60,992 nt of DNA from a virus. The notes under the pieces are model-generated. The model worked only from the letters and a program-made list of their open reading frames with translations, was not told where the DNA came from and did no database searches. The position numbers were made by a program, and so were the translations under genes. The DNA lies in IMG/VR virus record IMGVR_UViG_3300022602_000006, positions 1-60,992 of that record; one strand, 5' to 3'. Shown piece by piece: positions 1 through 60,992 of the stretch. Positions within the stretch are counted from its first letter, which is position 1, and each line of letters starts with the position of its first letter.

Positions 1-102
1 TGAGTGTATTGATTTTCACCGCAGTTCTTAAATGGTGGAACATCACTCCATTCGGATTTGCCTTGATTGTAATTAAGATTAACGTCGTAGAAGACTTTTT
101 GA
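1..102. repeat. Terminal direct repeat, left copy (circular closure)
   Basis: These 102 bases are identical to 60891-60992. The overlap lets the sequence close into a circle of about 60890 bp, and a 102-codon reading frame passes through the join without a break. This is most likely the overlap of a circular assembly of a circularly permuted genome. A biological short terminal repeat is possible but less likely, because the repeat lies inside a coding sequence. Confidence 0.93.
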
Positions 103-161
103 TCACAAACATCACAAAGTCTATAATAAACATCACAAAGTCTATAATCTGCTGCTGCCAT
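1..161 (-). CDS. Zinc-ribbon small protein, N-terminal part (gene crosses the circle junction)
   Basis: The gene starts at ATG 161 and runs leftward off the window. It continues at 60890 and stops at 60743, giving 102 residues. Two cysteine pairs, CDVC near residues 16-19 and CHEC near residues 83-86, suggest a zinc ribbon. A 19-base identity at 109-127 and 130-148, offset by 21 bases, duplicates 'RLCDV' in frame. The function is unknown; the fold is inferred from the cysteines alone. A second frame from ATG 166 is also open but has no such motifs, and only this frame ends in an ATGA overlap with the next gene (60561-60746). Confidence 0.75.
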   Translation of the reverse strand, partial: MAAADYRLCDVYYRLCDVCDQKVFYDVNLNYNQGKSEWSDVPPFKNCGENQYT

Positions 162-162
162 A

Positions 163-204
163 TCATTTATCCCTCATAGCAAGCTCTTTAATTAGATTGT
201 TCAT
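163..204 (-). pseudogene. 13-codon truncated duplicate of the start of the 188-343 gene
   Basis: The 34-bp sequence at 178-211 repeats 317-350 with one mismatch. On the minus strand it restarts the same N-terminus (MNNLIKELA) as the neighbouring 51-residue gene, but stops after 13 codons. It sits between that gene and the zinc-ribbon gene and looks like the remnant of a tandem duplication. It may still act as a translational bridge between its neighbours. No function can be assigned. Confidence 0.45.
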
Positions 205-343
205 ACCTCATCCACGCCTCACGCTCATGGGCAGCAACAAGGGCGGCGAACTTTTCCATCTGGCGACTGCCCACATACCAATGATATTTATCATCCCAAC
301 CAAACCCAGCTTGTTCAGCAAGTTCTTTAATTAGATTGTTCAT
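188..343 (-). CDS. Small hypothetical protein, 51 residues
   Basis: ATG at 343 overlaps the stop of the preceding gene (340-513) in an ATGA, and the stop is at 188. The protein is rich in aromatic and charged residues (GWDDKYHWYVG in the middle, a helical MEKFAALVAAHEREAW stretch after it) and looks like a small folded or helical protein. I do not recognise a family. It belongs to a chain of tiny early genes linked by 4-bp overlaps, which suggests coupled translation. Its first nine codons are duplicated just downstream. Confidence 0.6.
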   Translation of the reverse strand: MNNLIKELAEQAGFGWDDKYHWYVGSRQMEKFAALVAAHEREAWMRYEQSN

Positions 344-513
344 ACCTCATTCTCCCGTGCGCGGATGATTTCTTTCAATCGTTCGATCTCAGCCGCGTGA
401 TAGCGATTGTTCTCGCGCCACGCTTCAAGATCCGTTGCGTATCGTTCGCGCAACTGATCAATCGTGCGGCGCATCTCTTCAAGTTCTTTGATTGAGATAA
501 GCACGTCGGTCAT
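340..513 (-). CDS. Small coiled-coil hypothetical protein, 57 residues
   Basis: I chose ATG 513 over the upstream TTG at 561. An AAGGGGG Shine-Dalgarno site lies about 6 bases before it, and it overlaps the stop of the 510-752 gene as ATGA. The protein is almost entirely charged helix (SIKELEEMRRTIDQLRERY and similar) and likely forms a coiled coil. Its C-terminal IRARENEV resembles the IRARGEKP end of the 60305-60496 gene product, so the two may be distant duplicates. Function unknown. Confidence 0.65.
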   Translation of the reverse strand: MTDVLISIKELEEMRRTIDQLRERYATDLEAWRENNRYHAAEIERLKEIIRARENEV

Positions 514-752
514 AGCGCCCCCTTGATCCCTGCGGACATCGACTGTGACTTCTCTAGCCAATCAATACGATCCATCAAACGAATAATTAATTCGTTCTGT
601 CGCTCAATCATGTCTCGTTGTGACTTGAGCAGATCATCTGCTATGCCAAAGATAGACTCGCCAGCCAGCATTTTGAAATCTGCTTCGTTCATTTTGTCCA
701 CCATGATATGAAACAGTAAACCTCTATGAACAGCATCAATAGTAGGATCCAT
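510..752 (-). CDS. Small helical hypothetical protein, up to 80 residues
   Basis: The frame runs from ATG 752 and ends in an ATGA overlap with the next gene. There is no good ribosome site at 752. ATG 692, preceded by TGGTGGA, would give a 60-residue protein starting MNEADFKM and may be the true start. The C-terminal half (SQRDMIERQNELIIRLMDRIDWLEK) is a strong amphipathic helix. No family recognised. It is part of the early small-gene cluster. Confidence 0.55.
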   Translation of the reverse strand: MDPTIDAVHRGLLFHIMVDKMNEADFKMLAGESIFGIADDLLKSQRDMIERQNELIIRLMDRIDWLEKSQSMSAGIKGAL

Positions 753-789
753 AGCAACGGGCGATATGCTTCAAACGGATGCCTGTCCA

Positions 790-1170
790 TTACTTATTTC
801 CATCTTTAGCCATTCGTGCCGCTTGCTTCTGAATCAGCCAGTTCAGCTTGTCTATCGCACCAGCTTTTTCGTAGGACTCGGTAGCCAGCTTGCTGTTATC
901 AGCCCTAAGCCTGATGATCTCCGCTTCAAGCAGAGAGACCTTTGTTCGCAATTCTTCTGCTTCACGTTTGTAGACGCGCTGATTCATGAGCGCGAGTGTG
1001 GCGATTTCAAATGCCGTCGAATCAGTAACTTGATTGTTCATTGTAGTAACCTCCGTAACTGTATTTGCGATGGATGACTGTCCGGAAACAATCTCTTCCA
1101 CGTCGATGTATCCGAAGACACGTTTCAAGTGGCTTCCTAAATCTGAGTAACCTTCTATCTGGGTTTTCAT
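790..1170 (-). CDS. Coiled-coil hypothetical protein containing an antisense fragment of the phage helicase gene
   Basis: 126 residues from ATG 1170, which overlaps the stop of the 1167-1304 gene (AAATGA). Residues about 65-115 form a long charged helix (coiled coil). Near the N-terminus, bases 1105-1146 are the reverse complement of 55813-55854 in the helicase gene at 41 of 42 positions. That piece is translated here as SDLGSHLKRVFGYID, in a frame unrelated to the helicase. The gene therefore seems to have picked up a short inverted segment. Function unknown. Confidence 0.6.
   Translation of the reverse strand: MKTQIEGYSDLGSHLKRVFGYIDVEEIVSGQSSIANTVTEVTTMNNQVTDSTAFEIATLALMNQRVYKREAEELRTKVSLLEAEIIRLRADNSKLATESYEKAGAIDKLNWLIQKQAARMAKDGNK
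1105..1146. repeat. 42-bp inverted copy of helicase sequence (pairs with 55813-55854)
   Basis: Read on the minus strand, this segment matches the plus strand at 55813-55854 with one mismatch. Both genes lie on the minus strand, so this copy is inverted relative to its gene. The helicase copy encodes the sequence PKTRFKWLPKSD within a conserved-looking region and is probably the donor. Confidence 0.9.
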
Positions 1171-1304
1171 TTCTTACCCCACACTGGTGGTAATACTCTC
1201 CAAGGATGGGGGTGTTTATGCACTCCCTTTTTCTTGGCTTTCTTAGAAACGTCCGATGGCGAATTTGACCGCTTGGTTTCTGATGCGTCGCTTTTTGATT
1301 GCAT
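1167..1304 (-). CDS. Small basic protein, 45 residues, overlapping its upstream neighbour
   Basis: ATG 1304 is preceded by GGAG at about 7 bases. The frame stops at 1167 in an AAATGA that also starts the next gene. The first half is Ser/Lys rich (SKKAKKKG) and the second half is HKHPHPWRVLPPVWGKK. The first 62 bases lie inside the end of the 1243-1410 gene in another frame, so two proteins are read from that stretch. No known family; a nucleic-acid-binding role is only a guess from the charge. Confidence 0.5.
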   Translation of the reverse strand: MQSKSDASETKRSNSPSDVSKKAKKKGVHKHPHPWRVLPPVWGKK

Positions 1305-1410
1305 GGGTGAACTCCATTATCCAAACAATCGCATACGCTATCATAGCCACCGAACACGTAATCGTAGAGATTACAACCATCCAAAACATTGTGTCGTAAG
1401 CACTTATCAT
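1243..1410 (-). CDS. Small single-span membrane protein, 55 residues
   Basis: ATG 1410 forms ATGA with the stop of the VRR-NUC gene, and AGGAG lies 8 bases upstream. Residues about 8-33 are strongly hydrophobic (FWMVVISTITCSVAMIAYAIVW), followed by a basic tail (KKRRIRNQ). This is typical of an N-out/C-in single-span inner membrane peptide. Early phage membrane peptides often affect host functions or exclude other phages, but nothing here shows which. The 3' end overlaps the 1167-1304 gene by 62 bases. Confidence 0.6.
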   Translation of the reverse strand: MISAYDTMFWMVVISTITCSVAMIAYAIVWIMEFTHAIKKRRIRNQAVKFAIGRF

Positions 1411-1697
1411 TTGAACATCTCCTTTATCCGTTGCGTGACATCAGTCACGTTGATTTCATCAACTACGAATGCGTAGCCACCGCTCTGTTCAATCCTGTCG
1501 AGATTGTCTTGCTGAAGCGCAGTGACACGATTGCCATTAGCCTTGCACTCTATACCAATAAACCTTCCCCTTACGCAAGCAATAAAATCTGGCGCACCAG
1601 AATTTCCGAAGCCAGTTCCAATGGGCATGACGTAATAAGCATCAACAGATTTAAGGAACTCTTTCACTTTCTTTTTTACTTTTGCTTCCGGTGTCAT
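1407..1697 (-). CDS. VRR-NUC domain nuclease
   Basis: 96 residues. The protein has the PD-(D/E)xK core of the VRR-NUC family: GAPDFIA with Asp37, then IGIECKA with Glu50 and Lys52, then a Gln pair near 62-63. Stand-alone VRR-NUC proteins of this size occur widely in phages, and family members act as structure-specific endonucleases or Holliday junction resolvases. Processing replication or packaging intermediates is the likely job. The start at 1697 has GGAGATG just upstream and lies 47 bases inside the previous gene. The stop overlaps the next ATG. Confidence 0.85.
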   Translation of the reverse strand: MTPEAKVKKKVKEFLKSVDAYYVMPIGTGFGNSGAPDFIACVRGRFIGIECKANGNRVTALQQDNLDRIEQSGGYAFVVDEINVTDVTQRIKEMFK

Positions 1698-1974
1698 TGA
1701 ACATCTCCATAAGTTTGTCTGGGTAATCCTTGGCTACTCTCACGTAATAAATTTTCTCATCAAACGACATGCGGCCTACTGGCTCGTATTCAAACGAATC
1801 AGTCACATGCTTACCACTCGCCTTGATCAAAGCAATTTTGGTTTTTAGTTCGTCAGGCAAATTATCCAGCTTGTAAAACAATCTCAAGTTACCGTGGTTA
1901 TGCGGCATGACGATGCTGTATTCGTTTTCGTTTATTACATGGATAACAAGTATATGGCTTGTGTCGTCTATCAT
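1651..1974 (-). CDS. Hypothetical protein, 107 residues
   Basis: Soluble, acidic protein starting at ATG 1974, which overlaps the stop of a 14-codon ORF (ATGA). The N-terminal half looks like beta strands (SHILVIHVINENEYSIVM) followed by HNHGN; the C-terminal tail is charged. It lies just upstream of, and overlaps by 47 bases, the VRR-NUC gene, so the two are probably co-translated. No family recognised. Confidence 0.6.
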   Translation of the reverse strand: MIDDTSHILVIHVINENEYSIVMPHNHGNLRLFYKLDNLPDELKTKIALIKASGKHVTDSFEYEPVGRMSFDEKIYYVRVAKDYPDKLMEMFNDTGSKSKKESERVP

Positions 1975-2015
1975 TTTTTATCCTCAAAGCATTTCCAGTA
2001 TTCTTTGAAAGCCAT
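1971..2015 (-). CDS. 14-residue ORF, possible leader peptide
   Basis: The sequence MAFKEYWKCFEDKK is read from ATG 2015, preceded by AGGAAG at about 6 bases. Its stop overlaps the next ATG in an ATGA. The ribosome site and the overlap follow the same rule as the real genes around it, so it may be translated as a micro-protein or serve to couple translation of 1651-1974. It is too short for a homology argument. Confidence 0.35.
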   Translation of the reverse strand: MAFKEYWKCFEDKK

Positions 2016-2017
2016 GA

Positions 2018-3094
2018 TTACTTCCTATCAAACAAGTACCAGCTATACCCTTCCGATGTTGTGCGTTTAAACACACACGCATTGATCTCATAGAATGGTA
2101 CATACGTATTCCATGAATCTTCTAGAACTGGAATGATGCTCTTGGTATCTTTGTATCGGATCTTAGGATTTGCACCGATTGCATACTTGTTGAACGTCAT
2201 GGTTGCCTGTAGCGAATCTTTGATATCGGAACTTACATGATCTATAGACTTGTATCTACGCATCAGATACTCGGTGGTCATTCCTGAAAAATTATAGTCT
2301 TGGCCAGTGTCCATACATTTCTTCAGTTCGCTAATCATCTTTGAAGTGTTGATACTACCTACCAGTACCTGTTGGCCTTCGCCGGGGAAACCCACCAGCC
2401 ACTTCTCGCGTCCAAAGATTCTCTCGGTCTGCTCCAGATACCTTTGTTGTTTCTCCATGTTCTCTAAGTAGTCTTGATACACGGCTTCGATACGTCCCTT
2501 CACTTCAGTGGGAATATCCTCTTTGGTAATCGCCCCCATCGTCAGCTTGGTTGTGTACTCAATCGTTCCGCTGTTGGATGTCCACATGTATTTGTGATGT
2601 AAACTGTCGAATTCCGTTTGAGTATTTATATAGTTATAAAACAAGTTGTGAACAATCTTAGAAATTGTCAGCCAGCCTCTAGCTTTGACCCATTGCAGTG
2701 AGCTGCCATCTTCATTAGTAATACTGCTCTCCTGCATGTTCTTCTTGATTCTGGATAGCGCATAGCGAATGTTGTTGGTGTCAAACAGTAGATACGGCTC
2801 GGTATCACAGTCAGCATTGGATTTAACATAGACTTTGATCTTTGTCTCTTCACCATCTTGATACTGAACAACTTGAACGCCATTGAAGCCCTGATGATCA
2901 ATCATGTCAAAAGACTTCGGGACGTTATTTATGTCACGCGCAAATATCCTTGATACATACAGTCCTACCTCATGGTTAAACGTCAGTACCATGGGCCACA
3001 TCCAAGACTTCTTAAATAACAACTGATCTTCTTCATTGATCATGTTCGGGTAAAACGGTGCAGTACTCTTCGGGTCTAACATAGCTTCTTCCAT
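2018..3094 (-). CDS. Hypothetical protein, 358 residues, next to the MoxR/VWA pair
   Basis: ATG 3094 has a strong AAGGAGG site, and only 10 bases separate it from the VWA gene. The protein is soluble, mixed alpha/beta, without transmembrane segments. A helical, Gln/Glu-rich stretch lies near residues 200-225 (DYLENMEKQQRYLEQTERIFG). I recognise no catalytic motif. Its tight placement behind the AAA+ and VWA genes suggests it may be a client or accessory of that system. This is inferred from position only. Confidence 0.75.
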   Translation of the reverse strand: MEEAMLDPKSTAPFYPNMINEEDQLLFKKSWMWPMVLTFNHEVGLYVSRIFARDINNVPKSFDMIDHQGFNGVQVVQYQDGEETKIKVYVKSNADCDTEPYLLFDTNNIRYALSRIKKNMQESSITNEDGSSLQWVKARGWLTISKIVHNLFYNYINTQTEFDSLHHKYMWTSNSGTIEYTTKLTMGAITKEDIPTEVKGRIEAVYQDYLENMEKQQRYLEQTERIFGREKWLVGFPGEGQQVLVGSINTSKMISELKKCMDTGQDYNFSGMTTEYLMRRYKSIDHVSSDIKDSLQATMTFNKYAIGANPKIRYKDTKSIIPVLEDSWNTYVPFYEINACVFKRTTSEGYSWYLFDRK

Positions 3095-3104
3095 AACAGC
3101 CTCC

Positions 3105-4442
3105 TTACGACTTGACTTTCACGCGCCGACCTTTCGGTGGTATAAACGATTCATTCTCCAGCACCAACCACACGGTGGGAATATATGTATGCCACGTGAT
3201 GTTGTGTTCCAAGTAACCGTCAGTAATGACCACGACACACTCGGGCTTGATGTTGTTACTCACAAGATACTCAGGCACACACGCTGCGCGAGTACCCCCG
3301 CCACCACGTGGCTTGAGCATATCTTTCATTGACTCATAGTCACCTTCAAAGATCTGTTCCGCACAGACTGTTGTATCCCAGAACAACACGCGAACCTTGT
3401 CCGGCTTCAACGTGATGCACGCATTGACCACGGCAGCACACGCGATATCAAATAGTTTGCCGTGCATCGACCCGCTTGCGTCAATCGCCAATACCAGTTC
3501 CGTCAACGTCTCGTTGTGCTTCGACGGCAAATAGTCTCCAATAGACAGACGACGCATGTCGTATCTACGCCACGAACTCTCTTCGTTGCCTCGCATGGAT
3601 GATGTAAAGAACTCCATTAGTTCTTCACGCCAATCTGTCTCTGGTTCAACCGCTTGCTGGATCGCTCGTGGCAAGTCCATACCAAGCGCACCCGCCAGTG
3701 TCGTGGCTTGATGGATCGCCTCGTCAATCTCCTTGGTAAGATCTTCTATCTGTTCCTTGGTCATGTCAGCAGCGTGGTCAACATCATGTTCATCCATTGA
3801 TGTTACATCGTACTCATCACCGTCTACTTCTACAGAGCCGGGTTGATTACCTTCGTTACCCTCGTCACTCACTTGTTCATCTGGAGTACCTTGACTAGGT
3901 TCAGTAGGCAGACCATTGTCCTGACTCTTGCCGTCTGTAGGATTACTCGGCGGCGGTGGCGGCTTCGGATTGTTCCGTCCTTTCTTCAAGAAGTTATATA
4001 CATCACGCACCGCCCAGTCATGGAACTTGGGATCGAACAACGGCTTCGGATCTTTGGGCAAGTCGATCCAGTCACCATAGCCCTTGACCTTGGTGATGAT
4101 CGCATTGACCACGTAGTCCATCGCCGCGTTGGCAAGCTGTGCATCTTCTTCAAACAAGTCTTCGTGACGCATGATGTGCTTCAGCAGCACATGCAGGTTC
4201 TCGTGCAACACCACACCAATCATTTGTGGTTGAGTCAGCGTGGACATGAACTTACGACCGTAATACTTGTCACGCCCATTGGTGTATGCCGTGGGATGAT
4301 CGTCTACGATCTTAGACTCACCCAACAACACGGTACTCGCAAAGAACCTTGTCTCTGGATTGGTGATCAAGACAATGTGTGCCTTGGTCAGCCTTCGCTC
4401 CAGAGTCTCGGTGTCCTCCATTAGATCAAACACTGCGCTCAT
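3105..4442 (-). CDS. VWA-like protein with N-terminal metallopeptidase-like domain (DUF2201 type)
   Basis: 445 residues. The N-terminal domain carries HENLH at residues 80-84 (HExxH) and then NAAMDYVVN around 105-113, the third-ligand pattern of this family. A Pro-rich and acidic linker follows (about 155-240). A von Willebrand A-like domain begins near residue 305 with the MIDAS motif DASGS. In bacteria such proteins pair with MoxR-type AAA+ ATPases as metal-dependent chaperone or maturation systems. The MoxR-like gene lies 10 bases upstream, and AAGGAGG precedes ATG 4442. Whether the peptidase-like site is active here is unknown. Confidence 0.85.
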   Translation of the reverse strand: MSAVFDLMEDTETLERRLTKAHIVLITNPETRFFASTVLLGESKIVDDHPTAYTNGRDKYYGRKFMSTLTQPQMIGVVLHENLHVLLKHIMRHEDLFEEDAQLANAAMDYVVNAIITKVKGYGDWIDLPKDPKPLFDPKFHDWAVRDVYNFLKKGRNNPKPPPPPSNPTDGKSQDNGLPTEPSQGTPDEQVSDEGNEGNQPGSVEVDGDEYDVTSMDEHDVDHAADMTKEQIEDLTKEIDEAIHQATTLAGALGMDLPRAIQQAVEPETDWREELMEFFTSSMRGNEESSWRRYDMRRLSIGDYLPSKHNETLTELVLAIDASGSMHGKLFDIACAAVVNACITLKPDKVRVLFWDTTVCAEQIFEGDYESMKDMLKPRGGGGTRAACVPEYLVSNNIKPECVVVITDGYLEHNITWHTYIPTVWLVLENESFIPPKGRRVKVKS

Positions 4443-4452
4443 GTGAACCTCC

Positions 4453-5580
4453 TTAGATTAATAGCTCGTAGTTCTTGTTGCTCACCATCCATGACTGTAC
4501 GTCTGGGTTGCCATTGGCAAGCATCTTAGTCTTGTCGTTCTTCGCTACCATCGTGAAGAACAGTGACTGTAGTTCAGCGTGTCTGCACCGCTTGATGTAA
4601 CGGATGAACCTGCTGAGTTGATCTTGCGTCTCTATGCTGTTAACACCATTGACAACGATCTGCACGATGGCTGCTGTCTTCTCAGGCATGGATAAGTTAT
4701 CTGGGTCTGCGATGATGTCATCGAACTTGTGTAGGTCAGCACTCAGCGACAGATACGACATGATCGAATCACCCGCAGCCTGACCGACCGTACCGCACAG
4801 CGCCGCTCGCGTAAGATTCTCACCAGCGATGTGTCGGTTACGTACAGCCGACGTGCACTTCGCCCATGACCGTGGAGACAGGAACGGCTGCACGGGTTTG
4901 TTCGGGTTGAATATATACGGATTGGTATTTAGTTCCTCAGTCGTGCAAGTCATATACGATGCGAACGCCTTCGGGTTCATGATCGCCCAACCGATCAGCA
5001 GAGGGTCAACGCCATTGTTGCCACCCCACACCGCGCACTGCTTGTGGTTCGGCTTCATCACCTTGTAGTACTGCTCACGATTCACGTCATGCGCTTGCGT
5101 GTTGTCGCCCACACCATCCGACGCATTGTTACTCGTACAGAACACAACCGACCCATCAGGCAAACGGTTGTCACCGACGTAACGCTCCAGCTTCAACCGC
5201 GAGAAGATCAACTGCAAGATCTTCGGAGCCTTGCGGATCTCGTCGAGCATGATGACCTTCGGTCGCGGGTCGTTGATCTTGAACACTTCATTGACATAGC
5301 CTTCAATGGTCTTGTGTTCATGAACAGGCACGCCCATCATCACGTCGGGCAAGTCACGCGATGAACAGTCAAAGTAAACGTAGACATACTTGTCATCAGG
5401 GAAGTAGTCGCCGGGACGACGCCACTTGTCTCCGTTGTTGATGGCAGTCTGTCTGAGCACAGTCGTCTTGCCGACTCCCGGCTCGGATATAAATGTCGGG
5501 GTGATGTCAACACCGTAGAGCATCACGGCAGCGCTCGCCTCGGTCAGCGAGATCATCGGGTAAGTATTTATCTGAGACAT
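4453..5580 (-). CDS. MoxR-like AAA+ ATPase
   Basis: 375 residues. Walker A is SEPGVGKTT (residues 32-40), Walker B is LDEIRKAP (112-119) with the usual following helix, and sensor 1 is CTSNN near 148-152. A later SPRSW near residues 230-240 fits the MoxR family pattern. MoxR ATPases remodel partner proteins, typically with a VWA-domain partner, which is encoded immediately downstream. The first Walker A glycine is replaced by serine. ATG 5580 has an AGGAGG-type site. It is probably co-transcribed with 5600-6502 from the promoter at 6538-6568. Confidence 0.88.
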   Translation of the reverse strand: MSQINTYPMISLTEASAAVMLYGVDITPTFISEPGVGKTTVLRQTAINNGDKWRRPGDYFPDDKYVYVYFDCSSRDLPDVMMGVPVHEHKTIEGYVNEVFKINDPRPKVIMLDEIRKAPKILQLIFSRLKLERYVGDNRLPDGSVVFCTSNNASDGVGDNTQAHDVNREQYYKVMKPNHKQCAVWGGNNGVDPLLIGWAIMNPKAFASYMTCTTEELNTNPYIFNPNKPVQPFLSPRSWAKCTSAVRNRHIAGENLTRAALCGTVGQAAGDSIMSYLSLSADLHKFDDIIADPDNLSMPEKTAAIVQIVVNGVNSIETQDQLSRFIRYIKRCRHAELQSLFFTMVAKNDKTKMLANGNPDVQSWMVSNKNYELLI

Positions 5581-5599
5581 AGAACCTCCTAGTTGTTAA

Positions 5600-6502
5600 T
5601 CAAACCATTCCAAACTTAGACAGGATGTCATCGACTTCTGTCTTGACTTGGGTTCGCATTGAGTCTGACTGCTTCAACGCTTCAATGTTTACGCCACGCA
5701 ACACACTCTGTAGTGATGCCCGCGCAGCCTCCAGCTTGCCGTCGTTCATGATGTTGAAGTCCTTGAACGTATCGCACAACTCCAACGCACGTTCGATAGT
5801 CGAGTCATACAGCTTGCGCCGCACCACCTTCACGCCCTTCTCTGGGTCGATCACCGTCTCGACTTCGCAACACTTGGATATGCGCTGCATGAGATCGACA
5901 AGCTGTTCTACTTGTTTGTTGGCGATGTCCTGCGCCCACCGTTGAGCTTGCTGTGTGTAGTGCTTCTGAAGATCATCTGCAAGATCATTAGCCAGCTTGT
6001 TACGGAAGTCACCCACCGGTACTTCGTTCGTGAACAACGTCACGCCATACTTGCTCCGCACCTCTTCGTCCGTCGGATAGTCCTCGCGCTTGAACGCGTC
6101 ACCCAACGTAAACGCCATGTTAGATATGGCTGTGGGCAGCGCCGCGATCAGGTCGTCCACCAGCTTCTCCGTGTGTTGTTTGCGTGACGCGTAGTCACGC
6201 ATGAACTGCGGTATGCGAGGGTTCGGCAGATACCGCCACGCACCAGCCCACGGGAATGTCTCGCGCTGGATCCAGTTGTACCAAGCCGCCCGGTCACGCA
6301 AACAATCCTTATGCTCCTTCACGTCAGCCAAAAGATTCTTGACGAACCGACCCGCGTTGCGGTCTGCCTTCTTGGCAATGTTGACCTCATCGGAGATCTC
6401 TTCGTCTTGTTTCGTGGCAGACCAGCTTTTGACTTCGATGTGCACAAGTATCCCTGACGTTGCCAAGGACGTGATGACTTCGGGTTTATTCAGATCAATC
6501 AT
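5600..6502 (-). CDS. Hypothetical partner of the MoxR/VWA system (possibly DUF3150-like)
   Basis: 300 residues from ATG 6502, chosen over 6529 because GGAGG lies 8 bases before it. The protein is mostly alpha-helical and soluble, with a Trp-rich block (AAWYNWIQRETFPWAGAWRYLP) near residues 75-97. It is the first gene after a strong promoter and directly precedes the MoxR-like ATPase, giving the order helical protein, MoxR, VWA. Such third components are common in MoxR-VWA loci. The DUF3150 assignment is a recollection of family context and I hold it weakly. Confidence 0.7.
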   Translation of the reverse strand: MIDLNKPEVITSLATSGILVHIEVKSWSATKQDEEISDEVNIAKKADRNAGRFVKNLLADVKEHKDCLRDRAAWYNWIQRETFPWAGAWRYLPNPRIPQFMRDYASRKQHTEKLVDDLIAALPTAISNMAFTLGDAFKREDYPTDEEVRSKYGVTLFTNEVPVGDFRNKLANDLADDLQKHYTQQAQRWAQDIANKQVEQLVDLMQRISKCCEVETVIDPEKGVKVVRRKLYDSTIERALELCDTFKDFNIMNDGKLEAARASLQSVLRGVNIEALKQSDSMRTQVKTEVDDILSKFGMV

Positions 6503-6537
6503 TGTTGTTTCCTCCAGTTGATTTCCCACTTGAGAGT

Positions 6538-6568
6538 ATATTATAGCATACCTTTACATATGTATCCA
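6538..6568 (-). promoter_or_regulatory. Sigma70-like early promoter P1
   Basis: On the minus strand: -35 TGGATA (6568-6563), a 17-bp spacer, an extended -10 TGC, then a perfect TATAAT (6545-6540). The 31-bp block matches the second promoter (7531-7561) at 29 positions, including a CATATG palindrome in the spacer. It lies in the short gap upstream of the DUF/MoxR/VWA genes and should drive them. Confidence 0.8.
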
Positions 6569-6811
6569 TCAACGAGCGCCAGTCCATTCGCTATCTGCAT
6601 ACGGATCGGGATCGTCCTCGGCGCGGAAATAGTCCTCGCACAAGTCAGTCACGTGGCTGAGTGTGCACATCAGATCGTCATAGTCTTCTGTGACGCTCGT
6701 CACAGCCTGATAGATACGATCAATAAGAATAGTTTCTTTTGATCTTCGGACAACTGTGTACGTGTCTAGAAAATCAATCTGTTCAACGATTTGCGATTTG
6801 TAATAGCCCAT
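6569..6811 (-). CDS. Small acidic hypothetical protein, 80 residues
   Basis: ATG 6811 was chosen because GGAGG lies 7 bases upstream and the preceding stop is one base away. The protein is acidic (C-terminal FRAEDDPDPYADSEW), soluble and mainly helical. No family recognised. It is the last gene of the four-gene unit under promoter P2 before promoter P1. Confidence 0.6.
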   Translation of the reverse strand: MGYYKSQIVEQIDFLDTYTVVRRSKETILIDRIYQAVTSVTEDYDDLMCTLSHVTDLCEDYFRAEDDPDPYADSEWTGAR

Positions 6812-6812
6812 G

Positions 6813-7022
6813 TCACACCTCCAAGACGTAGTTGCGTGCCACGTCAATGTCCATCAACGGCTTGAACCGTGTAATGAACAGCGCGTCAGGATCGTCGCCC
6901 CATGCCTTGAGCAGCGCGTCACGTCGCTGAGACATCTCATGCGGCACGTAGCCGTCGCACAGGTATCCGCACAGGCGTAGGTAGTTCTCAAATTGCCGGT
7001 CAGTCAAACTCTCGTAAGTCAT
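6813..7022 (-). CDS. Small hypothetical protein, 69 residues
   Basis: The start at ATG 7022 has AGGAGG about 5 bases upstream. The protein looks helical and contains two Cys (RLCGYLCDG), but no complete metal site. It lies one base before the next start, so the pair is tightly coupled. Function unknown. Confidence 0.65.
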   Translation of the reverse strand: MTYESLTDRQFENYLRLCGYLCDGYVPHEMSQRRDALLKAWGDDPDALFITRFKPLMDIDVARNYVLEV

Positions 7023-7023
7023 G

Positions 7024-7230
7024 TCAGCCTCCTAAGCCCCGTCCGGGGCGTGTCAGTTGTGCAAGTAAACTCAGATCAGTCACCACCACATAGTTCGACT
7101 TGTGCATCGGCACGATGGTGTGGCGGAGTGACACAGCGTCACGCTCGCCACATGGCATACACGTTGTATAGCCCAAGTCGAGCCTACCGAGAGAAATATG
7201 ATCCCCGCAGTATCGGCAGGTGGTGGTCAT
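7024..7230 (-). CDS. C4 zinc-finger small protein (DksA/TraR-like finger pattern)
   Basis: 68 residues. Two CxxC pairs, CRYC at 5-8 and CMPC near 24-27, are separated by a short loop with RLDLGYTTC. That resembles the C4 finger of DksA/TraR-like and related small phage proteins. Many of these bind RNA polymerase or nucleic acid, but nothing beyond the finger is diagnostic. Its ATG overlaps the previous stop (TGATG). As the second gene of the earliest unit it could be a host-takeover or regulatory factor. Confidence 0.65.
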   Translation of the reverse strand: MTTTCRYCGDHISLGRLDLGYTTCMPCGERDAVSLRHTIVPMHKSNYVVVTDLSLLAQLTRPGRGLGG

Positions 7231-7439
7231 CAGTTGTTGTCCGGGTCGGTTAACGTCATCAACGAAAGGCGCATCTCACGATGCACCTTGGGGCGCACGT
7301 AGTGCCGCTTGGGCTTGGCGTAGTCCATCGTGTGACGGTCGTCACGCTGAGTGCGGTATACGATTGTGGGCGATTGCAGAGTGTTGCTCTCCATCTGCAT
7401 GGCTTTGTAGAACGCTTCGCATCTGGCCTTGTAGTCCAT
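7230..7439 (-). CDS. Hypothetical protein, 69 residues, first gene of the early arm
   Basis: ATG 7439 is preceded by CGGAGG at 5 bases, which is decisive against the upstream ATG at 7502. That upstream start would lie at or before the likely transcription start of P2. The protein is basic (AKPKRHYVRPKVHREMR) with an N-terminal helix. No family recognised. Its leader contains one of the four GCGTTAC palindromes, so it is probably the first gene shut down or switched by the factor that binds there. Confidence 0.65.
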   Translation of the reverse strand: MDYKARCEAFYKAMQMESNTLQSPTIVYRTQRDDRHTMDYAKPKRHYVRPKVHREMRLSLMTLTDPDNN

Positions 7440-7456
7440 AGAACCTCCGAGTTGTG

Positions 7457-7475
7457 GCGTTACGGGCTGTAACGC
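7457..7475. promoter_or_regulatory. Palindrome 1: GCGTTAC-N5-GTAACGC (candidate operator)
   Basis: Perfect 7-bp arms around GGGCT. It sits between promoter P2 (-10 at 7533-7538) and the first start codon at 7439, so a bound protein would block early transcription. In RNA it would form a short stem near the ribosome site. The same arms recur at 8012-8030 and, with small changes, at 8123 and 8258. Confidence 0.7.
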
Positions 7476-7530
7476 TAAATTGTGTCGAACCATATAAACC
7501 ATTCAACCTACATCTTCCCTCATCTAAGAG

Positions 7531-7561
7531 ATATTATAGCATATCTTTACATATGAATCCA
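7531..7561 (-). promoter_or_regulatory. Sigma70-like early promoter P2
   Basis: On the minus strand: -35 TGGATT (7561-7556), a 17-bp spacer, extended TGC, then TATAAT (7538-7533). It is nearly identical to P1 (29 of 31). It is the most upstream promoter-like site for the whole leftward arm and borders the candidate origin. Confidence 0.8.
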
Positions 7562-7579
7562 GCACTTGATTAGGGGTCA

Positions 7580-8005
7580 GTTCCAGTTTTGTTCCACGTG
7601 TTCCAGCTTGTTCCAAGAAAAAAATGGGTTTTGGAACACGGGTACGTCACTAAATGTGGACGTTAAAAATACGTCCAATTTGGGAGGGAAGCATTGATTT
7701 TTAAGGAGTTATTATTATTATTTTTTAAATAATATATATATATATAGGAGAGTTATACGGATTTGTTCCAATGTTCCACTTTTTTAGAAAATAGAGGGTC
7801 GGTTTCCCCAGACCACTTTTGCTTACCTGACCCCTGCCGTCCCCTTTTCCCTCTCCCCGTTTTTACTCCGTAGGGGGGGTATTCTTGTAATTCCACTTGG
7901 AACAATGGAACAAATGACTTAACCATATGATTCTATTAAGAAAATCCTGTTCCAAGCGCAAAAATTTCTTGGAACAAATGGAACTTGGCTGGAACAAATT
8001 GGAAC
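7580..8005. repeat. Candidate replication origin: 14 GTTCCA/TGGAAC iterons around an AT-rich tract
   Basis: GTTCCA begins at 7580, 7591, 7600, 7610, 7765, 7773 and 7949. Its complement TGGAAC begins at 7632, 7898, 7906, 7970, 7979, 7990 and 8000. The two end clusters are in opposite orientation with 9-11 base spacing, about one helical turn. Between them lies an AT tract (about 7695-7748, including an alternating AT run). Arrays of phased short repeats beside an AT-rich element are typical of iteron origins. No gene fits here. Origin function and the binding protein are inferred. Confidence 0.65.
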
Positions 8006-8011
8006 AAAACC

Positions 8012-8030
8012 GCGTTACACGTCGTAACGC
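8012..8030. promoter_or_regulatory. Palindrome 2: GCGTTAC-N5-GTAACGC
   Basis: Same 7-bp arms and the same 5-base spacing as palindrome 1, with ACGTC in the centre. It lies 7 bases beyond the last TGGAAC repeat. An identical-arm site 555 bases away argues for a sequence-specific dimeric protein. Confidence 0.7.
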
Positions 8031-8058
8031 ACTTGTTTAGAGCCGTTTTCGTGCCGAT

Positions 8059-8236
8059 ACCCAACATGGTTTAAACTAACAAAATATGATGAGGGGTTAT
8101 CAGAATCTGTCAGTTTAAATGACGTTACGGGGCGTAACGATGCCCACACCCAACACCATTTAAACTCGCGCGATATGACGTGGGTTCTTCAGAATCGGCC
8201 AGTTTAAACGATGTTGCGCGATGCACGGTGCCCACA
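8059..8236. repeat. Imperfect 89-bp tandem repeat with inverted TTTAAACT pairs
   Basis: Copy A is 8059-8147 and copy B is 8148-8236. Both start ACCCAACA and share ATATGA-G, TCAGAATC and CAGTTTAAA blocks. Each copy holds TTTAAACT and its inverse AGTTTAAA separated by 34 bases (8070/8112 and 8159/8201), so TTTAAA recurs every 44-45 bases. No open frame of interest. It is probably a multi-protein binding array or part of the origin. Confidence 0.75.
8123..8139. promoter_or_regulatory. Palindrome 3: CGTTAC-N5-GTAACG
   Basis: Arms of 6 bp around GGGGC, inside copy A of the 89-bp repeat. The equivalent place in copy B (about 8212-8226) is decayed to a GTTGC...GCAC version, so only one of the two repeat copies keeps a good site. 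Confidence 0.6.
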
Positions 8237-8257
8237 GGGACTCCACGCAAACAATTC

Positions 8258-8277
8258 AGCGTTACGCGCGTAACGCT
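8258..8277. promoter_or_regulatory. Palindrome 4: perfect 20-bp AGCGTTACGC/GCGTAACGCT
   Basis: Perfect dyad of two 10-base arms. The GTTAC and GTAAC half-sites are one base closer than in palindromes 1-3. It is the rightmost site of the family and borders a GC-rich stretch. Confidence 0.6.
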
Positions 8278-8518
8278 ACGATGCTCGCACCCGCCCGAAG
8301 CCAGTTCCCGAGCGAGGCTTTGCGAGCGAGGGAACGCGGCTGAGCGCAGCGAAGACGCGGGGGAGCGCGAGGGGGCGAAGCCCTCTCGCCTCCGGATGCA
8401 GTCGTGAGGCTTTGCGAACTCCTTTTGTTCTTGGTCTTGTGAGTGCATCTTTATGGCGCGAGCTTGCCGAGCGCTTCCTGCACGAACATAACAATCGCGT
8501 AGCACATTTCCTTATGAA
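8278..8518. other. GC-rich non-coding stretch between origin repeats and hairpins
   Basis: Bases 8280-8410 are visibly GC rich and made of short recurring words such as GAGCGAGG, GCGAGCGAGG, GAGCGCAGCGAAG and GGCGAAGCC, with small inverted repeats (GAGGG...CCCTC). Frames of up to 126 codons cross it on the minus strand, but they have no ribosome site and a composition dictated by the repeats. I see no gene. Confidence 0.5.
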
Positions 8519-8579
8519 GGCTAGGTCGCCAGACCTAGCCGAATCTTTCTTGTGAAGGCCAGTTCGTCAGACCTGGCCT
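8519..8579. repeat. Two tandem hairpins with a 38-bp period
   Basis: Hairpin 1 is GGCTAGGTC-GCCA-GACCTAGCC at 8519-8540. Hairpin 2 is AGGCCAGTTC-GTCA-GACCTGGCCT at 8556-8579, with one mismatch. Both sit in a repeated frame (TGAAGG before, ATCTTTCTT after), so the unit duplicated and the arms then changed together, which suggests selection for the stem. They may be RNA processing sites, attenuators or DNA-binding structures. Confidence 0.65.
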
Positions 8580-8593
8580 GATCTTTCTTACTT

Positions 8594-8625
8594 AAAAATT
8601 TTTTGCGAAGCAAAAAATTTTTTTT
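8594..8625. terminator. Strong hairpin with T tracts, possible bidirectional terminator
   Basis: Arms AAAAATTTTTTGC and GCAAAAAATTTTT around GAA form a 13-bp perfect stem, followed by more T on the plus strand and preceded by A/T on the other. It could stop transcription in both directions and insulate the 8716 gene from the origin region. The AT content also makes it a possible melting site. Confidence 0.5.
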
Positions 8626-8715
8626 CCGAACGGTAAAAAAGTTTTAACTATTCAATCGTGTAAACGTGTATAGTTGATGAGCGGGGCAATTTCGCTTCGC
8701 TTATTTGGAGGCTAT

Positions 8716-9399
8716 ATGTCGATTCTCAGCGAGACTATGCAGAATACTTTTAGCGACGAGCAGATTTACGCTCTAACGAAAACGGTCTCAGCAGCTACTG
8801 ATCTGACAGCGGACAATATCAAAGCGTTGCGTCCGATCCAGCAGCAGTTCAAGACCTTCTACAACCTGCTGCCGAAGGGTAAGGATGGTTGGGTCGATGA
8901 GACTTGCGACACGTTCAAGGAGTTTCGGAAGTTCTGCCGGGACTTGACCTTGAACCGTCTTGTAGGTCGCCCGGAATACACCATCTCGTACTACAAAACT
9001 CCAGACGACGCTGGCGAGCTAGTTTGGAGGCAGCAGTCGGGGAAGGTCGAGATCGACCCGGTTAAATTCCCCTGCTTCACGGTGACTGGAGCGATTGCTG
9101 ACCCTCGCGCCAAATTCAGGCACGACGACAAGACCATCTTTGAGTCTTGCGTCGAGCCTGTTCGGACTCTGATGCTCGGTGCAGAGCGTCAGACGTTCAG
9201 CCGACTGAAGCCCAAGAAGCCTCGGTCAGGCGTTACCAAAGCACAAGACTTTGGTGCCAAATTTAATGACCTGATGAAGAAAGTCTCTAACTTGCGAGAC
9301 ACTCTCAAGACCGAAGAGTTCCCCGTTAAGGACGAAACTTCCTTCAAGAAGGCCGTAGCTCAGTTGGCGATGGTGCTTGGGTTAGGTGCTCAGAAGTGA
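8716..9399 (+). CDS. Hypothetical protein, 227 residues, isolated in the control region
   Basis: ATG 8716 follows GGAGG at about 6 bases, which decides against the upstream in-frame ATG. The protein is soluble and largely helical, with a basic segment near residues 165-180 (RLKPKKPRSGVTK) and a helical C-terminus. There is no known motif. It is the only plus-strand gene beside the origin candidate and is separated from the late genes by a terminator, so it is probably its own transcription unit. A regulator, initiator or abundant DNA-binding protein would fit; none is proven. A weak -10 (TATAGT) lies near 8669-8674. Confidence 0.75.
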   Translation: MSILSETMQNTFSDEQIYALTKTVSAATDLTADNIKALRPIQQQFKTFYNLLPKGKDGWVDETCDTFKEFRKFCRDLTLNRLVGRPEYTISYYKTPDDAGELVWRQQSGKVEIDPVKFPCFTVTGAIADPRAKFRHDDKTIFESCVEPVRTLMLGAERQTFSRLKPKKPRSGVTKAQDFGAKFNDLMKKVSNLRDTLKTEEFPVKDETSFKKAVAQLAMVLGLGAQK

Positions 9400-9467
9400 G
9401 TCAACTTCCAATCCTACTGCTGATGATCGTTTTAGCCTTCGGGCTTCTCGCTATCAGACGTAAGTAG
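9396..9467 (+). CDS. 23-residue membrane peptide translationally coupled to the previous gene
   Basis: A GTG at 9396 overlaps the stop of the 8716-9399 gene (GTGA). The frame encodes a peptide beginning MSQLPILLL, hydrophobic through residue 20 and ending RRK, then a stop three bases before the terminator hairpin. The shape, a single span with a positive C-terminus, is that of small phage or toxin-like membrane peptides. The exact fit between the coupled start and the terminator makes it more likely to be real than chance. Confidence 0.5.
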   Translation: MSQLPILLLMIVLAFGLLAIRRK

Positions 9468-9469
9468 CT

Positions 9470-9509
9470 GCACAGGGTGCTGTCCGAAAGGACAGCACCC
9501 TGCGCTTTT
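9470..9509 (+). terminator. Rho-independent terminator after the 8716 gene
   Basis: A 13-bp perfect stem CAGGGTGCTGTCC / GGACAGCACCCTG (9473-9485, 9490-9502) with a GAAA tetraloop, extended by two more pairs, is followed by CTTTTC. It ends the isolated control-region operon before the late genes. Confidence 0.88.
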
Positions 9510-10062
9510 CCGCTTTCTTTTGATGCCAAACCAATGCCACCATGTCAATTAATGTTGATCGAGTTGGGCGATGTTTTGTTTAATCGAAGCTACGCGGCAG
9601 CGGTAAACGTCGTCGTCCTGCGGACGCAGGACACGACATAAACCCGCGAAGCACATTTATTCTTTTCCTCGCCGGGACGGCGAAAGCGAGACCCGAGCGC
9701 AGCGAGTCTTTCACGGTCTCGCCATATAAAATTCAAAGCTGGCTTAGTTGTCTAGATGATAGGCTGGCTTGGGCTGGCTTAGTTTTTTATCGAAGGGCTG
9801 GCTAACGCTGCTAATATTGATTGTCGAAGCTACCTGTTAGGCGCGGCAATCGGTATATCGAAGCCACCGGGTAGGTGCCCCCCACGAAGTGATAAGGTAC
9901 CTACGAAGTGCGCTTACACTTGGAAACGCACAAATCACCCCATCATTTCCCAAATAGACCCCCACCCCCCTGTATATAAAAACACCCCCCCGTCACTAAA
10001 ATGGTTCCATACCAATAGAAATCGTATATATTGTATAAATCCAAACCCTTGCAAGGCATTGC
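9510..10062. other. Non-coding region before the late genes: short repeats and possible late promoter or packaging site
   Basis: No convincing gene. GCTGGCT occurs four times (9738, 9763, 9773, 9797) and CGAAG words recur throughout. An inverted repeat GTAGGTGCC...GGTACCTAC spans about 9870-9900. C-rich runs and TATATA/TATAAA sequences lie at 9955-10040, just ahead of the terminase start. The position before terminase genes is where pac/cos sites and late promoters commonly lie, but no sequence here identifies one. Confidence 0.45.
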
Positions 10063-10623
10063 ATGTCGTACATGCCTGACATAGATGAAGACATTCCGTT
10101 GCCCAAAAAAGCCACGGAAGCCATGCCCGACCTGACTCCGCATGAAGAACTTGAGATGCGGGTCAACACGATGAAATTGTTGGCCGATCTAACCGGCACT
10201 CCCATCTCTCCCTCTGCCGAACATCAAGCCCAAGCAATTGAGTTGGCTAAAGAAATGACTGCCAACCCCAAGCTACGGCCTGAGTACGCCCGTTACCCGA
10301 ACGAAGTGATGGCCTATCTGGCTGGGATGGTTCAGCAGTCAAACTGCATGTTGGTCGATGACCTTGCTGAATTGAAGATGTACGTCATCAACAAGCTGGT
10401 CTATGAGGTAGAACATGCCCAAACGACCAAGGACAGACTTACTGCACTCCGTAGTTTGGGCGAAGTAGATGGTGTAGATGCCTTCAAAAAGCGCAGTGAA
10501 ACCACTCTTAAAGTGCTGCCGATTGAAGAAGTAGAACGCGAACTGCTCACGGTGCTTGATAACATCGAATACACCGTTATGGAGGAGCCGCAGGTTGAGT
10601 ACAGCCCTCAAACTGACGCCTGA
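10063..10623 (+). CDS. terS: Terminase small subunit (probable)
   Basis: 186 residues, helical and acidic, without a Walker motif, placed directly before and overlapping the large terminase subunit. That is the standard position and size of a DNA-recognition small subunit. The start is ATG 10063 or ATG 10072; the ribosome site is weak (AAGG). Homology was not tested, so the assignment rests on context and size. It would recognise the packaging site, perhaps in the region just upstream. Confidence 0.7.
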   Translation: MSYMPDIDEDIPLPKKATEAMPDLTPHEELEMRVNTMKLLADLTGTPISPSAEHQAQAIELAKEMTANPKLRPEYARYPNEVMAYLAGMVQQSNCMLVDDLAELKMYVINKLVYEVEHAQTTKDRLTALRSLGEVDGVDAFKKRSETTLKVLPIEEVERELLTVLDNIEYTVMEEPQVEYSPQTDA

Positions 10624-12115
10624 GAACCTTGCCAAGCTCCGTGCTGCGCTTCCGTCTATGCCAGACGCCCAGAAGCGTAAAACTGCCGATTTATTGGTCA
10701 AATACTACAAAGAAACGACCAAAACGAAGGCAAAAGACGACTTTTTGAGCTTCATTAAGCACGTTTATCCGGGCTATATGGTGGGGCCACACCATCGGAA
10801 ATTAGCCAGAATTTTTGAAGAAATTGCCTCTGGGGCTAAAAAACGGGTCATCGTTAACATCGCACCGCGTCATGGCAAGAGCGAGATGATCTCCTACCTT
10901 GCCCCGGCGTGGTTCCTTGGCAAGTATCCTCAGAAGAAAGTGATCATGGCCTCGCATACTGCTGATCTTGCAGTAAATTTCGGCCGACGTGTCCGTAACC
11001 TTGTAGGGAGCGACCTATACCATGACATCTTTCCGCAGGTCGAGCTACAAGCAGATAGCAAGAGCGCCTCTCGGTGGGGTACCAACTTTAACGGAGAGTA
11101 TTTTGCTATTGGTGTGGGTGGTGCTTTGGCTGGTCGTGGTGCCGATCTGTTCATTATTGATGACCCACACTCCGAGCAGGAAGCCAAACAAGGTGTACCA
11201 CACGTGTTTGAACCCGCGTGGGAATGGTTCCAGTCAGGCCCAATCCAACGACTGATGCCGGGGGGCGCGATCATCGTTGTGATGACGCGCTGGTCAAAGC
11301 TCGACCTGACCGGTCAGATCATCGACCACATGACCCGTAACGACGACTCTGCGGAGTGGGAAGTTATTGAGTTCCCTGCCATTTTAAATGGTCAGCCCCT
11401 TTGGCCTGAGTTCTGGCCTTTGGAAGAGTTGCTCTCCAAGAAAGCCGATATGGATCCGCGATACTGGCAAGCCCAGTACATGCAGGAGCCAACGGCAGAG
11501 GAAGGCGCTCTTATAAAGAGAGAGTGGTGGAACGTCTGGGAGCAAGACGATCCGCCACACTGCGAATTCATCATCATGGCACTCGACTCCGCACAAGAAA
11601 AGAACACCCGTGCCGACTACAACGCCCTGACTACGTGGGGGGTGTTCTTCAACGAAGAGACCAAGAACCAGAACATTATCTTGCTGAACGCCATCAAGGA
11701 ACGGATGGAGTACCCGGAGCTGAAGGAGATGGTGCTGGAGCAGTACCAAGAATGGAGTCCAGATAGCTTCATCGTTGAAAAGAAATCCAGCGGCTCGGCG
11801 CTCTACCAAGAGATGCGTCGTATGGGCGTTCCGATTATGGAGTTCACACCGGGCAAGGGCCAAGACAAGATTTCGCGTGTAAACGCGGTGACGGACTTGT
11901 TTAGATCAGGTATTGTCTGGGCACCTGACAGACGGTGGGCTAGAGAAGTCATTGAAGAATGTAATGATTTCCCGGCTGGCAAGAACGACGACTTAGTTGA
12001 CTCTACGTCGCTTGCACTGCTGCGGTTCCGTCAGGGTGGGTTTATCAAACTACCAACAGACCAGCCAGAACCAGTGCAGTGGTTCAAGTCGAAAAGGCAC
12101 AGAGGGTATTACTGA
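10595..12115 (+). CDS. terL: Terminase large subunit, ATPase and nuclease
   Basis: 506 residues if started at TTG 10595, which has GGAGGAG 7 bases upstream. The in-frame ATG at 10556 has no such site. The ATPase domain shows APRHGKSE (residues 90-97) and Walker B LFIIDD (185-190). The RNase H-like nuclease domain shows MALDSAQ with Asp331, IVEKKSSG with Glu395, and NDDLVDS with Asp469. It powers DNA translocation into the prohead and cuts the concatemer. The start lies 29 bases inside the small-subunit gene, suggesting coupling. Confidence 0.95.
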   Translation: MSTALKLTPENLAKLRAALPSMPDAQKRKTADLLVKYYKETTKTKAKDDFLSFIKHVYPGYMVGPHHRKLARIFEEIASGAKKRVIVNIAPRHGKSEMISYLAPAWFLGKYPQKKVIMASHTADLAVNFGRRVRNLVGSDLYHDIFPQVELQADSKSASRWGTNFNGEYFAIGVGGALAGRGADLFIIDDPHSEQEAKQGVPHVFEPAWEWFQSGPIQRLMPGGAIIVVMTRWSKLDLTGQIIDHMTRNDDSAEWEVIEFPAILNGQPLWPEFWPLEELLSKKADMDPRYWQAQYMQEPTAEEGALIKREWWNVWEQDDPPHCEFIIMALDSAQEKNTRADYNALTTWGVFFNEETKNQNIILLNAIKERMEYPELKEMVLEQYQEWSPDSFIVEKKSSGSALYQEMRRMGVPIMEFTPGKGQDKISRVNAVTDLFRSGIVWAPDRRWAREVIEECNDFPAGKNDDLVDSTSLALLRFRQGGFIKLPTDQPEPVQWFKSKRHRGYY

Positions 12116-13029
12116 TGGAATCAGGCATACGCACATTGATGCAATATTACCCTTGGATGGGAAGGGTGGACGTTAACAAGGATCCGGAAGCAGCGGCAAA
12201 GATACGTTCCAAGCTGATGCCTTCAGAACAAAATCTTGTAGACACTTCTCGGATGGTGAACGTAGGCGACCCTGATGTCTACTACAGTACGTTAGGGGTC
12301 AATTTTCAAAACGCCCCCGACGCTAATAAAAAATTAGTTCCACCTACATTTGAACAAAAATTAAAACTTGTGCCTAGGGATTATGCGATCTCCGAAGCCC
12401 AATACGAAAAATTTGAAAAGCCTAGTACGAACATTTTAGGCATTGGAAGCGGGGCGAGTCCGCAGACTTTTGCCCACGAAGCTAGGCACAACGCGATAAC
12501 CAACGAGTACATTAATAGAATCCACGACATCATGGGTTCTAATTCTGCTCCTCAATATCAATCGAACATAAACGCTTTCTACCACAATTATTTTGTAGCA
12601 CAAAACCCAAACAAGTACAGCAACAAAGATTCGTTTGCTGATAAGGAAAGCAGGGTTCTTGAAGACACTAAGTCTTCCATGCTTAGAGTGGTTCCGGAAT
12701 ACAAATGGGGGAATTCGGATTTTGTGGACACTCACAAACTCTATAATCAGAGTTTTGCCAAAGGCGAAGAGCCGGGTACGTGGGACAAGCTCACTACGCA
12801 TCCGATTGACTACATAACCGGTAATGAAGTTGAAACTTCCAAAGGTGTTCTGCCAAAAACGATGCTGGAAGAACGCAATAAATTTCCATTTTTGAATTTT
12901 GTCGGAAGCGATCCCGGCCCGGTTAGTTCGGGAATGCCCGGTGATATGGAACCCAAATTCGACCCAAATAGAAATTACAAACGCGGTGGTGCCGTAGAGC
13001 GCACGACCCACGATAGGAAAATGATATGA
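12115..13029 (+). CDS. Hypothetical protein with an HEARH motif and a C-terminal GG tag
   Basis: 304 residues. ATG 12115 shares a base with the terminase stop (TGATG) and follows AGAGGG. FAHEARHNAITNEYI near residues 120-134 fits an HExxH zinc-peptidase helix, but no third ligand is obvious. The C-terminus carries YKRGGAVE, one of the short GG tags seen in several virion-region proteins here. Base composition looks more AT-rich than the flanking terminase and portal genes, so this may be a later insertion (a 'moron'). A peptidase or head-associated role is speculative. Confidence 0.7.
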   Translation: MESGIRTLMQYYPWMGRVDVNKDPEAAAKIRSKLMPSEQNLVDTSRMVNVGDPDVYYSTLGVNFQNAPDANKKLVPPTFEQKLKLVPRDYAISEAQYEKFEKPSTNILGIGSGASPQTFAHEARHNAITNEYINRIHDIMGSNSAPQYQSNINAFYHNYFVAQNPNKYSNKDSFADKESRVLEDTKSSMLRVVPEYKWGNSDFVDTHKLYNQSFAKGEEPGTWDKLTTHPIDYITGNEVETSKGVLPKTMLEERNKFPFLNFVGSDPGPVSSGMPGDMEPKFDPNRNYKRGGAVERTTHDRKMI

Positions 13030-15776
13030 GCATTGATAAATCCATCGGCCAAGCTCCATCAGGTCTTGCCAGTCTCACAGACGATGCTGAACCGTTGACC
13101 ATTGAGATCGTTGATCCGGAAGAGGTCAACATCCACGCTGGCCCGTTGGACATCCACATGGGGCATAGCGAACCTGCGTTCGATGCCAATATCGCGGAAG
13201 AAATGCCTGAGTCGAGTCTTGCGTCTTTGGCTTACGACTTGATGGCTGACGTGACCGAGGACATGAACGGTCGCAAGGACTGGCTTGAGATCTACATCAA
13301 GGGGTTGAAGCTGCTTGGCCTCAAGTACGAAGATCGGTCTGAGCCGTGGCCGGGAGCCAGCGGCGTCTACCATCCCTTGCTGATGGAAGCGGCGGTCAAG
13401 TTTCAATCCGACTTGATCATGGAGACTTTCCCCTCCGCTGGCCCTGTGCGTACCAAGATTATCGGTAAGGAGACTCCTGACAAGAAACAATCGGCGGCGC
13501 GGGTTCAGGAGGATATGAACTACGAGTTGACCGAGGTGATGCAGGAGTATCGCCCGGAGCATGAACGACTGCTGCTGGCTACGGCGCTCTCGGGTAATGC
13601 GTTCAAGAAAGTTTATTTTGACCCCGCACTAGACCGGCAGGTAGCGCCGTTCATCCCGGCTGAAGACATCATTGTCCCCTACGGCGCACCTAACTTACAG
13701 GCGTCGGAGCGCATTACGCACAGGATGCGTAAGACGAAAAACGAGTTGCGTCGCCTGATGGTGGCGGGGTTCTACCGCGACGTTGACCTTGGCGATCCGG
13801 TGCAGGTGTTGGACGAGATTGAGAAGCAGAAAGCCACCGAGCAGGGCTTCACGGCATCCATCGACAACCGCTATCAGTTGTTCGAGATGCACGTTGATCT
13901 GGACTTGGAAGGGTATGAGGACACCGACAAGCATGGCGAACCAACGGGAATCAAACTACCTTACGTGGTTACGGTTGAGAAGGGGACAAACACTATCCTC
14001 GCCATACGCCGCAACTGGCTGGAGGACGACAAGCTCAAGCAGAGACGGCAACATTTCGTTCACTACGGTTACATACCGGGATTTGGGTTCTATTACTTCG
14101 GTCTCATACACCTTATCGGTGGTCATACCCACACAGCCACATCCCTCATGCGGCAGCTTATCGACGCGGGTACGCTTAGCAATCTGCCGGGGGGTCTTAA
14201 GGCTCGCGGTATGCGTGTTAAGGGGGATGATACCCCCATCGCTCCGGGTGAATTCCGAGATGTAGATCTTCCTTCAGGTGCCATACGGGACAACATCCTC
14301 CCGCTTCCATACAAGGAACCATCGCAGGTTCTGATGGCACTAATGGACAAAGTTGTGGCTGACGGTCGTCAGTTTGCCGCAACGGCTGAGCTGAACATAT
14401 CCGATATGTCGGCACAGGCACCGGTAGGCACGACGCTTGCCATTCTTGAACGCGTGATGAAAGTGATGAGCGCCGTTCAAGCGCGCATTCACTACACCAT
14501 GAAGGACGAGTTCAAGCTCCTTGCAGCCATTATCAGGGATAACACCCCGGAGAGCTATGACTACCAACCCGAGATTGGAGACGCAGGTGCTAAGCGTTCT
14601 GATTACGATTGTTGCGATGTCATTCCTGTTTCCGACCCTAACGCATCAACTATGGCGCAGCGTGTGGTGCAGTATCAGGCGGTCATGCAGCTTGCTCAGC
14701 AAGCGCCTCAGATCTATGACCTTCCGTTCCTCCACCGACAGATGATTGAGGTGCTGGGCGTCAAGAACGCCCAGAAGATCGTGCCGCTCAAAGACGATAT
14801 GCTGCCGGTTGATCCGGTGTCGGAGAACATGGGCCTCTTGATCAACAAGCCGGTCAAGGCGTTCATGTACCAAGATCACAAGGCTCACTTGCTGGTACAC
14901 AACGCTCTGTTGCACGACCCGTTGATGGCGGCGCAGATCGGACAGAACCCACAGGCTCCTCAGATCATGGCAGCGGTCAACGCTCATATCATGGAGCATC
15001 TGGCGTATCAGTATCGGGCTGATATCCAGACCAAGCTCGGTGCTGTCCTACCCCCGCCGCCCAAGGCCATGCAAGCGGGTTCGGACATGTCGGAGGACAA
15101 CGATCCGGGCTTCCTGCCACCAGAAGAGGAGGTTCAGATCTCGCAGCTTGCGGCACTCGCAGCTCAGCAGTTGATGCAGCAGAACCAAGCGAAACAACAA
15201 CAGCAGCAGATCCAGCAGCAGATGCAGGATCCGTTGATCCAGTTGCAGCAGCAGGAGATCCAGCTCAAACAACAGCAGATGCAGCTAGATGCGCAGTTGA
15301 AACAGGCCGATCTACAGTTCCGTCAACAACAGGCGGCTGCGGACAACCAACTGAAGCAGCAGCAGTTCCAGATGGAGATCCAGCTACAACAAGAACAGCT
15401 TGCACAGAAAAGCAAGATCGACATGTTGGCCGCTGCCTCCAAGGTGGACGAGACTCGTATCAAGAGTCAACAAGCCGACAAAACGCACGAGCTGGAGAGC
15501 GCACGTCTTGGCGTCGAGGTTGCCAAGCACAAGGCAGAACAGCGCATGGCTGGTGCCAAGATGGGCGCAGAGATCGCCAAGCACAAGGTTGACAAAGCAC
15601 ATGATCGTGTCAAGACCGGTGTGGATGCACTCAAACATGCCGTGTCGGTACGCAACGACAACAATCGCGCTGAAGCTGATCGTCAGCATGAAGCCGCAGA
15701 GAATGAAGCAAATCGCCAAGCACAGGCGCAACAGGTTCAAGAGCAACCGCCGCAGGGCGCAGAGGAAAGTGAATGA
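13026..15776 (+). CDS. Portal protein with a long Gln-rich coiled-coil C-terminus
   Basis: 916 residues, overlapping the previous gene (ATGA). The N-terminal part carries the pattern of large P22-like portals: WPGASGVYHPLL, then long helices, then a barrel region near 570-640. Residues about 715-900 are a Gln/Lys/Glu-rich coiled coil (many QQQ runs, encoded by CAG/CAA-rich DNA at about 15160-15400), like the extended barrel helices of podovirus portals but less ordered. It forms the dodecameric DNA gate at the head vertex. It is larger than P22 portal (725 residues), mainly because of the Gln-rich tail. Confidence 0.9.
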   Translation: MSIDKSIGQAPSGLASLTDDAEPLTIEIVDPEEVNIHAGPLDIHMGHSEPAFDANIAEEMPESSLASLAYDLMADVTEDMNGRKDWLEIYIKGLKLLGLKYEDRSEPWPGASGVYHPLLMEAAVKFQSDLIMETFPSAGPVRTKIIGKETPDKKQSAARVQEDMNYELTEVMQEYRPEHERLLLATALSGNAFKKVYFDPALDRQVAPFIPAEDIIVPYGAPNLQASERITHRMRKTKNELRRLMVAGFYRDVDLGDPVQVLDEIEKQKATEQGFTASIDNRYQLFEMHVDLDLEGYEDTDKHGEPTGIKLPYVVTVEKGTNTILAIRRNWLEDDKLKQRRQHFVHYGYIPGFGFYYFGLIHLIGGHTHTATSLMRQLIDAGTLSNLPGGLKARGMRVKGDDTPIAPGEFRDVDLPSGAIRDNILPLPYKEPSQVLMALMDKVVADGRQFAATAELNISDMSAQAPVGTTLAILERVMKVMSAVQARIHYTMKDEFKLLAAIIRDNTPESYDYQPEIGDAGAKRSDYDCCDVIPVSDPNASTMAQRVVQYQAVMQLAQQAPQIYDLPFLHRQMIEVLGVKNAQKIVPLKDDMLPVDPVSENMGLLINKPVKAFMYQDHKAHLLVHNALLHDPLMAAQIGQNPQAPQIMAAVNAHIMEHLAYQYRADIQTKLGAVLPPPPKAMQAGSDMSEDNDPGFLPPEEEVQISQLAALAAQQLMQQNQAKQQQQQIQQQMQDPLIQLQQQEIQLKQQQMQLDAQLKQADLQFRQQQAAADNQLKQQQFQMEIQLQQEQLAQKSKIDMLAAASKVDETRIKSQQADKTHELESARLGVEVAKHKAEQRMAGAKMGAEIAKHKVDKAHDRVKTGVDALKHAVSVRNDNNRAEADRQHEAAENEANRQAQAQQVQEQPPQGAEESE

Positions 15777-15967
15777 ACTATGACTCGTTACATGACTATC
15801 TAAAGGACAAGTTAATAGGGGAAAAAGAACGAGCCACCTTCAATCTAATTGGAGGAAAGGCAACGCAGAATGAGTATCACAGACTATGCGGAGTCATTCA
15901 GGGTCTCGACTACGCAGTAGCATTATTGGACGACCTTGCAAAACGGATGGAGAACGACGATGAGTGA
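15773..15967 (+). CDS. Small helical hypothetical protein between portal and co-chaperonin
   Basis: 64 residues, starting in an ATGA overlap with the portal stop. Soluble, with two amphipathic helices (HDYLKDKLIGEKERATFNL; HRLCGVIQGLDYAVALLDDL). Small proteins at this position occur in many podovirus-like genomes without assigned function. Eight bases overlap with the following GroES-like gene. Confidence 0.7.
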   Translation: MNYDSLHDYLKDKLIGEKERATFNLIGGKATQNEYHRLCGVIQGLDYAVALLDDLAKRMENDDE

Positions 15968-16340
15968 TATTGATGTCGAGGCAACACAAGATGTTGTGTT
16001 GAAAGCCAAACAGATCCCCGATCCGTCTGGTTACAAGATTCTCTGCATGGTGCCAAAGATCGACGCGACCTTTGGTGAGTCTGGGATCATCAAACCCGAG
16101 TCGGTGATCGAAGGCGAGCAAAGCTCAACCGTCGTACTGTTCGTGGCAAAAGTAGGCCCACAGGCTTACGCCGACAAGGATCGGTTTCCGAATGGCCCGT
16201 GGTGCAAAATTGGGGACTTCATCCTCGTCCGTGCGTACTCAGGTACCCGTTTGAAGATCCACGGTACCGAGTGGCGAATCATCAACGATGACACCGTGGA
16301 AGGGGTTGTTGAAGACCCTCGCGGCATCAATCGCGTTTAA
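15960..16340 (+). CDS. GroES-like co-chaperonin
   Basis: 126 residues from ATG 15960. PSGYKILCMVP begins the beta-barrel. The C-terminal half, KIGDFILVRAYSGTRLKI followed by WRIINDDTVEGVVEDP, matches the Cpn10 pattern of phage GroES homologues (as in T4 gp31-like proteins). No GroEL is encoded, so it would cap the host GroEL ring, presumably to fold the capsid protein. Its place between portal and scaffold supports a head-assembly role. Confidence 0.8.
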   Translation: MSDIDVEATQDVVLKAKQIPDPSGYKILCMVPKIDATFGESGIIKPESVIEGEQSSTVVLFVAKVGPQAYADKDRFPNGPWCKIGDFILVRAYSGTRLKIHGTEWRIINDDTVEGVVEDPRGINRV

Positions 16341-16349
16341 GGAGTTCAC

Positions 16350-17300
16350 ATGTCAGCAAACCTAGAAGAATACAAGTTCCCCGATGAGGCTTCTAAAGAG
16401 GAAGCCAAACCAGAAACAGAAGTCGCTATTGAAGTTGTAGACGATACGCCGCCTGAAGATCGCGGTCGTGTTCCTCTCCCCAAGGAAGTTCTAGACAAGG
16501 CGGTCGATGACCCTCTTGATGAGTACTCGGACAAGGTTCAAGCGAGGATCAAACAGCTTCGCAAGGGTGTCCACGACGAACGTCGGGAGAAAGAAAGAGC
16601 CGCCCGTGAACGTGAGGAAGCGTTGACTTTCGCTCAACAAGTTCATCAAGAAAATCAATTACTTAAGCAGCGTATCGGACAAAACCAGAAAGCTTACGTC
16701 AACGAAGCCACTCGCTCTGCTGAAACCGAAGTCAGTATGGCGATGGAGAAGATGGAACAAGCTTATGAGTCGGGCGATGCCAAGCGTATCGCCAAAGCTC
16801 AGTCAGACCTTACCGATGCCAAGTTGAAACTGAGGGAGTATCAATCCTTTAGACCGGCTTTACAAGACAATGAGACAAGTGTACAACAGCAACAACAGGC
16901 AAGGCCGGTACAGCGACCACAGGTTGATCCCAAGGCAGAAACTTGGCGTCAACGGAACACGTGGTTCGGTACCGACGAGGAAATGACCTCCCTCGCCCTT
17001 GGACTGCATGAAAAGTTGGTCAGATCTGGTGTAGACCCGCGCAGCGATGCCTACTACCAGCAGGTTGATGCGACGATGAAAAAACGGTTTCCCGATTACT
17101 TCGGAGAGATCGCACCCTCGGAACCGGAGCCTGAAAAGCCCGTCCGCAAGACCAGCACTGTTGTGGCCCCGGCTACTCGGTCTACTGCGCCCAAACAGGT
17201 TCGTATCACAGCTTCACAGGCAGCGATTGCCAAAAAGCTCGGTATCACCCCTGAAGCGTATGTCCGCGAAGTTTTGAAACTGGAGAACAACAATGTCTGA
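16350..17300 (+). CDS. Scaffolding protein
   Basis: 316 residues, highly charged, with an acidic disordered N-terminus (about 1-60), a long coiled coil (about 60-175), a Gln-rich linker and a C-terminal helix (AAIAKKLGITPEAYVREVLK). This layout, position before the capsid gene, and a start with AAGGAG are typical of phage head scaffolds. It directs capsid protein assembly and is lost or cleaved before packaging. The sequence is low complexity, so the call rests on context and form. Confidence 0.85.
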   Translation: MSANLEEYKFPDEASKEEAKPETEVAIEVVDDTPPEDRGRVPLPKEVLDKAVDDPLDEYSDKVQARIKQLRKGVHDERREKERAAREREEALTFAQQVHQENQLLKQRIGQNQKAYVNEATRSAETEVSMAMEKMEQAYESGDAKRIAKAQSDLTDAKLKLREYQSFRPALQDNETSVQQQQQARPVQRPQVDPKAETWRQRNTWFGTDEEMTSLALGLHEKLVRSGVDPRSDAYYQQVDATMKKRFPDYFGEIAPSEPEPEKPVRKTSTVVAPATRSTAPKQVRITASQAAIAKKLGITPEAYVREVLKLENNNV

Positions 17301-17751
17301 TAATCGTCTTACTCGTGAATTGCAGAACCGTCAGTCTGAAGAACGCGTCATGACTTGGAGGCCACCAGAAACGCTTCCGATGCCCGATGCGAGCAAACAC
17401 CCTGACCATGTTCATCGGTATATCAGAGTGTCGTTGATGGGGAACGCTGACCCAACCAATGCACCTGCGAAGTTTAGAGAGGGATGGGAGCCGGTGAAAG
17501 CCGCCGACTATCCTGAGTTGATGCAGGAATCCAATCCCAATAGTCGTTACAAGGACAACATTGAGATTGGAGGTTTGTTGTTGTGCAAGGCACCCAAGTC
17601 TCTGATGAAGCAGCGCAGCGATTATTACAACGCGCAAGCCAACAATCAGATGTCTGCCGTGGACAATAACTTCATGAAACAGAACGACGAGCGGATGCCT
17701 CTCTTCCAAGAGAAGCGATCCAGCACGACGTTCGGTCGTGGCACTAAATAA
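17293..17751 (+). CDS. Hypothetical head-region protein, 152 residues
   Basis: Starts 8 bases inside the scaffold gene. Soluble, with a Pro- and His-rich N-terminal part (WRPPETLPMPDASKHPDHVH), a central IEIGGLLLCKAPKSL strand-helix, and a basic C-terminus ending FGRGTK. Proteins like this often sit between scaffold and capsid genes in podovirus-like genomes and may help head assembly. Function unproven. Confidence 0.75.
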   Translation: MSDNRLTRELQNRQSEERVMTWRPPETLPMPDASKHPDHVHRYIRVSLMGNADPTNAPAKFREGWEPVKAADYPELMQESNPNSRYKDNIEIGGLLLCKAPKSLMKQRSDYYNAQANNQMSAVDNNFMKQNDERMPLFQEKRSSTTFGRGTK

Positions 17752-17774
17752 TTTTTGTCTTTTAGGAGACTTCA

Positions 17775-18650
17775 ATGACTTATCCGGTAATCTCAAGCCC
17801 TTACGGGTTTAAGCCGTATAACCTCATTGGTGGTCGGGTCTTTGCGGGTTCTACCCGTATGGTTCCCATCGCCAACGGATATGCGTCTAACTTGAACAAT
17901 GGTGACATTGTTCAGATCAATTCGGCTGACGGTACGTTGATTAAAACCGCTATTTCTACCCCCGGCACTTCTCAGGCGGCGGTTGCTGGTACGATTGGCG
18001 TGTTCCTTGGTTGCGAGTACGCAACCTCGGGTGGCCCGATCTATGGCCTGAACCGTTTCAACAACTGGGTTGGCGGTACGACGGCGGTCACTTCGGTGAG
18101 TGCTTCGTCCACGACCGGTGTGACGGGCTACGTCCTTGATGACCCGTTCGCGGTGTTCAAGGTCGTTGCGGTTGCCAACAACGCTTCAGCGAGCAGCACG
18201 ACGATTGCGGCGTTTGGCCCAGCGTTCCTCGGCTCGAACGTGCAGATCGTGTCCAACTACTCGGCAACGGTACCGCTTACTGGCGATTCGTCGGCGGGTG
18301 TGTGCGGCAGCACAACGTCCAACCTTACGCTCTCCACTGCCAGCCCGTTCCGTATCGTTCAGTTTGTCCCAGAGACGGCCCTGTCTGCTGCGACGACGAT
18401 CACGGCTACGGCGACCAGCACTACTCAGACCGTTGCGTCCACGACCGGCATTTATGTCGGCATGAACATCTCCGGTACGGGTGTCGCGGCGGGTACGACT
18501 GTTTCGTCCATTACCAACAGCACCACGTTCGTCGCTTCGGCGTCGATCACGGGTACTTCGGGTAATGCGATTTCGTTCTTTGGTTATCCAGAAGTTCTTG
18601 TAACGTGGACGGATACGTACCACAGCTACACGAACTCCACTGGCGTTTAA
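17775..18650 (+). CDS. Probable capsid decoration or head-associated protein with an Ig-like tail module
   Basis: 291 residues, AGGAG 7 bases before ATG. The N-terminal part (PYGFKPYNLIGGRVFAGSTR) is beta-rich. From about residue 205 it is Ser/Thr rich with ISGTGVAAGTTVSSI, the same kind of short beta module repeated in the fibre at 32679-34730. Placement immediately before the major capsid protein and the beta/Ser/Thr composition fit a decoration or cement protein. That is inference from context. Confidence 0.65.
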   Translation: MTYPVISSPYGFKPYNLIGGRVFAGSTRMVPIANGYASNLNNGDIVQINSADGTLIKTAISTPGTSQAAVAGTIGVFLGCEYATSGGPIYGLNRFNNWVGGTTAVTSVSASSTTGVTGYVLDDPFAVFKVVAVANNASASSTTIAAFGPAFLGSNVQIVSNYSATVPLTGDSSAGVCGSTTSNLTLSTASPFRIVQFVPETALSAATTITATATSTTQTVASTTGIYVGMNISGTGVAAGTTVSSITNSTTFVASASITGTSGNAISFFGYPEVLVTWTDTYHSYTNSTGV

Positions 18651-18663
18651 GGGAGCATTTTAA

Positions 18664-19575
18664 ATGGCTATTTCAAGAGCACAGCTACTTAAGGAACTGC
18701 TCCCCGGCTTGAACGCTTTGTTCGGTCTGGAGTATGCAACCTACGGTGAGGAACATAAGGAAATTTTCGAGATCGAAAGTTCCGAGCGTTCCTTTGAAGA
18801 AGAGACGAAGCTTTCGGGCTTCAGCGCGGCCCCGGTGAAGAACGAAGGCCAAGCGATTGCGTATGACAATGCGCAGGAAGCTTGGACTGCTCGTTACAAC
18901 CACGAGACCATCGCTCTCGGCTTCTCCATCACGGAAGAAGCGGTTGAAGACAACCTGTATGACTCACTCAGCAAGCGTTATACGAAGGCGCTCGCCCGTG
19001 CGATGGCGTACACGAAGCAGGTCAAGGGCGCGTCGATCATCAACAACGGCTTCAGCACCACCTACACGGGCGGTGACGGACAGCCGCTGTATTCGACGGC
19101 TCACCCGCTCGTCTCTGGTGGTACCAACAGCAACACCTTCACGACACAGGCTGACTTGAACGAGACCTCGCTTGAAGCGGCGGTCATTCAGATCTCCCAG
19201 TGGACGGATGAACGTGGGCTGCTCATTGCCGCCAAGCCTCGGAAGCTGATCGTTCCTCCGCAGCTCATGTTCGTTGCCAAGCGTCTGCTTGACACTGAAC
19301 TGCGCGTTGGCACGACCGACAACGACATCAACGCCCTCAAGGCGATGGGGTCGATTCCGGAAGGCTACAAGATCAACCACTTCCTGACGGATCCAAATGC
19401 TTGGTTCCTCATCACGGACGTGCCTAATGGTCTGAAGATGTTTGTTCGTACCCCGCTCCAGAATTCGATGGACGGCGATTTCGACACCGGCAACGTCCGG
19501 TACAAGAGCCGCGAGCGTTATAGCTTCGGCTGGTCGGATCCGCTCGGCACCTTCGGTTCGGCGGGTTCTACCTGA
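18664..19575 (+). CDS. Major capsid protein (HK97 fold, Mu gpT-like)
   Basis: 303 residues. The motif QPLYSTAHPLVSGGT near residues 139-153, and the following E-loop and A-domain pattern to the C-terminal RYSFGWSDPLG, are typical of Mu gpT-type HK97 capsid proteins. It has a strong ribosome site (GGGAG) and is followed by a terminator, as expected for the most abundant late product. It shows no N-terminal delta-domain, consistent with a separate scaffold gene. Confidence 0.92.
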   Translation: MAISRAQLLKELLPGLNALFGLEYATYGEEHKEIFEIESSERSFEEETKLSGFSAAPVKNEGQAIAYDNAQEAWTARYNHETIALGFSITEEAVEDNLYDSLSKRYTKALARAMAYTKQVKGASIINNGFSTTYTGGDGQPLYSTAHPLVSGGTNSNTFTTQADLNETSLEAAVIQISQWTDERGLLIAAKPRKLIVPPQLMFVAKRLLDTELRVGTTDNDINALKAMGSIPEGYKINHFLTDPNAWFLITDVPNGLKMFVRTPLQNSMDGDFDTGNVRYKSRERYSFGWSDPLGTFGSAGST

Positions 19576-19588
19576 TAGGGTAGTAGAG

Positions 19589-19616
19589 GAGGCCACCTTC
19601 GGGTGGCCTCTTTTTT
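19589..19616 (+). terminator. Rho-independent terminator after the capsid gene
   Basis: A 9-bp perfect stem GAGGCCACC / GGTGGCCTC with a TTCG tetraloop followed by TTTTTT. It separates the head genes from the fibre genes and would trim or cap the capsid message. Confidence 0.92.
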
Positions 19617-19727
19617 GATTATGTAAAATGGTGTATAACGATACTACTAGGGTTTCGAGTCATACCAACTGACCTAGCAGACGATGCACCGATGGTATGA
19701 CGGTCTTGTGCATAAGGAGTATTTTCA
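19617..19727 (+). promoter_or_regulatory. Leader with inverted repeat and possible promoter
   Basis: This 110-bp gap, unusual in the packed late arm, follows a terminator. TATAAC at 19634-19639 could be a -10 with a poor -35 (TTTTGA, 15-base spacer). TCATACCA (19660-19667) and TGGTATGA (19693-19700) form an 8-bp inverted repeat with a 25-base loop ahead of the AAGGAG site. A second late promoter or a structured 5' leader is likely. Confidence 0.4.
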
Positions 19728-20204
19728 ATGGGTATTGCATCGCATTTAGGCCCGTGGCAGCTCGGCACCGTCCGAAGCACGACGGGTACTACCGCTGGTA
19801 CGGTTCGCAACATGGGTACGACCATCGTTGCCCAGCTTAAGCCAATTCTTTACACGGACGCGGCACCTTCGACTGCGTTCTGGCTCCCTGCCGGTGCGTT
19901 CATTACGCTGGCGCAGTTCTACACCACGACTGCATGGACGGGTACTACCCCGACGCTGACCCTCTCGGGCAACGGCACGGCGTTTACCACGGCCCTTTCG
20001 CTAAGCTCGCTTGGGTCTTCGATCATGACTGTCGCTTCAACCTCTGGCGCGATGGGGTTTGTAACCAACGTCGGCACGGCTGATGCGCAGGTTACGTACA
20101 CGATTGGTGGTACGGCGACCGCTGGCGCGGGTGTTATCTATCTTGCCTACATGGTACGTCAGTCTGACGGTACGACTGTTCCTACGTATAACACCGGCCC
20201 GTAA
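19728..20204 (+). CDS. Ala/Thr/Gly-rich beta-structured virion protein, 158 residues
   Basis: First gene after the capsid terminator, with AAGGAG before ATG. Composition is almost entirely small and beta-forming residues (TTGTTAGTVRNMGTT; TPTLTLSGNGTAF), without charged helices, as in phage surface or decoration proteins. No family identified. It may be a head-surface protein or an adhesion module. Confidence 0.6.
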   Translation: MGIASHLGPWQLGTVRSTTGTTAGTVRNMGTTIVAQLKPILYTDAAPSTAFWLPAGAFITLAQFYTTTAWTGTTPTLTLSGNGTAFTTALSLSSLGSSIMTVASTSGAMGFVTNVGTADAQVTYTIGGTATAGAGVIYLAYMVRQSDGTTVPTYNTGP

Positions 20205-20222
20205 TACTCAGGGAGCATTGAC

Positions 20223-20513
20223 ATGATGCAAACTGATGTAAAAAGTTACTACATGAACGCCACTGGATCCAGTGGCGTTGGTGGTACACGCACTCGCGTC
20301 AAAGCGGTGTATTACGTGTCAGGTGCAACTGCGGGGTCAGTCTTGTTCACAGACGGCGGGTCTACTGGGCCTACGTTGATTCAGTTCGACACCCCCACCG
20401 CCGCCAACTCGGGTAACGGGATGGTTCTCATCCCCGGTGAAGGTGTCGTATTTAGCGGCCCTCCGTATGTGACTCTGACTGGTGTGGCTTCGGTGACGTT
20501 CTTCTACGGATAG
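20223..20513 (+). CDS. Small beta-structured virion protein, 96 residues
   Basis: Start ATG 20223, GGGAG upstream. Pattern VKAVYYVSGATAGSVLFTDGG followed by ITLTG-type strands looks like a small beta-sandwich, and its spacing in the row of surface-protein genes suggests a decoration or adhesin role. No family recognised. Confidence 0.6.
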   Translation: MMQTDVKSYYMNATGSSGVGGTRTRVKAVYYVSGATAGSVLFTDGGSTGPTLIQFDTPTAANSGNGMVLIPGEGVVFSGPPYVTLTGVASVTFFYG

Positions 20514-20517
20514 TGCC

Positions 20518-21303
20518 GTGACAGCCGTCTACCAAAGTTCCGCTGCCGCACTGAACATTCAGTGCGATCAGGGGGCTTCGTTCTCGTTGTCAGCCACGTG
20601 CTACGACGATGCGGGGCTTATCAACCTGACGGGCTATTCAGCCTTGATGCAGATCAGGAACTCGCCGACGTACAACGGTGGTGTGACCCCCACCGTTGTC
20701 TATTCGTTGTCCACGGCTGATGGACAAATTACGTTGGGTGGTGCGGCAGGTACGATTCAGTTAGCGATTTCCGCCGCGAATACGGCGTCGTTGCCTGATG
20801 GTGAATACAGTTACGACTTGTTCATCATACAGGGCAGTTTCCAAGCCAAGATGTTTGGTGGCCTGTTCACCGTCAACCCGCGCGTAACAGTAGCTCCGCA
20901 GACGTTGCCTTACTCGTTCTGGGGCTATTCTGGCAGTGGGCTTGAACCATTCTCTCCACCGTACCCGTCTGGGTTTATTGAAGGTTATCAGAATGGCAAC
21001 GTGGCTTCTGCTGACCCTCCGACGTTCAATGGCGCAATAATACTTTTGATTGCCTATCAGGGTAATTCATACGCTGCGAATGGCGTTTGGCTATTGGAAT
21101 TGCTTGGTACGTTGCCTAAAAACTTTTTTACATCGCTGCAATTCGTGGATAGCAACGGTACTTTGCAAACGCTGTACTCATCTAACGCCACGTTGGATAC
21201 GGTTACGGTTTCCGGGTCTACGATCTGGTCATGGCCTAGCACGGTTGACTACCCGCCTCTTTCGATCAGCCCACAGTTTATTATTTCAGTGGTGATGACC
21301 TAA
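20518..21303 (+). CDS. Hypothetical virion protein, 261 residues, GTG start
   Basis: Starts at GTG 20518, four bases after the previous stop. The N-terminal half (FSLSATCYDDAGLINLTGY, LPDGEYSYDLFI) resembles the beta-sandwich units of phage baseplate or fibre-connector proteins. The C-terminal half is beta-rich and hydrophobic. Its stop overlaps the next ATG. Function unclear. Confidence 0.6.
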   Translation: MTAVYQSSAAALNIQCDQGASFSLSATCYDDAGLINLTGYSALMQIRNSPTYNGGVTPTVVYSLSTADGQITLGGAAGTIQLAISAANTASLPDGEYSYDLFIIQGSFQAKMFGGLFTVNPRVTVAPQTLPYSFWGYSGSGLEPFSPPYPSGFIEGYQNGNVASADPPTFNGAIILLIAYQGNSYAANGVWLLELLGTLPKNFFTSLQFVDSNGTLQTLYSSNATLDTVTVSGSTIWSWPSTVDYPPLSISPQFIISVVMT

Positions 21304-22301
21304 TGAGTAATTACAACATCCAGATCCAATACCCCGGAGTCGCTGGCCCGATTGGCGGTGCGATTCCTGCTGGTACTAATGGTCAGATGCAGTTTAACGA
21401 CAGCGGTGTGCTTGGCGGCGCGTCGATGACGTATAACTCTACAAACAAAACATATAACGTACCCGCTCCGTCAACCGCATTCGGTGGGGCAGTTGAAACG
21501 ATTACACAGCCTCCATTTAGCGGCATTTATCCAATCACGGATGCGGCGCTTAGTTTGCTTCCAGATTCTGTTTCTGGGTTTTCACAACAACTTATTGCAT
21601 CCGACAATTACACATTTGGCATCTCTGTCAGCGATAGCAGTACTTGGTATTCGGGATTTTCCATTAACGATTGGAATACCAGCAACACATTTTTACTTTA
21701 CAGTGGTGATTCTTCTCAGTCACTGTATGGTTTATTTTTGGGCGATGGGGTTACCGCCATTGAGTTATTTGATGGTACGGGTATTTATACGTCTAATACT
21801 ACTGGTGGGGCAAAAGGTCAAGGCACCATCAACGCAACGGGTTATTACGTCAACGGGCTTGTTTCTTTAGATGCGGAAGCGCAATCGTCAAGTTGTTCAT
21901 TTCACATAAATGACGTTCCGAATAACGCAAATTTTTTCGGATACAACCACGGATTATTTACCAACATAGGCGCTTATCCTACGTTGTCATTCAATACGGG
22001 GTCAGACCCCACAATGACGACGACCACGATGTCGCTCACCAACGGTCTTAGCATGACTGGAGCAACGGGTGGAGATCAAGGAGTTGGCACCATCAACGCA
22101 ACGGGTTATTACGTTAACGGAGTCCCTGTTGCTACTGGTGTTTTAACAGTCGCCACGCTTCCCACAGCAGCGGCTGGCGCTAGAGCTTTTGTAAGTGATT
22201 CAACAGTCGCTGCCGCTGGTAATTTTGGAGCCATTATTGCAGGTGGCAGTACACATACTGTTCCAGTTTGGTCAGATGGTACGCATTGGTATATTGGCTA
22301 G
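21303..22301 (+). CDS. Tail fibre-like protein with the common C-terminal tip module
   Basis: 332 residues. The N-terminal region (PAGTNGQMQFNDSGVLGG) is the usual fibre entry motif. The C-terminus ends ARAFVSDS...VPVWSDGTHWYIG, the widespread fibre tip unit that also ends the 28479-31391 protein. Inside, GTINATGYYVNG occurs twice, encoded by an identical 29-bp direct repeat (21822-21850 and 22086-22114), which could permit recombination within the gene. Confidence 0.75.
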   Translation: MSNYNIQIQYPGVAGPIGGAIPAGTNGQMQFNDSGVLGGASMTYNSTNKTYNVPAPSTAFGGAVETITQPPFSGIYPITDAALSLLPDSVSGFSQQLIASDNYTFGISVSDSSTWYSGFSINDWNTSNTFLLYSGDSSQSLYGLFLGDGVTAIELFDGTGIYTSNTTGGAKGQGTINATGYYVNGLVSLDAEAQSSSCSFHINDVPNNANFFGYNHGLFTNIGAYPTLSFNTGSDPTMTTTTMSLTNGLSMTGATGGDQGVGTINATGYYVNGVPVATGVLTVATLPTAAAGARAFVSDSTVAAAGNFGAIIAGGSTHTVPVWSDGTHWYIG

Positions 22302-22310
22302 GAGAATTTG

Positions 22311-22586
22311 ATGGCTACTTTTAGCGTTAATCTCAACGGTACTGCATTCAGCTACACCATCGCTGACGCAGACTGGACGCGCATCATGAATGCGTTTACA
22401 GCGACTGGTACGACCAAGAATCAAAAGGGCGAATCGGTCGTTCCTACCGAAGCGCAAGTTAATGCCAGCATTGCCAACCAGATGTTATCCATACTGATTC
22501 GCTTGCCGCAGCGCCATGAAGCGTTGGCCGCTATTAAAACAGCACAGGCGGCGGTTGCAGCGATCACTGCAACCCCGGTGGCGTGA
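22311..22586 (+). CDS. Small hypothetical protein, 91 residues
   Basis: ATG 22311 with GGAG 6 bases upstream was preferred to TTG 22308. An N-terminal beta part (FSVNLNGTAFSYTIADADW) is followed by a long Ala-rich helix (RHEALAAIKTAQAAVAAI). It often appears to be of the kind found near fibre genes. The stop shares a base with the next ATG. Function unknown. Confidence 0.65.
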   Translation: MATFSVNLNGTAFSYTIADADWTRIMNAFTATGTTKNQKGESVVPTEAQVNASIANQMLSILIRLPQRHEALAAIKTAQAAVAAITATPVA

Positions 22587-22837
22587 TGGCTAAATCTCCT
22601 GCATGGCAGCGTAAGGAAGGCAAGAACCCCAACGGTGGGTTGAATGCCAAAGGTCGTGCGTCTGCCAAGAAACAAGGCATGAACCTTAAAGCCCCGGCCC
22701 CGCATCCCAAGACCAAGAAGGACGCGGCTAGGCGTAAATCTTTTTGCGCCAGAATGTCAGGGATGCCGGGGGCAATGAAAGATGAAAAGGGACGACCAAC
22801 CCGTAAGGCGTTGTCGTTAAAAGCATGGAATTGTTAA
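22586..22837 (+). CDS. Small basic conserved phage protein (DUF6321-like)
   Basis: 83 residues. The core KSPAWQRKEGKNPNGGLNAKGR, the central basic region and the end SLKAWNC match the pattern I associate with DUF6321 proteins of many environmental phages. It is rich in Lys/Arg and Gly, probably flexible and perhaps nucleic-acid or virion associated. Start by ATG in a TGATG overlap with the previous stop; GTG 22583 is the alternative. Confidence 0.7.
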   Translation: MAKSPAWQRKEGKNPNGGLNAKGRASAKKQGMNLKAPAPHPKTKKDAARRKSFCARMSGMPGAMKDEKGRPTRKALSLKAWNC

Positions 22838-22838
22838 C

Positions 22839-24038
22839 ATGCCAAGCGTAAGTAAAAAGCAACACAACCTGATGGCGATGGTGGCTCATAACCCCAAAGC
22901 CGCCAAACGGGTTGGAATTCCCCAGAAAGTGGGGAAGCATTTTACTGATGCTGACAAAGGCAGGAAGTTTGGTGAAGGCGGTATTGCAGACAAGTTGAAG
23001 GGTTATTGGGAAGATGTCAAGCAACAAGCACGCGATGCTATTGAGGCAACCAAGAATGACCCATCCCTTCTTCTTGGTACAGGAATGGCTAAACAAACTG
23101 CTGATGCACTAGTTAGCAGCAACGCTAGAAATGAACATAAACGAGGTGGTAGCGTGAAGCGTAAATTTGCAGATGGTGGGATTAACATTCCCAACGCTGG
23201 TTTATATGGAGGTCGTCCCATGATGCCTCCGATGGCTGGCAATAGTCCCATGCCGCCCGGTATGCAGGGGCAAATGGCTGGTATGCCTCCGATGGCGCGT
23301 CCTTCGTTTGGCCCCAATCCTATGGTCAATAATCCTATGCAACGTCCAATGGTTGGCATGAACCCTATGGGTGCAATGCCCGTTGCTCGTCAAACTTATA
23401 AAAAAGGCGGTCACGTGAAACCGAATGAACTTAAAGGCAAAGCTAAGGAAACGAAGTCGATTGCCAAAGAAGAAATGAAAGCCCTGAAGCGCGGTCATGC
23501 GCCAAAGGAAATTTTGGATCATGAACGTGCGGAGCATAAAGCTATGGGTTACAAAAAAGGTGGGCCAATGAAACATACCAAGCATATGGCGAGGGGTGGC
23601 ATGGGTGCCGCTCGTAAGCCTCGTATCAATCCCGCTGCTCTGGCAGCAATGATGGGGCCACCTCCCAGTGCTGGTGCTGGCCCGATGGCGGCTGGCCCCG
23701 GTGGCCCTCCCGGTATGCCGGGGGCGATGGCGCATGGTGGTACGATCCATCATCACCACGCCAAGACTTCTCATCACCACCATCACCACCACTATGCTCA
23801 CGGTGGCGCTGTCAAGCATCACGACATGTCCGAGTCGCATGGTGAGCGTATCAGCAAGAAGCCCGAAGTCGAAAAGATGATCGGCGGCAAGAAGCGAGCT
23901 AACCCGGATGGTGCCGAGAAGAAAGGCCACACCAAGGGTAAGGTCGTCAAGATGGCTCGTGGCGGTCATGTTGGTAGTCATCACGCTCGCGGCGGCGGTA
24001 TTGAGTCTAAGGGCAAGTCCAAGTACAAGGTTTGCTAA
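22839..24038 (+). CDS. Low-complexity protein with repeated GG tags and a poly-His tract
   Basis: 399 residues. The N-terminus (KKQHNLMAMVAHNPKAAKR) is basic and resembles a common phage small-protein motif. The rest is Met/Pro/Gly-rich and carries about eight short GG tags (YKKGGHVK, HMARGGMG, KMARGGHVG). A natural His-rich stretch near residues 304-325 includes seven consecutive His. The C-terminal KMARGGHV...SKGKSKYK echoes the end of the next protein, with 20 identical bases (23949-23968 and 24843-24862). Probably a structural or DNA-linked virion protein; function unknown. Confidence 0.65.
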   Translation: MPSVSKKQHNLMAMVAHNPKAAKRVGIPQKVGKHFTDADKGRKFGEGGIADKLKGYWEDVKQQARDAIEATKNDPSLLLGTGMAKQTADALVSSNARNEHKRGGSVKRKFADGGINIPNAGLYGGRPMMPPMAGNSPMPPGMQGQMAGMPPMARPSFGPNPMVNNPMQRPMVGMNPMGAMPVARQTYKKGGHVKPNELKGKAKETKSIAKEEMKALKRGHAPKEILDHERAEHKAMGYKKGGPMKHTKHMARGGMGAARKPRINPAALAAMMGPPPSAGAGPMAAGPGGPPGMPGAMAHGGTIHHHHAKTSHHHHHHHYAHGGAVKHHDMSESHGERISKKPEVEKMIGGKKRANPDGAEKKGHTKGKVVKMARGGHVGSHHARGGGIESKGKSKYKVC

Positions 24039-24929
24039 ATGACTAAGAAGCACACCAAAATTAAACGGATGCCGAAATCCAACAAACGGATGAAGCGTCA
24101 TTTTGATGATGGCGGCGGGGTAGACATGTCTACCCTGTCAATGCCGCAAAACATTACGCCAGACTACGACTCGATGTCGTTCGGTAAGGCGTATCAGCTT
24201 GCGAAACAGCTTGGTGACAAGACTTTCTCCTACAAAGGCCAGCAGTACGCTGCTGACCCGACGTTGGAAGCTAGAAATAAAGCCGCCCTTGCTGCTCGCG
24301 CTGCTCCTCCGGAAGTTACCACGATGGGCAGTCGTCCAGATGTCGCTTCAACTAGCGCCCGTGGTGCTGGTGGTCAGTATCTTGACCCTGATATGGCGGC
24401 GTATGCCAGCTCACGTCCATCCGTGGCACAGGCCAAAGCGGCTGCGCTTGAGAATGAAAAGCAGTTTGGTCGCTTGCTAGCAGCCGGTGCGGCTGGCGGC
24501 GCTGGGCTAGGGCTTGGTGCAGCTGCACTAGGCGCTCCAGCTATCGAAGCTATGGGCTTCGGCGGTTCCGAAGGCGCAACGGACGTTGCTGGTGCGGGTC
24601 GCATTGCCAACCTTGACCGTGGCGCTGGGATGATGGACAAGTGGCGCAAAGGTCGTGACTTCGCCGAGCGCATGTGGAAGAACCGACAAGGTGCACAGGC
24701 TGCTGGAAGCGCAGAAACTGCGCCTTCCCCGAATCAGGCGGCGATAGACAGCTTTATCAAACAAATGCAAGCTAAACAAAGATTATCAACAGGTTCGGTC
24801 TACAAAAAAGGTGGCAAGATCAAACCTAAGAAGCCAATGGTTAAGATGGCTCGTGGCGGTCACGTTAGTTCCGCATCTAGTAGAGCAGATGGAATAGCCA
24901 GTCGTGGCAAAACTCGTTGTAAATATTGA
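24039..24929 (+). CDS. Hypothetical virion-region protein with GG tags, 296 residues
   Basis: ATG directly follows the previous stop. It has a very basic N-terminus (HTKIKRMPKSNKRMKRHF), an Ala/Gly-rich hydrophobic stretch near residues 150-175 (AAGAAGGAGLGLGAAALGAP) that could cross a membrane, and the C-terminal tags VYKKGGKIK and KMARGGHVSS, ending in ASRGKTRCKY. Glycine-zipper membrane segments occur in ejected phage proteins, so an ejection role is possible. Unproven. Confidence 0.6.
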   Translation: MTKKHTKIKRMPKSNKRMKRHFDDGGGVDMSTLSMPQNITPDYDSMSFGKAYQLAKQLGDKTFSYKGQQYAADPTLEARNKAALAARAAPPEVTTMGSRPDVASTSARGAGGQYLDPDMAAYASSRPSVAQAKAAALENEKQFGRLLAAGAAGGAGLGLGAAALGAPAIEAMGFGGSEGATDVAGAGRIANLDRGAGMMDKWRKGRDFAERMWKNRQGAQAAGSAETAPSPNQAAIDSFIKQMQAKQRLSTGSVYKKGGKIKPKKPMVKMARGGHVSSASSRADGIASRGKTRCKY

Positions 24930-24943
24930 TAAGGAGATTTGAG

Positions 24944-25117
24944 ATGAAGCATCATATGAAGCATGGTGGTCACGTGGGTGGGCATCCGAAGCATCACGCC
25001 CCGAAGCATCACCCGGAACACATGACCCCGCATACCCACCATCACAAGGATGGCGGTCACGTCCATACGCACATGCCGCACCACGAGCATGTCCGTAAGC
25101 ACATGCACGGTAAGTAA
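24944..25117 (+). CDS. Histidine-rich peptide, 57 residues, 22 His
   Basis: ATG 24944 follows AAGGAG at 7 bases. The whole protein is His, Lys, Pro and Gly, with two GG tags (KHGGHVG, KDGGHVH); no Cys, no Trp. A protein that is 39 percent His would bind Zn, Ni or Cu and change charge near neutral pH. A metal-binding, pH-sensing or DNA-condensing role is plausible but not shown. It is clearly coding: good ribosome site, and tags shared with its neighbours. Confidence 0.7.
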   Translation: MKHHMKHGGHVGGHPKHHAPKHHPEHMTPHTHHHKDGGHVHTHMPHHEHVRKHMHGK

Positions 25118-25120
25118 GTC

Positions 25121-25399
25121 ATGATGCCTTCACGTGGGATGGGGATCATCAGTCCGTCTAAACAGCCAAGGCTGATTAAGCGGAGAGATGCCAACGTCCC
25201 CGTGAAGGTATATGCCGGTGGCGGTAAGGTTAAGCCTTTCTGGGATAAGGAAAAGCCTAAAGGTCGCAAGACCAAACACTTGAGCGATAAGCAGATGAAT
25301 ACCGCTAAAGCTAGGGCAAAGGCTGCTGGTCGGCCCTACCCGAATTTAGTGGATAACGCTGCTGTTGCTCGCAAATGTGGGGGCGGTAAAATCCGATGA
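25121..25399 (+). CDS. Small basic virion-region protein, 92 residues
   Basis: It carries YAGGGKVKPF and a C-terminal KCGGGKIR. In between, KTKHLSDKQMNTAKARAKAAGRPYPNLVDN is a pattern shared by many phage small proteins of unknown role. Start ATG 25121 or ATG 25124. The stop overlaps the next ATG (ATGA). Strongly basic, likely nucleic-acid or virion associated. Confidence 0.65.
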   Translation: MMPSRGMGIISPSKQPRLIKRRDANVPVKVYAGGGKVKPFWDKEKPKGRKTKHLSDKQMNTAKARAKAAGRPYPNLVDNAAVARKCGGGKIR

Positions 25400-26133
25400 G
25401 CTATCCAGTACCACTGACGACGACCAACACTTCGACGTTCAACCTCGATTTCAACACTATTGCTGAAGAAGCGTTTGAACGATGTGGTGCAGAGATGCGA
25501 ACGGGTTACGATCTTCGTACCGCCCGCCGTTCTCTTAGTCTTCTAGTACTTGAATGGGCCAACCAAGGTATCAACCTGTGGACGGTTGACCAAGGTGAAA
25601 TAGTTCTTCAGACAGGGGTAATTACCTACGACCTGCCTGTGGATACCGTGGATCTGTTGGATCAGGTGATCCGTACTGGTTCGGGTAACACCCAACAGGA
25701 CATCAACATTACCCGTATCTCGGTAAGCACCTACGCGATGATCCCGAACAAGAACGCCCAAGGGCGTCCTATTCAGGTCTGGATCAATCGACAGTCGGGT
25801 GCTACTAACGCCGATGGTACGGTTCAATACCCACAGATCAACGTGTGGCCTTCGCCCGATCCCAGTACGCAGTACACGTTTGTGTATTGGCGTCTACGTC
25901 GTATGTACGATGTAGGAACTGGCGTCAATGGCGAAGACATCCCGTTTAGATTCTTACCCGCGATGGTTGCGGGTTTGGCGTATATGTTGTCTGTCAAGAT
26001 CCCCGGCGCTGAGCAACGCACTGCGATGCTCAAACAGCAGTATCAGGAAACTTGGCAGCTTGCGGCTGACGAGGATAGGGAAAAGGCAGCGATTCGGTTC
26101 GTACCACGTGAGACCTTCATAGGTTACAGGTGA
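25396..26133 (+). CDS. Head completion or tail accessory protein (P22 gp4-like)
   Basis: 245 residues. The N-terminal helical domain (FNTIAEEAFERCG ... LSLLVLEWANQGINLW) and the beta part that follows match the P22 gp4-type packaged-DNA stabilisation family in order and length, including WPSPD and FVYWRLRRM. It would bind below the portal and seal the head for the tail nozzle. Overlap with the previous gene (ATGA). Confidence 0.8.
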   Translation: MSYPVPLTTTNTSTFNLDFNTIAEEAFERCGAEMRTGYDLRTARRSLSLLVLEWANQGINLWTVDQGEIVLQTGVITYDLPVDTVDLLDQVIRTGSGNTQQDINITRISVSTYAMIPNKNAQGRPIQVWINRQSGATNADGTVQYPQINVWPSPDPSTQYTFVYWRLRRMYDVGTGVNGEDIPFRFLPAMVAGLAYMLSVKIPGAEQRTAMLKQQYQETWQLAADEDREKAAIRFVPRETFIGYR

Positions 26134-26136
26134 TCC

Positions 26137-26649
26137 GTGCCTAGTCGGTTTGCTTCTGGCAAAAATGCGATTGCGGAGTGTGACCGATGTGGGTTTCGGT
26201 ACAAGCTAACCGATCTGAAAAACTTGGTCATCAAGACCAAGAACGTCACGATCAAGGTTTGCCCCGAATGCTGGGAACCGGATCAGCCGCAGTTGCAGCT
26301 TGGGCTTTATCCAGTCAACGATCCGCAAGCTGTGCGCGAACCGCGACCGGACGTGAGCTACTACACGCCTACCGGTGCGGTTGGTGGCGACGGCGGCAGT
26401 CGAGTGATTCAGTGGGGCTGGAATCCAGTGGGGTACAACACCTCCCTGTTCAGCAGCACGATGAACGGATCAGGGCCAACAAACAGCGCCGTGAATCCGG
26501 GTGGCGGGGTTCAGAACGATCTGGTAGCCCGTGGGGCTATTGGCACGGTGACGGCGACAGGGCCGGTGAATACGGAAGTTAGTGTGACGTATCTGACGAC
26601 TACAGGTTACTTGGGTGAAATAGCGGCGGTTACGCCGGGAGAAGTATGA
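26137..26649 (+). CDS. Zinc-ribbon phage protein, 170 residues, GTG start
   Basis: GTG 26137. N-terminal CDRC (residues about 15-18) and CPEC (about 42-45) form a zinc ribbon, followed by WEPDQPQLQLG, a pattern recurring in phage head-tail gene clusters. The second half is Gly/Ser/Thr rich and beta-like. Located between the gp4-like and adaptor genes, so probably a head-tail joining component. Function unproven. Confidence 0.7.
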   Translation: MPSRFASGKNAIAECDRCGFRYKLTDLKNLVIKTKNVTIKVCPECWEPDQPQLQLGLYPVNDPQAVREPRPDVSYYTPTGAVGGDGGSRVIQWGWNPVGYNTSLFSSTMNGSGPTNSAVNPGGGVQNDLVARGAIGTVTATGPVNTEVSVTYLTTTGYLGEIAAVTPGEV

Positions 26650-26795
26650 TGCACGACAGCAAGCAGGGTAAGAATCCCTATCAGGGACACAGTGACTCCA
26701 CGAAGAAGGGTGGCCCTACTTCGATGGATCGTAAGAAGTTCGGGCGCAACATGTCCCGAGCGTTGAACCAGCGCGGGAGCGCGAGGGGACGGTAA
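26646..26795 (+). CDS. Small basic protein with a GG tag, 49 residues
   Basis: ATG 26646 (or 26649) overlaps the previous stop, and the stop overlaps the next ATG (TAATG). The protein contains KKGGPTSMDRKKFGRNMSR and ends QRGSARGR. Very basic, probably disordered. Its coupling on both sides supports translation. Function unknown. Confidence 0.65.
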   Translation: MMHDSKQGKNPYQGHSDSTKKGGPTSMDRKKFGRNMSRALNQRGSARGR

Positions 26796-27049
26796 TGACT
26801 AACAAGTGGCAGGATTACAAGTTCCCTGAGTGGGGCAAGCAGAAGATGGGCGATTACGCTCAGCCTGTAGCCAACACGTGGAAGCCGGGGCGTCAGAAGG
26901 ATACTGGGTATCCGGATGAAGGCATTGACATGAACGACATCATGGTCAAAGGTCGCTACCCGACTGGCACCAAAAAGAAGAAGCTCATGGACATCCGTGG
27001 GTATGGTGCTGCTACCAAGGGTCGCAAGTTCCACCCGGATGAAGACTGA
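26795..27049 (+). CDS. Small hypothetical protein, 84 residues
   Basis: Starts in a TAATG and ends in a TGATG, so it is coupled on both sides. The C-terminal RGYGAATKGRKF is a short motif seen at the end of many small phage proteins. Trp/Lys rich, soluble. Head-tail cluster location only; function unknown. Confidence 0.65.
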   Translation: MTNKWQDYKFPEWGKQKMGDYAQPVANTWKPGRQKDTGYPDEGIDMNDIMVKGRYPTGTKKKKLMDIRGYGAATKGRKFHPDED

Positions 27050-27693
27050 TGAACTTCTCGCAGCTATCACAGGCGATTCAGGATTACTGCGAAACGACTG
27101 AACCGTCGTTCATCCAGAACATCCCGAATTTTATCCAGCAAGCTGAAGAGCGGATCTACAACTCCGTCCAGCTTCCTGCGATCCGCAAGAACGTCACCGG
27201 CACCATCAGCGCCGGTAACTCGTACTTGTCGTTGCCTAGTGATTATTTGGCTGCGTTCTCCGTCGCCGTGTTTACCTACGGTAGCCCCAGCAGTAACTAT
27301 TTGTACTTGCTGGATAAGGACGTGAACTTCATCCGTGAGTCGTTCCCGGCCTCTGGGTATCAGGCTCAACCCCAGTACTACGCGCAATTCCAGCCATATG
27401 TTTACTTACTGGGGCCGACGCCTGATGTAAACTACGGGGTAGAGCTTCACTACTATTATTACCCGGAGTCGATTGTGACCGCTGGGTCGTCATGGGTTGG
27501 GGATAACTTTGAAACTGTTCTTCTGTACGGGTCGCTTCGTGAAGCGTATCTCTACTTGAAGGGTGAACAGGATCTGGCCCAGCAATACGACCAGAAGTAT
27601 CAAGAGTCACTGGGTCTGCTCAAGATCCTCGGGGATGGTAAAGATCGTCGTGATGCTTATCGTAGTGGTCAAACAAGGATACCGGTACCATGA
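27049..27693 (+). CDS. Head-tail adaptor protein (SU10 adaptor-like)
   Basis: 214 residues. The start MNFSQLSQAIQDYCE, an N-terminal helical bundle (FIQQAEERIYNSVQLPAIRK), then a beta domain ending in a C-terminal helix (GSLREAYLYLKGEQDLAQQY) fit the phage adaptor family described for SU10-like podoviruses. It would form a ring under the portal and link to the nozzle. The stop overlaps the next ATG. Confidence 0.75.
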   Translation: MNFSQLSQAIQDYCETTEPSFIQNIPNFIQQAEERIYNSVQLPAIRKNVTGTISAGNSYLSLPSDYLAAFSVAVFTYGSPSSNYLYLLDKDVNFIRESFPASGYQAQPQYYAQFQPYVYLLGPTPDVNYGVELHYYYYPESIVTAGSSWVGDNFETVLLYGSLREAYLYLKGEQDLAQQYDQKYQESLGLLKILGDGKDRRDAYRSGQTRIPVP

Positions 27694-27983
27694 GTCTACA
27701 GGCGAGCGGCGGGGCATTCGTTGGTAACGTGAAAGTCTTTGCGACTGACAATCGTGGTTTTAATCCAGAAGAAATGGCTGACATGACGGTAGATAAGATT
27801 CTATACGTCGGCCAGAACAGCCATCCTGCGATCATTGAACAGGCCCGTGCCTTCAAAGAAAACATTCGCCAACTGCTTGTTGAAGCCTTTGCACAGGCTC
27901 AGCGAGAAGAGCGCAATACCATTTGCACACAACTTGAACTCAAAGGCCAAGGTGGCCTAGCTAAAATTATCAGGAGCATCTAA
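27690..27983 (+). CDS. Small helical conserved phage protein, 97 residues
   Basis: It overlaps the adaptor gene by ATGA. The pattern FNPEEMADMTVDKILYVG ... HPAIIEQARAFKENIRQLLVEAFAQAQREER is a helical protein type found beside adaptor and fibre genes in many phages, function unassigned. Soluble. Confidence 0.7.
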   Translation: MSLQASGGAFVGNVKVFATDNRGFNPEEMADMTVDKILYVGQNSHPAIIEQARAFKENIRQLLVEAFAQAQREERNTICTQLELKGQGGLAKIIRSI

Positions 27984-27985
27984 AC

Positions 27986-28468
27986 ATGGCCGGTATTACC
28001 CAAGCGATGGCGACAAGCTTCAAGGTTGAACTCCTTGATGCTTATCATAACTTTTCAACGACCAACCCTGCTCGGTCAGCCAACACGGCTGATACGTTCA
28101 AGATGGCGCTGTTCCAAGGCACCGTGACCGGCACATACAGTGCTACCACGACTAACTACAGTAACATGACCGGCAACTCGGATGAAACGACGGGTACTGG
28201 ATACACGGCAGGTGGCAACACGCTCGTGATCTCCAACGCCCCATCGTCCGGTGCGTCACCGGCTACGACTGCATGGTTGAGTTTCAGCAACACCACGTGG
28301 TCTACCGCGACCATCTCGTCGTCGGGTGCCATGATCTATAACAGTTCACAAGGTAACCGTTCGGTATGCGTTTTGTCGTTTGGTGGTACTGTTTCATCAA
28401 CGGCAGGTAACTTTACCGTTCAGTTCCCCACGGCGGCTGCGAGTACGGCGATTATCCAGATTCAGTAA
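27986..28468 (+). CDS. Conserved virion beta protein, 160 residues
   Basis: Start ATG with CAGGAG upstream. ATSFKVELLDAYHNF, then DTFKMALFQGTVTGT, TTAWLSFSNTTW and GAMIYNSSQG follow a pattern common in phage genomes near fibre genes, thought to be a virion or fibre-associated beta-sandwich. Its true role is unassigned. Confidence 0.75.
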   Translation: MAGITQAMATSFKVELLDAYHNFSTTNPARSANTADTFKMALFQGTVTGTYSATTTNYSNMTGNSDETTGTGYTAGGNTLVISNAPSSGASPATTAWLSFSNTTWSTATISSSGAMIYNSSQGNRSVCVLSFGGTVSSTAGNFTVQFPTAAASTAIIQIQ

Positions 28469-28478
28469 GGTGTAAATC

Positions 28479-31391
28479 ATGTCGCTTGTATACGCAGATC
28501 GTGTTAAAGAATCCACGACAACCACCGGAACGGGGTCAATTTCCCTCGGTGGGGCTGAAACGGGCTTTCAATCTTTTTCCGTTATTGGTAACGGTAATAC
28601 TTGCTATTACACGATTGCCGGTCAATCAACGGGTGAATGGGAAGTTGGGCTAGGCACTTATACACTAAGTTCTGCAACGCTTGCCCGTACTACGGTCTAC
28701 GCTTCGTCTAATAGCAACAATCTGGTGCCGTTCAGCGCGGGTACAAAAGACGTGTTTATCACGCTACCCGCTGTGGCTATTAGTTCGTACTTGAACAAAC
28801 TGACGGTTGGTTCTACTTCCGTCGTTAGTGGCACGGGCGGCTACATCCTATACAACGCCGGTGGAACGCTTGGAAATCTTGCGACCACGGGATCAGGCAA
28901 TGTTGTCCTTGCGACCAGCCCCACCCTGACCAGCCCCACCCTGACCACGCCTGTTATTGGTGCCGCCACGGGTACGAGCTTGGCCGTCACGGGTGCTTTG
29001 ACGACAGGTACCCAAGGTAGCGTTCAGGGTTCATTGATACTTACCAATACAAACTCCACCTATGCAACGACCGTTCAGTCGTCCAACAGTTCGACGGTTG
29101 CGTGGACAATGACGCTACCGACATCTAGCGGTAGCGCAGGTCAGTTGTTATCTACAAACGGATCGGGTGTGACCTCATGGGTGACAGGCGGGTTGATTGT
29201 TAATACCAGCCCCACATCAGGCGGCGCAGCCGGTCAGATCATGTTCGATACGGGGTCAGTGCTACAAGAGTCAAGCAACCTTGTTTGGGATAACACCAAT
29301 AAAGCCCTGACGCTTGGCGGCGGTACGGTAACAACCAGCAACCCCGTGTTGAACATGACGCAGACTTGGAACGCGTCGGGAATTACGACAACTGGTGCCA
29401 GCGGTACGGGAACGGTATCTACTCTTACGTTTGCGACTCAATCAACTGCATTGCCTGTTGGAGCAACCATTTCCGTAACCGGAGTCACTCCAAGTTCATA
29501 CAATGGAATTTTTGTTGTTACTGCATCAACAACGACTAGCGTTAGTTATGCAAATAGCGCGTCGGCATCACAAACCAATGCGGGTACTATTCAATTAGTA
29601 ATGACCGGCGCTTTGTTGAATATCACAAATACAGCTAGTTCTGGTTATTCAGCATTGGTGGATTTGCAAATTGGTGGGACAAGTAAATTTAAAGTTATTA
29701 ATACATCAACTCAATCTCTTGTTGCATTACCTGCAACTGGAGGTGGTATTGCTGGATATACATTACCTACAGGATTTTCTAACACCCCTGGTTTTTCTTG
29801 GGTTGCTAATGGAAGTGCATATCTTTCTTCCACAAATAATACTTTGACGTTACAAGACAATTATGCTGGCATTCATGCTTCAATCGTTTTGCGTCTTGAC
29901 CAAGGTCAGTACACTCAGTATTTAACCGTTATTGGAAATGCGAGTTTGCAATTAGGAAACGCAAACGCAGCATCGCCAGTAGCCCAGACGCTATCCGTCC
30001 AGTCCGTCGTTGCCGGTACGAGCAATACTGCTGGAACCAACTTTACGATAGCTGGCTCACAAGGTACTGGTACTGGTGCTGGTGGCAGCATCATATTCCA
30101 GACTGCTCCTGCTGGTAGCACGGGAACGAGTCAGAATGCTTTGTCTACTTTGCTCACGTTATCGTCTGCTGGCACAGCAACGATTTCATCTGGTACACAA
30201 ACGACATCTGTACCTGCTTTGAGCATTACTCAGACTTGGAACAATGCATCTACTACATTTGATGCGCCGTTCTTAATGAACATCACAAATACTGCGTCTG
30301 CAAATAACAGTAAATTTGTTGATCTTCAAATATCGGGAACAAGCTATTGGTCTATACGATCTAATAACCCTGCGCCGTACATGTCAATTGATAACAACAC
30401 AAACGCAGGAACGTACTACAACATTGCTGGATATGGCGGCAATGGCATGCAAATGTTTGTTGGAACCTCGCTTGTCGCTTCTACTGCTAATACGTCGGTT
30501 GGATTCAATACAAGCAGCTCAGTTTCACCATTTTTGTTTGCGGCAACCGGAACAGCAACACTTGCCGCTGATCCTGCTAATAGTAGATTTTCATTTGGCA
30601 CCGCTGCCAATTCTTTTGATTTATTCCTCACAAGACGCGCCGCTGCGAACATACAGCATGGAGCTGCCGATGCCGCCGCTCCCGTAGCCCAGACGCTATC
30701 CGTCCAGTCCGTCGTTGCCGGTACGAGCAACACGGCGGGTGCGAACTTTACGATAGCTGGCTCTCAAGGTACTGGTACTGGTGCTGGTGGCAGCATCATA
30801 TTCCAGACTGCTCCTGCTGGTACTACAGGTACAAGCCAAAATGCGTTGACGACGGCGTTGACGATTGCAGCAAGTGGAGCGGCAACTTTTTCAAATACTC
30901 TTTCGGCAAGTTATTTGAGTTTACCCGCAAATAATTCGGTTAACTGGGCTGGAACGCCGGTTTTAATCACGGGCACTTCAGCATACGCGTTATCCATATC
31001 CGCAAATTACATAGCGCATTACGGCGTTGGAAACCTTAATTTTCAAACCAACACCGGAACTATTCAGTTTCAAAGCGGCGCAACAACAGACGTTACAACG
31101 ACGTTCAAAAGCATTGCATCTCAGTCTACCAATCTTTCGGTTTGGGTAAATAGCTCATCAACAGTTGGCGTTGCTATCACAGGAAGCACATCGGTTCCAA
31201 TGTTGGTTACTTCGGCATTGACCTATGCAACGCTTCCGTCTCCATCAGCAACGGGAGCCGGTGGACGAGCTTTCATTACCGACAGCAACACGCAAGCCAC
31301 TTCGGCCAACTTCGGCGCAACGATCAGTTCGGGCGGCGGCAGCTATAAAGTTCCGTTGTGGACTGATGGAACTTCTTGGTATATCGGTTAA
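28479..31391 (+). CDS. Large tail fibre protein with a duplicated module and common tip
   Basis: 970 residues. The N-terminus (YADRVKESTTTTGTG) is a typical fibre attachment motif. The shaft is Ser/Thr/Gly beta repeats. One module (QTLSVQSVVAGTS...GGSIIFQTAPAG) is present twice, encoded by near-identical 140-bp direct repeats. The C-terminus, GGRAFITDS...VPLWTDGTSWYIG, is the shared tip unit also ending the 21303 protein. Likely host-receptor binding. The middle section (about 29400-29960) looks AT-richer, as if exchanged. Confidence 0.85.
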   Translation: MSLVYADRVKESTTTTGTGSISLGGAETGFQSFSVIGNGNTCYYTIAGQSTGEWEVGLGTYTLSSATLARTTVYASSNSNNLVPFSAGTKDVFITLPAVAISSYLNKLTVGSTSVVSGTGGYILYNAGGTLGNLATTGSGNVVLATSPTLTSPTLTTPVIGAATGTSLAVTGALTTGTQGSVQGSLILTNTNSTYATTVQSSNSSTVAWTMTLPTSSGSAGQLLSTNGSGVTSWVTGGLIVNTSPTSGGAAGQIMFDTGSVLQESSNLVWDNTNKALTLGGGTVTTSNPVLNMTQTWNASGITTTGASGTGTVSTLTFATQSTALPVGATISVTGVTPSSYNGIFVVTASTTTSVSYANSASASQTNAGTIQLVMTGALLNITNTASSGYSALVDLQIGGTSKFKVINTSTQSLVALPATGGGIAGYTLPTGFSNTPGFSWVANGSAYLSSTNNTLTLQDNYAGIHASIVLRLDQGQYTQYLTVIGNASLQLGNANAASPVAQTLSVQSVVAGTSNTAGTNFTIAGSQGTGTGAGGSIIFQTAPAGSTGTSQNALSTLLTLSSAGTATISSGTQTTSVPALSITQTWNNASTTFDAPFLMNITNTASANNSKFVDLQISGTSYWSIRSNNPAPYMSIDNNTNAGTYYNIAGYGGNGMQMFVGTSLVASTANTSVGFNTSSSVSPFLFAATGTATLAADPANSRFSFGTAANSFDLFLTRRAAANIQHGAADAAAPVAQTLSVQSVVAGTSNTAGANFTIAGSQGTGTGAGGSIIFQTAPAGTTGTSQNALTTALTIAASGAATFSNTLSASYLSLPANNSVNWAGTPVLITGTSAYALSISANYIAHYGVGNLNFQTNTGTIQFQSGATTDVTTTFKSIASQSTNLSVWVNSSSTVGVAITGSTSVPMLVTSALTYATLPSPSATGAGGRAFITDSNTQATSANFGATISSGGGSYKVPLWTDGTSWYIG
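29979..30120 (+). repeat. About 140-bp direct repeat inside the fibre gene (pairs with 30684-30825)
   Basis: The first 47 bases are identical to the copy 705 bases downstream, and the rest is nearly so. The repeat keeps the reading frame. Recombination between copies would delete 235 codons of shaft. Confidence 0.85.
30684..30825 (+). repeat. Second copy of the fibre direct repeat
   Basis: Pairs with 29979-30120; in frame and encoding the same module with a few substitutions. Confidence 0.85.
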
Positions 31392-31400
31392 GGAATCATC

Positions 31401-31754
31401 ATGGCAAACACATATCAAACTGCTTTCAATAGCCTTCAGTCTTACCCAACCTATCAGGGGCAGACTAATTGCGTATTCTCAATTAAATGGGTCATCAGCG
31501 GGACTGACGGCAACGGTCACAACGCAGCGGCGTATGGGACGACTGAAGTGCCGTACGACCCCGCAGACCCGTACATTCCGTATGACCAGTTGACCTTTGA
31601 CATCGTATTGGGTTGGTATAATGAGTACACACCTGCTGATACGATTACGGCTGCTGAAGCACAGATTGACGCGGACATTGAGAACCAAATCAACCCGCCA
31701 ACTCAGTCTTTGCCGTTGCCGTGGAATGCGCCAGCATCGCCGTCAAGTAAATAA
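31401..31754 (+). CDS. Small conserved phage protein, 117 residues (DUF7936-like)
   Basis: TAAGGA before ATG. The central FSIKWVISGTDGNGHNAAAYG and the C-terminal PYDQLTFDIVLGWYNEYTPADTITAAEAQIDADIENQ match a small family found next to fibre genes. The role is unknown; a fibre chaperone or accessory is possible. Family name from memory. Confidence 0.65.
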   Translation: MANTYQTAFNSLQSYPTYQGQTNCVFSIKWVISGTDGNGHNAAAYGTTEVPYDPADPYIPYDQLTFDIVLGWYNEYTPADTITAAEAQIDADIENQINPPTQSLPLPWNAPASPSSK

Positions 31755-31789
31755 TTGTTTCCCACAACTACGTCCACAGGAGGACGCAA

Positions 31790-31969
31790 ATGCAAATTGA
31801 ATTGAACCAGAACGAAGCACAGGTACTGCTCAACCTGATTGACATTGCGGTGAAGTCCGCAGGTCTTCAGGCAGCGGAAGCTGGACTTCATTTCCAGAAA
31901 ATGCTGTCAGCGGCACTGTCTGCTGACATCAAGGCAAATGAAACTGCCCCGGTAGCCGAGGCAGCGTAG
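31790..31969 (+). CDS. Small helical protein, 59 residues
   Basis: AGGAGG 6 bases before ATG 31790. It has an almost fully amphipathic helical sequence (EAQVLLNLIDIAVKSAGLQAAEAG) with an Ala-rich tail. Small helical proteins of this type lie beside fibre genes in many phages; a chaperone-like role is only a guess. It is real by ribosome site and codon use. Confidence 0.7.
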   Translation: MQIELNQNEAQVLLNLIDIAVKSAGLQAAEAGLHFQKMLSAALSADIKANETAPVAEAA

Positions 31970-31976
31970 GTAGCCA

Positions 31977-32666
31977 ATGCTTGGGTACGTAGCCCTATCT
32001 GAAAGCACAGTATCAGATGTTACTTATCAGTACATCAATACGGCAGGTGGCGGCTACGTATCCATTTCCGAAAACGCGATCTCATCCTATTGGGTTAGTG
32101 CGTTTGTAGGAGTTACCGCCGTTGCGGCGACGGGTGTAGTTGAATCGGTCAATTATGAAGCCGACGCCAATGTTTCTGTTACCGCCGTAACGGCTACCGG
32201 CGCGGTAAAGTCTGTTACCGTCTCTGAAGACGCCAACGAGTCTGTTACCGGCGTCACGGCTACCGGCGTCCTTGGTATACCCGTTGAAGTTGTTACCGAA
32301 GTCATCCCCGTCTCCGGGGTTGTCGGCACGGTAACAGTTCAATCGGTCAGCGTTGTAATCAGTATTGCTGTTACCCCGGTTACGGCCACGGGGGTAGTTA
32401 AGTCAGTTACGGCGACGGTAGCAGTTGATGAGGTAGTTACCCCAGTCACCGCCGTTGCTGTGCTGGAATCGGTTACAAGTCATGGAGATGCGAATGTCAT
32501 CTTATCTGGACTTTTCTGTAAAGGGTATATTGAATCGGTCAACGTCTGGGGTATCATACCGACCAACGAGACTGCGAATTGGGTGCCTGTATCCGATTCG
32601 GAAGCCGCAAACTGGACGCCGGTCACAACCGCTGAAACACCCGACTGGGTGCCTGTTGCTGCTTAA
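31977..32666 (+). CDS. Repeat protein of short VTATGVV-type units, 229 residues
   Basis: Between residues about 35 and 160, units of VTAVTATGAVKSVTV form recur about six times, with GTTACCG-rich DNA repeats. The C-terminus repeats NWVPVSDSEAANWTPVTTAE-like WxPV units three times. It is beta-forming and Val-rich, as in fibre shafts. Probably a fibre-associated or surface protein whose unit number may vary. Confidence 0.65.
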   Translation: MLGYVALSESTVSDVTYQYINTAGGGYVSISENAISSYWVSAFVGVTAVAATGVVESVNYEADANVSVTAVTATGAVKSVTVSEDANESVTGVTATGVLGIPVEVVTEVIPVSGVVGTVTVQSVSVVISIAVTPVTATGVVKSVTATVAVDEVVTPVTAVAVLESVTSHGDANVILSGLFCKGYIESVNVWGIIPTNETANWVPVSDSEAANWTPVTTAETPDWVPVAA

Positions 32667-32678
32667 TAGGATACAGAT

Positions 32679-34730
32679 ATGTCTGATACTACCTACTCGA
32701 CCAACCTTGCCCTGACGTTGTTGGGGCTGTCGCCAGACGACGTTTGGGGTGGTACCACTAATAATAACCTCGGTACCCTGATCGAACAGGCTATCAGCGG
32801 CTACGTCACGCAAAACTTTACCGATGCAGACGTGACGCTTGTCATGTCGCCGGGAACTTCGGCTACCGCTCGCAACATGTATATCGAGTGCACGGGAACA
32901 AACACCGCCACTCGACAACTGATTGTCCCGCCGAATAAAAAGCTTTACTACGTTTATAACAACACAGCGGCTGTGTCGAGTGCAACGGCCAGCCAGTGTT
33001 CCATCAGTGGCACGACACTGACTATTGGCGGCACGATCACGGGGACGTTCTCCGCTGGTCAAGTGATTAGCGGTAATGGCATTGTCAACGGTACAACAAT
33101 TCTTAGCCAGCTTAGCGGTACTACAGGTGGTGCGGGTACTTATCTAGTAGATACTTTTCAAACCACATTCGCTACTTCTACAGCAAGTTACATTTCAGGT
33201 ACGACATTAACTGTTGGTGGATCTGTTACTGGTACGTTCGTTATTGGGCAAGTCCTTGGCGGTACCGGCGTTACTACTGGTACGACAATCACCGGCTACC
33301 TCACGGGTAGCGGCGGTGTAGGAACGTATACTGTTACGCCGTCACAAGGGCCAGCAGCGGCGTCTGCCGCCAATTTAATCACCGGCACAAATCTTGTAAT
33401 TACTGGCCCTGTCAGCGGTACGTTTGCTGCTGGGCAAATTGTTTCTGGCCCCGGTGTAACTGTACCAACAACAATCGTCAGTCAATCTAGTGGTACTACC
33501 GGCGGTGCAGGTACATATGTCATCACGCCCACACAGCAGCCGCCTTCAGCTACGTTAGCATCAGTCGCTAGCGGAGTGCTTACTATTGATGCGGCTGGAA
33601 CAAACACCGGCACGTTTGCTATTGGGCAACAAATAGGTGATAGCTTCGGCATATTGTCTGGTGTTGTTATCATTGCATTGGGCACCGGTACCGGCGGTGC
33701 AGGTACGTACAATGTTAGTGGAACGCAGACGCTACCTACCGCTACCACATGGTCGATCAGCGGTACGTCACTTACGGTCAGTGGCACGACTGGAACATTT
33801 GGTATTGGGCAAGTGTTGTCTGGCACCGGCATTTCCGCAGGTACAACCATTACTGCGGGTACTTCATCTCCATACACCATCAACAATTCTCAAACTGTTA
33901 GTGGTACAGGCACGTTAACAATTTCCGAATATCCAGTTTCGGTTACGTCTTACGCCATCACAGCTAATCTACCGACCTCGATTAATTCACAACCTGTAGG
34001 AATTACAGGCGCACTTCCCGGTGACGGTTACGGCATATTCGTTACGGCTGATGGTTCTACAGGCGTTACGGTGGCTCGCGGGTCAAGACAAGTTCTTGTT
34101 TACGACGGCACGACTGTTGCTAGCGCATTGACTGGAATATCTTCTAGTGGATCTACCGCTACAAACATCCTTGGCGGTGCTGCGAATGAAATTTTGGTTC
34201 AAACCGGTACTAATGCTACAGGGTTTATTACGGCTCCATCTACGGCTAATCAGTTTTTAACTTGGACGGGATCCGGATTTGCATGGGCTACTGGCGGTAC
34301 AGGTGTTACTTCATTTAATGGGCGTACAGGCGTTGTAACTCCACAATCCGGTGACTATACCGCTGCCCAAGTAGGCGCTATCGCGCTCACTTCTTTTACT
34401 GGTTCAAGCAATCAACTTTTAGCTAGTAGAGGGTTTCAAAAAATCCCCGGTGGGTTGTTAGTTCAATGGGGATTTCAAACTATTGGTAGCGAAAACATTT
34501 ACGGCCCGTTTACATTCCCTACCGCGTTCTCAGCCAAACCATGGTCGATTGCCACTACCATTACGATGGTATCTACAGCTCTGAATGTTAATTACAACGT
34601 AGCTGCGTTTAGTGATACGTCTGGCACTTATGCGACTACCGCAAGTCAGTTTTATATTTACAGCAATTACGAAGGAGGAGGCGGCAACAATCCTACTGGG
34701 TTTTACTGGATAGCTGTTGGCCCAAGTTAA
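32679..34730 (+). CDS. Tail fibre or spike with five approx. 50-residue repeats and a gp53-like C-terminal domain
   Basis: 683 residues. From about residue 105 to 420, five copies of a unit of the form [18 protein letters not shown] ... GTYTV are present. The C-terminal part [16 protein letters not shown] ... FYWIAVGPS fits the phage tail-fibre C-terminal domain of the gp53-like family. A related single unit occurs in the 17775 protein. Receptor binding is likely. Confidence 0.8.
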
Positions 34731-34731
34731 T

Positions 34732-34944
34732 ATGGACTATGAAGAAAAAGTAGACGACACATCAAAGAAGCTGGACGTGCATCTTGCTGAATGCGCATTG
34801 CGCTATCACACGATAGCCGACTCCCTTGTTAGAGGCGAGAAGGTAATGAACCGGTTACAGCTATTAATTGGCTTGCTAGCGGTTATGGTGTTACTTGGCC
34901 CCGGCTTTGCGGCTGAACTACTTAAGAAGTTTATAGGGGGCTAA
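34732..34944 (+). CDS. Small membrane protein upstream of the lysis genes, 70 residues
   Basis: ATG 34732 (an upstream TTG 34717 lies inside the fibre gene). An N-terminal charged helix is followed by one transmembrane segment at about residues 43-62 (LQLLIGLLAVMVLLGPGFAA) and a short KKFIGG tail. It is directly followed by the next membrane gene and the holin, so it probably belongs to the lysis set, perhaps as a pinholin or regulator. Confidence 0.65.
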   Translation: MDYEEKVDDTSKKLDVHLAECALRYHTIADSLVRGEKVMNRLQLLIGLLAVMVLLGPGFAAELLKKFIGG

Positions 34945-35214
34945 ATGTTCGATTCAAGCAAAATAGTTCCGATGGTATTCCCAGTCATGGTTGCTGCCGT
35001 AGGCTGGATGATCACCTCTGTTACTTCTATGCAAAATGAATTGGTTGATATTCGTTCAAAGATGCCAGCATTAATTACACCACAAGGTGTACCAACGGAT
35101 AGTCCAATTTCTGCTGAAGCAAGAACTAAATTGAAAGAAGATTTGAACGAAAAGCTAAACGCGCTTTCAGTTCGTATTACTTTGCTTGAAGAACGGAGCA
35201 AGGATAAAAAATGA
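34945..35214 (+). CDS. Small N-anchored coiled-coil protein in the lysis cluster, 89 residues
   Basis: Residues about 8-27 (VPMVFPVMVAAVGWMITSVT) form a signal-anchor, followed by a periplasmic or cytoplasmic coiled coil (TKLKEDLNEKLNALSVRITLLEE). It begins directly after the previous stop and overlaps the holin start (ATGA). Candidate antiholin or spanin-type partner; unassigned. Confidence 0.65.
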   Translation: MFDSSKIVPMVFPVMVAAVGWMITSVTSMQNELVDIRSKMPALITPQGVPTDSPISAEARTKLKEDLNEKLNALSVRITLLEERSKDKK

Positions 35215-35714
35215 ATCTTTCTTGGCTTGCTCAATTAGCTCCTACAGTTGCTACTGCGCTTGGTGGCCCTTTGGCGGGTATGGCTGTTGAGGCCGTAGGT
35301 AAAGCTTTGGGTGTGCCACCTGATGATGCCAAAAAGCTACTTGAATCGGGCAAGATGACTTCAGATCAAATCACGCTTATCAAACAAGCTGAGATCGCGT
35401 TACAGGCACAAGCCCAAGAACTGGGTTTAAACTTTGAAAAGTTAGCAGTCCAAGACCGCGCTTCAGCCCGTTCCATGCAATCCGAAACTCGCTCATGGAT
35501 ACCCGGCGTTATGGCTTTGGTGGTGACTATTGGGTTTTTTGGAATTCTCATTGGGTTGATGAGCGGCAAAGTGACTGCTGGGCCTGAGATTGAAATTATG
35601 CTGGGTTCATTGGGCACTGCTTGGACAGGAATTATTGGTTTCTATTTTGGTTCATCTGCCAGTAGCCAAAAGAAGGATGAACTTATTCATCAATCAACTC
35701 CGGTGGGACAATGA
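35211..35714 (+). CDS. Holin of the GTA 3-TM type
   Basis: 167 residues. After an N-terminal hydrophobic part and a helical linker, AVQDRASARSMQ precedes a transmembrane helix at about 95-118 (WIPGVMALVVTIGFFGILIG) and another at 132-150, ending IIGFYFGSSASSQKKDELI. This is the pattern of GTA-type 3-TM holins. It would permeabilise the inner membrane to release the endolysin encoded by the next, overlapping gene. Confidence 0.85.
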   Translation: MNLSWLAQLAPTVATALGGPLAGMAVEAVGKALGVPPDDAKKLLESGKMTSDQITLIKQAEIALQAQAQELGLNFEKLAVQDRASARSMQSETRSWIPGVMALVVTIGFFGILIGLMSGKVTAGPEIEIMLGSLGTAWTGIIGFYFGSSASSQKKDELIHQSTPVGQ

Positions 35715-36130
35715 TTAATTCTCGTAGCCTTGATGAACTTCTTTTGCCGGTACGCACCAAGGTAGACGCCTTTATTGCATCGTGCAAAAGCGAGGGGATT
35801 GACCTCCTTGTTACCTCTACCTACCGCGACATTGAATCGCAGGAAGCGCTTTATGATCAAGGACGTACTACGGAAGGAAAGATCGTCACCAACGCTCGCG
35901 GAGGCCAGTCTTTTCATAATTTTCGTTGTGCTATCGACATCGTTCCTCTTGTCAATGGTAAGCCTGATTGGGATGGTTCTCACCCTGTTTGGGCAAAGAT
36001 CGGATCACTAGGTAAGGCGGCTGGCCTCGACTGGGCTGGCGAGTGGAAGAGCTTTAAAGAGCTGGCTCATTTCCAGTACACGGGGGGCTTGACCCTCGCA
36101 GACCTGAATGCCGGTAAAACGGTTGTATAA
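35711..36130 (+). CDS. Endolysin, M15 L-Ala-D-Glu/D-Ala-type peptidase
   Basis: 139 residues. TSTYRDIESQEALYDQGRT with Arg39, then SFHNFRCAIDI with His69 and Asp76, and HFQY with His120 give the SxHxxxxAxD and HxH-like zinc site of M15 (VanY/CwlK-type) enzymes. It cuts cell-wall peptide crosslinks. No signal peptide is seen, so it depends on the holin. It overlaps the holin gene by ATGA. Confidence 0.92.
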   Translation: MINSRSLDELLLPVRTKVDAFIASCKSEGIDLLVTSTYRDIESQEALYDQGRTTEGKIVTNARGGQSFHNFRCAIDIVPLVNGKPDWDGSHPVWAKIGSLGKAAGLDWAGEWKSFKELAHFQYTGGLTLADLNAGKTVV

Positions 36131-36139
36131 GGAGTAATC

Positions 36140-36319
36140 ATGATGCTTGGATATATCGCTGCTTCGTTCGTTCTTGGTGCCATTGGTGGCTGGCTGGCTT
36201 GCCAGTCTTTCAAACAAAAAGCTGATGCCGCTGTCAAAGTGGCCGTGGCCGATGTTACTGCCGTCAAAGCCGACGCCACCGCTGCGGTTGATGCCGTCAA
36301 GTCCGACGTAAGCAAATAA
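36140..36319 (+). CDS. Spanin-like small membrane protein, 59 residues
   Basis: AAGGAG before ATG 36140. An N-terminal transmembrane helix (ASFVLGAIGGWLACQSF) is followed by a Val/Ala/Lys repeat (AVKVAVADVTAVKADATAAVDAVK). It is directly downstream of the endolysin. A single-span inner-membrane protein with a helical periplasmic tail at this place suggests an i-spanin-like function. No o-spanin frame was recognised. Confidence 0.6.
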   Translation: MMLGYIAASFVLGAIGGWLACQSFKQKADAAVKVAVADVTAVKADATAAVDAVKSDVSK

Positions 36320-36329
36320 GACTAGGCCC

Positions 36330-39011
36330 ATGCCGCTTACCAAAATCCCATTCAAGCCGGGGATCAATAAGGAAGTCACGGAGTACGCCAATGAAGGCGG
36401 CTACTACGACTGCAATCTTATTCGATTCCGTATGGGCTATACGGAAAAGATAGGCGGCTGGGCCAACACCAATTACGCGGCTAACCCTGATTCTCCATCG
36501 TCGTTCACGTTCAATGGCGTGACACATTCATTGACGAACTGGATCAGCCATTCTGGTGAGAACTTGATTGGCTTTGGTACGACCCAAGGGTTCTACGTAC
36601 AGGATGGTATCGGCACTGCGTATCACGATATTACGCCTACGGCGCAAGTAGTTAATCTACCCGCTGGTTCGTTTACGACCACTATTCCCGGTAGCCCAGT
36701 ACTCGTTGTCAACTCGCCCAGCAACGGTCTTGATGTCGGGGCTAGAATTTATTTTGCCCCCACGTCGGGTACTAGTACGTCAATGACGATTGACGGCGTG
36801 ACTGTTACGTTTGGTACACAGACCACGGTAGGTGCGCAGTCCTACACTGTTATTAGTGTAGCTAGGGACACCACACAAGTTGCTGTGACTGCAACCGGCA
36901 CCGGATCAGTCGCTACCCTGACGGGTACGTTTGCGGTAGTACCAACTGCCGGTACGTCCATCACTATTTATGGATTGACGGTAGATGGCTTCAATGGCAT
37001 CTATAATGTTATTACAGCCAACAGTACGACGATCACTTACAACAATCCGACTACTGGAAGTGCTACTGGCGGGACTGTCGTGTTCCCGACAGACTCGTAC
37101 AAAATTATTGGTTCTGGTAGTGCGTTTGCTGGTGGTGTAACCGGCGGCATCGCAGTTACGGCTACGTACTTGGTCAACTCGGGCAGTACGACTGTTGAAA
37201 CAATCTATGCTTGGGGTCTTGGTACATGGGGTCTGGGGCGTTGGGGTTTAGGTCAGCCACAAACGATTACGTACAATAATCGACAGTGGTCGCAAGCCTC
37301 GTTCGGCGACGATCTCATCATGTCGATCCAAGGTGGGCCGATCTATTACTGGGTCAAGAGTACCGTCAACTGGACACCGGCAATCACACTTGCCGAATAC
37401 GCCACGACCCAGCAGTATCAGACGATCACCACCACGGACGTAGGTGGCGTGTTTAATTCAAACACTTTCACCGTAGCGTTCAATGACTATATTTATCCGG
37501 GTGAGGTTATCTCGTTTGCCCCCGGATCCACAGGGTCGATCCCTGCGGGTACGACAATATTGTCTATTTCCGGGCTGGTTGTCACGGTCAGCAATCTGGT
37601 AACGATCCCATACAACTCGACGTTGAACGTCAGCTATTCGGGTTTGTACGTACCTACGCAAACCAACAAGATCTTCGTATCTCCGGTGTATCAGTTCGTG
37701 ATTGCACTGGGTGCCAATCCTTACGACCCCACCAATGCCAATTCGACCTTTGATCCCTTGCTGGTTCGCTGGTCGGATCAGACTGTACCTGAACAGTGGA
37801 TCCCTCAAGTATCCAATCAGGCGGGGGAACAGTCGCTGGGTAATGGTTCGACGCTTGTAACGGCAGTCAACAACCTTCAAATCATTTTGGTGTACACCGA
37901 TACCGCTGTGTACCAGATGCAGTACGTAGGAGCGCCTTACGTATTTAGCTTTACCCTTCTGCAAGAAAACATCTCGATCATTTCACAGAACGCTGCTCTC
38001 ACAGCCAACAACGTGACGTGGTGGATGGGCATAGACAAGTTCTACATGTACAACGGCACGGTGCAAACCCTGCCCTGTTCGTTGCGTCGCTATGTGTTCA
38101 GCAATATCAACAAAGCCGAGCAGTGGCAGGTTGTTGCTGGCTACAACGAAGGCTTCAGTGAGATCTGGTGGTTCTACCCGTCATTGACCAGCACGGTGAA
38201 CGACAGCTACGTCAAGTTTAATTTCATTGATAACGTGTGGGATTACGGGTCGCTAAACCGTTCGGCGTGGCTGGGTACATCGCTACAGGCGTATCCCATG
38301 GGTGCCTATAGCACACAGACGACTTACACGACTGCACTTGTCAACTACTCATATATAACGACTATTCCAGTTGCTGATTCTTCGTCGTTCCCGCAGCAGG
38401 GGGCGATTGTGATTGGTAGTGAGATCATCGCTTACACAGGCAATACCGGAACGTCGTTTACTGGATGCACTCGCGGTGCCTACGGCTCTACGCCAAACTC
38501 AACCATCCAAGCGTATACGCCGGTCATGGACGTGGTGCCAAACCAGATCATGTTCCACGAATACGGCGTTGATGTGCATACCGTTCCGGGCGTGACGCTG
38601 CCAGTCGTAAGCTACATCCAGTCTTCTGATATTGAGATCGGGGATGGACACCACTTTTCATCCATATGGCGCATCGTGCCTGACTTGACGTTTGTCAACT
38701 CGTCATCGCAAAACCCGCAGATGACCCTGACCGTTCTTCCACGGTTGAATTCTGGCTCGTCTTACCAACAGAACGTAGACCAACCGCCAGTCAAGAACGT
38801 AAGAGACTACGGGGTAGTTCCTCAGTACCCGATTGAGCAATTCACGGGGCAGGTCTACACCCGCATCCGTGGGCGTCAATTTGCGTTCCGGGTCGATACT
38901 GGCAATGCCAACGATGCCTATCTGATATACGGGTATCCGTCTACAGCCTTGGGCGTCATGTGGCAGTTGGGCAACATGCGGCTGGACATTAGACCGGATG
39001 GACGCCGATGA
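36330..39011 (+). CDS. Tail nozzle protein (P22 gp10 / tubular B-like) with an inserted Ig-like module
   Basis: 893 residues. The N-terminus (PFKPGINKEVTEYANEGGYYDCNLIRFR) and FQISLG-type strands to the C-terminal GNANDAYLIYGYPS pattern are those of phage nozzle or stabilisation proteins. Residues about 105-260 carry an inserted beta module (VDGFNGIYNVITANSTTITYNN), of a kind also present in the 28479 fibre. It forms the tail tube below the adaptors. The ribosome site is weak. Confidence 0.8.
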   Translation: MPLTKIPFKPGINKEVTEYANEGGYYDCNLIRFRMGYTEKIGGWANTNYAANPDSPSSFTFNGVTHSLTNWISHSGENLIGFGTTQGFYVQDGIGTAYHDITPTAQVVNLPAGSFTTTIPGSPVLVVNSPSNGLDVGARIYFAPTSGTSTSMTIDGVTVTFGTQTTVGAQSYTVISVARDTTQVAVTATGTGSVATLTGTFAVVPTAGTSITIYGLTVDGFNGIYNVITANSTTITYNNPTTGSATGGTVVFPTDSYKIIGSGSAFAGGVTGGIAVTATYLVNSGSTTVETIYAWGLGTWGLGRWGLGQPQTITYNNRQWSQASFGDDLIMSIQGGPIYYWVKSTVNWTPAITLAEYATTQQYQTITTTDVGGVFNSNTFTVAFNDYIYPGEVISFAPGSTGSIPAGTTILSISGLVVTVSNLVTIPYNSTLNVSYSGLYVPTQTNKIFVSPVYQFVIALGANPYDPTNANSTFDPLLVRWSDQTVPEQWIPQVSNQAGEQSLGNGSTLVTAVNNLQIILVYTDTAVYQMQYVGAPYVFSFTLLQENISIISQNAALTANNVTWWMGIDKFYMYNGTVQTLPCSLRRYVFSNINKAEQWQVVAGYNEGFSEIWWFYPSLTSTVNDSYVKFNFIDNVWDYGSLNRSAWLGTSLQAYPMGAYSTQTTYTTALVNYSYITTIPVADSSSFPQQGAIVIGSEIIAYTGNTGTSFTGCTRGAYGSTPNSTIQAYTPVMDVVPNQIMFHEYGVDVHTVPGVTLPVVSYIQSSDIEIGDGHHFSSIWRIVPDLTFVNSSSQNPQMTLTVLPRLNSGSSYQQNVDQPPVKNVRDYGVVPQYPIEQFTGQVYTRIRGRQFAFRVDTGNANDAYLIYGYPSTALGVMWQLGNMRLDIRPDGRR

Positions 39012-39334
39012 ACGTATCACCCCGCACGATTGCCCCTCCTAGCTTGCCCATCCCTACCCCAAGCTATAGTGCAGTGCACCAAAATATTTTGGCGACCACA
39101 ATTCAGCAGTTTGGCACCCGGACAGCCAATGCCGTTAATCAACTTTTAAATAGCACACAAACCCCTGCTTATACTGTTGGCACCCTGCCTAGCGCAGCAA
39201 CCAACATAGGCAAGATAGGCTACGTGACCAATGGTGCGTCTGGTCTTGCATGGGGCGACACAATAACTGCTAGCGGTTCAACTACATATCTGATATGGAG
39301 TAATGGACTGAATTGGACGGTTATAGGAAAATGA
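39008..39334 (+). CDS. Small fibre-tip-like protein, 108 residues
   Basis: ATGA overlap with the nozzle gene. The second half (PSAATNIGKIGYVTNG...TYLIWSNGLNWTVIGK) is a shortened version of the tip module that ends the 21303 and 28479 proteins. Probably a tail needle or tip-associated protein. Confidence 0.6.
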   Translation: MNVSPRTIAPPSLPIPTPSYSAVHQNILATTIQQFGTRTANAVNQLLNSTQTPAYTVGTLPSAATNIGKIGYVTNGASGLAWGDTITASGSTTYLIWSNGLNWTVIGK

Positions 39335-39358
39335 TTCTAATTAGTGGTGGGTACTGAT

Positions 39359-41743
39359 ATGAATAAGTATGCCTTTGGTGGAGTAACCCCCGGTTTACCC
39401 CGCCCCCTTGCCCATCATCCGCATACGATGGCTAGTGGCCTTGCGTCTCTTGGGCGGCACGGCGACTCCATGCTGGTGCACATGTCCCCAGAAGAAGTTG
39501 GTGGGTTACAGTCGCTGGCTCAAGCCCACGGCAAGTCATTGACCACTAACCCTAATACTGGTCTACCCGAAGCGTTCTCGCTCGGCACGTTTGCCAAGGG
39601 TCTCTTGCCAACGATTGGCGGTGCGCTCCTTGATGCGTATGTCCCCGGCGCTGATGCCCTGATGCCTGAGATCGCCATTGGCGCAGGGTTGGTTGATAAG
39701 CTGTCGGGTGCAAGCACCGCTGATGCCATCAACCTAGGCATGGGTGTTTATGGTGGTTCTCAAGTAACTAGTGGCATGAACAAAATGGGGCAAGCGCCGT
39801 TGGCTACAGCCTACGCCACAGATGCCGCTAATGTCCCTGTGTCGGGGCCAGCCCTAGAGACAATGGGACAAAGCATGGCGGCGGCTAATGCTCTTACGCC
39901 AACTGAATTCATGCCTAATTCAACATCATTGGATTCGCTTAACTCTGCTGCTGGGGGTGAAGCATCTCAGGAAGAACTTCAAAAGGCTGCGGATGCTTCT
40001 AACACAGCCCCGCAGTACGCCCGAAATACTAGTGGTACTTTCCTTACAAGTCCTACTCGCACTGATGTTATTGGGCAGGGGATGCAACAGTTTGCTGATA
40101 ACCCGTCACAAGCTTCAAAAGATTTTTACAACACCCTTGGCGACACCAATTATCAAAGAATGGCAAAAGCCTACATGATGGCTATGCCCGTGTTGAACGC
40201 TTATACGAAAGCCGCAACACCATCTACTCCTTCGTCATCTCTTGGCGCTTCCACAGGCTATCAGTTTTACGTACCTGCTCCCGGCTACAAGACGCTGTGG
40301 AACCAAGGCACGGTCAATCCTTTGATTGCCAAACTTGGCTATCTCCCAGCGGGTCAGCCAGCGTTCATTGGGGCAGGATGGAACCCCGGCGCATGGTCTT
40401 CAACTCCCGGTGCTAACACCGGCACGGTTCCTTCGGGTACGGGCATGAAGGCTGGCGGCCTTGCGAGTCTTAAGCACTACGCTGCTGGCGGTGCATCGAC
40501 GGCGGCGGGGGCTATACCAACTTCTGTTGGTGAAGCAATTCTTGCAACCAACGCGCCCTTGCCAACAACCCAGATGGGTACTGATCAAGCTACGCTTCAA
40601 GCTGCTAACGCTCAATATCAAAATGGGCTTTTGAATGCGTTGGCTCAGAACCCCAACATGAATTTACCTCCGCCGCCCCCCAACGCTGAAAATAGCTACC
40701 TCAGTAACCTTGCTACGGAAGTTTTACCGCAGCCTTATACAAACCCCTACGCTGGTATGACTGGTGGAAGTGGTAGCAGTGGTGGTGGAAAAAACATTGG
40801 GGAAACCGCTGGAAGTGAAGCAACGGGCGGTAGCGGGAGTTTAGCTGGGGCTGGTAGTGGCGTAGGTATTGATAGTGCGGGTATTGGTAACGGCACTATT
40901 GATACATCAGGGACACAAGATATTTCATCCAACGTACCACTGGGTGATACAGTCCCTGCGACCCCGCCGGGTTCAACACCAAGTTCAAAGCCAAGTTCAA
41001 ACAACTCTGGTTTGAAAGGATTGGCTACTAATGCTTTTAACGAAGTGCAAGGGTTTAGAAGCGCCCATCCTTTCTGGTCTTCGTTGATTGGTGGCATGGC
41101 TCTTGGCCCTCTAGGGGCATTAGGTAATATGGTATTACCGAAAGGGCAGGTGACTGTTGAAGGCGATACTGTCCAAGGTACTAATCAAACTTCAAGCGAT
41201 ACATCCGGAAATGCTCCCGACACAAGTGCATCCAGCCAAAACATAGCGAATCAAGCAAACTCAGATAGCCCGTTTTCCACTACTCCCTATAATCCAGTAG
41301 GGGCTTCGGGTGTAGATCTTGGTATCGGTGAAGGAAGCGGTGGTTTTGGTAGTGATATCGGCGGTTTTGGTAGTGATTTTGGTGATAGCGGAAAAGCGGG
41401 TGAAAACCCAAGAGCGCATGGCGGTTATATCCACGCTATGGCGGCAGGTGGTTTAGGTTCGTTCCCAGATACTTATGCTGCTGGTGGTAAGTTGTTGCGA
41501 GGAGATGGCGATGGAATGTCCGACTCGATTCCGGCAGTCATTGGCGGCAACAGACCGCAACGCGCCGCGCTTGCTGATGGCGAGTTTGTTATACCGGCAG
41601 ATGTTGTATCGCATCTCGGAAATGGCTCAACAGAAGCGGGATCCAAAAAACTCTACGCGATGATGGACAAAGTGCGCATGGCTCGCACGGGTAATCCAAA
41701 GCAGGGCAAGCAAATTAATCCTGACAAGTACTTGCCGGTATAA
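39359..41743 (+). CDS. Internal virion or ejection-type protein with GG tags, 794 residues
   Basis: ATG 39359 (GTG 39344 possible). Gly/Ser/Ala-rich, disordered-like, with tags FGGVTPG, KAGGLASL, YAAGGAS, AAGGLGS and YAAGGKLL. The C-terminal module (GDGDGMSDSIPAVIGG ... ALADGEFVIPADVVSHLG ... KLYAMMDKVRMARTGNPKQGKQINPDKYLP) is shared by many environmental phages in this gene position. Likely packaged and ejected with DNA, or a tail-associated assembly factor; not proven. Confidence 0.7.
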   Translation: MNKYAFGGVTPGLPRPLAHHPHTMASGLASLGRHGDSMLVHMSPEEVGGLQSLAQAHGKSLTTNPNTGLPEAFSLGTFAKGLLPTIGGALLDAYVPGADALMPEIAIGAGLVDKLSGASTADAINLGMGVYGGSQVTSGMNKMGQAPLATAYATDAANVPVSGPALETMGQSMAAANALTPTEFMPNSTSLDSLNSAAGGEASQEELQKAADASNTAPQYARNTSGTFLTSPTRTDVIGQGMQQFADNPSQASKDFYNTLGDTNYQRMAKAYMMAMPVLNAYTKAATPSTPSSSLGASTGYQFYVPAPGYKTLWNQGTVNPLIAKLGYLPAGQPAFIGAGWNPGAWSSTPGANTGTVPSGTGMKAGGLASLKHYAAGGASTAAGAIPTSVGEAILATNAPLPTTQMGTDQATLQAANAQYQNGLLNALAQNPNMNLPPPPPNAENSYLSNLATEVLPQPYTNPYAGMTGGSGSSGGGKNIGETAGSEATGGSGSLAGAGSGVGIDSAGIGNGTIDTSGTQDISSNVPLGDTVPATPPGSTPSSKPSSNNSGLKGLATNAFNEVQGFRSAHPFWSSLIGGMALGPLGALGNMVLPKGQVTVEGDTVQGTNQTSSDTSGNAPDTSASSQNIANQANSDSPFSTTPYNPVGASGVDLGIGEGSGGFGSDIGGFGSDFGDSGKAGENPRAHGGYIHAMAAGGLGSFPDTYAAGGKLLRGDGDGMSDSIPAVIGGNRPQRAALADGEFVIPADVVSHLGNGSTEAGSKKLYAMMDKVRMARTGNPKQGKQINPDKYLPV

Positions 41744-41752
41744 GGAATAACT

Positions 41753-42730
41753 ATGGCACTTCCAACACAAAGTTCTTCGGCAAATACTAATACTTCTGCC
41801 ACTACTAGCAACCCGTTGGCGGGTACGTCCCTTAGTACATACGCCACACCTACCAATCTGGCAACGGGGTCAGGTACACCGTCAAGTTCGGCATCAAACG
41901 CCACGACGACTAATGTCTACCAGAACACCATCCCGCCAGAGTTGATGCCCTATGCGATGGAGGGTTTAGGTTCGCTATCGAACTTAATCTTTAACGGGCC
42001 GGGGTATCAGCCTTATACCGGACAGCAGGTAGCTGGGTTCTCGCCTGAGCAAACTCAAGCTTTCCAAAATATACAGCAGATGCAGCCTTCGGCTTATACC
42101 GGTCAGGCAGCGAATCTTGCAGGGATGGCGGGGACTAACCAATTTACTGGTGCCAACGTCAACCAGTATATGTCTCCTTACGTCAACGATGTTATCGCTC
42201 AACAACAGCAGGGCGCTATTCGCGGCTACGCTCAACAGCTCCCCGGTATGGCGGGTGTCGCTACCCAAGCAGGGGGTTTAGGCGGTTCTCGTGAAGCACT
42301 TGTTAATGCGATGGGGCAACAGGGGCTTGAGCAACAATTACAGAACATCCAAGCGACTGGGTTACAGAACGCATTCCAGAACGCGCAGGGGCAGTTCAAT
42401 ACTGCCAATCAAAACCAACTCGCCGCTTCTGGTGCGTTGGGTAATCTCGGTATGCAAGATTACACTCAGAATGCCGGTATCAATACTGCGCTACTGGGTG
42501 CAGGTGCACTGCAACAAGGACAGGAACAAAACGTCTTTAATAATTCAATGCAGAATTACTACAATGCGTTGAACTTCCCGTACCAGCAACTTAATAATCT
42601 TATGGGTGCTATAAACAAAGTGCCTGTTGCACAAAGCGCATCTACGATGTATGCGGCACCGGCAAACGCAACAGCTATCGGTGCGAATCTTTTAACCGGA
42701 CTTGGCAGCTTCTTTGGGCCTTCGGGGTAA
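41753..42730 (+). CDS. Gln/Asn-rich ejection protein candidate, 325 residues
   Basis: AAGGA before ATG. Low-charge N-terminus, then Gln/Asn/Gly-rich helices (FSPEQTQAFQNIQQM; GLEQQLQNIQATGLQNAFQNAQGQF). Proteins of this kind lie between nozzle and large internal proteins in podovirus-like genomes and are thought to form the ejected trans-envelope tube. Assigned by position and composition. Confidence 0.7.
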   Translation: MALPTQSSSANTNTSATTSNPLAGTSLSTYATPTNLATGSGTPSSSASNATTTNVYQNTIPPELMPYAMEGLGSLSNLIFNGPGYQPYTGQQVAGFSPEQTQAFQNIQQMQPSAYTGQAANLAGMAGTNQFTGANVNQYMSPYVNDVIAQQQQGAIRGYAQQLPGMAGVATQAGGLGGSREALVNAMGQQGLEQQLQNIQATGLQNAFQNAQGQFNTANQNQLAASGALGNLGMQDYTQNAGINTALLGAGALQQGQEQNVFNNSMQNYYNALNFPYQQLNNLMGAINKVPVAQSASTMYAAPANATAIGANLLTGLGSFFGPSG

Positions 42731-42733
42731 TTT

Positions 42734-44725
42734 ATGTACGACCTTCTTAAATCAGTCAAGCCTCCCCAGACAGCCATGAAGATGAATGCTGTCGAGCAAA
42801 AAGCTCGTCAGTTAAAAGCTCAGAACATGCCCGATGATCAGATTCGTGCAGCGTTGGGACAAGAAGTTTTGGATACAAATGGGATGGTTAGCCCAGCCAT
42901 GTTGTATTCGATGTTGTCTGACATACAGAAAACTAATCCAGCATTGCCGCAGCCACCTACAACGAGCATCGCAGGGCAAGCTCAAAAATTAAATTTAGAT
43001 CGTATGCAGCAGTTGCTGTCGCAAGCCAACCCACCTCCTCAAGTCCCGCAAGCACCGCAGACGGGTCAGCCTCCACAGATGGGGCAACCCCAGATGGGTC
43101 AGCCGCCAGTGATTGGCCCCGGCGCACCACAACCGATGTCTATGCCAACTGCTCATGCTCGTAGCGGTGGCCTCGCTGATATTGCAGTGCACAACATTGG
43201 CAAAAATTATGCTGGCGGTGGCATTGTTGCGTTTGATGAAGGTGGCGATATTCAGTCGGCACTGATGACTGCGAATTACGCTGATGTGTTATCACGAAGC
43301 AGCGAGCAGTCGCCAAACGCAGGTGGCAGACCTGTGCAAGCGCCTCAAATGGTTCCGTCTGATATAGATTTTTCTGCCGCACATGGTGGGCCGGTTAAGA
43401 AGTATTCTGGGCCGTATGGTTCAGATGTGTCTAACGATGCCCCTTATGTACCGTTTGAGCAATCTGTGTTGGGCAACACTCTTAGTTCAGTAGGTAACTT
43501 CTTTGGGAATACTGTACCTAATGCTTTTAACCAAGGGATGCAAGGAGCAGGGGCAGGTTTCTATAATCAAAATGCGTTACAGCAAAATGCCGCAGCAAGG
43601 CTTATTGGTGGGCGAACACAAAATCTAATGCCTCTCCCCGGTGTTGGTTCTGGCCCTTACTTGCCCTCTGCTCCAATACGTACTCCCGGTGAAGCAATGT
43701 CAACTTTGTTTGGCACCGGTAAACTGCCAGACCCAACGCAGCCGTTTGGTAGCCCAAGTCAGTTTAGTGGCCCATTCTCTCCAGCATTGATCCATCCCGC
43801 TGCGGCTATTGCATCGCTTCCGGATGACCACACTGCCACAGATCGAGTTGCAGCGGCAGACGCGAGCGGCCACCCACCATTGGGCAGTATCTGGACTGAT
43901 GAAATCAAAAAGAGACTTAATGATCTTGGCCCACGTCCTACGTTCGATTCTGTTCATGATCAGTTCATGAAAACTGAAAAAGAAATGGGGATTGGCGACG
44001 CCTTCAATAAAGTGTCTGGCATTATTGGCGACGGTCGTGCGCGAGCTGATGCCATGTATAACGCAGGTACTGCACCGGGGGGCTATGCCGATTTAGCTGG
44101 TATGAGTGCCGGACTAAATCAAGCGGGCCTTCGTGGGAATCAACCCGGTTATGTTCCCGGTCTTGCGGGTGTTGCGTTATCACTTGGCAGAAACTTTGCA
44201 GCCCAAGGTGCAGCAAAACAAGAACTTGCTGCTCAAAGAGCGGGGGCGCTTAACAACCTTGACAAGTTGCAGACAGATGCGTTGATGAACGAGGAGGCTC
44301 GCAAGTCGCAGAACCTGCGTACTGAAGCAACGCTTAGCCGTGAAGATCTTAAACAGTACACGAATGAAGTTGATAGCCTCCTGAGAACAGGCATGGGCGC
44401 GGATGAAATTAGGGAGCGTCTGATGATGGCTGGAGTTAGTAAGGCCCAAACAGACATGATCATGCAGGAAAGACTTGAAACTTCAAAACAGAGCGCTGAA
44501 GACCGTCGAAACTATCAACAAGGTGTGATTGCTTCAAAATATCAAATGCCTATAAGCCAACTTTCTAAAATTGTACAAAAACCTGAATATGCAACTGATC
44601 CAAAGTTGCAAGCACAGGCACGGGCGTTGGCGATGCAACTCACCGCTGCTGGTATTGACTTGAGCGGATTTATGCCCGGCGGGGGAGTCCCACCGGGGGT
44701 AACGGTGACTAAGGTACCGTCGTAA
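42734..44725 (+). CDS. Internal virion protein candidate with GG tags, 663 residues
   Basis: Directly after the previous gene. Pro/Gln-rich N-terminal third, tags RSGGLADI, NYAGGGIVAFDEGG and HGGPVKKYS near residues 140-220, then a helical C-terminal region with a coiled coil (about 490-600, LNNLDKLQTDALMNEE). The GGLADIAV...AGGGIVAFDEGG element recurs in environmental phage ejection proteins. Likely packaged internally and released into the cell with the 1885-residue protein. Confidence 0.7.
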   Translation: MYDLLKSVKPPQTAMKMNAVEQKARQLKAQNMPDDQIRAALGQEVLDTNGMVSPAMLYSMLSDIQKTNPALPQPPTTSIAGQAQKLNLDRMQQLLSQANPPPQVPQAPQTGQPPQMGQPQMGQPPVIGPGAPQPMSMPTAHARSGGLADIAVHNIGKNYAGGGIVAFDEGGDIQSALMTANYADVLSRSSEQSPNAGGRPVQAPQMVPSDIDFSAAHGGPVKKYSGPYGSDVSNDAPYVPFEQSVLGNTLSSVGNFFGNTVPNAFNQGMQGAGAGFYNQNALQQNAAARLIGGRTQNLMPLPGVGSGPYLPSAPIRTPGEAMSTLFGTGKLPDPTQPFGSPSQFSGPFSPALIHPAAAIASLPDDHTATDRVAAADASGHPPLGSIWTDEIKKRLNDLGPRPTFDSVHDQFMKTEKEMGIGDAFNKVSGIIGDGRARADAMYNAGTAPGGYADLAGMSAGLNQAGLRGNQPGYVPGLAGVALSLGRNFAAQGAAKQELAAQRAGALNNLDKLQTDALMNEEARKSQNLRTEATLSREDLKQYTNEVDSLLRTGMGADEIRERLMMAGVSKAQTDMIMQERLETSKQSAEDRRNYQQGVIASKYQMPISQLSKIVQKPEYATDPKLQAQARALAMQLTAAGIDLSGFMPGGGVPPGVTVTKVPS

Positions 44726-47700
44726 ATGGCTGTTGATTTAGATCAGATCATCAAGGATCAGGGGGCTGAAGAGTTAGCCCCCACGATCAAATCTATCTAT
44801 CAAACTGAGTCTAGTAGTGGCCGTGCTGATACATCTAAAGTAGGGCCGGGGGGCGCTCTCGGCCCGATGCAGGTCATCAAGCCTACCTTCGACCAGATGA
44901 AAGCTGAAGGTAGGATCCCAAAAGATGCTCAGTGGAATAACCCCTACGACAATGCAGCGGCTGGTGTTGCCTACATCAAGTCGAACAGTGAACGGTTTAA
45001 CACCACAGACCCTTACTTGCTCCGTGCCACTTATCTAGGTGGCCCCGGTGTCGTCAGGCCAGATGGCACGATTGATACTTCACGACGCGATGCGTTAGGC
45101 ACTAGCGTAGGCGAGTATGCAGCAGGTTATGGTTCACCCGGAGCTAGAGCGGGGGCTGGGTCTGCCAAAGATACCTACGAAGTAAAATGGAACGATGGCA
45201 ATACTTATCGGGTAGAACTCCCGCGTGGTACGCCCTCACAGATGGCTTCGTACTATGTGCAGAAGTTACATTACTCAGACACCCCGCAAACACCTCCTGC
45301 TGATGAAGGCCCAAGTTCGCTAGGCGTTGCGGCACGTGCAGCGGAGAGGAATGTTATTCCTGCGGCTGTGGGTTCGTTAGTAGGCATAGCCGCTAGTCCG
45401 TTAGGATCATTTATTCCCGGTATTGGTAATCTTGCAGCGGGTTATGCTGGCGCTGTTGCAGCAGGTTCTGCTGTTGAAAAAGCGCAAGAATCTTTTTTAG
45501 AAGCCCACCCTGATTTAGCCAAAGCGTTGGGGCAAGACGCAGAAACCCGCGCCGCTGATGAAGCCGCCCACCCGATGGTCAGCACATTAGCTGGTGTAGG
45601 TACAAATATTATAGCTGGCGGGTTCAGGCCCAGCTATGGGGGGCTTAAGTCTTTACTAGGGGTTGGTGAAGAGGCACTAGGTAAAGCGTGGGGGCAAACG
45701 GCAAAAGGCGCTGCAATCATGGGCGGTATTAATACCGCCGAACAAGCCTTTAGCGACCAGCCTTTCGATCCATACAATCTTGGGCTAAACGCTCTTATTG
45801 GTGGCACGTTCCATACTCCCACTGCATTGGGCAAGGGGTTTATGAGGATTGGCGAAGGCTTTACATACGGAGTTACCCCCAAGAGCGTTCAAGAGGCATT
45901 GAAGTTCCCGGAACGAGAGGGAGTGCCACCTCGTGGGCCTATAATTTCTTCTGAATCACCAGACATCCAAGAACCCGTGCCACCTTCGGTACCTACCGAC
46001 GATCAAGTTGTTAACCACACTGATAGCTACGACACCGCTAGAAACTTAAACGTAGGCGATCGAGTCCTTACTCCAGATGGTCGCTTTACTGTCTATGCCC
46101 ACGCAATAGACCCTGATACTGGTGATCATTCATTCCAAGGTCGATGGGATAATGGCGTAGATGTACACCACGCATTGGTAGATTCTTACGGTGAGCCACC
46201 AAGAAGTCGAGAACCCGAAGATCAACATGTATCGTATGGTGACGCTACTTATAATTTAGATGAGATGGCTCGCCATATAGCCCCCAGAGTTCTTGATCAA
46301 AATCCGGAAACTGGCGATAGCGTTTTAAGTTGGGGGGCTGACATACACCCCAGTATAAAACCAGTACCATCTAATTCCCCAAATACAACTTATAAAGATG
46401 TATATGAGGGGCTGAAAGCTATTTTTGGAATCCATACTAATCGTTTGATTAATAGTGGGTTTTTAAGACTGGATCAGTCTTCACCGATTGATGTAAGTTC
46501 TGGTTATTACGACCCCAATGTAAATTCAGTTGTTTTTAACGTAGACAATTTACATTTAGATGCTGACGGTAAAGTCAAGCCTAGTTTTTTAAAAGAATTG
46601 ATGATTCATGAGATTGGGGTGCATGCAAACATAAAAAACATGCTTGGCCCTGACTTGTATCAAAAAGTTCTAGATCGCGTTGATCAAGGAATTAAAAATA
46701 ATGAAGCCCCGTTCGTAGAAGCTAACAACCAAGTACCAGCAAACACTAATTCAATATATTTACAGGAAGAACGTCTTGCATATCTTGTAGGTAAACATCC
46801 CGAATTGCCATTGGTCAAACAGATATTTAGCAATATCAAAACTTGGTTTTGGCAAAAAATGGGAGGCAGATGGGTAGATCTTACTGCTGATGATCTTCGT
46901 ACACTCGCGCTCTCATCTCTTAAAAAATCATTCGATCTTGTTGAAGAAGGTCGTCTCAGTGGAACAAAACCCGGAGAATCACCTACGGGAATTAACCCCA
47001 GTACGGAAACCACCGAAGAAAATAATATAGATGCTGCCAATGCAGCCTTGGATGAAGGAAAAGAACCGCCTCCCGGTGCTGAAGCATCACCTGTTCCGCA
47101 AATGTCAAGCGTGCGTGTTGAAGCGCCGCCTGAACCCGGCAGTATTGAAGATACAGTCGGTAGGATCAAAGAAGGGATGTCGCAGAATGAACAGAAGAAA
47201 GTTGATTCTGGAACTTTTATTGGCAAGCTAAAAGAGTTCGTCCAAAAATTCCGTGACCGTCCGTACACTCAGTTGATCGAAAAATTCCAAGACCAGCATC
47301 GTCTTTTAAGTGATCTACAAAAATCACTTGAACTACAGCACGGTAAAAAATGGGTTATTGAGAATGGCCTCAATATAGGCGATGCCGTAACCAATACCCC
47401 CAGTGCGGCTGAACGTCCTGCTGTAAACAACCTTACGAATATTTTACATGACGCACTTATAAATTACAGTAAGGCCACTGGCCGGTCGTGGTCTCAGTCC
47501 CTTGCTGATTTTAAGATGTGGTCTATAGGCATCACGGAACCCAAGCTGCGAGACTATCTGTGGCGTATGCGGGTACCGTTAAGCACCGATCCAATCATAA
47601 CGCTGCCTAATGGTTCAAAAATAAGCCCTGCGGATTACCGCAAACAAATAGTTGACACTATAAATAATCTTTCGTCTGAGCATTACACTAAAGCCGAACG

Positions 47701-50383
47701 AGAACGAATAATCGATCATTTACGTGACGAACTGGATAGGATTACTGACGGTCAATACGTTGACATAAATGGCTATAGCCCAGATGAACATATCATGGCT
47801 ACTAAAGCCATTCTGCGGGATGACCCTGCCTATTCTGTAGTAGGTAATTGGCACCCGGAAACGATTGAAGGTTTCCAAAAAGATCTGGCTGCTGCCCGTG
47901 AAAAGTTTGGCCCTCAGATAGACGCTGTGTTTGCTGCTGAGAAAGCCTTGCGTGAAAAAGTCACCGACATCGAACGTGCGGCTGGCAAGTGGGGAGACCA
48001 CGTAGATAATTGGGTACGGTTCAATCGTCGTGGTGATACGTACTTTACTTTGAAAGGAAGTACGGAAAGACCCGACTTCGATGAGATTACTGGGCAACGG
48101 GTAAACAGAGATTTGTCCAAAGTTGTCGATGCGCAAGAAGGCCGCATTACGGAGTCGGATAACCCGATAACCCAAACTATAGCAGATGCTGAAGTTGGGC
48201 TACGTAGGTTGGACAACAAAGCATTAATAGATGCTGTCTACAACGCTGCCAAGAAAAATTTAATCCCCGGCGCTAAAGTTCTAACAGAACCTCTTGAAGC
48301 TGGTGAAGCTGCTCGGGAGTTTTTTGAAAACAACAACCCTGACAACGTGGTACTCCATCCACGTCCAGATGGCAAATACGACGTTATCCAATTCAAAGAC
48401 AAGCAGTGGCGCGATGCTGTCAAGGGCATTATTACTCCCCCGAACCCGATCATAAGTAATGTTGGTAGGGTGACGAGAGGTATTACATTGGGGTTCACTC
48501 GGTTCAACCCTGCGTTCGCACCGTCAAATGCTGTGCGCCACGGTATGACCAACCTAGGCAACATCATGGCGAGTGAATACGGCCCTCTTGCTGCGGGTCA
48601 AATGATGGGTCGGATGTTTACGCAAGCCATCAAAGGGTCTCCGTTCAAAGCTGCGCGAGCATCGTATTTAATTGAGACAGGTAATAAAGCAAAGCTAGAA
48701 CAACTTGCCAAAAACGATGACTTCTACAAGAACATTCTTGATTGGGATAATGCAGGCGGCAGGATGTCGTTCTCCAAAGCCTACGGCACCAATGACGCTG
48801 CCACGCGTTCTGTTATGGAAAGTTTTAACAGAAAGCCCGTTACCCGGACGCTTGACCAGATCAAGCTGGTGTTTGACACCTACAACAACATGTTTGAATT
48901 CATGAACCGTGAAGCGGCTTTCGACACCATAAAAAAAGCCAACTTGAGAAACGGCATGACCGAAGAACAAGCCATTGAGTCTGCGTCTGCCTTCACCAAG
49001 AATCTTCTTAACCTTGAAAAGAAAGGTCACTACAGTCAGGCAATGGGTTCGTGGTTCCCGATGTTCAAGGCCGAGGCAACGGGTGCTGTTCGTCAAACCG
49101 ACGCGTTGCTGTCGCCTTTGTTTCAGAGCGCCAACAGTTATTTGAGAAGCAACTGGACGCAGGGCATGGGGCATCAAGTTTTTGGTGCACTGTATCGTTT
49201 GCAGCAAATAGAAGACAGCAAAAAACTTGGCATTAAATCCCTTGAAGGTGCTGAAGAGTTTTACCAAAAAATTATTGACAACGACCCCGGTGCGCAAAAG
49301 TTTATTGAGAACTACAACAAGCTGCGTAGGAACGCCGCCATTACATTAGGCGCGGCTATTGGCTTCGGTTACATGATGTACAACCGCTCACGTGCAATGG
49401 GACAAAATGATGAAGACGGGCGTAACGAGGTTGCTTCGGATGACCACCGTTTGTGGGTTCGTAGTATGCGGGTGCCTGTCAGTATCTTTGGCGATCAAGC
49501 CACCAAGTATTTTGGCAAAGACACCCAGTTCATCAACATGCCGTGGGGCTTTGGCACGGGCGCGTTTGCATCAATAGGATCACAGATGGCTGCGTTGGCG
49601 AACGGGGATATCAAACCAGAAGAAGCTGTAACTAATATGTCGGTTGCCGCCAAAGAGTCGTTCCTGCCCCTGCCGGTCGAGTCGATTGATATGTTCAAAA
49701 AGAACCCAATGGGATGGGCATTGACTTCTGCGGCTCCAGCACCAGTACGCCCACTGCTCGAATACGCGTTCAACATGGACGACTTCGGACGGCAGATTTA
49801 TAACCCACGTCCATCTCGCTACGGTGAAGTTGGTGGAGACAGTACTTCGGAAGCGTTCAAATCGGCTGCGGATACTATTGCTAAAGTAACAAATGGCATG
49901 TGGATGCCTAACCCTGATGAGTTGCAGTTTGCGTTCAATCAGTATGCTGAAGGCTTAACCACGATTGGTAACAGCGTAATGAGCATCTACAACTTCGTAA
50001 CGGGCAAAGAAGACTTTGATCCCAAGAAAGACTTACCGTTCTTGAGTAGCTTCCTTGGGCGTAAGACCGATGTTGATGCTCGTCAGTATTCTGAGATAAA
50101 CGACGCGTTGGTGAAAAACAAAAAGATTCTGGACAACTTTGAGTCTCGTGGCTTTGATGACGCCTATGATCGGTATGTTGAAACCCATCCCGATGCTGAA
50201 ATGCTGCGTCAGTATTACGTTACCAACCGCGAGCATTTGAACAAAATCAATGCAGAAATGAATAAAGTTCGTGACCAAGACCAAACTCCTCAAGAACGTC
50301 GAGATGAACTTGAGGACTATAAGGACATGCGCAGAATGATCATGCGCGATATGGTCGATACTTACAACGAATCAGAACACTAG
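44726..50383 (+). CDS. Giant ejection or polyvalent protein with N-terminal lytic transglycosylase, 1885 residues
   Basis: Residues about 15-130 form an SLT-type transglycosylase: IYQTESSSG with Glu28, then GGALGPMQVIKPTF. Further on, a membrane-active Gly/Ala stretch near 210-250, an HEIGVH motif at about residues 627-632 (peptidase-like), and C-terminal helices (RGITLGFTRFNPAFAPSNAVRHGMTNL) that resemble large-polyvalent-protein domains (LPD38 type). It would digest peptidoglycan locally during DNA entry and form the inner-membrane channel. Ends in a CTAG shared with the opposing gene. Confidence 0.85.
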   Translation: MAVDLDQIIKDQGAEELAPTIKSIYQTESSSGRADTSKVGPGGALGPMQVIKPTFDQMKAEGRIPKDAQWNNPYDNAAAGVAYIKSNSERFNTTDPYLLRATYLGGPGVVRPDGTIDTSRRDALGTSVGEYAAGYGSPGARAGAGSAKDTYEVKWNDGNTYRVELPRGTPSQMASYYVQKLHYSDTPQTPPADEGPSSLGVAARAAERNVIPAAVGSLVGIAASPLGSFIPGIGNLAAGYAGAVAAGSAVEKAQESFLEAHPDLAKALGQDAETRAADEAAHPMVSTLAGVGTNIIAGGFRPSYGGLKSLLGVGEEALGKAWGQTAKGAAIMGGINTAEQAFSDQPFDPYNLGLNALIGGTFHTPTALGKGFMRIGEGFTYGVTPKSVQEALKFPEREGVPPRGPIISSESPDIQEPVPPSVPTDDQVVNHTDSYDTARNLNVGDRVLTPDGRFTVYAHAIDPDTGDHSFQGRWDNGVDVHHALVDSYGEPPRSREPEDQHVSYGDATYNLDEMARHIAPRVLDQNPETGDSVLSWGADIHPSIKPVPSNSPNTTYKDVYEGLKAIFGIHTNRLINSGFLRLDQSSPIDVSSGYYDPNVNSVVFNVDNLHLDADGKVKPSFLKELMIHEIGVHANIKNMLGPDLYQKVLDRVDQGIKNNEAPFVEANNQVPANTNSIYLQEERLAYLVGKHPELPLVKQIFSNIKTWFWQKMGGRWVDLTADDLRTLALSSLKKSFDLVEEGRLSGTKPGESPTGINPSTETTEENNIDAANAALDEGKEPPPGAEASPVPQMSSVRVEAPPEPGSIEDTVGRIKEGMSQNEQKKVDSGTFIGKLKEFVQKFRDRPYTQLIEKFQDQHRLLSDLQKSLELQHGKKWVIENGLNIGDAVTNTPSAAERPAVNNLTNILHDALINYSKATGRSWSQSLADFKMWSIGITEPKLRDYLWRMRVPLSTDPIITLPNGSKISPADYRKQIVDTINNLSSEHYTKAERERIIDHLRDELDRITDGQYVDINGYSPDEHIMATKAILRDDPAYSVVGNWHPETIEGFQKDLAAAREKFGPQIDAVFAAEKALREKVTDIERAAGKWGDHVDNWVRFNRRGDTYFTLKGSTERPDFDEITGQRVNRDLSKVVDAQEGRITESDNPITQTIADAEVGLRRLDNKALIDAVYNAAKKNLIPGAKVLTEPLEAGEAAREFFENNNPDNVVLHPRPDGKYDVIQFKDKQWRDAVKGIITPPNPIISNVGRVTRGITLGFTRFNPAFAPSNAVRHGMTNLGNIMASEYGPLAAGQMMGRMFTQAIKGSPFKAARASYLIETGNKAKLEQLAKNDDFYKNILDWDNAGGRMSFSKAYGTNDAATRSVMESFNRKPVTRTLDQIKLVFDTYNNMFEFMNREAAFDTIKKANLRNGMTEEQAIESASAFTKNLLNLEKKGHYSQAMGSWFPMFKAEATGAVRQTDALLSPLFQSANSYLRSNWTQGMGHQVFGALYRLQQIEDSKKLGIKSLEGAEEFYQKIIDNDPGAQKFIENYNKLRRNAAITLGAAIGFGYMMYNRSRAMGQNDEDGRNEVASDDHRLWVRSMRVPVSIFGDQATKYFGKDTQFINMPWGFGTGAFASIGSQMAALANGDIKPEEAVTNMSVAAKESFLPLPVESIDMFKKNPMGWALTSAAPAPVRPLLEYAFNMDDFGRQIYNPRPSRYGEVGGDSTSEAFKSAADTIAKVTNGMWMPNPDELQFAFNQYAEGLTTIGNSVMSIYNFVTGKEDFDPKKDLPFLSSFLGRKTDVDARQYSEINDALVKNKKILDNFESRGFDDAYDRYVETHPDAEMLRQYYVTNREHLNKINAEMNKVRDQDQTPQERRDELEDYKDMRRMIMRDMVDTYNESEH

Positions 50384-50580
50384 GCAACGCGCCACACCCG
50401 TACACCAAGACAATCATCTTTAGTCGTTGAGAAGATTTTGACCTTCACTTTGGCGACTTTGGCACGAGTGTCTATGATGTAAGTAAGTTCCGCTGGTCTG
50501 AGTGTGGGGATAAAGAAACTATCCCCAACACTCATCCATTCAAACGGCAACAAAAACTCGGGTTCTGCTGGTGGCTGCAT
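50380..50580 (-). CDS. Small conserved phage protein, 66 residues
   Basis: Last gene of the leftward arm. ATG 50580 shares a base with the primase-helicase stop (TAATG). The pattern MSVGDSFFIPT ... GVRVWRV is one I recall from small proteins next to primase genes in many phages; no function is known. Its stop codon overlaps the stop of the opposing 1885-residue gene at CTAG, leaving no space for a terminator. Confidence 0.75.
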   Translation of the reverse strand: MQPPAEPEFLLPFEWMSVGDSFFIPTLRPAELTYIIDTRAKVAKVKVKIFSTTKDDCLGVRVWRVA

Positions 50581-53423
50581 TAATGTTTTGGATTGTCTTT
50601 GACGATAAGCATTTCAATATCAGATGGGTCTAGCTTGAAGACCCAACAGTGTACTGGCCCTACGACCGATGCTTCGCCCCAGCCAGCACCAATCCTCTTT
50701 TTCTCGGACTTGATAAGTATTCCTCGTTCCTGCATCACGTGTTCAAACTGGCTAATGTTGAGTTTTTGTTTGCCGCCGATGTAGTTCTTGATGGCTTGTT
50801 TGTGCACCCAGACCAACTGGCTGTCCAACTCAATGCGCCCAATAAAAGCATGGTGGGTTGGAAAGTTTATAATGGTGTCGCCGTCCATCTTCAAGAACGA
50901 GTGCAGGTTGTCGTTCATAAAGGTATTGAACTCGTCAGGGTAATTAGCATCGTTGCTGTTAGTGCGGTCACGGAAATCAATCATGGCTTTCATGACTTCC
51001 TCATAAACTCGTTCAAGATCAAGTCTAATGATGTCGGCCTTGTTGGCAATCTCCCCGCCTGTAAACGATGCACTAACTAAGCTACGGTAGAACCTATACT
51101 TGGTGTGCGTTCCAAACGACTTATCAAACCGACTGCCCCAATAAGCCAAACGGATGCTGATTTCATCGAACCCCATAGCGTAGACGGCTTTGATGAATTC
51201 GATTCCTGCATGACCGTAGTTATGGTTGAAAGGCTCAATGATCATAGGGCCAAGCTCAGGGTGCCGTTCAAACAGTTTGGGTGTCTGCACCATGAACTGA
51301 ACGAAACGGGCGATTTCGCCCTCGGGGTTCTTCTTGTACTGGCGTAGAATATCCAGCACGTCAGCGTTGGAGTTCCACAACGAGATAAGCGATGCAAAGG
51401 CTTCGATGTCGCGTTCTTCATTCTCGGACGACTGCATCCTCGCCTTGGGCTTGCCGGTAGATACTTGGAAGATAAACTTGGAAAGCTGTTCTGGAAGCCG
51501 GGAGTGCACCTCGTCAAGACCAAACATAATGTTTTTTAAGTTGAGCATACGCCCCACAAGTACGTTGTCGGTCGCGTTGTTCTCCTGCAAACACAAGCCA
51601 CGGGGGTCTCCATAGACACTCAACCCCGCCAACATTGCCGCAGACTTGCCAGCACCCGATGGGCCTGAGTAGCACACCGACACGCCGGGAGTGTTGGTCA
51701 ATGACATCAGGGGGGAACCGAACGCGCACAGCATGGCGAAGGCTATAGGCTCAAGCGACGGTTGGTTTAACTGCCTTGCTGAGTTCTTCCACACTTGGAA
51801 GCTACCGGTAGCTGGCATGATCTTGGCAAGTTTGCGTACACCGGGAGAAGCAGCGGTCTTACGCACCTCTCCGCTCCGGGTAATCTCATTGAATCCAATG
51901 ACAAAAGAATCCATGTGATCAGTCCAACCCATCTGGGTCTGCATCTGCTCGGCGGTTTTCATGTTAATAAAGTAATCATTCCATTTGCTCATGTAGTCAA
52001 CCATCCTTTGGATCAGTGCTGTGTTTGGGTGTGTAGGCATCACATCGTAACTAGCAAGTAACTCTCTAAACTTGTCATTACCAATGGATATGTACTTCAC
52101 CGGCAAATCAAACTCCCGATCTGGATCTTTGGGGAGCATGACTTTTACTGTAAGAACTGCGCCATCGCGCTTGCTGAAGATGCGCGTTGTTGGATAAAAG
52201 ATATGTCGGCAGATCATGACGGCGGGGGGATCTACCTCCTTGCCCTTCTTGTCATACTCAATCGGCGGCTTGTACCACAAGGCGTTATCAGCACCCCATG
52301 AATACGGAAACAATTCTTCGGGAAGTTTAGGAAGGCCGGGAGGCATTTTCTCGGGAGGTAGTGGCTTGACTCGTTTGCCCAACGCCACAGGGGATCCGAT
52401 CTTGCCTTTGAAGTGACAGCCATCACACCCTTTTGGGTAAACGCCCTCTATGGTGTCACATCGCTGCGGTGCATCATTCTTTAAAGTTTCTTGGGCTTTA
52501 AGAACCGTCTTGTCGTAATCGTAACCGGGGTGTCCTTGCGAAACGACGTGTACAGCCTCTTCGCCATCCACACAATGAGCGGCAATGGACAGCAGCCAAA
52601 ACCATTCTGGGTACTTCTGCTTGGCCGGGGCAGCGACCAATCTCTTGATCTGGGCGCAGCCGTTGTCTTCTAGGGACTTCTCCAGCACGTCTTGAAAATA
52701 ATTCTCGGTGCCGTCGAATTTGCCCTTGTTACCAATGCTGGCAGTATCTTCATCCAATCCCTTCGGAATCTGGGCTAGAACATCTATAGATGGTGAATTA
52801 TTCCCGGTGTTAGAAGTTACCCGCCCAAAAATAATTGACTCTATATAAACAAGTTCATGTACGACCACCGAGCTGGTCAGTACGCTGGTCGGGCTGGGCG
52901 GGTTTGTTTTATAGTTAAAAGTGTCTGGGCAACGCATGAGCCGGGAAGCATCGGCTGTCACTGAGGGGTCTATGAGCAACCCCTTGTCCACGCAAAATTG
53001 TTTAAATGATTCAGCCAGCGGTTTCCATTTTTCAATCGGGATATCTTGCGTGAGTATCCAGAAGGCTTGGATGCCAGTTCCTGAGTTAACCCGAACCGGT
53101 TCGGGCATACCTGTGTTGGCGATGAAGTCATCAAGCGCAGCCAACGCTTCTTCTTGACTGCTGTATTCCTTCTCAGCCCCTACGTCCAGATCAACGAACA
53201 ACGAACGCGACCATAACGCGCTCTTCGCTTGCCGACTGTATCCTTTGAATGAGTTTGGTGTTACGTAAACATTGGCCCCCGCTGTTTTGTACTCGTCCGT
53301 TATTTTAATTAGATCATCAAGGTTCTCTGCAAACCGACTGCCTAAGCTACCGTCCTTGTCGATTTTTGCTACACAGTAGAAACCTTGCGATGGAAGTAGG
53401 TGTTCGTAAAATTGTTTTTTCAT
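50580..53423 (-). CDS. Bifunctional primase-helicase (archaeo-eukaryotic-type primase plus P-loop ATPase)
   Basis: 947 residues if started at ATG 53423; the upstream ATG 53483 would be read through a terminator hairpin. The N-terminal AEP-like primase shows FVDLDVG (Asp78, Asp80), then NSGTGIQAFW and DASRLMRCPDTFNYK. Near residue 590-600, SGPSGAGKSAA is a Walker A with a later FGLDEVHSR, so a ring helicase-like ATPase follows. It would unwind and prime DNA at the phage fork. It is the largest early gene and is co-located with polymerase and helicase genes. Confidence 0.88.
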   Translation of the reverse strand: MKKQFYEHLLPSQGFYCVAKIDKDGSLGSRFAENLDDLIKITDEYKTAGANVYVTPNSFKGYSRQAKSALWSRSLFVDLDVGAEKEYSSQEEALAALDDFIANTGMPEPVRVNSGTGIQAFWILTQDIPIEKWKPLAESFKQFCVDKGLLIDPSVTADASRLMRCPDTFNYKTNPPSPTSVLTSSVVVHELVYIESIIFGRVTSNTGNNSPSIDVLAQIPKGLDEDTASIGNKGKFDGTENYFQDVLEKSLEDNGCAQIKRLVAAPAKQKYPEWFWLLSIAAHCVDGEEAVHVVSQGHPGYDYDKTVLKAQETLKNDAPQRCDTIEGVYPKGCDGCHFKGKIGSPVALGKRVKPLPPEKMPPGLPKLPEELFPYSWGADNALWYKPPIEYDKKGKEVDPPAVMICRHIFYPTTRIFSKRDGAVLTVKVMLPKDPDREFDLPVKYISIGNDKFRELLASYDVMPTHPNTALIQRMVDYMSKWNDYFINMKTAEQMQTQMGWTDHMDSFVIGFNEITRSGEVRKTAASPGVRKLAKIMPATGSFQVWKNSARQLNQPSLEPIAFAMLCAFGSPLMSLTNTPGVSVCYSGPSGAGKSAAMLAGLSVYGDPRGLCLQENNATDNVLVGRMLNLKNIMFGLDEVHSRLPEQLSKFIFQVSTGKPKARMQSSENEERDIEAFASLISLWNSNADVLDILRQYKKNPEGEIARFVQFMVQTPKLFERHPELGPMIIEPFNHNYGHAGIEFIKAVYAMGFDEISIRLAYWGSRFDKSFGTHTKYRFYRSLVSASFTGGEIANKADIIRLDLERVYEEVMKAMIDFRDRTNSNDANYPDEFNTFMNDNLHSFLKMDGDTIINFPTHHAFIGRIELDSQLVWVHKQAIKNYIGGKQKLNISQFEHVMQERGILIKSEKKRIGAGWGEASVVGPVHCWVFKLDPSDIEMLIVKDNPKH

Positions 53424-53433
53424 ATTCGCCGTA

Positions 53434-53464
53434 GAAAAAAACGCCGGGGGAGCTACCCCCGGCG
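53434..53464 (-). terminator. Rho-independent terminator or attenuator before the primase-helicase
   Basis: On the minus strand, a 9-bp perfect GC-rich stem CGCCGGGGG / CCCCCGGCG with loop TAGCT is followed by TTTTTTT. It lies between the HTH gene and the primase-helicase start (ATG 53423), so it would limit expression of the downstream gene unless antiterminated. Confidence 0.85.
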
Positions 53465-53491
53465 AGAGGTGAAGAACTACCAACCATCAAA

Positions 53492-53803
53492 TCAAATGGA
53501 TACCCCCAACATCTCTTGTATGTAGTTCTTGGCATCGACCATGTTCTTGGCGGGTAACATGCCAACCTTGGCATCGTCCTCAACCAATCTGATGAATGTC
53601 TCAACCAAGGCTCGTTTATTTTCGCTTACGCCTCTACCGCGAAACCAACTGTAGATAGTCATACGCGAAGTCTTGAGTGCAACTGCAACATACGAAGCAG
53701 GGATATTCATCTCTACGCACAGGCGACCAAGACGAACCCCGAGTCTATCGGAGTTCGCTTGCGACAGTTCGTATAGAAATTTATCGCTGTAGTTCCGTGG
53801 CAT
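53492..53803 (-). CDS. Helix-turn-helix DNA-binding protein, 103 residues
   Basis: A helix-turn-helix is visible at IPASYVAVALKTSRMTIYSWFRGRGV (residues about 34-60), with a charged helical C-terminus. It resembles small phage DNA-binding proteins next to primase genes. It lies upstream of a terminator and is the best candidate in the window to bind the GCGTTAC palindromes, an inference from the lack of another clear HTH protein. Start ATG 53803. Confidence 0.75.
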   Translation of the reverse strand: MPRNYSDKFLYELSQANSDRLGVRLGRLCVEMNIPASYVAVALKTSRMTIYSWFRGRGVSENKRALVETFIRLVEDDAKVGMLPAKNMVDAKNYIQEMLGVSI

Positions 53804-53806
53804 GAA

Positions 53807-54667
53807 TCACTTCTTCTTTTTAGCCCACTGCTTGACCATATCCGAAACCTCTGGCTCAGCGTCAGATGACTTGTTCATCTCACGCAGCTTCGGTTCTTCC
53901 ATAGTTGGAAGCTCAGATGTATAGATCGGCGGCGCAGCTTCGGCAGATGAGTCGCCCTGATACACGTTCATCTTGACTGCGTTTTCCGCAATGGGACTCT
54001 TGGCTTGCTCAAGCACAAACTCAACGTCTTCCTGCGGAACCGGAGCGACTGGAGAGAACAGTAGCTTCGGTACAGGCGACTTGGTGTCGAACGCCATTTT
54101 GGTAACAACGCGTCCTGCGCTGATGCTGTTCTGTGCCAGCATCTGAATATACGGACGGAACGGATACCGGCCATTATCTTCATTGCCAAAGCACGACGTG
54201 GCTGGCAGCACAAGCTGCATCACATCACCACCCGGATCGTTCGGCAACACGACCGCCGTGCGCCACGACAGGCGACACGCAGCACCCATGCCACCTTGAC
54301 CGCTACCTTGGACGCTGTTCTGACAAGAGTTACAGGTAGGTGCCTGTGGCGTCTTGACATCATTGTCAGGGGTCTTGCTATCGCTCGACCAGCAGGTGGG
54401 CGAGACCTTCGCTCCTTCCTGATAGCCCTGCGAGTAATAGGTACGTGCGGGGTTGTGCGCCATCTTGACAAAGATCACGTTCATGTGACGGTCTTCGATG
54501 GAGCCAACTTCCTTGCCATTGACTAGCTTGCGGAACACACCACCCTTGATGGAGATCCGCTTGAATCTACCACTGTTACCGCCAGCTACCGCCTTGGTGT
54601 CTTCGTCAAGTTCACCTTTGACGACGGGCATACTGTTCTTAATCGACGTAATTAGATCGTTGCTCAT
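53807..54667 (-). CDS. Probable single-stranded DNA-binding protein, 286 residues
   Basis: The middle carries CWSSDSK, CNSCQNSVQG and ACRLSW, a four-Cys pattern probably binding zinc, within a beta-rich domain. The C-terminus is acidic (SSDAEPEVSDMV), then ends in a short basic QWAKKKK. Position next to HTH, helicase and polymerase genes, and size, fit a phage SSB. Annotated from context and memory, not a defining motif. Confidence 0.55.
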   Translation of the reverse strand: MSNDLITSIKNSMPVVKGELDEDTKAVAGGNSGRFKRISIKGGVFRKLVNGKEVGSIEDRHMNVIFVKMAHNPARTYYSQGYQEGAKVSPTCWSSDSKTPDNDVKTPQAPTCNSCQNSVQGSGQGGMGAACRLSWRTAVVLPNDPGGDVMQLVLPATSCFGNEDNGRYPFRPYIQMLAQNSISAGRVVTKMAFDTKSPVPKLLFSPVAPVPQEDVEFVLEQAKSPIAENAVKMNVYQGDSSAEAAPPIYTSELPTMEEPKLREMNKSSDAEPEVSDMVKQWAKKKK

Positions 54668-54672
54668 GATTA

Positions 54673-55071
54673 CTATTCCTTACTGGGTTTACGAACGGTT
54701 ACACCAAACTCTCGCATCACGTTCACACCGGGGGGAAGCTCGCGGTACTCCGCTAACAACTGTTTGATGTTCCCTTGATTGATGCGTTTCTCAAACAAAT
54801 CCAAAGCATCGTTGTCCTTGACGAACTGTTTAAAGTGTTCCCAGTCCGTGCAGATGTATCGCTCATTCAACTTGCGAATCACAGTACCGTTTTCGGTATT
54901 GATGCTATTCGCATTTATATCGTTGCAAGCTGCGAGCAACTGCGCTTCAAAGCCTGATAGTTCCTGCTTTAGTGCAGCATCTGCTTCCTCGAATTGTCTC
55001 GACAACGCTTCACGCTGTGATCGAATACCAAGATACGATGCAACCAAACTACTGATGTTTACTGTATTCAC
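54673..55071 (-). CDS. Conserved small phage protein near the SSB and helicase, 132 residues
   Basis: ATGA overlap with the helicase gene. The N-terminal coiled coil (SQREALSRQFEEADAALK) is followed by a domain INTENGTVIRKLNERYI, then EKRINQGNIKQLL and VTVRK. This type recurs beside replication genes of many environmental phages. Possibly a helicase or nuclease accessory. Function unknown. Confidence 0.65.
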   Translation of the reverse strand: MNTVNISSLVASYLGIRSQREALSRQFEEADAALKQELSGFEAQLLAACNDINANSINTENGTVIRKLNERYICTDWEHFKQFVKDNDALDLFEKRINQGNIKQLLAEYRELPPGVNVMREFGVTVRKPSKE

Positions 55072-56651
55072 TCTGCCTCCAACTCCTGCTTGTACAGGTC
55101 AATTAACTTGTTATGACTATCTACTTTACTATTGAGCATGTCGTATACACGACGCTCTACTTCCGAGCCTTGCAAATGAACAACAGTCATCTTGTTCTTC
55201 TGTCCGACTCGATCAATACGACCGATACATTGTAAGTATGTTTCGACCGACATGACTGGAGACCAGAACACAACCGTATCCGCAGCGGTGAGTGTGACAC
55301 CATGAGAAGCTGACTGCGGTTGAATCACTAACACATGAGGATCCGATTGTGTCTGGAATTTGGTGATGATGTTTGCGCGTTCTTTTGGGGTAACGTCACC
55401 CATGATGATGTCGTTTGTGAAGCCCTCGTTATCAAGGTACTCCGCAACGACAGTGATGGTGTGCCGATAGGGAACGAACACTATTACTTTGTTGGACGTT
55501 TCGTCAAGCACTTCTCGCAGTGCTTTGAAGCGAGGCCCAATGTCGAATTCAATGACGTTGCCACCATCTGTATATGTTGCACCGCCAGATATCTGCAACA
55601 GCTTGTTTAGTTTGGCAGCGGCATTGACTGCGCTGACTTGTTCGCCAACAGCTTGTATTAACATCTCTTGCTTCAGCTTGCGATAGTATGTTTGCGCTTG
55701 CACTGTCAAGGGAACAATTCTAGTCTGATAAGTTACAGGTGGCAGGTCGAGGCAGTCGTTCTTGTTAAACCGAATCGCTGGCTGCAAGACATGAAACACC
55801 TTTTCCTTAGAATCAGATTTTGGAAGCCACTTGAAACGTGTCTTCGGATACATCACGGTGTCGCGCCATGCTGTGGAATACTTTGGTACGCGCAAGGGTG
55901 ATACAAGACGTGCAAGGCCGAACGCGTCCATTGGCGATTGCGATGCTGGTGTACCTGTCATCATCCACAATCTTGTAGATGGCGTTATCAACTTGGACAA
56001 GGTACGCCAGCGTTTGGTACTCACAGTCTTGTAAGCATTAGCCTCATCGACAATGATCAAATCGAACTTGGCGTCGGCTATCGCATCACTGACGATGTTG
56101 ACTCCATCATAATTAATAATGGTGAACTCGTATGGGTGAGCAATGATTCTTCTACGCTTTTCGTTCGACCCGTAAGCAACGAAACACGAACGGTGCATCG
56201 CGGCTTTGAACACTTCATCGCGCCATGCCGTGAACATGATGGACAACGGGCACACTACGAGTACCCGTCTCACCAATCCTAAATTCATTAGGTAATCCGC
56301 AGCCCATATGGCGGCGGAAGTCTTACCGGTTCCTGCTTCATTGAAACAGAATGCTCTACTACGAATACTCAAGAATGACGCTGTGTCTCGTTGATGATCA
56401 AAAGGCTTGTGGACACCGGGCCACTTGTAATCTCTCAACAATGGTGAAGGAATATCCAACGCCATGTTGGGTCGAAGTTCATCTGCAACTCTGGTCAGGT
56501 ATTCTGTTTCGCGCTGATCCCAATAGACCACGATAGACTTGGTTGAACCCAAATCCTGCGCTAACGCGCTCCTGCCAACCCATCTGAGAACTCTATCGGC
56601 ATACTCCGAGGGCAGTGTCAAACGCACTGCGATATCGTCTACAATTTCCAT
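55068..56651 (-). CDS. SNF2-type DNA helicase/translocase
   Basis: 527 residues. Walker A NEAGTGKTS (Lys110), motif II IIVDEANAY (202-206, DEAN), motif III MTGTPAS near 231-237, and C-terminal motif VI QCIGRIDRVGQ near residue 480 mark an SF2 SNF2-family enzyme, like phage DNA-repair or recombination helicases. A 42-bp stretch of this gene (55813-55854) occurs inverted in the 790-1170 gene. Confidence 0.92.
   Translation of the reverse strand: MEIVDDIAVRLTLPSEYADRVLRWVGRSALAQDLGSTKSIVVYWDQRETEYLTRVADELRPNMALDIPSPLLRDYKWPGVHKPFDHQRDTASFLSIRSRAFCFNEAGTGKTSAAIWAADYLMNLGLVRRVLVVCPLSIMFTAWRDEVFKAAMHRSCFVAYGSNEKRRRIIAHPYEFTIINYDGVNIVSDAIADAKFDLIIVDEANAYKTVSTKRWRTLSKLITPSTRLWMMTGTPASQSPMDAFGLARLVSPLRVPKYSTAWRDTVMYPKTRFKWLPKSDSKEKVFHVLQPAIRFNKNDCLDLPPVTYQTRIVPLTVQAQTYYRKLKQEMLIQAVGEQVSAVNAAAKLNKLLQISGGATYTDGGNVIEFDIGPRFKALREVLDETSNKVIVFVPYRHTITVVAEYLDNEGFTNDIIMGDVTPKERANIITKFQTQSDPHVLVIQPQSASHGVTLTAADTVVFWSPVMSVETYLQCIGRIDRVGQKNKMTVVHLQGSEVERRVYDMLNSKVDSHNKLIDLYKQELEAE
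55813..55854. repeat. 42-bp segment with an inverted copy at 1105-1146
   Basis: 41 of 42 bases match the reverse complement of 1105-1146. Here it encodes part of the helicase (PKTRFKWLPKSD), which is probably the original. Confidence 0.9.
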
Positions 56652-56814
56652 TACTATACCTACTGTACTGCGTGATTCGCATCACGATAAAAACTCCTTA
56701 CGGGAGTCACTCGTCTAAGACTTGCTACGGAGGCTCTATGCAGAGTTTAATTACCAATCTTAGATGACATGGTTTGCTGTATTACCAGCTTACGTCCACT
56801 CATGCCTTACGACG
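56652..56814. other. Gap in the early arm with two small dyads
   Basis: 163 bases without a convincing gene, unusual in the early arm. CGTGAT-TCGC-ATCACG (56671-56686) is a 6-bp dyad. ACTCC-TTACG-GGAGT (56693-56707) is followed on the minus strand by TTTTT, which looks like a weak leftward terminator or an attenuator before the helicase. A promoter for the helicase group is possible here but none is clear. Confidence 0.4.
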
Positions 56815-57069
56815 TTACTTCATTGCTCCACTCGACTTGCGAGGAAACGATCTGTTTTTGCTAGGCGGCTCTAGTCGCACACCATCTTTGTTGCTGCCAC
56901 CCTTGGACAGCGCCTTGACGTGAGCCACGTCCTTGCCCTTACGGCTCACACCCTTCTTGTCAATCTTACGCCGCGCACGTTGCCGCTCCATGCGGTCTTC
57001 ATGCTCACCACGCTCAAGCTGTTTCTTGTACTCGTGTTTGTATGGTCTGGCAGTCTTTGTGTATGGCAT
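56815..57069 (-). CDS. Small basic HNH-like nuclease-fold protein, 84 residues
   Basis: Very basic. The motif GKDVAHVKALSKGGSNKDGVR then EPPSKNRSF resembles a compact HNH/treble-clef site: His near 50 and Asn residues near 59 and 71. Many phages carry this type of small protein beside nuclease and polymerase genes. A catalytic role is plausible but the second metal ligand is not clear, so it could be only a DNA-binding form. Confidence 0.65.
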   Translation of the reverse strand: MPYTKTARPYKHEYKKQLERGEHEDRMERQRARRKIDKKGVSRKGKDVAHVKALSKGGSNKDGVRLEPPSKNRSFPRKSSGAMK

Positions 57070-57246
57070 CTATTTCTCCAATGCTCTCGCTAATTCATTT
57101 GGATAAAGTTTCTTGGCTTCTTCTACCGAACACAAGCGCGCATCAGTTTTCTCAAGCCCACGCCTCAATACGGCAGGGCCATCGTTCTCAGTGTGTAGAT
57201 ACAGGTCTCCGTCTTTAACAAAAAACCAACTTTCATACGCACCCAT
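57070..57246 (-). CDS. Small hypothetical protein, 58 residues
   Basis: ATG 57246 has AGGAAGG about 8 bases upstream and lies 2 bases after the previous gene, which decides against ATG 57294. It has a beta start (YESWFFVKDGDLYLHTENDG) and a helical C-terminus. No family recognised. It abuts the HNH-like gene without a gap. Confidence 0.65.
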   Translation of the reverse strand: MGAYESWFFVKDGDLYLHTENDGPAVLRRGLEKTDARLCSVEEAKKLYPNELARALEK

Positions 57247-57248
57247 AA

Positions 57249-57899
57249 TTACGCCTTCCTGAATTCGCAAGTGTTTACCGGACACCACCGACACAACGGA
57301 CTCGATTGTGGGGGCCAGCTATTGTGTTTAAAAGACATTTCCAAACGCATCAGATCGGGAGCAAACTCCTGCCAATACTTCTCGGACTTGTCTCGTAAAT
57401 AATCGTCGGGTAAGAAGCTGGTGTGAACTACAAACAGCAGACCACCTTTGACCAGATTGACATCTGGGAAATGTGCGAAGGTCAGTAGCGCCATCAGCTT
57501 CAACTGTTTTGGATCAGGGTACTTGTTCGATCCGGTTTTGTAATCAACCACGAACGCCGTATCACCATCTACAATCATCAAGTCAACAATGCCACGCACC
57601 CAATAGTCTGGTGCGTCGAAATCGCACGGGGTTTTGTCAGCCCGTAGAGCCATCTTGTGTTCGATGTATTTGTCGCCCGGAATCTCCAACAGAACATCAA
57701 CAATAGATTTGAATTGTTTATGATGTACCGGAAGTTCTTTATTGTCCCGAGCATACTCCTCCAATGACTTGTGTACATCAGTCCCATAGGCCATCTGGTG
57801 TGAGACTTTCGTTTGGAAATTCCCAAGCACCTTGACCTCGTTGAACTGTCTTGGGCAGTTGAGGTACTGCTTCAAGCCACTGAATGACCACTTGATCAT
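57249..57899 (-). CDS. PD-(D/E)xK exonuclease of the RecB/Cas4 type with a likely Fe-S site
   Basis: 216 residues. Nuclease core: GTDVHKSLEEY with His43, GIVDLMI with Asp106, VDYKTG with Asp119 and Lys121, and the later QLKLMALL. Cys15 plus a C-terminal CRWCPVNTC (Cys203, 206, 211) match the four-Cys iron-sulfur pattern of Cas4/AddB-type nucleases. It would resect DNA ends during recombination-dependent replication. Coupled to the gene before it by ATGA. Confidence 0.88.
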   Translation of the reverse strand: MIKWSFSGLKQYLNCPRQFNEVKVLGNFQTKVSHQMAYGTDVHKSLEEYARDNKELPVHHKQFKSIVDVLLEIPGDKYIEHKMALRADKTPCDFDAPDYWVRGIVDLMIVDGDTAFVVDYKTGSNKYPDPKQLKLMALLTFAHFPDVNLVKGGLLFVVHTSFLPDDYLRDKSEKYWQEFAPDLMRLEMSFKHNSWPPQSSPLCRWCPVNTCEFRKA

Positions 57900-58261
57900 G
57901 CGTCGTACATCTTGTCACTGCGGAGAATCGTATTCAGTTTCTTCATCGCTTCTTCTGGCGTCATGCTGTCTTCGACTTCTAATGGCTTAGCAGCGATCTG
58001 ATCGTACAGACCTACAACCGAACCACGCCAGTAACACGGCTCGCACTCGTCTTTACCTTCGCAATCTTTGAGCGGAGCCTTGGACATCAGAAGCATGGAC
58101 TCATGCACAGCCATCCTCATCTCTGCTGCTGATGCTGCGAACTGTTGTGCCATGTCCAGCATCTCGGTGAGCATGGTGATGATAAACTTCCTAGTCTCTT
58201 CTTTGTTCATGGAGTCGAGCTTCTTATCCAACTCATCAGTTTTTATTTTAGACACTAGCAA
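57896..58261 (-). CDS. Hypothetical helical protein, 121 residues
   Basis: Starts 7 bases inside the polymerase gene end and overlaps the nuclease start. Long N-terminal helices (EETRKFIITMLTEMLDMAQQFAASAAEM), then CEGKDECEPCYWRG, a Cys cluster that could bind metal. Between polymerase and nuclease, so perhaps a replication accessory. Function unknown. Confidence 0.65.
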   Translation of the reverse strand: MLVSKIKTDELDKKLDSMNKEETRKFIITMLTEMLDMAQQFAASAAEMRMAVHESMLLMSKAPLKDCEGKDECEPCYWRGSVVGLYDQIAAKPLEVEDSMTPEEAMKKLNTILRSDKMYDA

Positions 58262-60132
58262 TCTCCATAACTAAAGCCGTATTTGGCCTCACAAGCCACA
58301 GGCAAATCACTACACCACTTAGGTGCAGTAGACATAGTTTCCGTTACAAATGCAAGGGCTTCTTCGATTTCTTTTTCGCTAACAACAAGCACCGCAGCAT
58401 CGTGCACCGTCAGGGCTACACGATAGCGTTCTTTCAGCTTGAGCATCTGTTCGCCTATGATAATTCTAGCCAACGCTTGCACTACGTTCTCAACGACTGA
58501 ACCACCCCAGATACTTACCTTACCCTTGCGGGATTGATAAACTTTATAGGACTTTGCTTCGCGGTTTTCTTCGGCGGTTTTAGTTTCTGTATTCAAACCG
58601 GGGTAGCGTATGTATAGGTCATTAGGTAAACGTATTCCTGTTTTATCCACAATGACTGATGAGTTCCCGAACTCATAGCTTTCACGTCCGTCTGTCGGCC
58701 AGCCGCATAAGTTAGCCAGCAATTTATCCCCTTCGTACCAAAGGTCAGGGATCTTAGTGTTGGTTTTTCTATAAGTTTTTACTATCTCTTCAGCCTTGCC
58801 TTCTTCCAACTCAACACGCATTGCACTTGTCTTGAGAGTTAGTTCTAACTTTTTGGCTCCAGTGCCGTAACCCAAACCAAGTATGCAAGTCTTGCCAACG
58901 AACCGTTCCAACTCGTTGGCTTTGGTGATCTTGCGTTTGTATACCTTGGTAGCAAACTCTGAATAGACATCTCTCTTTTCTCGGAACGCTTTGACTAGAT
59001 CTGTCTCGCCAGCCAGCCACGCAAGCACGCGTGCTTCGATCTGGCTTGAGTCGCAGTTGATTATCAAATGCCCCGGTGGAGCCACTAGCGCGTTCTTAAG
59101 AGTCTTCTTGGTCTTGTCACGGCTAGGCAGGTTCTGAAGATTTATACCTTCGGTGCCAGACCATCGGCCAGTATGTGCGCCGTAGTATTTTAACGGGATA
59201 GGTAGTTTCCCACGGTTACGCTCTCCAACATCAAGGAACCGTTCTATACGTGATTCTTCGATTGTAGACTTTGTGCCAAGCCTAACTCTGCACAACTCCT
59301 GTACAAATTCATCTGGGTGTTCCTTCAATGCAAGGAACCCTTCGTCTGTCTTGGAGAACGCGTAGGTCTCCTTACCCGTCGCAGGGCTTATCTTGAGCGG
59401 CGGTGATACACCTAAACTGTTTAGGATGTTTGCGAACTTGTTATTGCTGGACAACAACTCGCTGACTTCTTTTTCAGTAGAGACATTCAAACCTGCCATC
59501 AGACCACGTAGAAGATTCTCTTTGTCAGTACGAACTTCTTCAAGCCTTGCTATCAACAGACTATCGTTCAGTTCAAAGACTGGATCCGTATACATACGGA
59601 TGGTCAGGTCAATCAGTTTCAATTCGTTGTTAGGGAACGGCTGAAGTTTGTAAAACAACTTGTAGGTAAGCTCAACATCGTTACAGCAGTACTCGCCATA
59701 ACGAACAAGATCAGCAGGACTAAAATCACTTCTACGTTTGCCCATAGCTTCGATGACTTCATTGCCTTTCGCTCCTATGTTGTATCGTTCAGCCAATACC
59801 TTGAGCGAACCACCCGCGTCAACACCATGAATGGCTCGTGCCATACATAATGTATCCACATACATAGCTGGGAAAATCCCGTAGCGCCACGCAAGGATCG
59901 CGCCGTCGAACATCATGTTGTGACAAATCAGTATGGTGTCTTCCCAGTCAATACTGTTTAAAGCAACCGATATATCTTCCCCACTAAACCATCTAGAGGG
60001 TTCATCATCTTCTTTGATACCTACGCCAATGACTTCAAACCTTGGATCGTTGATGTACTCCTCGGTTGTCATCTTCGACAGGGAATAATCCTTGTCGTAG
60101 TAAGTTTCAAAGTCTATGGTGATGATGCTCAT
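58255..60132 (-). CDS. DNA polymerase I-like (family A) with 3'-5' exonuclease
   Basis: 625 residues from ATG 60132, which overlaps the previous stop. Exonuclease: IDFETY (Asp7, Glu9), HNMMFDG (about 71-77) and YCCND (about 150). Polymerase: motif A DSSQIEARVLAW, motif B RFVGKTCILGLGYG and motif C VHDAAVLVV. Motif C has HDA instead of the usual HDE; the metal-binding Asp is kept. No 5'-3' exonuclease domain is present. This is the phage replicative polymerase. Confidence 0.92.
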   Translation of the reverse strand: MSIITIDFETYYDKDYSLSKMTTEEYINDPRFEVIGVGIKEDDEPSRWFSGEDISVALNSIDWEDTILICHNMMFDGAILAWRYGIFPAMYVDTLCMARAIHGVDAGGSLKVLAERYNIGAKGNEVIEAMGKRRSDFSPADLVRYGEYCCNDVELTYKLFYKLQPFPNNELKLIDLTIRMYTDPVFELNDSLLIARLEEVRTDKENLLRGLMAGLNVSTEKEVSELLSSNNKFANILNSLGVSPPLKISPATGKETYAFSKTDEGFLALKEHPDEFVQELCRVRLGTKSTIEESRIERFLDVGERNRGKLPIPLKYYGAHTGRWSGTEGINLQNLPSRDKTKKTLKNALVAPPGHLIINCDSSQIEARVLAWLAGETDLVKAFREKRDVYSEFATKVYKRKITKANELERFVGKTCILGLGYGTGAKKLELTLKTSAMRVELEEGKAEEIVKTYRKTNTKIPDLWYEGDKLLANLCGWPTDGRESYEFGNSSVIVDKTGIRLPNDLYIRYPGLNTETKTAEENREAKSYKVYQSRKGKVSIWGGSVVENVVQALARIIIGEQMLKLKERYRVALTVHDAAVLVVSEKEIEEALAFVTETMSTAPKWCSDLPVACEAKYGFSYGDC

Positions 60133-60308
60133 TGCTTCTCCTTCGGCAGCATCAGATAACACACAGGGACTTCAGCGAGGCTGAATCCTTTCTTGATTCC
60201 TTTCTTGATGTAGACAGTCGCTACCTCAACATCCTCTTGATGATTAGCAACCTCAAGCGCCTCGCCTTTGGTCTGGTATGCAAACAATACTATCTCTGGA
60301 ATCTTCAC
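60129..60308 (-). CDS. Small hypothetical protein, 59 residues, GTG start
   Basis: GTG 60308 overlaps the previous stop (GTGA), and its own stop overlaps the polymerase ATG (ATGA), so it sits in the coupled chain. The sequence KIPEIVLFAYQTKGEALEVA ... YIKKGIKKGFSLAEVPVCYL looks like a small alpha/beta protein. GGAG lies about 6 bases upstream. No family recognised. Confidence 0.6.
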   Translation of the reverse strand: MKIPEIVLFAYQTKGEALEVANHQEDVEVATVYIKKGIKKGFSLAEVPVCYLMLPKEKQ

Positions 60309-60496
60309 GGCTTCTCCCCCCGTGCGCGGATGGCGTCGATTGCATCAGACAGCGCGCCACGCTGTTCGCCTGTGCAGATCAGTTTCCATGTTTCACTGCC
60401 TACCGTTTGCGGGCTACCGCCTGACCTTGGGTAAGGAACGAAGCTGTGATCTAGCGCGCTCAACCTCTCCACCAACTCTCGCGTCTTTTCATCCAC
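60305..60496 (-). CDS. Small hypothetical protein, 63 residues, GTG start
   Basis: GTG 60496 with GAGGTG nearby upstream. Charged N-terminal helix, then PQTVGSETWKLICTGEQRG and a C-terminal DAIRARGEKP similar to the ends of other small genes in this cluster. It overlaps the 22-residue ORF by 8 bases. Function unknown. Confidence 0.6.
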   Translation of the reverse strand: MDEKTRELVERLSALDHSFVPYPRSGGSPQTVGSETWKLICTGEQRGALSDAIDAIRARGEKP

Positions 60497-60557
60497 GGGG
60501 CACCTCGTTGTTAAGCGCGCGGATGGCTGACAAAACTTCTCGAATTCGTTCGTTCAT
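60489..60557 (-). CDS. 22-residue ORF in the coupled small-gene chain
   Basis: ATG 60557 follows a GGGG/AAGG-rich site. The peptide MNERIREVLSAIRALNNEVP is helical and resembles the C-terminus of its neighbours (AIRAR...). Its stop overlaps the GTG of the next gene. It may be translated or may only couple translation of the flanking genes. Confidence 0.4.
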   Translation of the reverse strand: MNERIREVLSAIRALNNEVPRG

Positions 60558-60560
60558 ACC

Positions 60561-60746
60561 TTATCCCCTTTGTGGTTCTTGACAATATTTTTCATCCAAC
60601 TGGTTAATGTTGGTAAATCCCAGTCTCAACCAAAGTCGTTCTTGCATAGTCAACCAATGTGGTGTTCCATCACGGCAAACCAACAATGGTCCATCAATGT
60701 GATTCCATTTGATATGTGGTTTGCTATCTGCTGGATATCCAATCAT
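60561..60746 (-). CDS. Small hypothetical protein, 61 residues
   Basis: ATG 60746 overlaps the stop of the junction-spanning zinc-ribbon gene (ATGA). Two short helices and a Trp-rich segment (PHWLTMQERLWLRLGF) give a small soluble fold. No family recognised. Confidence 0.6.
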   Translation of the reverse strand: MIGYPADSKPHIKWNHIDGPLLVCRDGTPHWLTMQERLWLRLGFTNINQLDEKYCQEPQRG

Positions 60747-60992
60747 CGTTCAACTCCTTCAATAGGAACAACCACAGTCTTGAATTTTTTGGAGCACTCA
60801 TGGCATAACACTGCCCAATCACCAAGATAGTCAAGTCTTAGTCCGTATTTTTCGTTTAGATCGCTATGTTGCGTAAAATTCTCATCGTCCTGAGTGTATT
60901 GATTTTCACCGCAGTTCTTAAATGGTGGAACATCACTCCATTCGGATTTGCCTTGATTGTAATTAAGATTAACGTCGTAGAAGACTTTTTGA
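60743..60992 (-). CDS. Zinc-ribbon small protein, C-terminal part (gene crosses the circle junction)
   Basis: Continuation of the gene that starts at ATG 161 in the left copy of the terminal repeat. After the join at 60890 it reads DDENFTQHSDLNEKY, then a second Cys pair (CHEC), and stops at 60743. The stop overlaps the next ATG. The reading frame is unbroken across the join (309 bases, 103 codons), which supports the circular form. Confidence 0.75.
   Translation of the reverse strand, partial: QKVFYDVNLNYNQGKSEWSDVPPFKNCGENQYTQDDENFTQHSDLNEKYGLRLDYLGDWAVLCHECSKKFKTVVVPIEGVER
60891..60992. repeat. Terminal direct repeat, right copy
   Basis: Identical to 1-102; see the left copy. Confidence 0.93.

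Follow-up and report, generated by a model that had tools for sequence, protein, structure and literature searches.

A conserved two-sided array of GTTCCA iterons, a probable replication origin, in a 61-kb phage genome

The window analysed here is the whole 60,992 bp of IMG/VR record IMGVR_UViG_3300022602_000006, in which positions 1-102 and 60891-60992 form an exact 102-bp terminal direct repeat; the record is therefore probably a circularised assembly of a complete genome of 60,890 bp. Its genes are arranged in a leftward arm, which extends from 7.5 kb leftwards across the record ends as far as 50.6 kb and encodes DNA polymerase A, an exonuclease, a helicase and a PrimPol-helicase, and a rightward arm (8.7-50.4 kb) encoding terminase, portal and structural proteins. 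Between the two arms, at 7580-8005, lies an array of short repeats with the sequence GTTCCA or its complement TGGAAC. An earlier sequence-only reading had placed this array at the divergence of the arms with no gene to account for it, and both points were borne out, there being no open reading frame of at least 60 aa in 7503-8124. Judged by terminase, the nearest named phages are DSL-LC04, 023Pt_psg01 and the Pelagibacter phages HTVC027P and HTVC023P (48-53% identity); no DNA similarity to the array region was found among GenBank phages, and Rfam and tRNA searches returned no match. A promoter-like 26-mer, TATTATAGCATAyCTTTACATATGwA, occurs in near-identical form at 6539-6564 and 7532-7557, upstream of leftward genes. 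To the right of the array, at 8062-8216, a tandem duplication of ~117 bp has diverged and contains GTTTAAA motifs. Interrupted palindromes of the form GTTAC-N4/5-GTAAC are found on both array flanks (7459-7473, 8014-8028, 8124-8138 and 8261-8274), with one more at 32178, and are likely to be the operator of some regulator.

The fourteen repeat copies reported by the earlier reading are all present in the positions and orientations that it gave, and the 9-11 bp spacing within both end clusters was likewise confirmed. The features of the array, together with the gene proposed below to encode its initiator, are as follows:

7580-7615, + strand: outer-left iteron cluster, four GTTCCA copies (7580, 7591, 7600, 7610), of which 7591 and 7600 are identical in 14 of 14 aligned relatives
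7632-7637, - strand: lone inverted iteron, individually not kept in relatives
7689-7700, no strand: conserved block AAGCATTGATTT, with the IHF consensus TAAGTNNTTGATT at that position in relatives and a degenerate form in the window; putative IHF role
7700-7760, no strand: AT-rich tract with TTA repeats and alternating AT; putative unwinding element
7765-7778, + strand: inner-left iteron pair, 8-bp spacing
7779-7897, no strand: central spacer, 119 bp, pyrimidine-rich; sequence unconserved, length about conserved in relatives
7898-7911, - strand: inner-right iteron pair, 8-bp spacing, oriented towards the inner-left pair
7920-7932, - strand: IHF-consensus-like site with one mismatch, within the 43-bp spacer
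7949-7954, + strand: satellite iteron in reverse orientation, 43 bp outward of the inner-right pair
7970-8005, - strand: outer-right iteron cluster, four TGGAAC copies (7970, 7979, 7990, 8000)
50580-53483, - strand: proposed initiator, 967 aa, with PrimPol and DUF927/MCM-like helicase domains and a putative C-terminal wHTH-like domain

Read from left to right, the orientations are ++++ - ++ / -- + ---- and the gaps 11, 9, 10, 22, 133, 8, 125, 8, 43, 21, 9, 11 and 10; 7761-7778 and 7898-7915 together form an 18-nt inverted repeat. In 500 dinucleotide-preserving shuffles of 7401-8120 the mean number of GTTCCA copies was 0.43 and the maximum 3, against 14 observed, and 40 whole-genome shuffles gave no 6-mer family with more than six copies per 430 bp; 7580-8005 is the sole cluster of such size in the genome. 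The AT-rich tract reported earlier is present, alternating AT included, but at ~7700-7760 it precedes the inner-left pair instead of occupying the centre of the array. Several short iterons adjoin an AT-rich region, as in origins of the SaPI/SCCmec type.

Relatives were collected as terminase matches, without reference to the motif. Where their contigs extend far enough upstream, the array frequently recurs at the corresponding position, with terL 1.1-3.0 kb downstream of the array in the window family. Across an alignment of 15 arrays (the window and 14 relatives), identity to the window is 73% in site columns versus 31% elsewhere, so that the pattern suggested as a check by the earlier reading, conserved repeats separated by diverging and unconserved spacer sequence, was indeed found. 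Conservation approaches 100% at about nine of the 14 sites (7591, 7600, 7765, 7773, 7898, 7906, 7949, 7970 and 8000), and the relatives share a fixed dyad consisting of two inner pairs that face inward (7765/7773 and 7898/7906), a site in reverse orientation ~43 bp outward, outer clusters and the AT-rich tract. This comparison of sequences shows the array to be a genuine element under conservation. The contig ends of the terminase relatives (L008-L087) peak 500-1000 bp upstream of terL (window 9400-10063), which suggests either the terminus used in packaging or a point at which assemblies recurrently break.

Exact matches to the IHF consensus WATCAANNNNTTR number 21 in the 21 window-type arrays, versus 0.8 expected; relatives keep the matching blocks at two places, one separating the outer-left cluster from the AT tract and the other within the 43-bp spacer. 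The window has degenerate sites only (7689-7700 and 7920-7932). At the position of the AT tract, relatives carry TAG/TAA/AAG trinucleotide runs. The DnaA-trio-like TAG repeats seen by the inner pair in several relatives are suggestive, and we make no claim for them, the window repeat being TTA on the + strand.

Terminase relatives that lack GTTCCA carry another iteron in the same place and geometry: TGACACA (L046), GCGTACA (L049 and L076), CGGCACA (L063) or CAGAACA (L067). Among at least 49 helicase-bearing contigs, the terL-upstream sequence was read in 18, and an array was present there in 16 (TGGAACA/CGGAACA, TAGAACA, GAGAACA, CAGAACA, TGACACA and others); a clear array was missing in the remaining two, L801 having a weak one and L808 none. 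Most of these iterons have the form NNNNACA. Iteron sequence co-varies with initiator sequence in both the C-terminal (p 0.013) and N-terminal (p 0.007) parts, and the residual is not significant (p 0.09). We tentatively suggest, at somewhat below even probability, that a fixed scaffold of inward-facing inner clusters, reversed satellites at 43-44 bp, flanking IHF sites and melting tract takes exchangeable iterons, mostly of NNNNACA type, together with initiator specificity, between close relatives. If true, iteron exchange would amount to switching of origin specificity, perhaps as an escape from competition by co-infecting phages or satellites.

The same geometry is found well beyond the window family. 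A scan of 2.9 million viral contigs for three phased GTTCCA copies gave 31 two-sided arrays among the 120 matches listed; the other 89 were not dyads, and 81 of these lie inside open frames and are probably coding repeats. Among the matches listed, tandem spacing is 8-9 bp across 43 arrays, and an opposite-orientation pair at 41-45 bp occurs in 38 of them, compared with a mean of 23 and a maximum of 32 under random placement. A second scan, for an inner pair plus a reversed site at ten alternative spacings, placed the peak of the inner-site-to-satellite distance at 43-44 in two-sided arrays among the matches listed. We rejected GTTCCA as a special word: per 120 matches listed, GTTCCA gave 31 dyad arrays, the permuted control CTGTCA 21 and the variant GTAACA 47. 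Since the CTGTCA and GTAACA arrays share the geometry, it is the geometry that is constant, and not GTTCCA, whose occurrence with different helicase families is partly due to its use as the search key. The counts from these collection scans are samples and do not measure prevalence.

Primase-helicase genes adjoin the arrays of unrelated phages (L129, L138, L164, L199, L200, L202 and others). For a pooled set of 93 two-sided arrays of the three motifs (GTTCCA, CTGTCA and GTAACA) among the matches listed, the 70 listed open reading frames within 600 bp of an array included DUF5906 in 18, VapE in 13 and D5_N in 9, and the list of 25 families for 70 distant open reading frames from the same loci included none of these three; PHROGs agree with this enrichment. 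By sequence grouping, a primase-helicase frame is in reach at 30 of the loci listed, and in 28 of these its 3' end points towards the array, often at 80 bp or less. In L202 the array lies 18 bp after the gene of a DUF927 protein with a Cch HTH domain, and unannotated GTAACA arrays of the same geometry lie just past a DUF927 helicase gene in the Ruminococcus phage phiRg507T2_3 (L226:31440-31640) and in a gut phage (L227:5704-5904).

The window itself encodes a protein of this kind. The 967-aa product of 50580-53483 matches Pfam DUF927 (E 1.7e-20) and PHROG primase/helicase families, and its AlphaFold (AF2) model (pLDDT 77.5, pTM 0.43) was matched by Foldseek to SCCmec Cch (5DGK, the best match, E 6e-18), SaPIbov1 Rep (8TCH, 2e-14) and the cyanophage S-2L PrimPol (2.5e-6); it is thus a DUF927/Cch-like helicase of the sort that initiates at SaPI/SCCmec-type origins. 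Its C-terminal region aligns with that of the L202 protein (HTH_56, Cch HTH, E 7.8e-7), with no Pfam HTH on the window protein itself. Homologues with 27-44% identity are encoded by nine other long contigs, which are array carriers or terL relatives, and Pseudomonas phage Rollin has a full-length homologue at 22% identity. Both the helicase homologue and the GTTCCA array are absent from DSL-LC04, 023Pt_psg01, HTVC027P, HTVC023P and Pag-Yong1; in many contigs, gene absence may stem from their fragmentary state. The L122 and L173 phages encode an initiator of a second type (828 aa, phrog_24712); they have several genes in common with HTVC027P and 023Pt_psg01, neither of which encodes that initiator. 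We consider the 967-aa protein the likely initiator of the array, and a better candidate for the binding protein than the two proposed earlier, the products of 8716-9399 and of the HTH gene at 53492-53803: neither has a family match, and the former has close copies among three near-identical contigs only.

Origins of SaPIs have iterons directly downstream of rep that are bound by the Rep C-terminal domain, apparently as two hexamers; Cch, which contains DUF927, is a relative of SaPIbov1 Rep, and the C-terminal domain of Cch2 binds AAGTG direct repeats (PMC7581432). Likeness to SaPIbov1 and SaPI5 lies in the short phased iterons and in their proposed binding by a self-loading hexameric helicase through its C-terminal domain, and in other phages of the array class the 3' end of the helicase gene is followed directly by the array, which matches the SaPI arrangement. 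In contrast, the window array belongs to a 61-kb phage genome and lies ~18 kb (circular distance) from the initiator gene, not directly downstream of it; it is a two-sided dyad with 43-bp satellites, with IHF consensus sites in relatives, and its initiator is fused to PrimPol. As there is no initiator gene directly upstream, we class the window array as working like the SaPI/SCCmec type and not as a strict member. The DUF927 MCM-like helicase core is shared with Cch of SCCmec, whereas Cch2 belongs to another helicase family and the described SCC origin has three iterons. In phiRg507T2_3 the likeness extends to inner clusters, a 44-bp satellite and then 12 bp to a reversed site in an array that begins 188 bp after the DUF927 helicase gene gp42; it differs in its GTAACA iteron, in adjoining its initiator and in its Firmicute host, and the array carries no origin annotation. 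The alpha protein of satellite phage P4 is a primase-helicase-DNA-binding fusion that recognises short iterons, GGTGAACA, in ori1 and crr. P4 would resemble the window in this fusion and in the similarity of GGTGAACA to TGGAACA, and would differ in helicase family and layout.

Based on the sequence evidence, the array at 7580-8005 is very probably the site where phage DNA replication starts. This reading, already put forward from the sequence, is now strongly supported because relatives conserve the array, because its dyad architecture is fixed while the spacers diverge, and because similar arrays adjoin primase-helicase genes in unrelated phages; in addition, the proposed initiator is kin to Cch and SaPIbov1 Rep. 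The best explanation of the whole, in which we have high confidence, is that the array would be an origin at which the PrimPol-helicase binds, opens the AT tract, loads itself and primes. Copies of the 967-aa protein would bind TGGAACA iterons via the C-terminal DNA-binding domain and gather on both inward-facing halves, probably forming a pair of opposed hexamers, with IHF bending the spacers to assist them in most relatives; the neighbouring AT-rich tract at 7700-7760 would be opened, and the helicases would load themselves on the single strands while the PrimPol domain primes, giving two diverging forks. We infer the binding, the double hexamer, the melting of the AT tract, the use of IHF and the start of replication at the array from Cch and SaPI Rep.

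The earlier description of an undescribed element holds in part: the array appears to work like known iteron origins of the SaPI/SCCmec/P4 type, but its geometry and iteron exchange are new. It is ordinary in kind, as the probable iteron origin of a self-loading helicase, and new in form, with a geometry that is independent of the motif and common to many phages, and an iteron exchanged between close relatives. Few phage origins have been mapped outside model systems, and a geometry recognisable without knowledge of the iteron would permit origin prediction in thousands of uncultivated phages and would link each origin to its initiator; the turnover of origin-initiator specificity would also become open to direct testing through domain and iteron swaps.

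The main alternative, because a terminase gene is nearby, is a pac or cos packaging site whose repeats would be small-terminase binding sites around a cleavage position beside the terminase operon. The distance of the array from terL in the window family would fit such a site, a terminase gene is also near the arrays of L121, L135 and L178, and phased repeats with an IHF site are found in lambda cosB as well. We nevertheless regard packaging as very improbable, since phages of differing terminase families have arrays immediately past the 3' end of primase-helicase genes, relatives of the same terL family with another replication gene lack the array, and, as an indirect sign, most arrays are 1.1-2.8 kb upstream of terL, away from the peak of contig ends. 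An operator array for a regulator of the two diverging arms would suit the location at the divergence point, the promoter-like sequence at 7532 and the GTTAC palindromes at 7459, 8014, 8124 and 8261, although the latter are themselves more typical of an operator. The extent and fixed dyad geometry with 43-bp satellites, and the adjacency of arrays to replication genes in phages whose transcription does not diverge there, make it very improbable that this is what the array is, while an operator role in addition to that of origin is possible. ParR or ParB sites also comprise phased repeats and inverted clusters, and the phased inverted clusters of the array look like them; a partition (centromere) site for plasmid-like maintenance is nonetheless extremely improbable given that no ParA/ParR gene was recognised beside the window array and that arrays in many phages track primase-helicase genes.

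GC skew, which the earlier reading had named as a check on the origin, was dropped as proof. The cumulative G-C minimum is at 10.3 kb and not at 7.8 kb, 2.3 kb off the array (a skew shift within 2.5 kb), which is consistent with an origin, yet it cannot discriminate, being confounded with gene direction where transcription diverges at the same place. The skew also changes near the arrays of G012, G014 and G016, and transcription diverges there too. In Pseudomonas phage Rollin, a non-coding region (L224:260-680) carries TTGCATA/TATGCAA iterons beside a (TAA)n tract.

Follow-up and report, generated by a model that had tools for sequence, protein, structure and literature searches.

A histidine-rich phage protein, probably of an undescribed family with a constant genomic position in phages of lakes

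The stretch of DNA analysed here (the window) comprises the 60,992 bases of a virus record and carries genes for terminase, portal protein, GroES and major head protein. Among its genes is one for a small histidine-rich protein (Table 1), probably a member of an undescribed phage protein family whose genes occupy a single position in the genomes of lake phages. Within this fixed slot, the gene is an accessory element. Its product would be a small metal-binding protein, located and probably expressed together with the head and neck genes. Binding of metal by the protein is considered fairly probable, while its location in the virion is put at an even chance; metal binding as the main role, whether during virion assembly or within the particle, is proposed tentatively, at a little below even chance.

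The earlier note described a protein of 57 residues with 22 histidines and no cysteine at 24944-25117, and translation confirmed this description; histidine accounts for 38.6% of the residues (22/57), accompanied by seven lysines and seven glycines. The clear gene with a good ribosome-binding site that it reported was also borne out, as AAGGAG lies 7 bases before the ATG and the gene is under purifying selection, and the two GG tags were found as KHGGH and KDGGH. Among the 748 stop-to-stop frames of at least 40 residues in the window, this protein has the highest histidine share, the runner-up reaching 16%. The chance of 22 histidines in 57 residues is p ~4e-25 in a binomial calculation that ignores the pre-selection of the gene and uses the background of 1.6% found in plus-strand frames of at least 150 residues. 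The histidines are encoded by a mixture of 12 CAC and 10 CAT codons, therefore not by a single slipped codon run. A minus-strand frame covering the gene (24860-25108) looks like a by-product of it, because most changes among relatives are silent when read in the plus-strand frame. A search of the whole window record for the GG-His tag pattern found nothing new.

Table 1. Features of the window in and around the histidine-rich gene.
Feature	Position	Strand	Remarks
Portal protein	13026..15776	+	phrog_1216
Major head protein	18664..19575	+	phrog_371
DUF6321 protein	22583..22837	+	PF19846, E 1.2e-24; C-terminal residue Cys; same small-protein cassette
Gly/Lys-rich neighbour, 399 aa, 30 His	22839..24038	+	N-terminus matches phrog_16759; C-terminal residue Cys
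Seven-His run in the 22839 protein	23772..23792	+	from sequence
GG-tagged neighbour, 296 aa	24039..24929	+	directly upstream of the His-rich gene; Cys 3 from end
Ribosome-binding site AAGGAG	24931..24936	+	7 bases ahead of ATG, from sequence
His-rich protein gene	24944..25117	+	57 aa, 22 His, 0 Cys; translation; purifying selection
His unit HHPEHMTPH	25007..25033	+	comparable to HPEHIEKHH of relative L103; alignments
C-terminal core HMPHHEHVRKHMH	25070..25108	+	comparable to family HKMHHEHVKAMCG; His on both sides of the Cys position
GG-tagged neighbour, 92 aa	25121..25399	+	directly downstream of the His-rich gene; homologue downstream in 72/123 contigs
Tail adaptor	25396..26133	+	44.6% identical to DSL-LC04 'adaptor protein', note 'Pam1 adaptor protein'
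Zinc-ribbon-like protein (pattern reading)	26137..26649	+	CxxC...CxxC in 194/196 distinct homologues
Second adaptor-type protein	27049..27693	+	PF24175 SU10_adaptor

Substitution patterns indicate that the histidine-rich frame is a real gene under selection. Comparison of the window gene with that of locus L006 gave dN 0.09 and dS 1.57, and their histidine codons carry 4.5 nonsynonymous changes over 63.7 sites versus 7.5 synonymous changes over 8.3 sites. The dN/dS ratio was 0.05-0.33 over the 15 pairs with computable dS, not exceeding 0.12 in 10 of them and being highest, 0.33, in the most divergent pair, L108-L106. Cysteine (0.80) and histidine (0.74) are the best-kept residues, followed by glycine (0.66) and lysine (0.58), in 924 pairs of 40-70% identity drawn from 56 aligned rows and not independent of each other. 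Between L078 and L011, 18 of 21 histidines were kept versus 19 of 42 other residues; in a divergent trio histidines were kept no better than the rest (5/11 vs 26/48 in L102-L106, 4/12 vs 21/47 in L108-L106). Overall, these codon and residue comparisons indicate that the histidine codons are kept by selection.

Function-less drift or expansion of a histidine repeat would be consistent with the wide variation of histidine number in the family, from 5 to 25 (the two proteins with 5 being counted from a late start codon), and with the gene being unseen in most adaptor relatives. It is extremely improbable given the dN/dS of 0.05-0.33, the mixed CAC/CAT codons, the conserved core and the fixed position, and it was rejected on the dN/dS of the 15 pairs. 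Homologues that have lost most histidines, which the earlier note regarded as the sign of such drift, do exist (6/59 residues in L189 and L190, 7/43 in L106), but nearly all histidine-poor relatives retain the C-terminal His/Cys core, and dN/dS is low. Because of this retained core and low dN/dS, relatives with few histidines seem to have a reduced site and not to have lost the function.

A scan of viral contigs with the window protein itself found nine loci: five are identical, and the remaining four show 73-95% likeness across the matched region. Profiles of the first histidine-rich relatives were used for further viral-contig scans, and the five scans revealed relatives in 123 contigs, with 75 distinct proteins, defined as those differing in the last 36 residues. 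Their histidine share ranges from 10 to 42%, with a median of 21%. The window protein has no match in Pfam or PHROGs. Twenty family members matched no Pfam family at E 0.1 and no PDB chain at E up to 1; one gave a PHROGs hit at 0.078 and two gave NCBIfam hits, the best at 0.01 to a penicillin-binding-protein model, none of them usable. In annotated phages, tblastn with the low-complexity filter on, which may hide real matches, found none for the window protein and two at E 9 for one relative. Bacterial and archaeal genomes scanned with seven relatives yielded none.

A homologue of the tail adaptor is encoded within 2.5 kb downstream of the histidine-rich gene in 121 of the 123 contigs; the other two contigs end 227 and 545 bases past the gene. 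A 22839-type gene is located upstream in 112 contigs and a homologue of the 25121 gene directly downstream in 72, and the window fits this slot, with its gene upstream of the adaptor and between genes of these two types. Conversely, a histidine-rich frame is present at the same place in 13 of the 68 adaptor-fetched loci with enough upstream DNA (12 of the 80 fetched were too short), and five further loci of this set contain chance histidine-rich frames elsewhere. A count by HMM, which failed to detect the group of the window itself, gave 6 family loci among 66 with an adaptor. Among the best 80 loci of a second adaptor-based scan, the HMM detected the gene in at least 9 of the 50 that have 1.4 kb or more of upstream sequence, a lower bound because the HMM is blind to window-like forms. 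The gene is seen in a minority of adaptor loci (13/68 and 9/50) and is therefore accessory.

In a 104-row adaptor tree, where carriers are over-represented and were mostly fetched via the histidine-rich gene itself, presence or absence of the gene requires six changes, and the histidine-richest form also requires six. Phages seem to exchange the slot as part of a mosaic cassette, because the L008/L082 contig has a histidine-rich gene nearly identical to that of the window (1 of 174 bases different) while its adaptor gene has diverged (96 of 738 bases).

The group of the window is very likely homologous to the large family, because it shares the genome slot and the profile order; the HMM scores give no support. 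An HMM of 53 rows, with the window group left out, scored the window protein at -8.8 bits after composition correction and at 41.3 bits uncorrected, a value reached by 181 of 2000 shuffles. Profile-profile comparison of the window group gave E 7e-4 (probability 27%) against the 53 rows and E 1.6e-5 (probability 79%) against A5, with none of 200 column shuffles as high in either case, and E 1.4e-4 (probability 53%) against A2, with one of 200 as high. Should the window group not be homologous, the argument from Cys/His exchange, given below, would be void for it.

The family protein can be read as a series of three short units following the pattern H-x-x-E-H-V-x-K-H-x-x-G-H. The best-kept unit is the C-terminal core H-x2-H-H-E-H-V-x2-M-C, in which, over 74 of the 75 distinct proteins (one without a pattern fit being omitted), histidine occupies position -5 in 73, -2 in 64, -1 in 57 and +1 in 59, and the cysteine is kept in 64. 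In the ten proteins without the core cysteine, five (L128, L165, L183, L198, L091) have a shifted cysteine behind the next GG, and four (L002, identical to the window protein, L006, L086 and L087) have histidine instead of methionine before the cysteine position and a further histidine after it; these replacements suggest exchange among metal ligands. In L162 (identical to L161) the core cysteine is lost with neither a shifted cysteine nor histidine in its place. One or two cysteines are present in 70 of the 75 distinct relatives, their complete absence being peculiar to the window group and one other protein; the single cysteine of the family, at or near the core end, is absent in the window group, which has histidine beside that position. 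AlphaFold predicted three short helices for the L153 protein and one for the window protein (pLDDT 59; pTM 0.20 and 0.25), a confidence too low for any statement on the geometry of a site.

In the interval from the head genes to the adaptor, the window encodes a run of small Gly/Lys-rich proteins (22583, 22839, 24039, 24944, 25121). The N-terminus of the 22839 protein also matches two PHROGs that carry the label virion structural protein, over their first 41 residues. A cysteine is present among the last five residues in 104 of 156 distinct 22839-type homologues, 139 of 147 DUF6321 homologues and 16 of 26 24039-type homologues; it is rare in 25121-type proteins (2/106) and absent in adaptors (0/212). 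The near-C-terminal cysteine looks like a tag common to unrelated cassette proteins. The four-cysteine pattern kept in homologues of the 26137 product suggests that at least one likely zinc protein is encoded near the histidine-rich gene.

The earlier note also pointed to a seven-histidine run in the 22839 neighbour, which is real, and regarded histidine-richness as shared by the two proteins. This holds for some lineages, where a histidine-rich neighbour is paired with the histidine-richest form, but not as a general trend: the histidine contents of the family protein and the neighbour are uncorrelated over 69 rows (rho 0.09, p 0.46; a few proteins entered twice with different starts). All six tree rows of the histidine-richest class (at least 29%) that could be scored have a neighbour with 24-30 histidines, and in all 78 others the neighbour has at most 10, with the 29% cut chosen after seeing the data and the rows comprising three independent pairs (p 0.25). 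The histidine-rich members L011 and L091, outside the tree scoring, have ordinary neighbours (9/412 and 11/460 His), and in L009, the nearest relative of the window without the gene, the neighbour has 5 histidines in 392 residues. The histidine link between the two proteins may thus be taken as a lead.

A metal site fits the family best, because histidine and cysteine are conserved, the cysteine is exchanged for a shifted cysteine or nearby histidine, and the histidine codons are under selection; a role in assembly or in the particle is suggested by the position of the gene between head and neck genes. The product would act as an accessory member of the small Gly/Lys-rich cassette that separates the capsid genes from the portal adaptor. 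It would bind metal by its short histidine-bearing units, the last of which, H-x2-H-H-E-H-V-x2-M-C or the all-histidine form of the window, would be the conserved site, and the surplus histidines of the window group would provide added capacity. The likely ligand is a transition metal such as zinc, copper, nickel or iron. The metal may be either held in the particle or passed to a metal protein of the neck. The nearest candidate recipient is the zinc-ribbon-like 26137 product; that the histidine-rich protein feeds it is a guess, and metal delivery to a client protein is unlikely. In most adaptor relatives no such gene is seen (55/68 and 41/50 among the matches listed), so the zinc-ribbon-like protein does not need the histidine-rich protein.

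The main rival to metal binding, itself unlikely, is a pH-switched polycation, in which the histidine array together with lysines would carry little charge in the cytoplasm and become strongly positive in acid, condensing DNA, clamping the particle or acting on membranes during entry in acid water. The computed net charge of the window protein, +4.9 at pH 7.5 and +26.5 at pH 4.8, agrees with such a switch, as do the median swing of 12.7 charges over the 75 distinct relatives, the amphipathic look of the histidine-rich stretch of the neighbour in L094, L213 and L216, and the origin of five family loci from assemblies of Trout Bog (available parts of PMC6344600 and PMC5636890, the latter giving its pH as 4.8), although the habitat is documented for these loci only. 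Lysine and arginine would suffice for a plain DNA role, yet the histidine and cysteine positions are kept, and the conserved cysteine is left unexplained. A further reading takes the His/Cys units as protein contacts or disulfides tying the cassette proteins together or anchoring them at the portal vertex, with metal incidental. The presence of a near-C-terminal cysteine in unrelated cassette proteins (104/156 and 139/147 in the 22839-type and DUF6321 groups) speaks for it and means that the family cysteine may serve a non-metal purpose; the window group, however, is without any cysteine and has histidine around its place, and such an assembly adaptor is judged improbable.

The same ligand evidence that speaks for a metal site in assembly would also fit a host-directed protein that sequesters metal in the infected cell, starving or protecting host or phage enzymes, and its small size and histidine share resemble those of Hpn as described in the available parts of PMC4671568 and PMC5312948. 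The fixed head-neck position and the GG tags common to its neighbours point to assembly instead, which makes sequestration quite unlikely. A takeover gene would more often be expected away from the head and neck genes. A particular form of metal binding, improbable as well, is a particle-borne carrier, whose His/Cys units would take up metal in one cell, travel with it to the next and give it up, either under the action of acid or to a protein of the neck or the host. A second cassette protein would contribute to it, having also gained histidines in several lineages, and the many imidazoles per particle could form a reserve of metal or protons that fits the acid, iron-rich water of bogs.

A bog-lake habitat is documented in the literature for two assemblies only, 3300000439 and 3300000553, published as Trout Bog, and the five family loci L126, L142, L164, L173 and L210 come from them. 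Identical family proteins tie four of these five loci to further assemblies, the loci sharing them being L124, L125, L127 and L128; L143 and L144; L163; and L209 and L211. Assembly 3300027896 is linked to Trout Bog loci in this way and also contains members of the window group. Of 17 other assembly numbers sought in the literature, 16 matched no paper, and 3300009154, which contains non-carrier loci, is named in the list of one paper without a habitat beside it. Several of the linked assembly numbers presumably belong to bog lakes. A tie of the family to acid, iron-rich lakes is possible.

Metal-holding histidine-rich proteins are already known in bacteria. Hpn of Helicobacter binds nickel (PMC4671568) and contains 28 histidines (46.7%), and Hpn and Hpn-2 have some cysteines, in EEGCC motifs (PMC5312948). 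Compared by description in the available parts of these papers, the phage proteins are also small, with a similar histidine share, histidine clusters and some cysteine, but they consist of HHxEHV-type units with mostly one cysteine and are encoded in a cassette of virion genes, unlike the bacterial proteins. The nickel binding of Hpn, at a comparable histidine share, speaks for a metal-binding role of the phage family. The family is like Hpn in presumed metal chemistry, and kinship to Hpn is without support here. HxH iron-binding motifs are known in phage tail fibres, including T4 gp37 and Alteromonas phage R22Y, and underlie the 'Ferrojan Horse' idea (available part of PMC11705849). The two share histidine pairs in phage proteins holding or proposed to hold metal, but those sites are in long fibre proteins, whereas here the protein is free, of about 50-90 residues, and encoded near the portal adaptor; the window member is a 57-residue stand-alone frame near the adaptor and no tail-fibre protein.

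The genomes of DSL-LC04, of the proposed 'Dishuiviridae' (available part of PMC10611076), HTVC023P and CRP-902 have the same order of GroES, capsid and adaptor genes as the window, and their adaptors are 37-45% identical to that of the window. They differ in having 0 or 1 histidine in the frame directly upstream of the adaptor, the comparison covering, among the small genes of HTVC023P and CRP-902, this frame alone. The literature searched, with subscription journals mostly outside it and therefore weak evidence, contained no fitting free-standing histidine-rich capsid or virion protein of a phage; as far as it shows, such proteins tied to virion genes have no earlier description. If metal is indeed bound in the particle, such phages would carry metal as well as genes, and the idea of virus-bound metal could be put to the test in a setting other than tail fibres. 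The natural variation among members, with about 6 to 25 histidines and the cysteine kept, moved or replaced, offers a ready set for ligand testing.

Tags of the form 'xxGGx' are found repeatedly in a number of different window proteins, encoded at 22839-25399, 39344-41743 and 42734-44725, and DGIAxRGKTK-like endings recur in neighbour proteins of many relatives. The adaptors of L153, L140, L174, L108, L095, L199 and L203 comprise 310-315 residues, versus 245 in the window, and carry an inserted stretch of about 70 residues.
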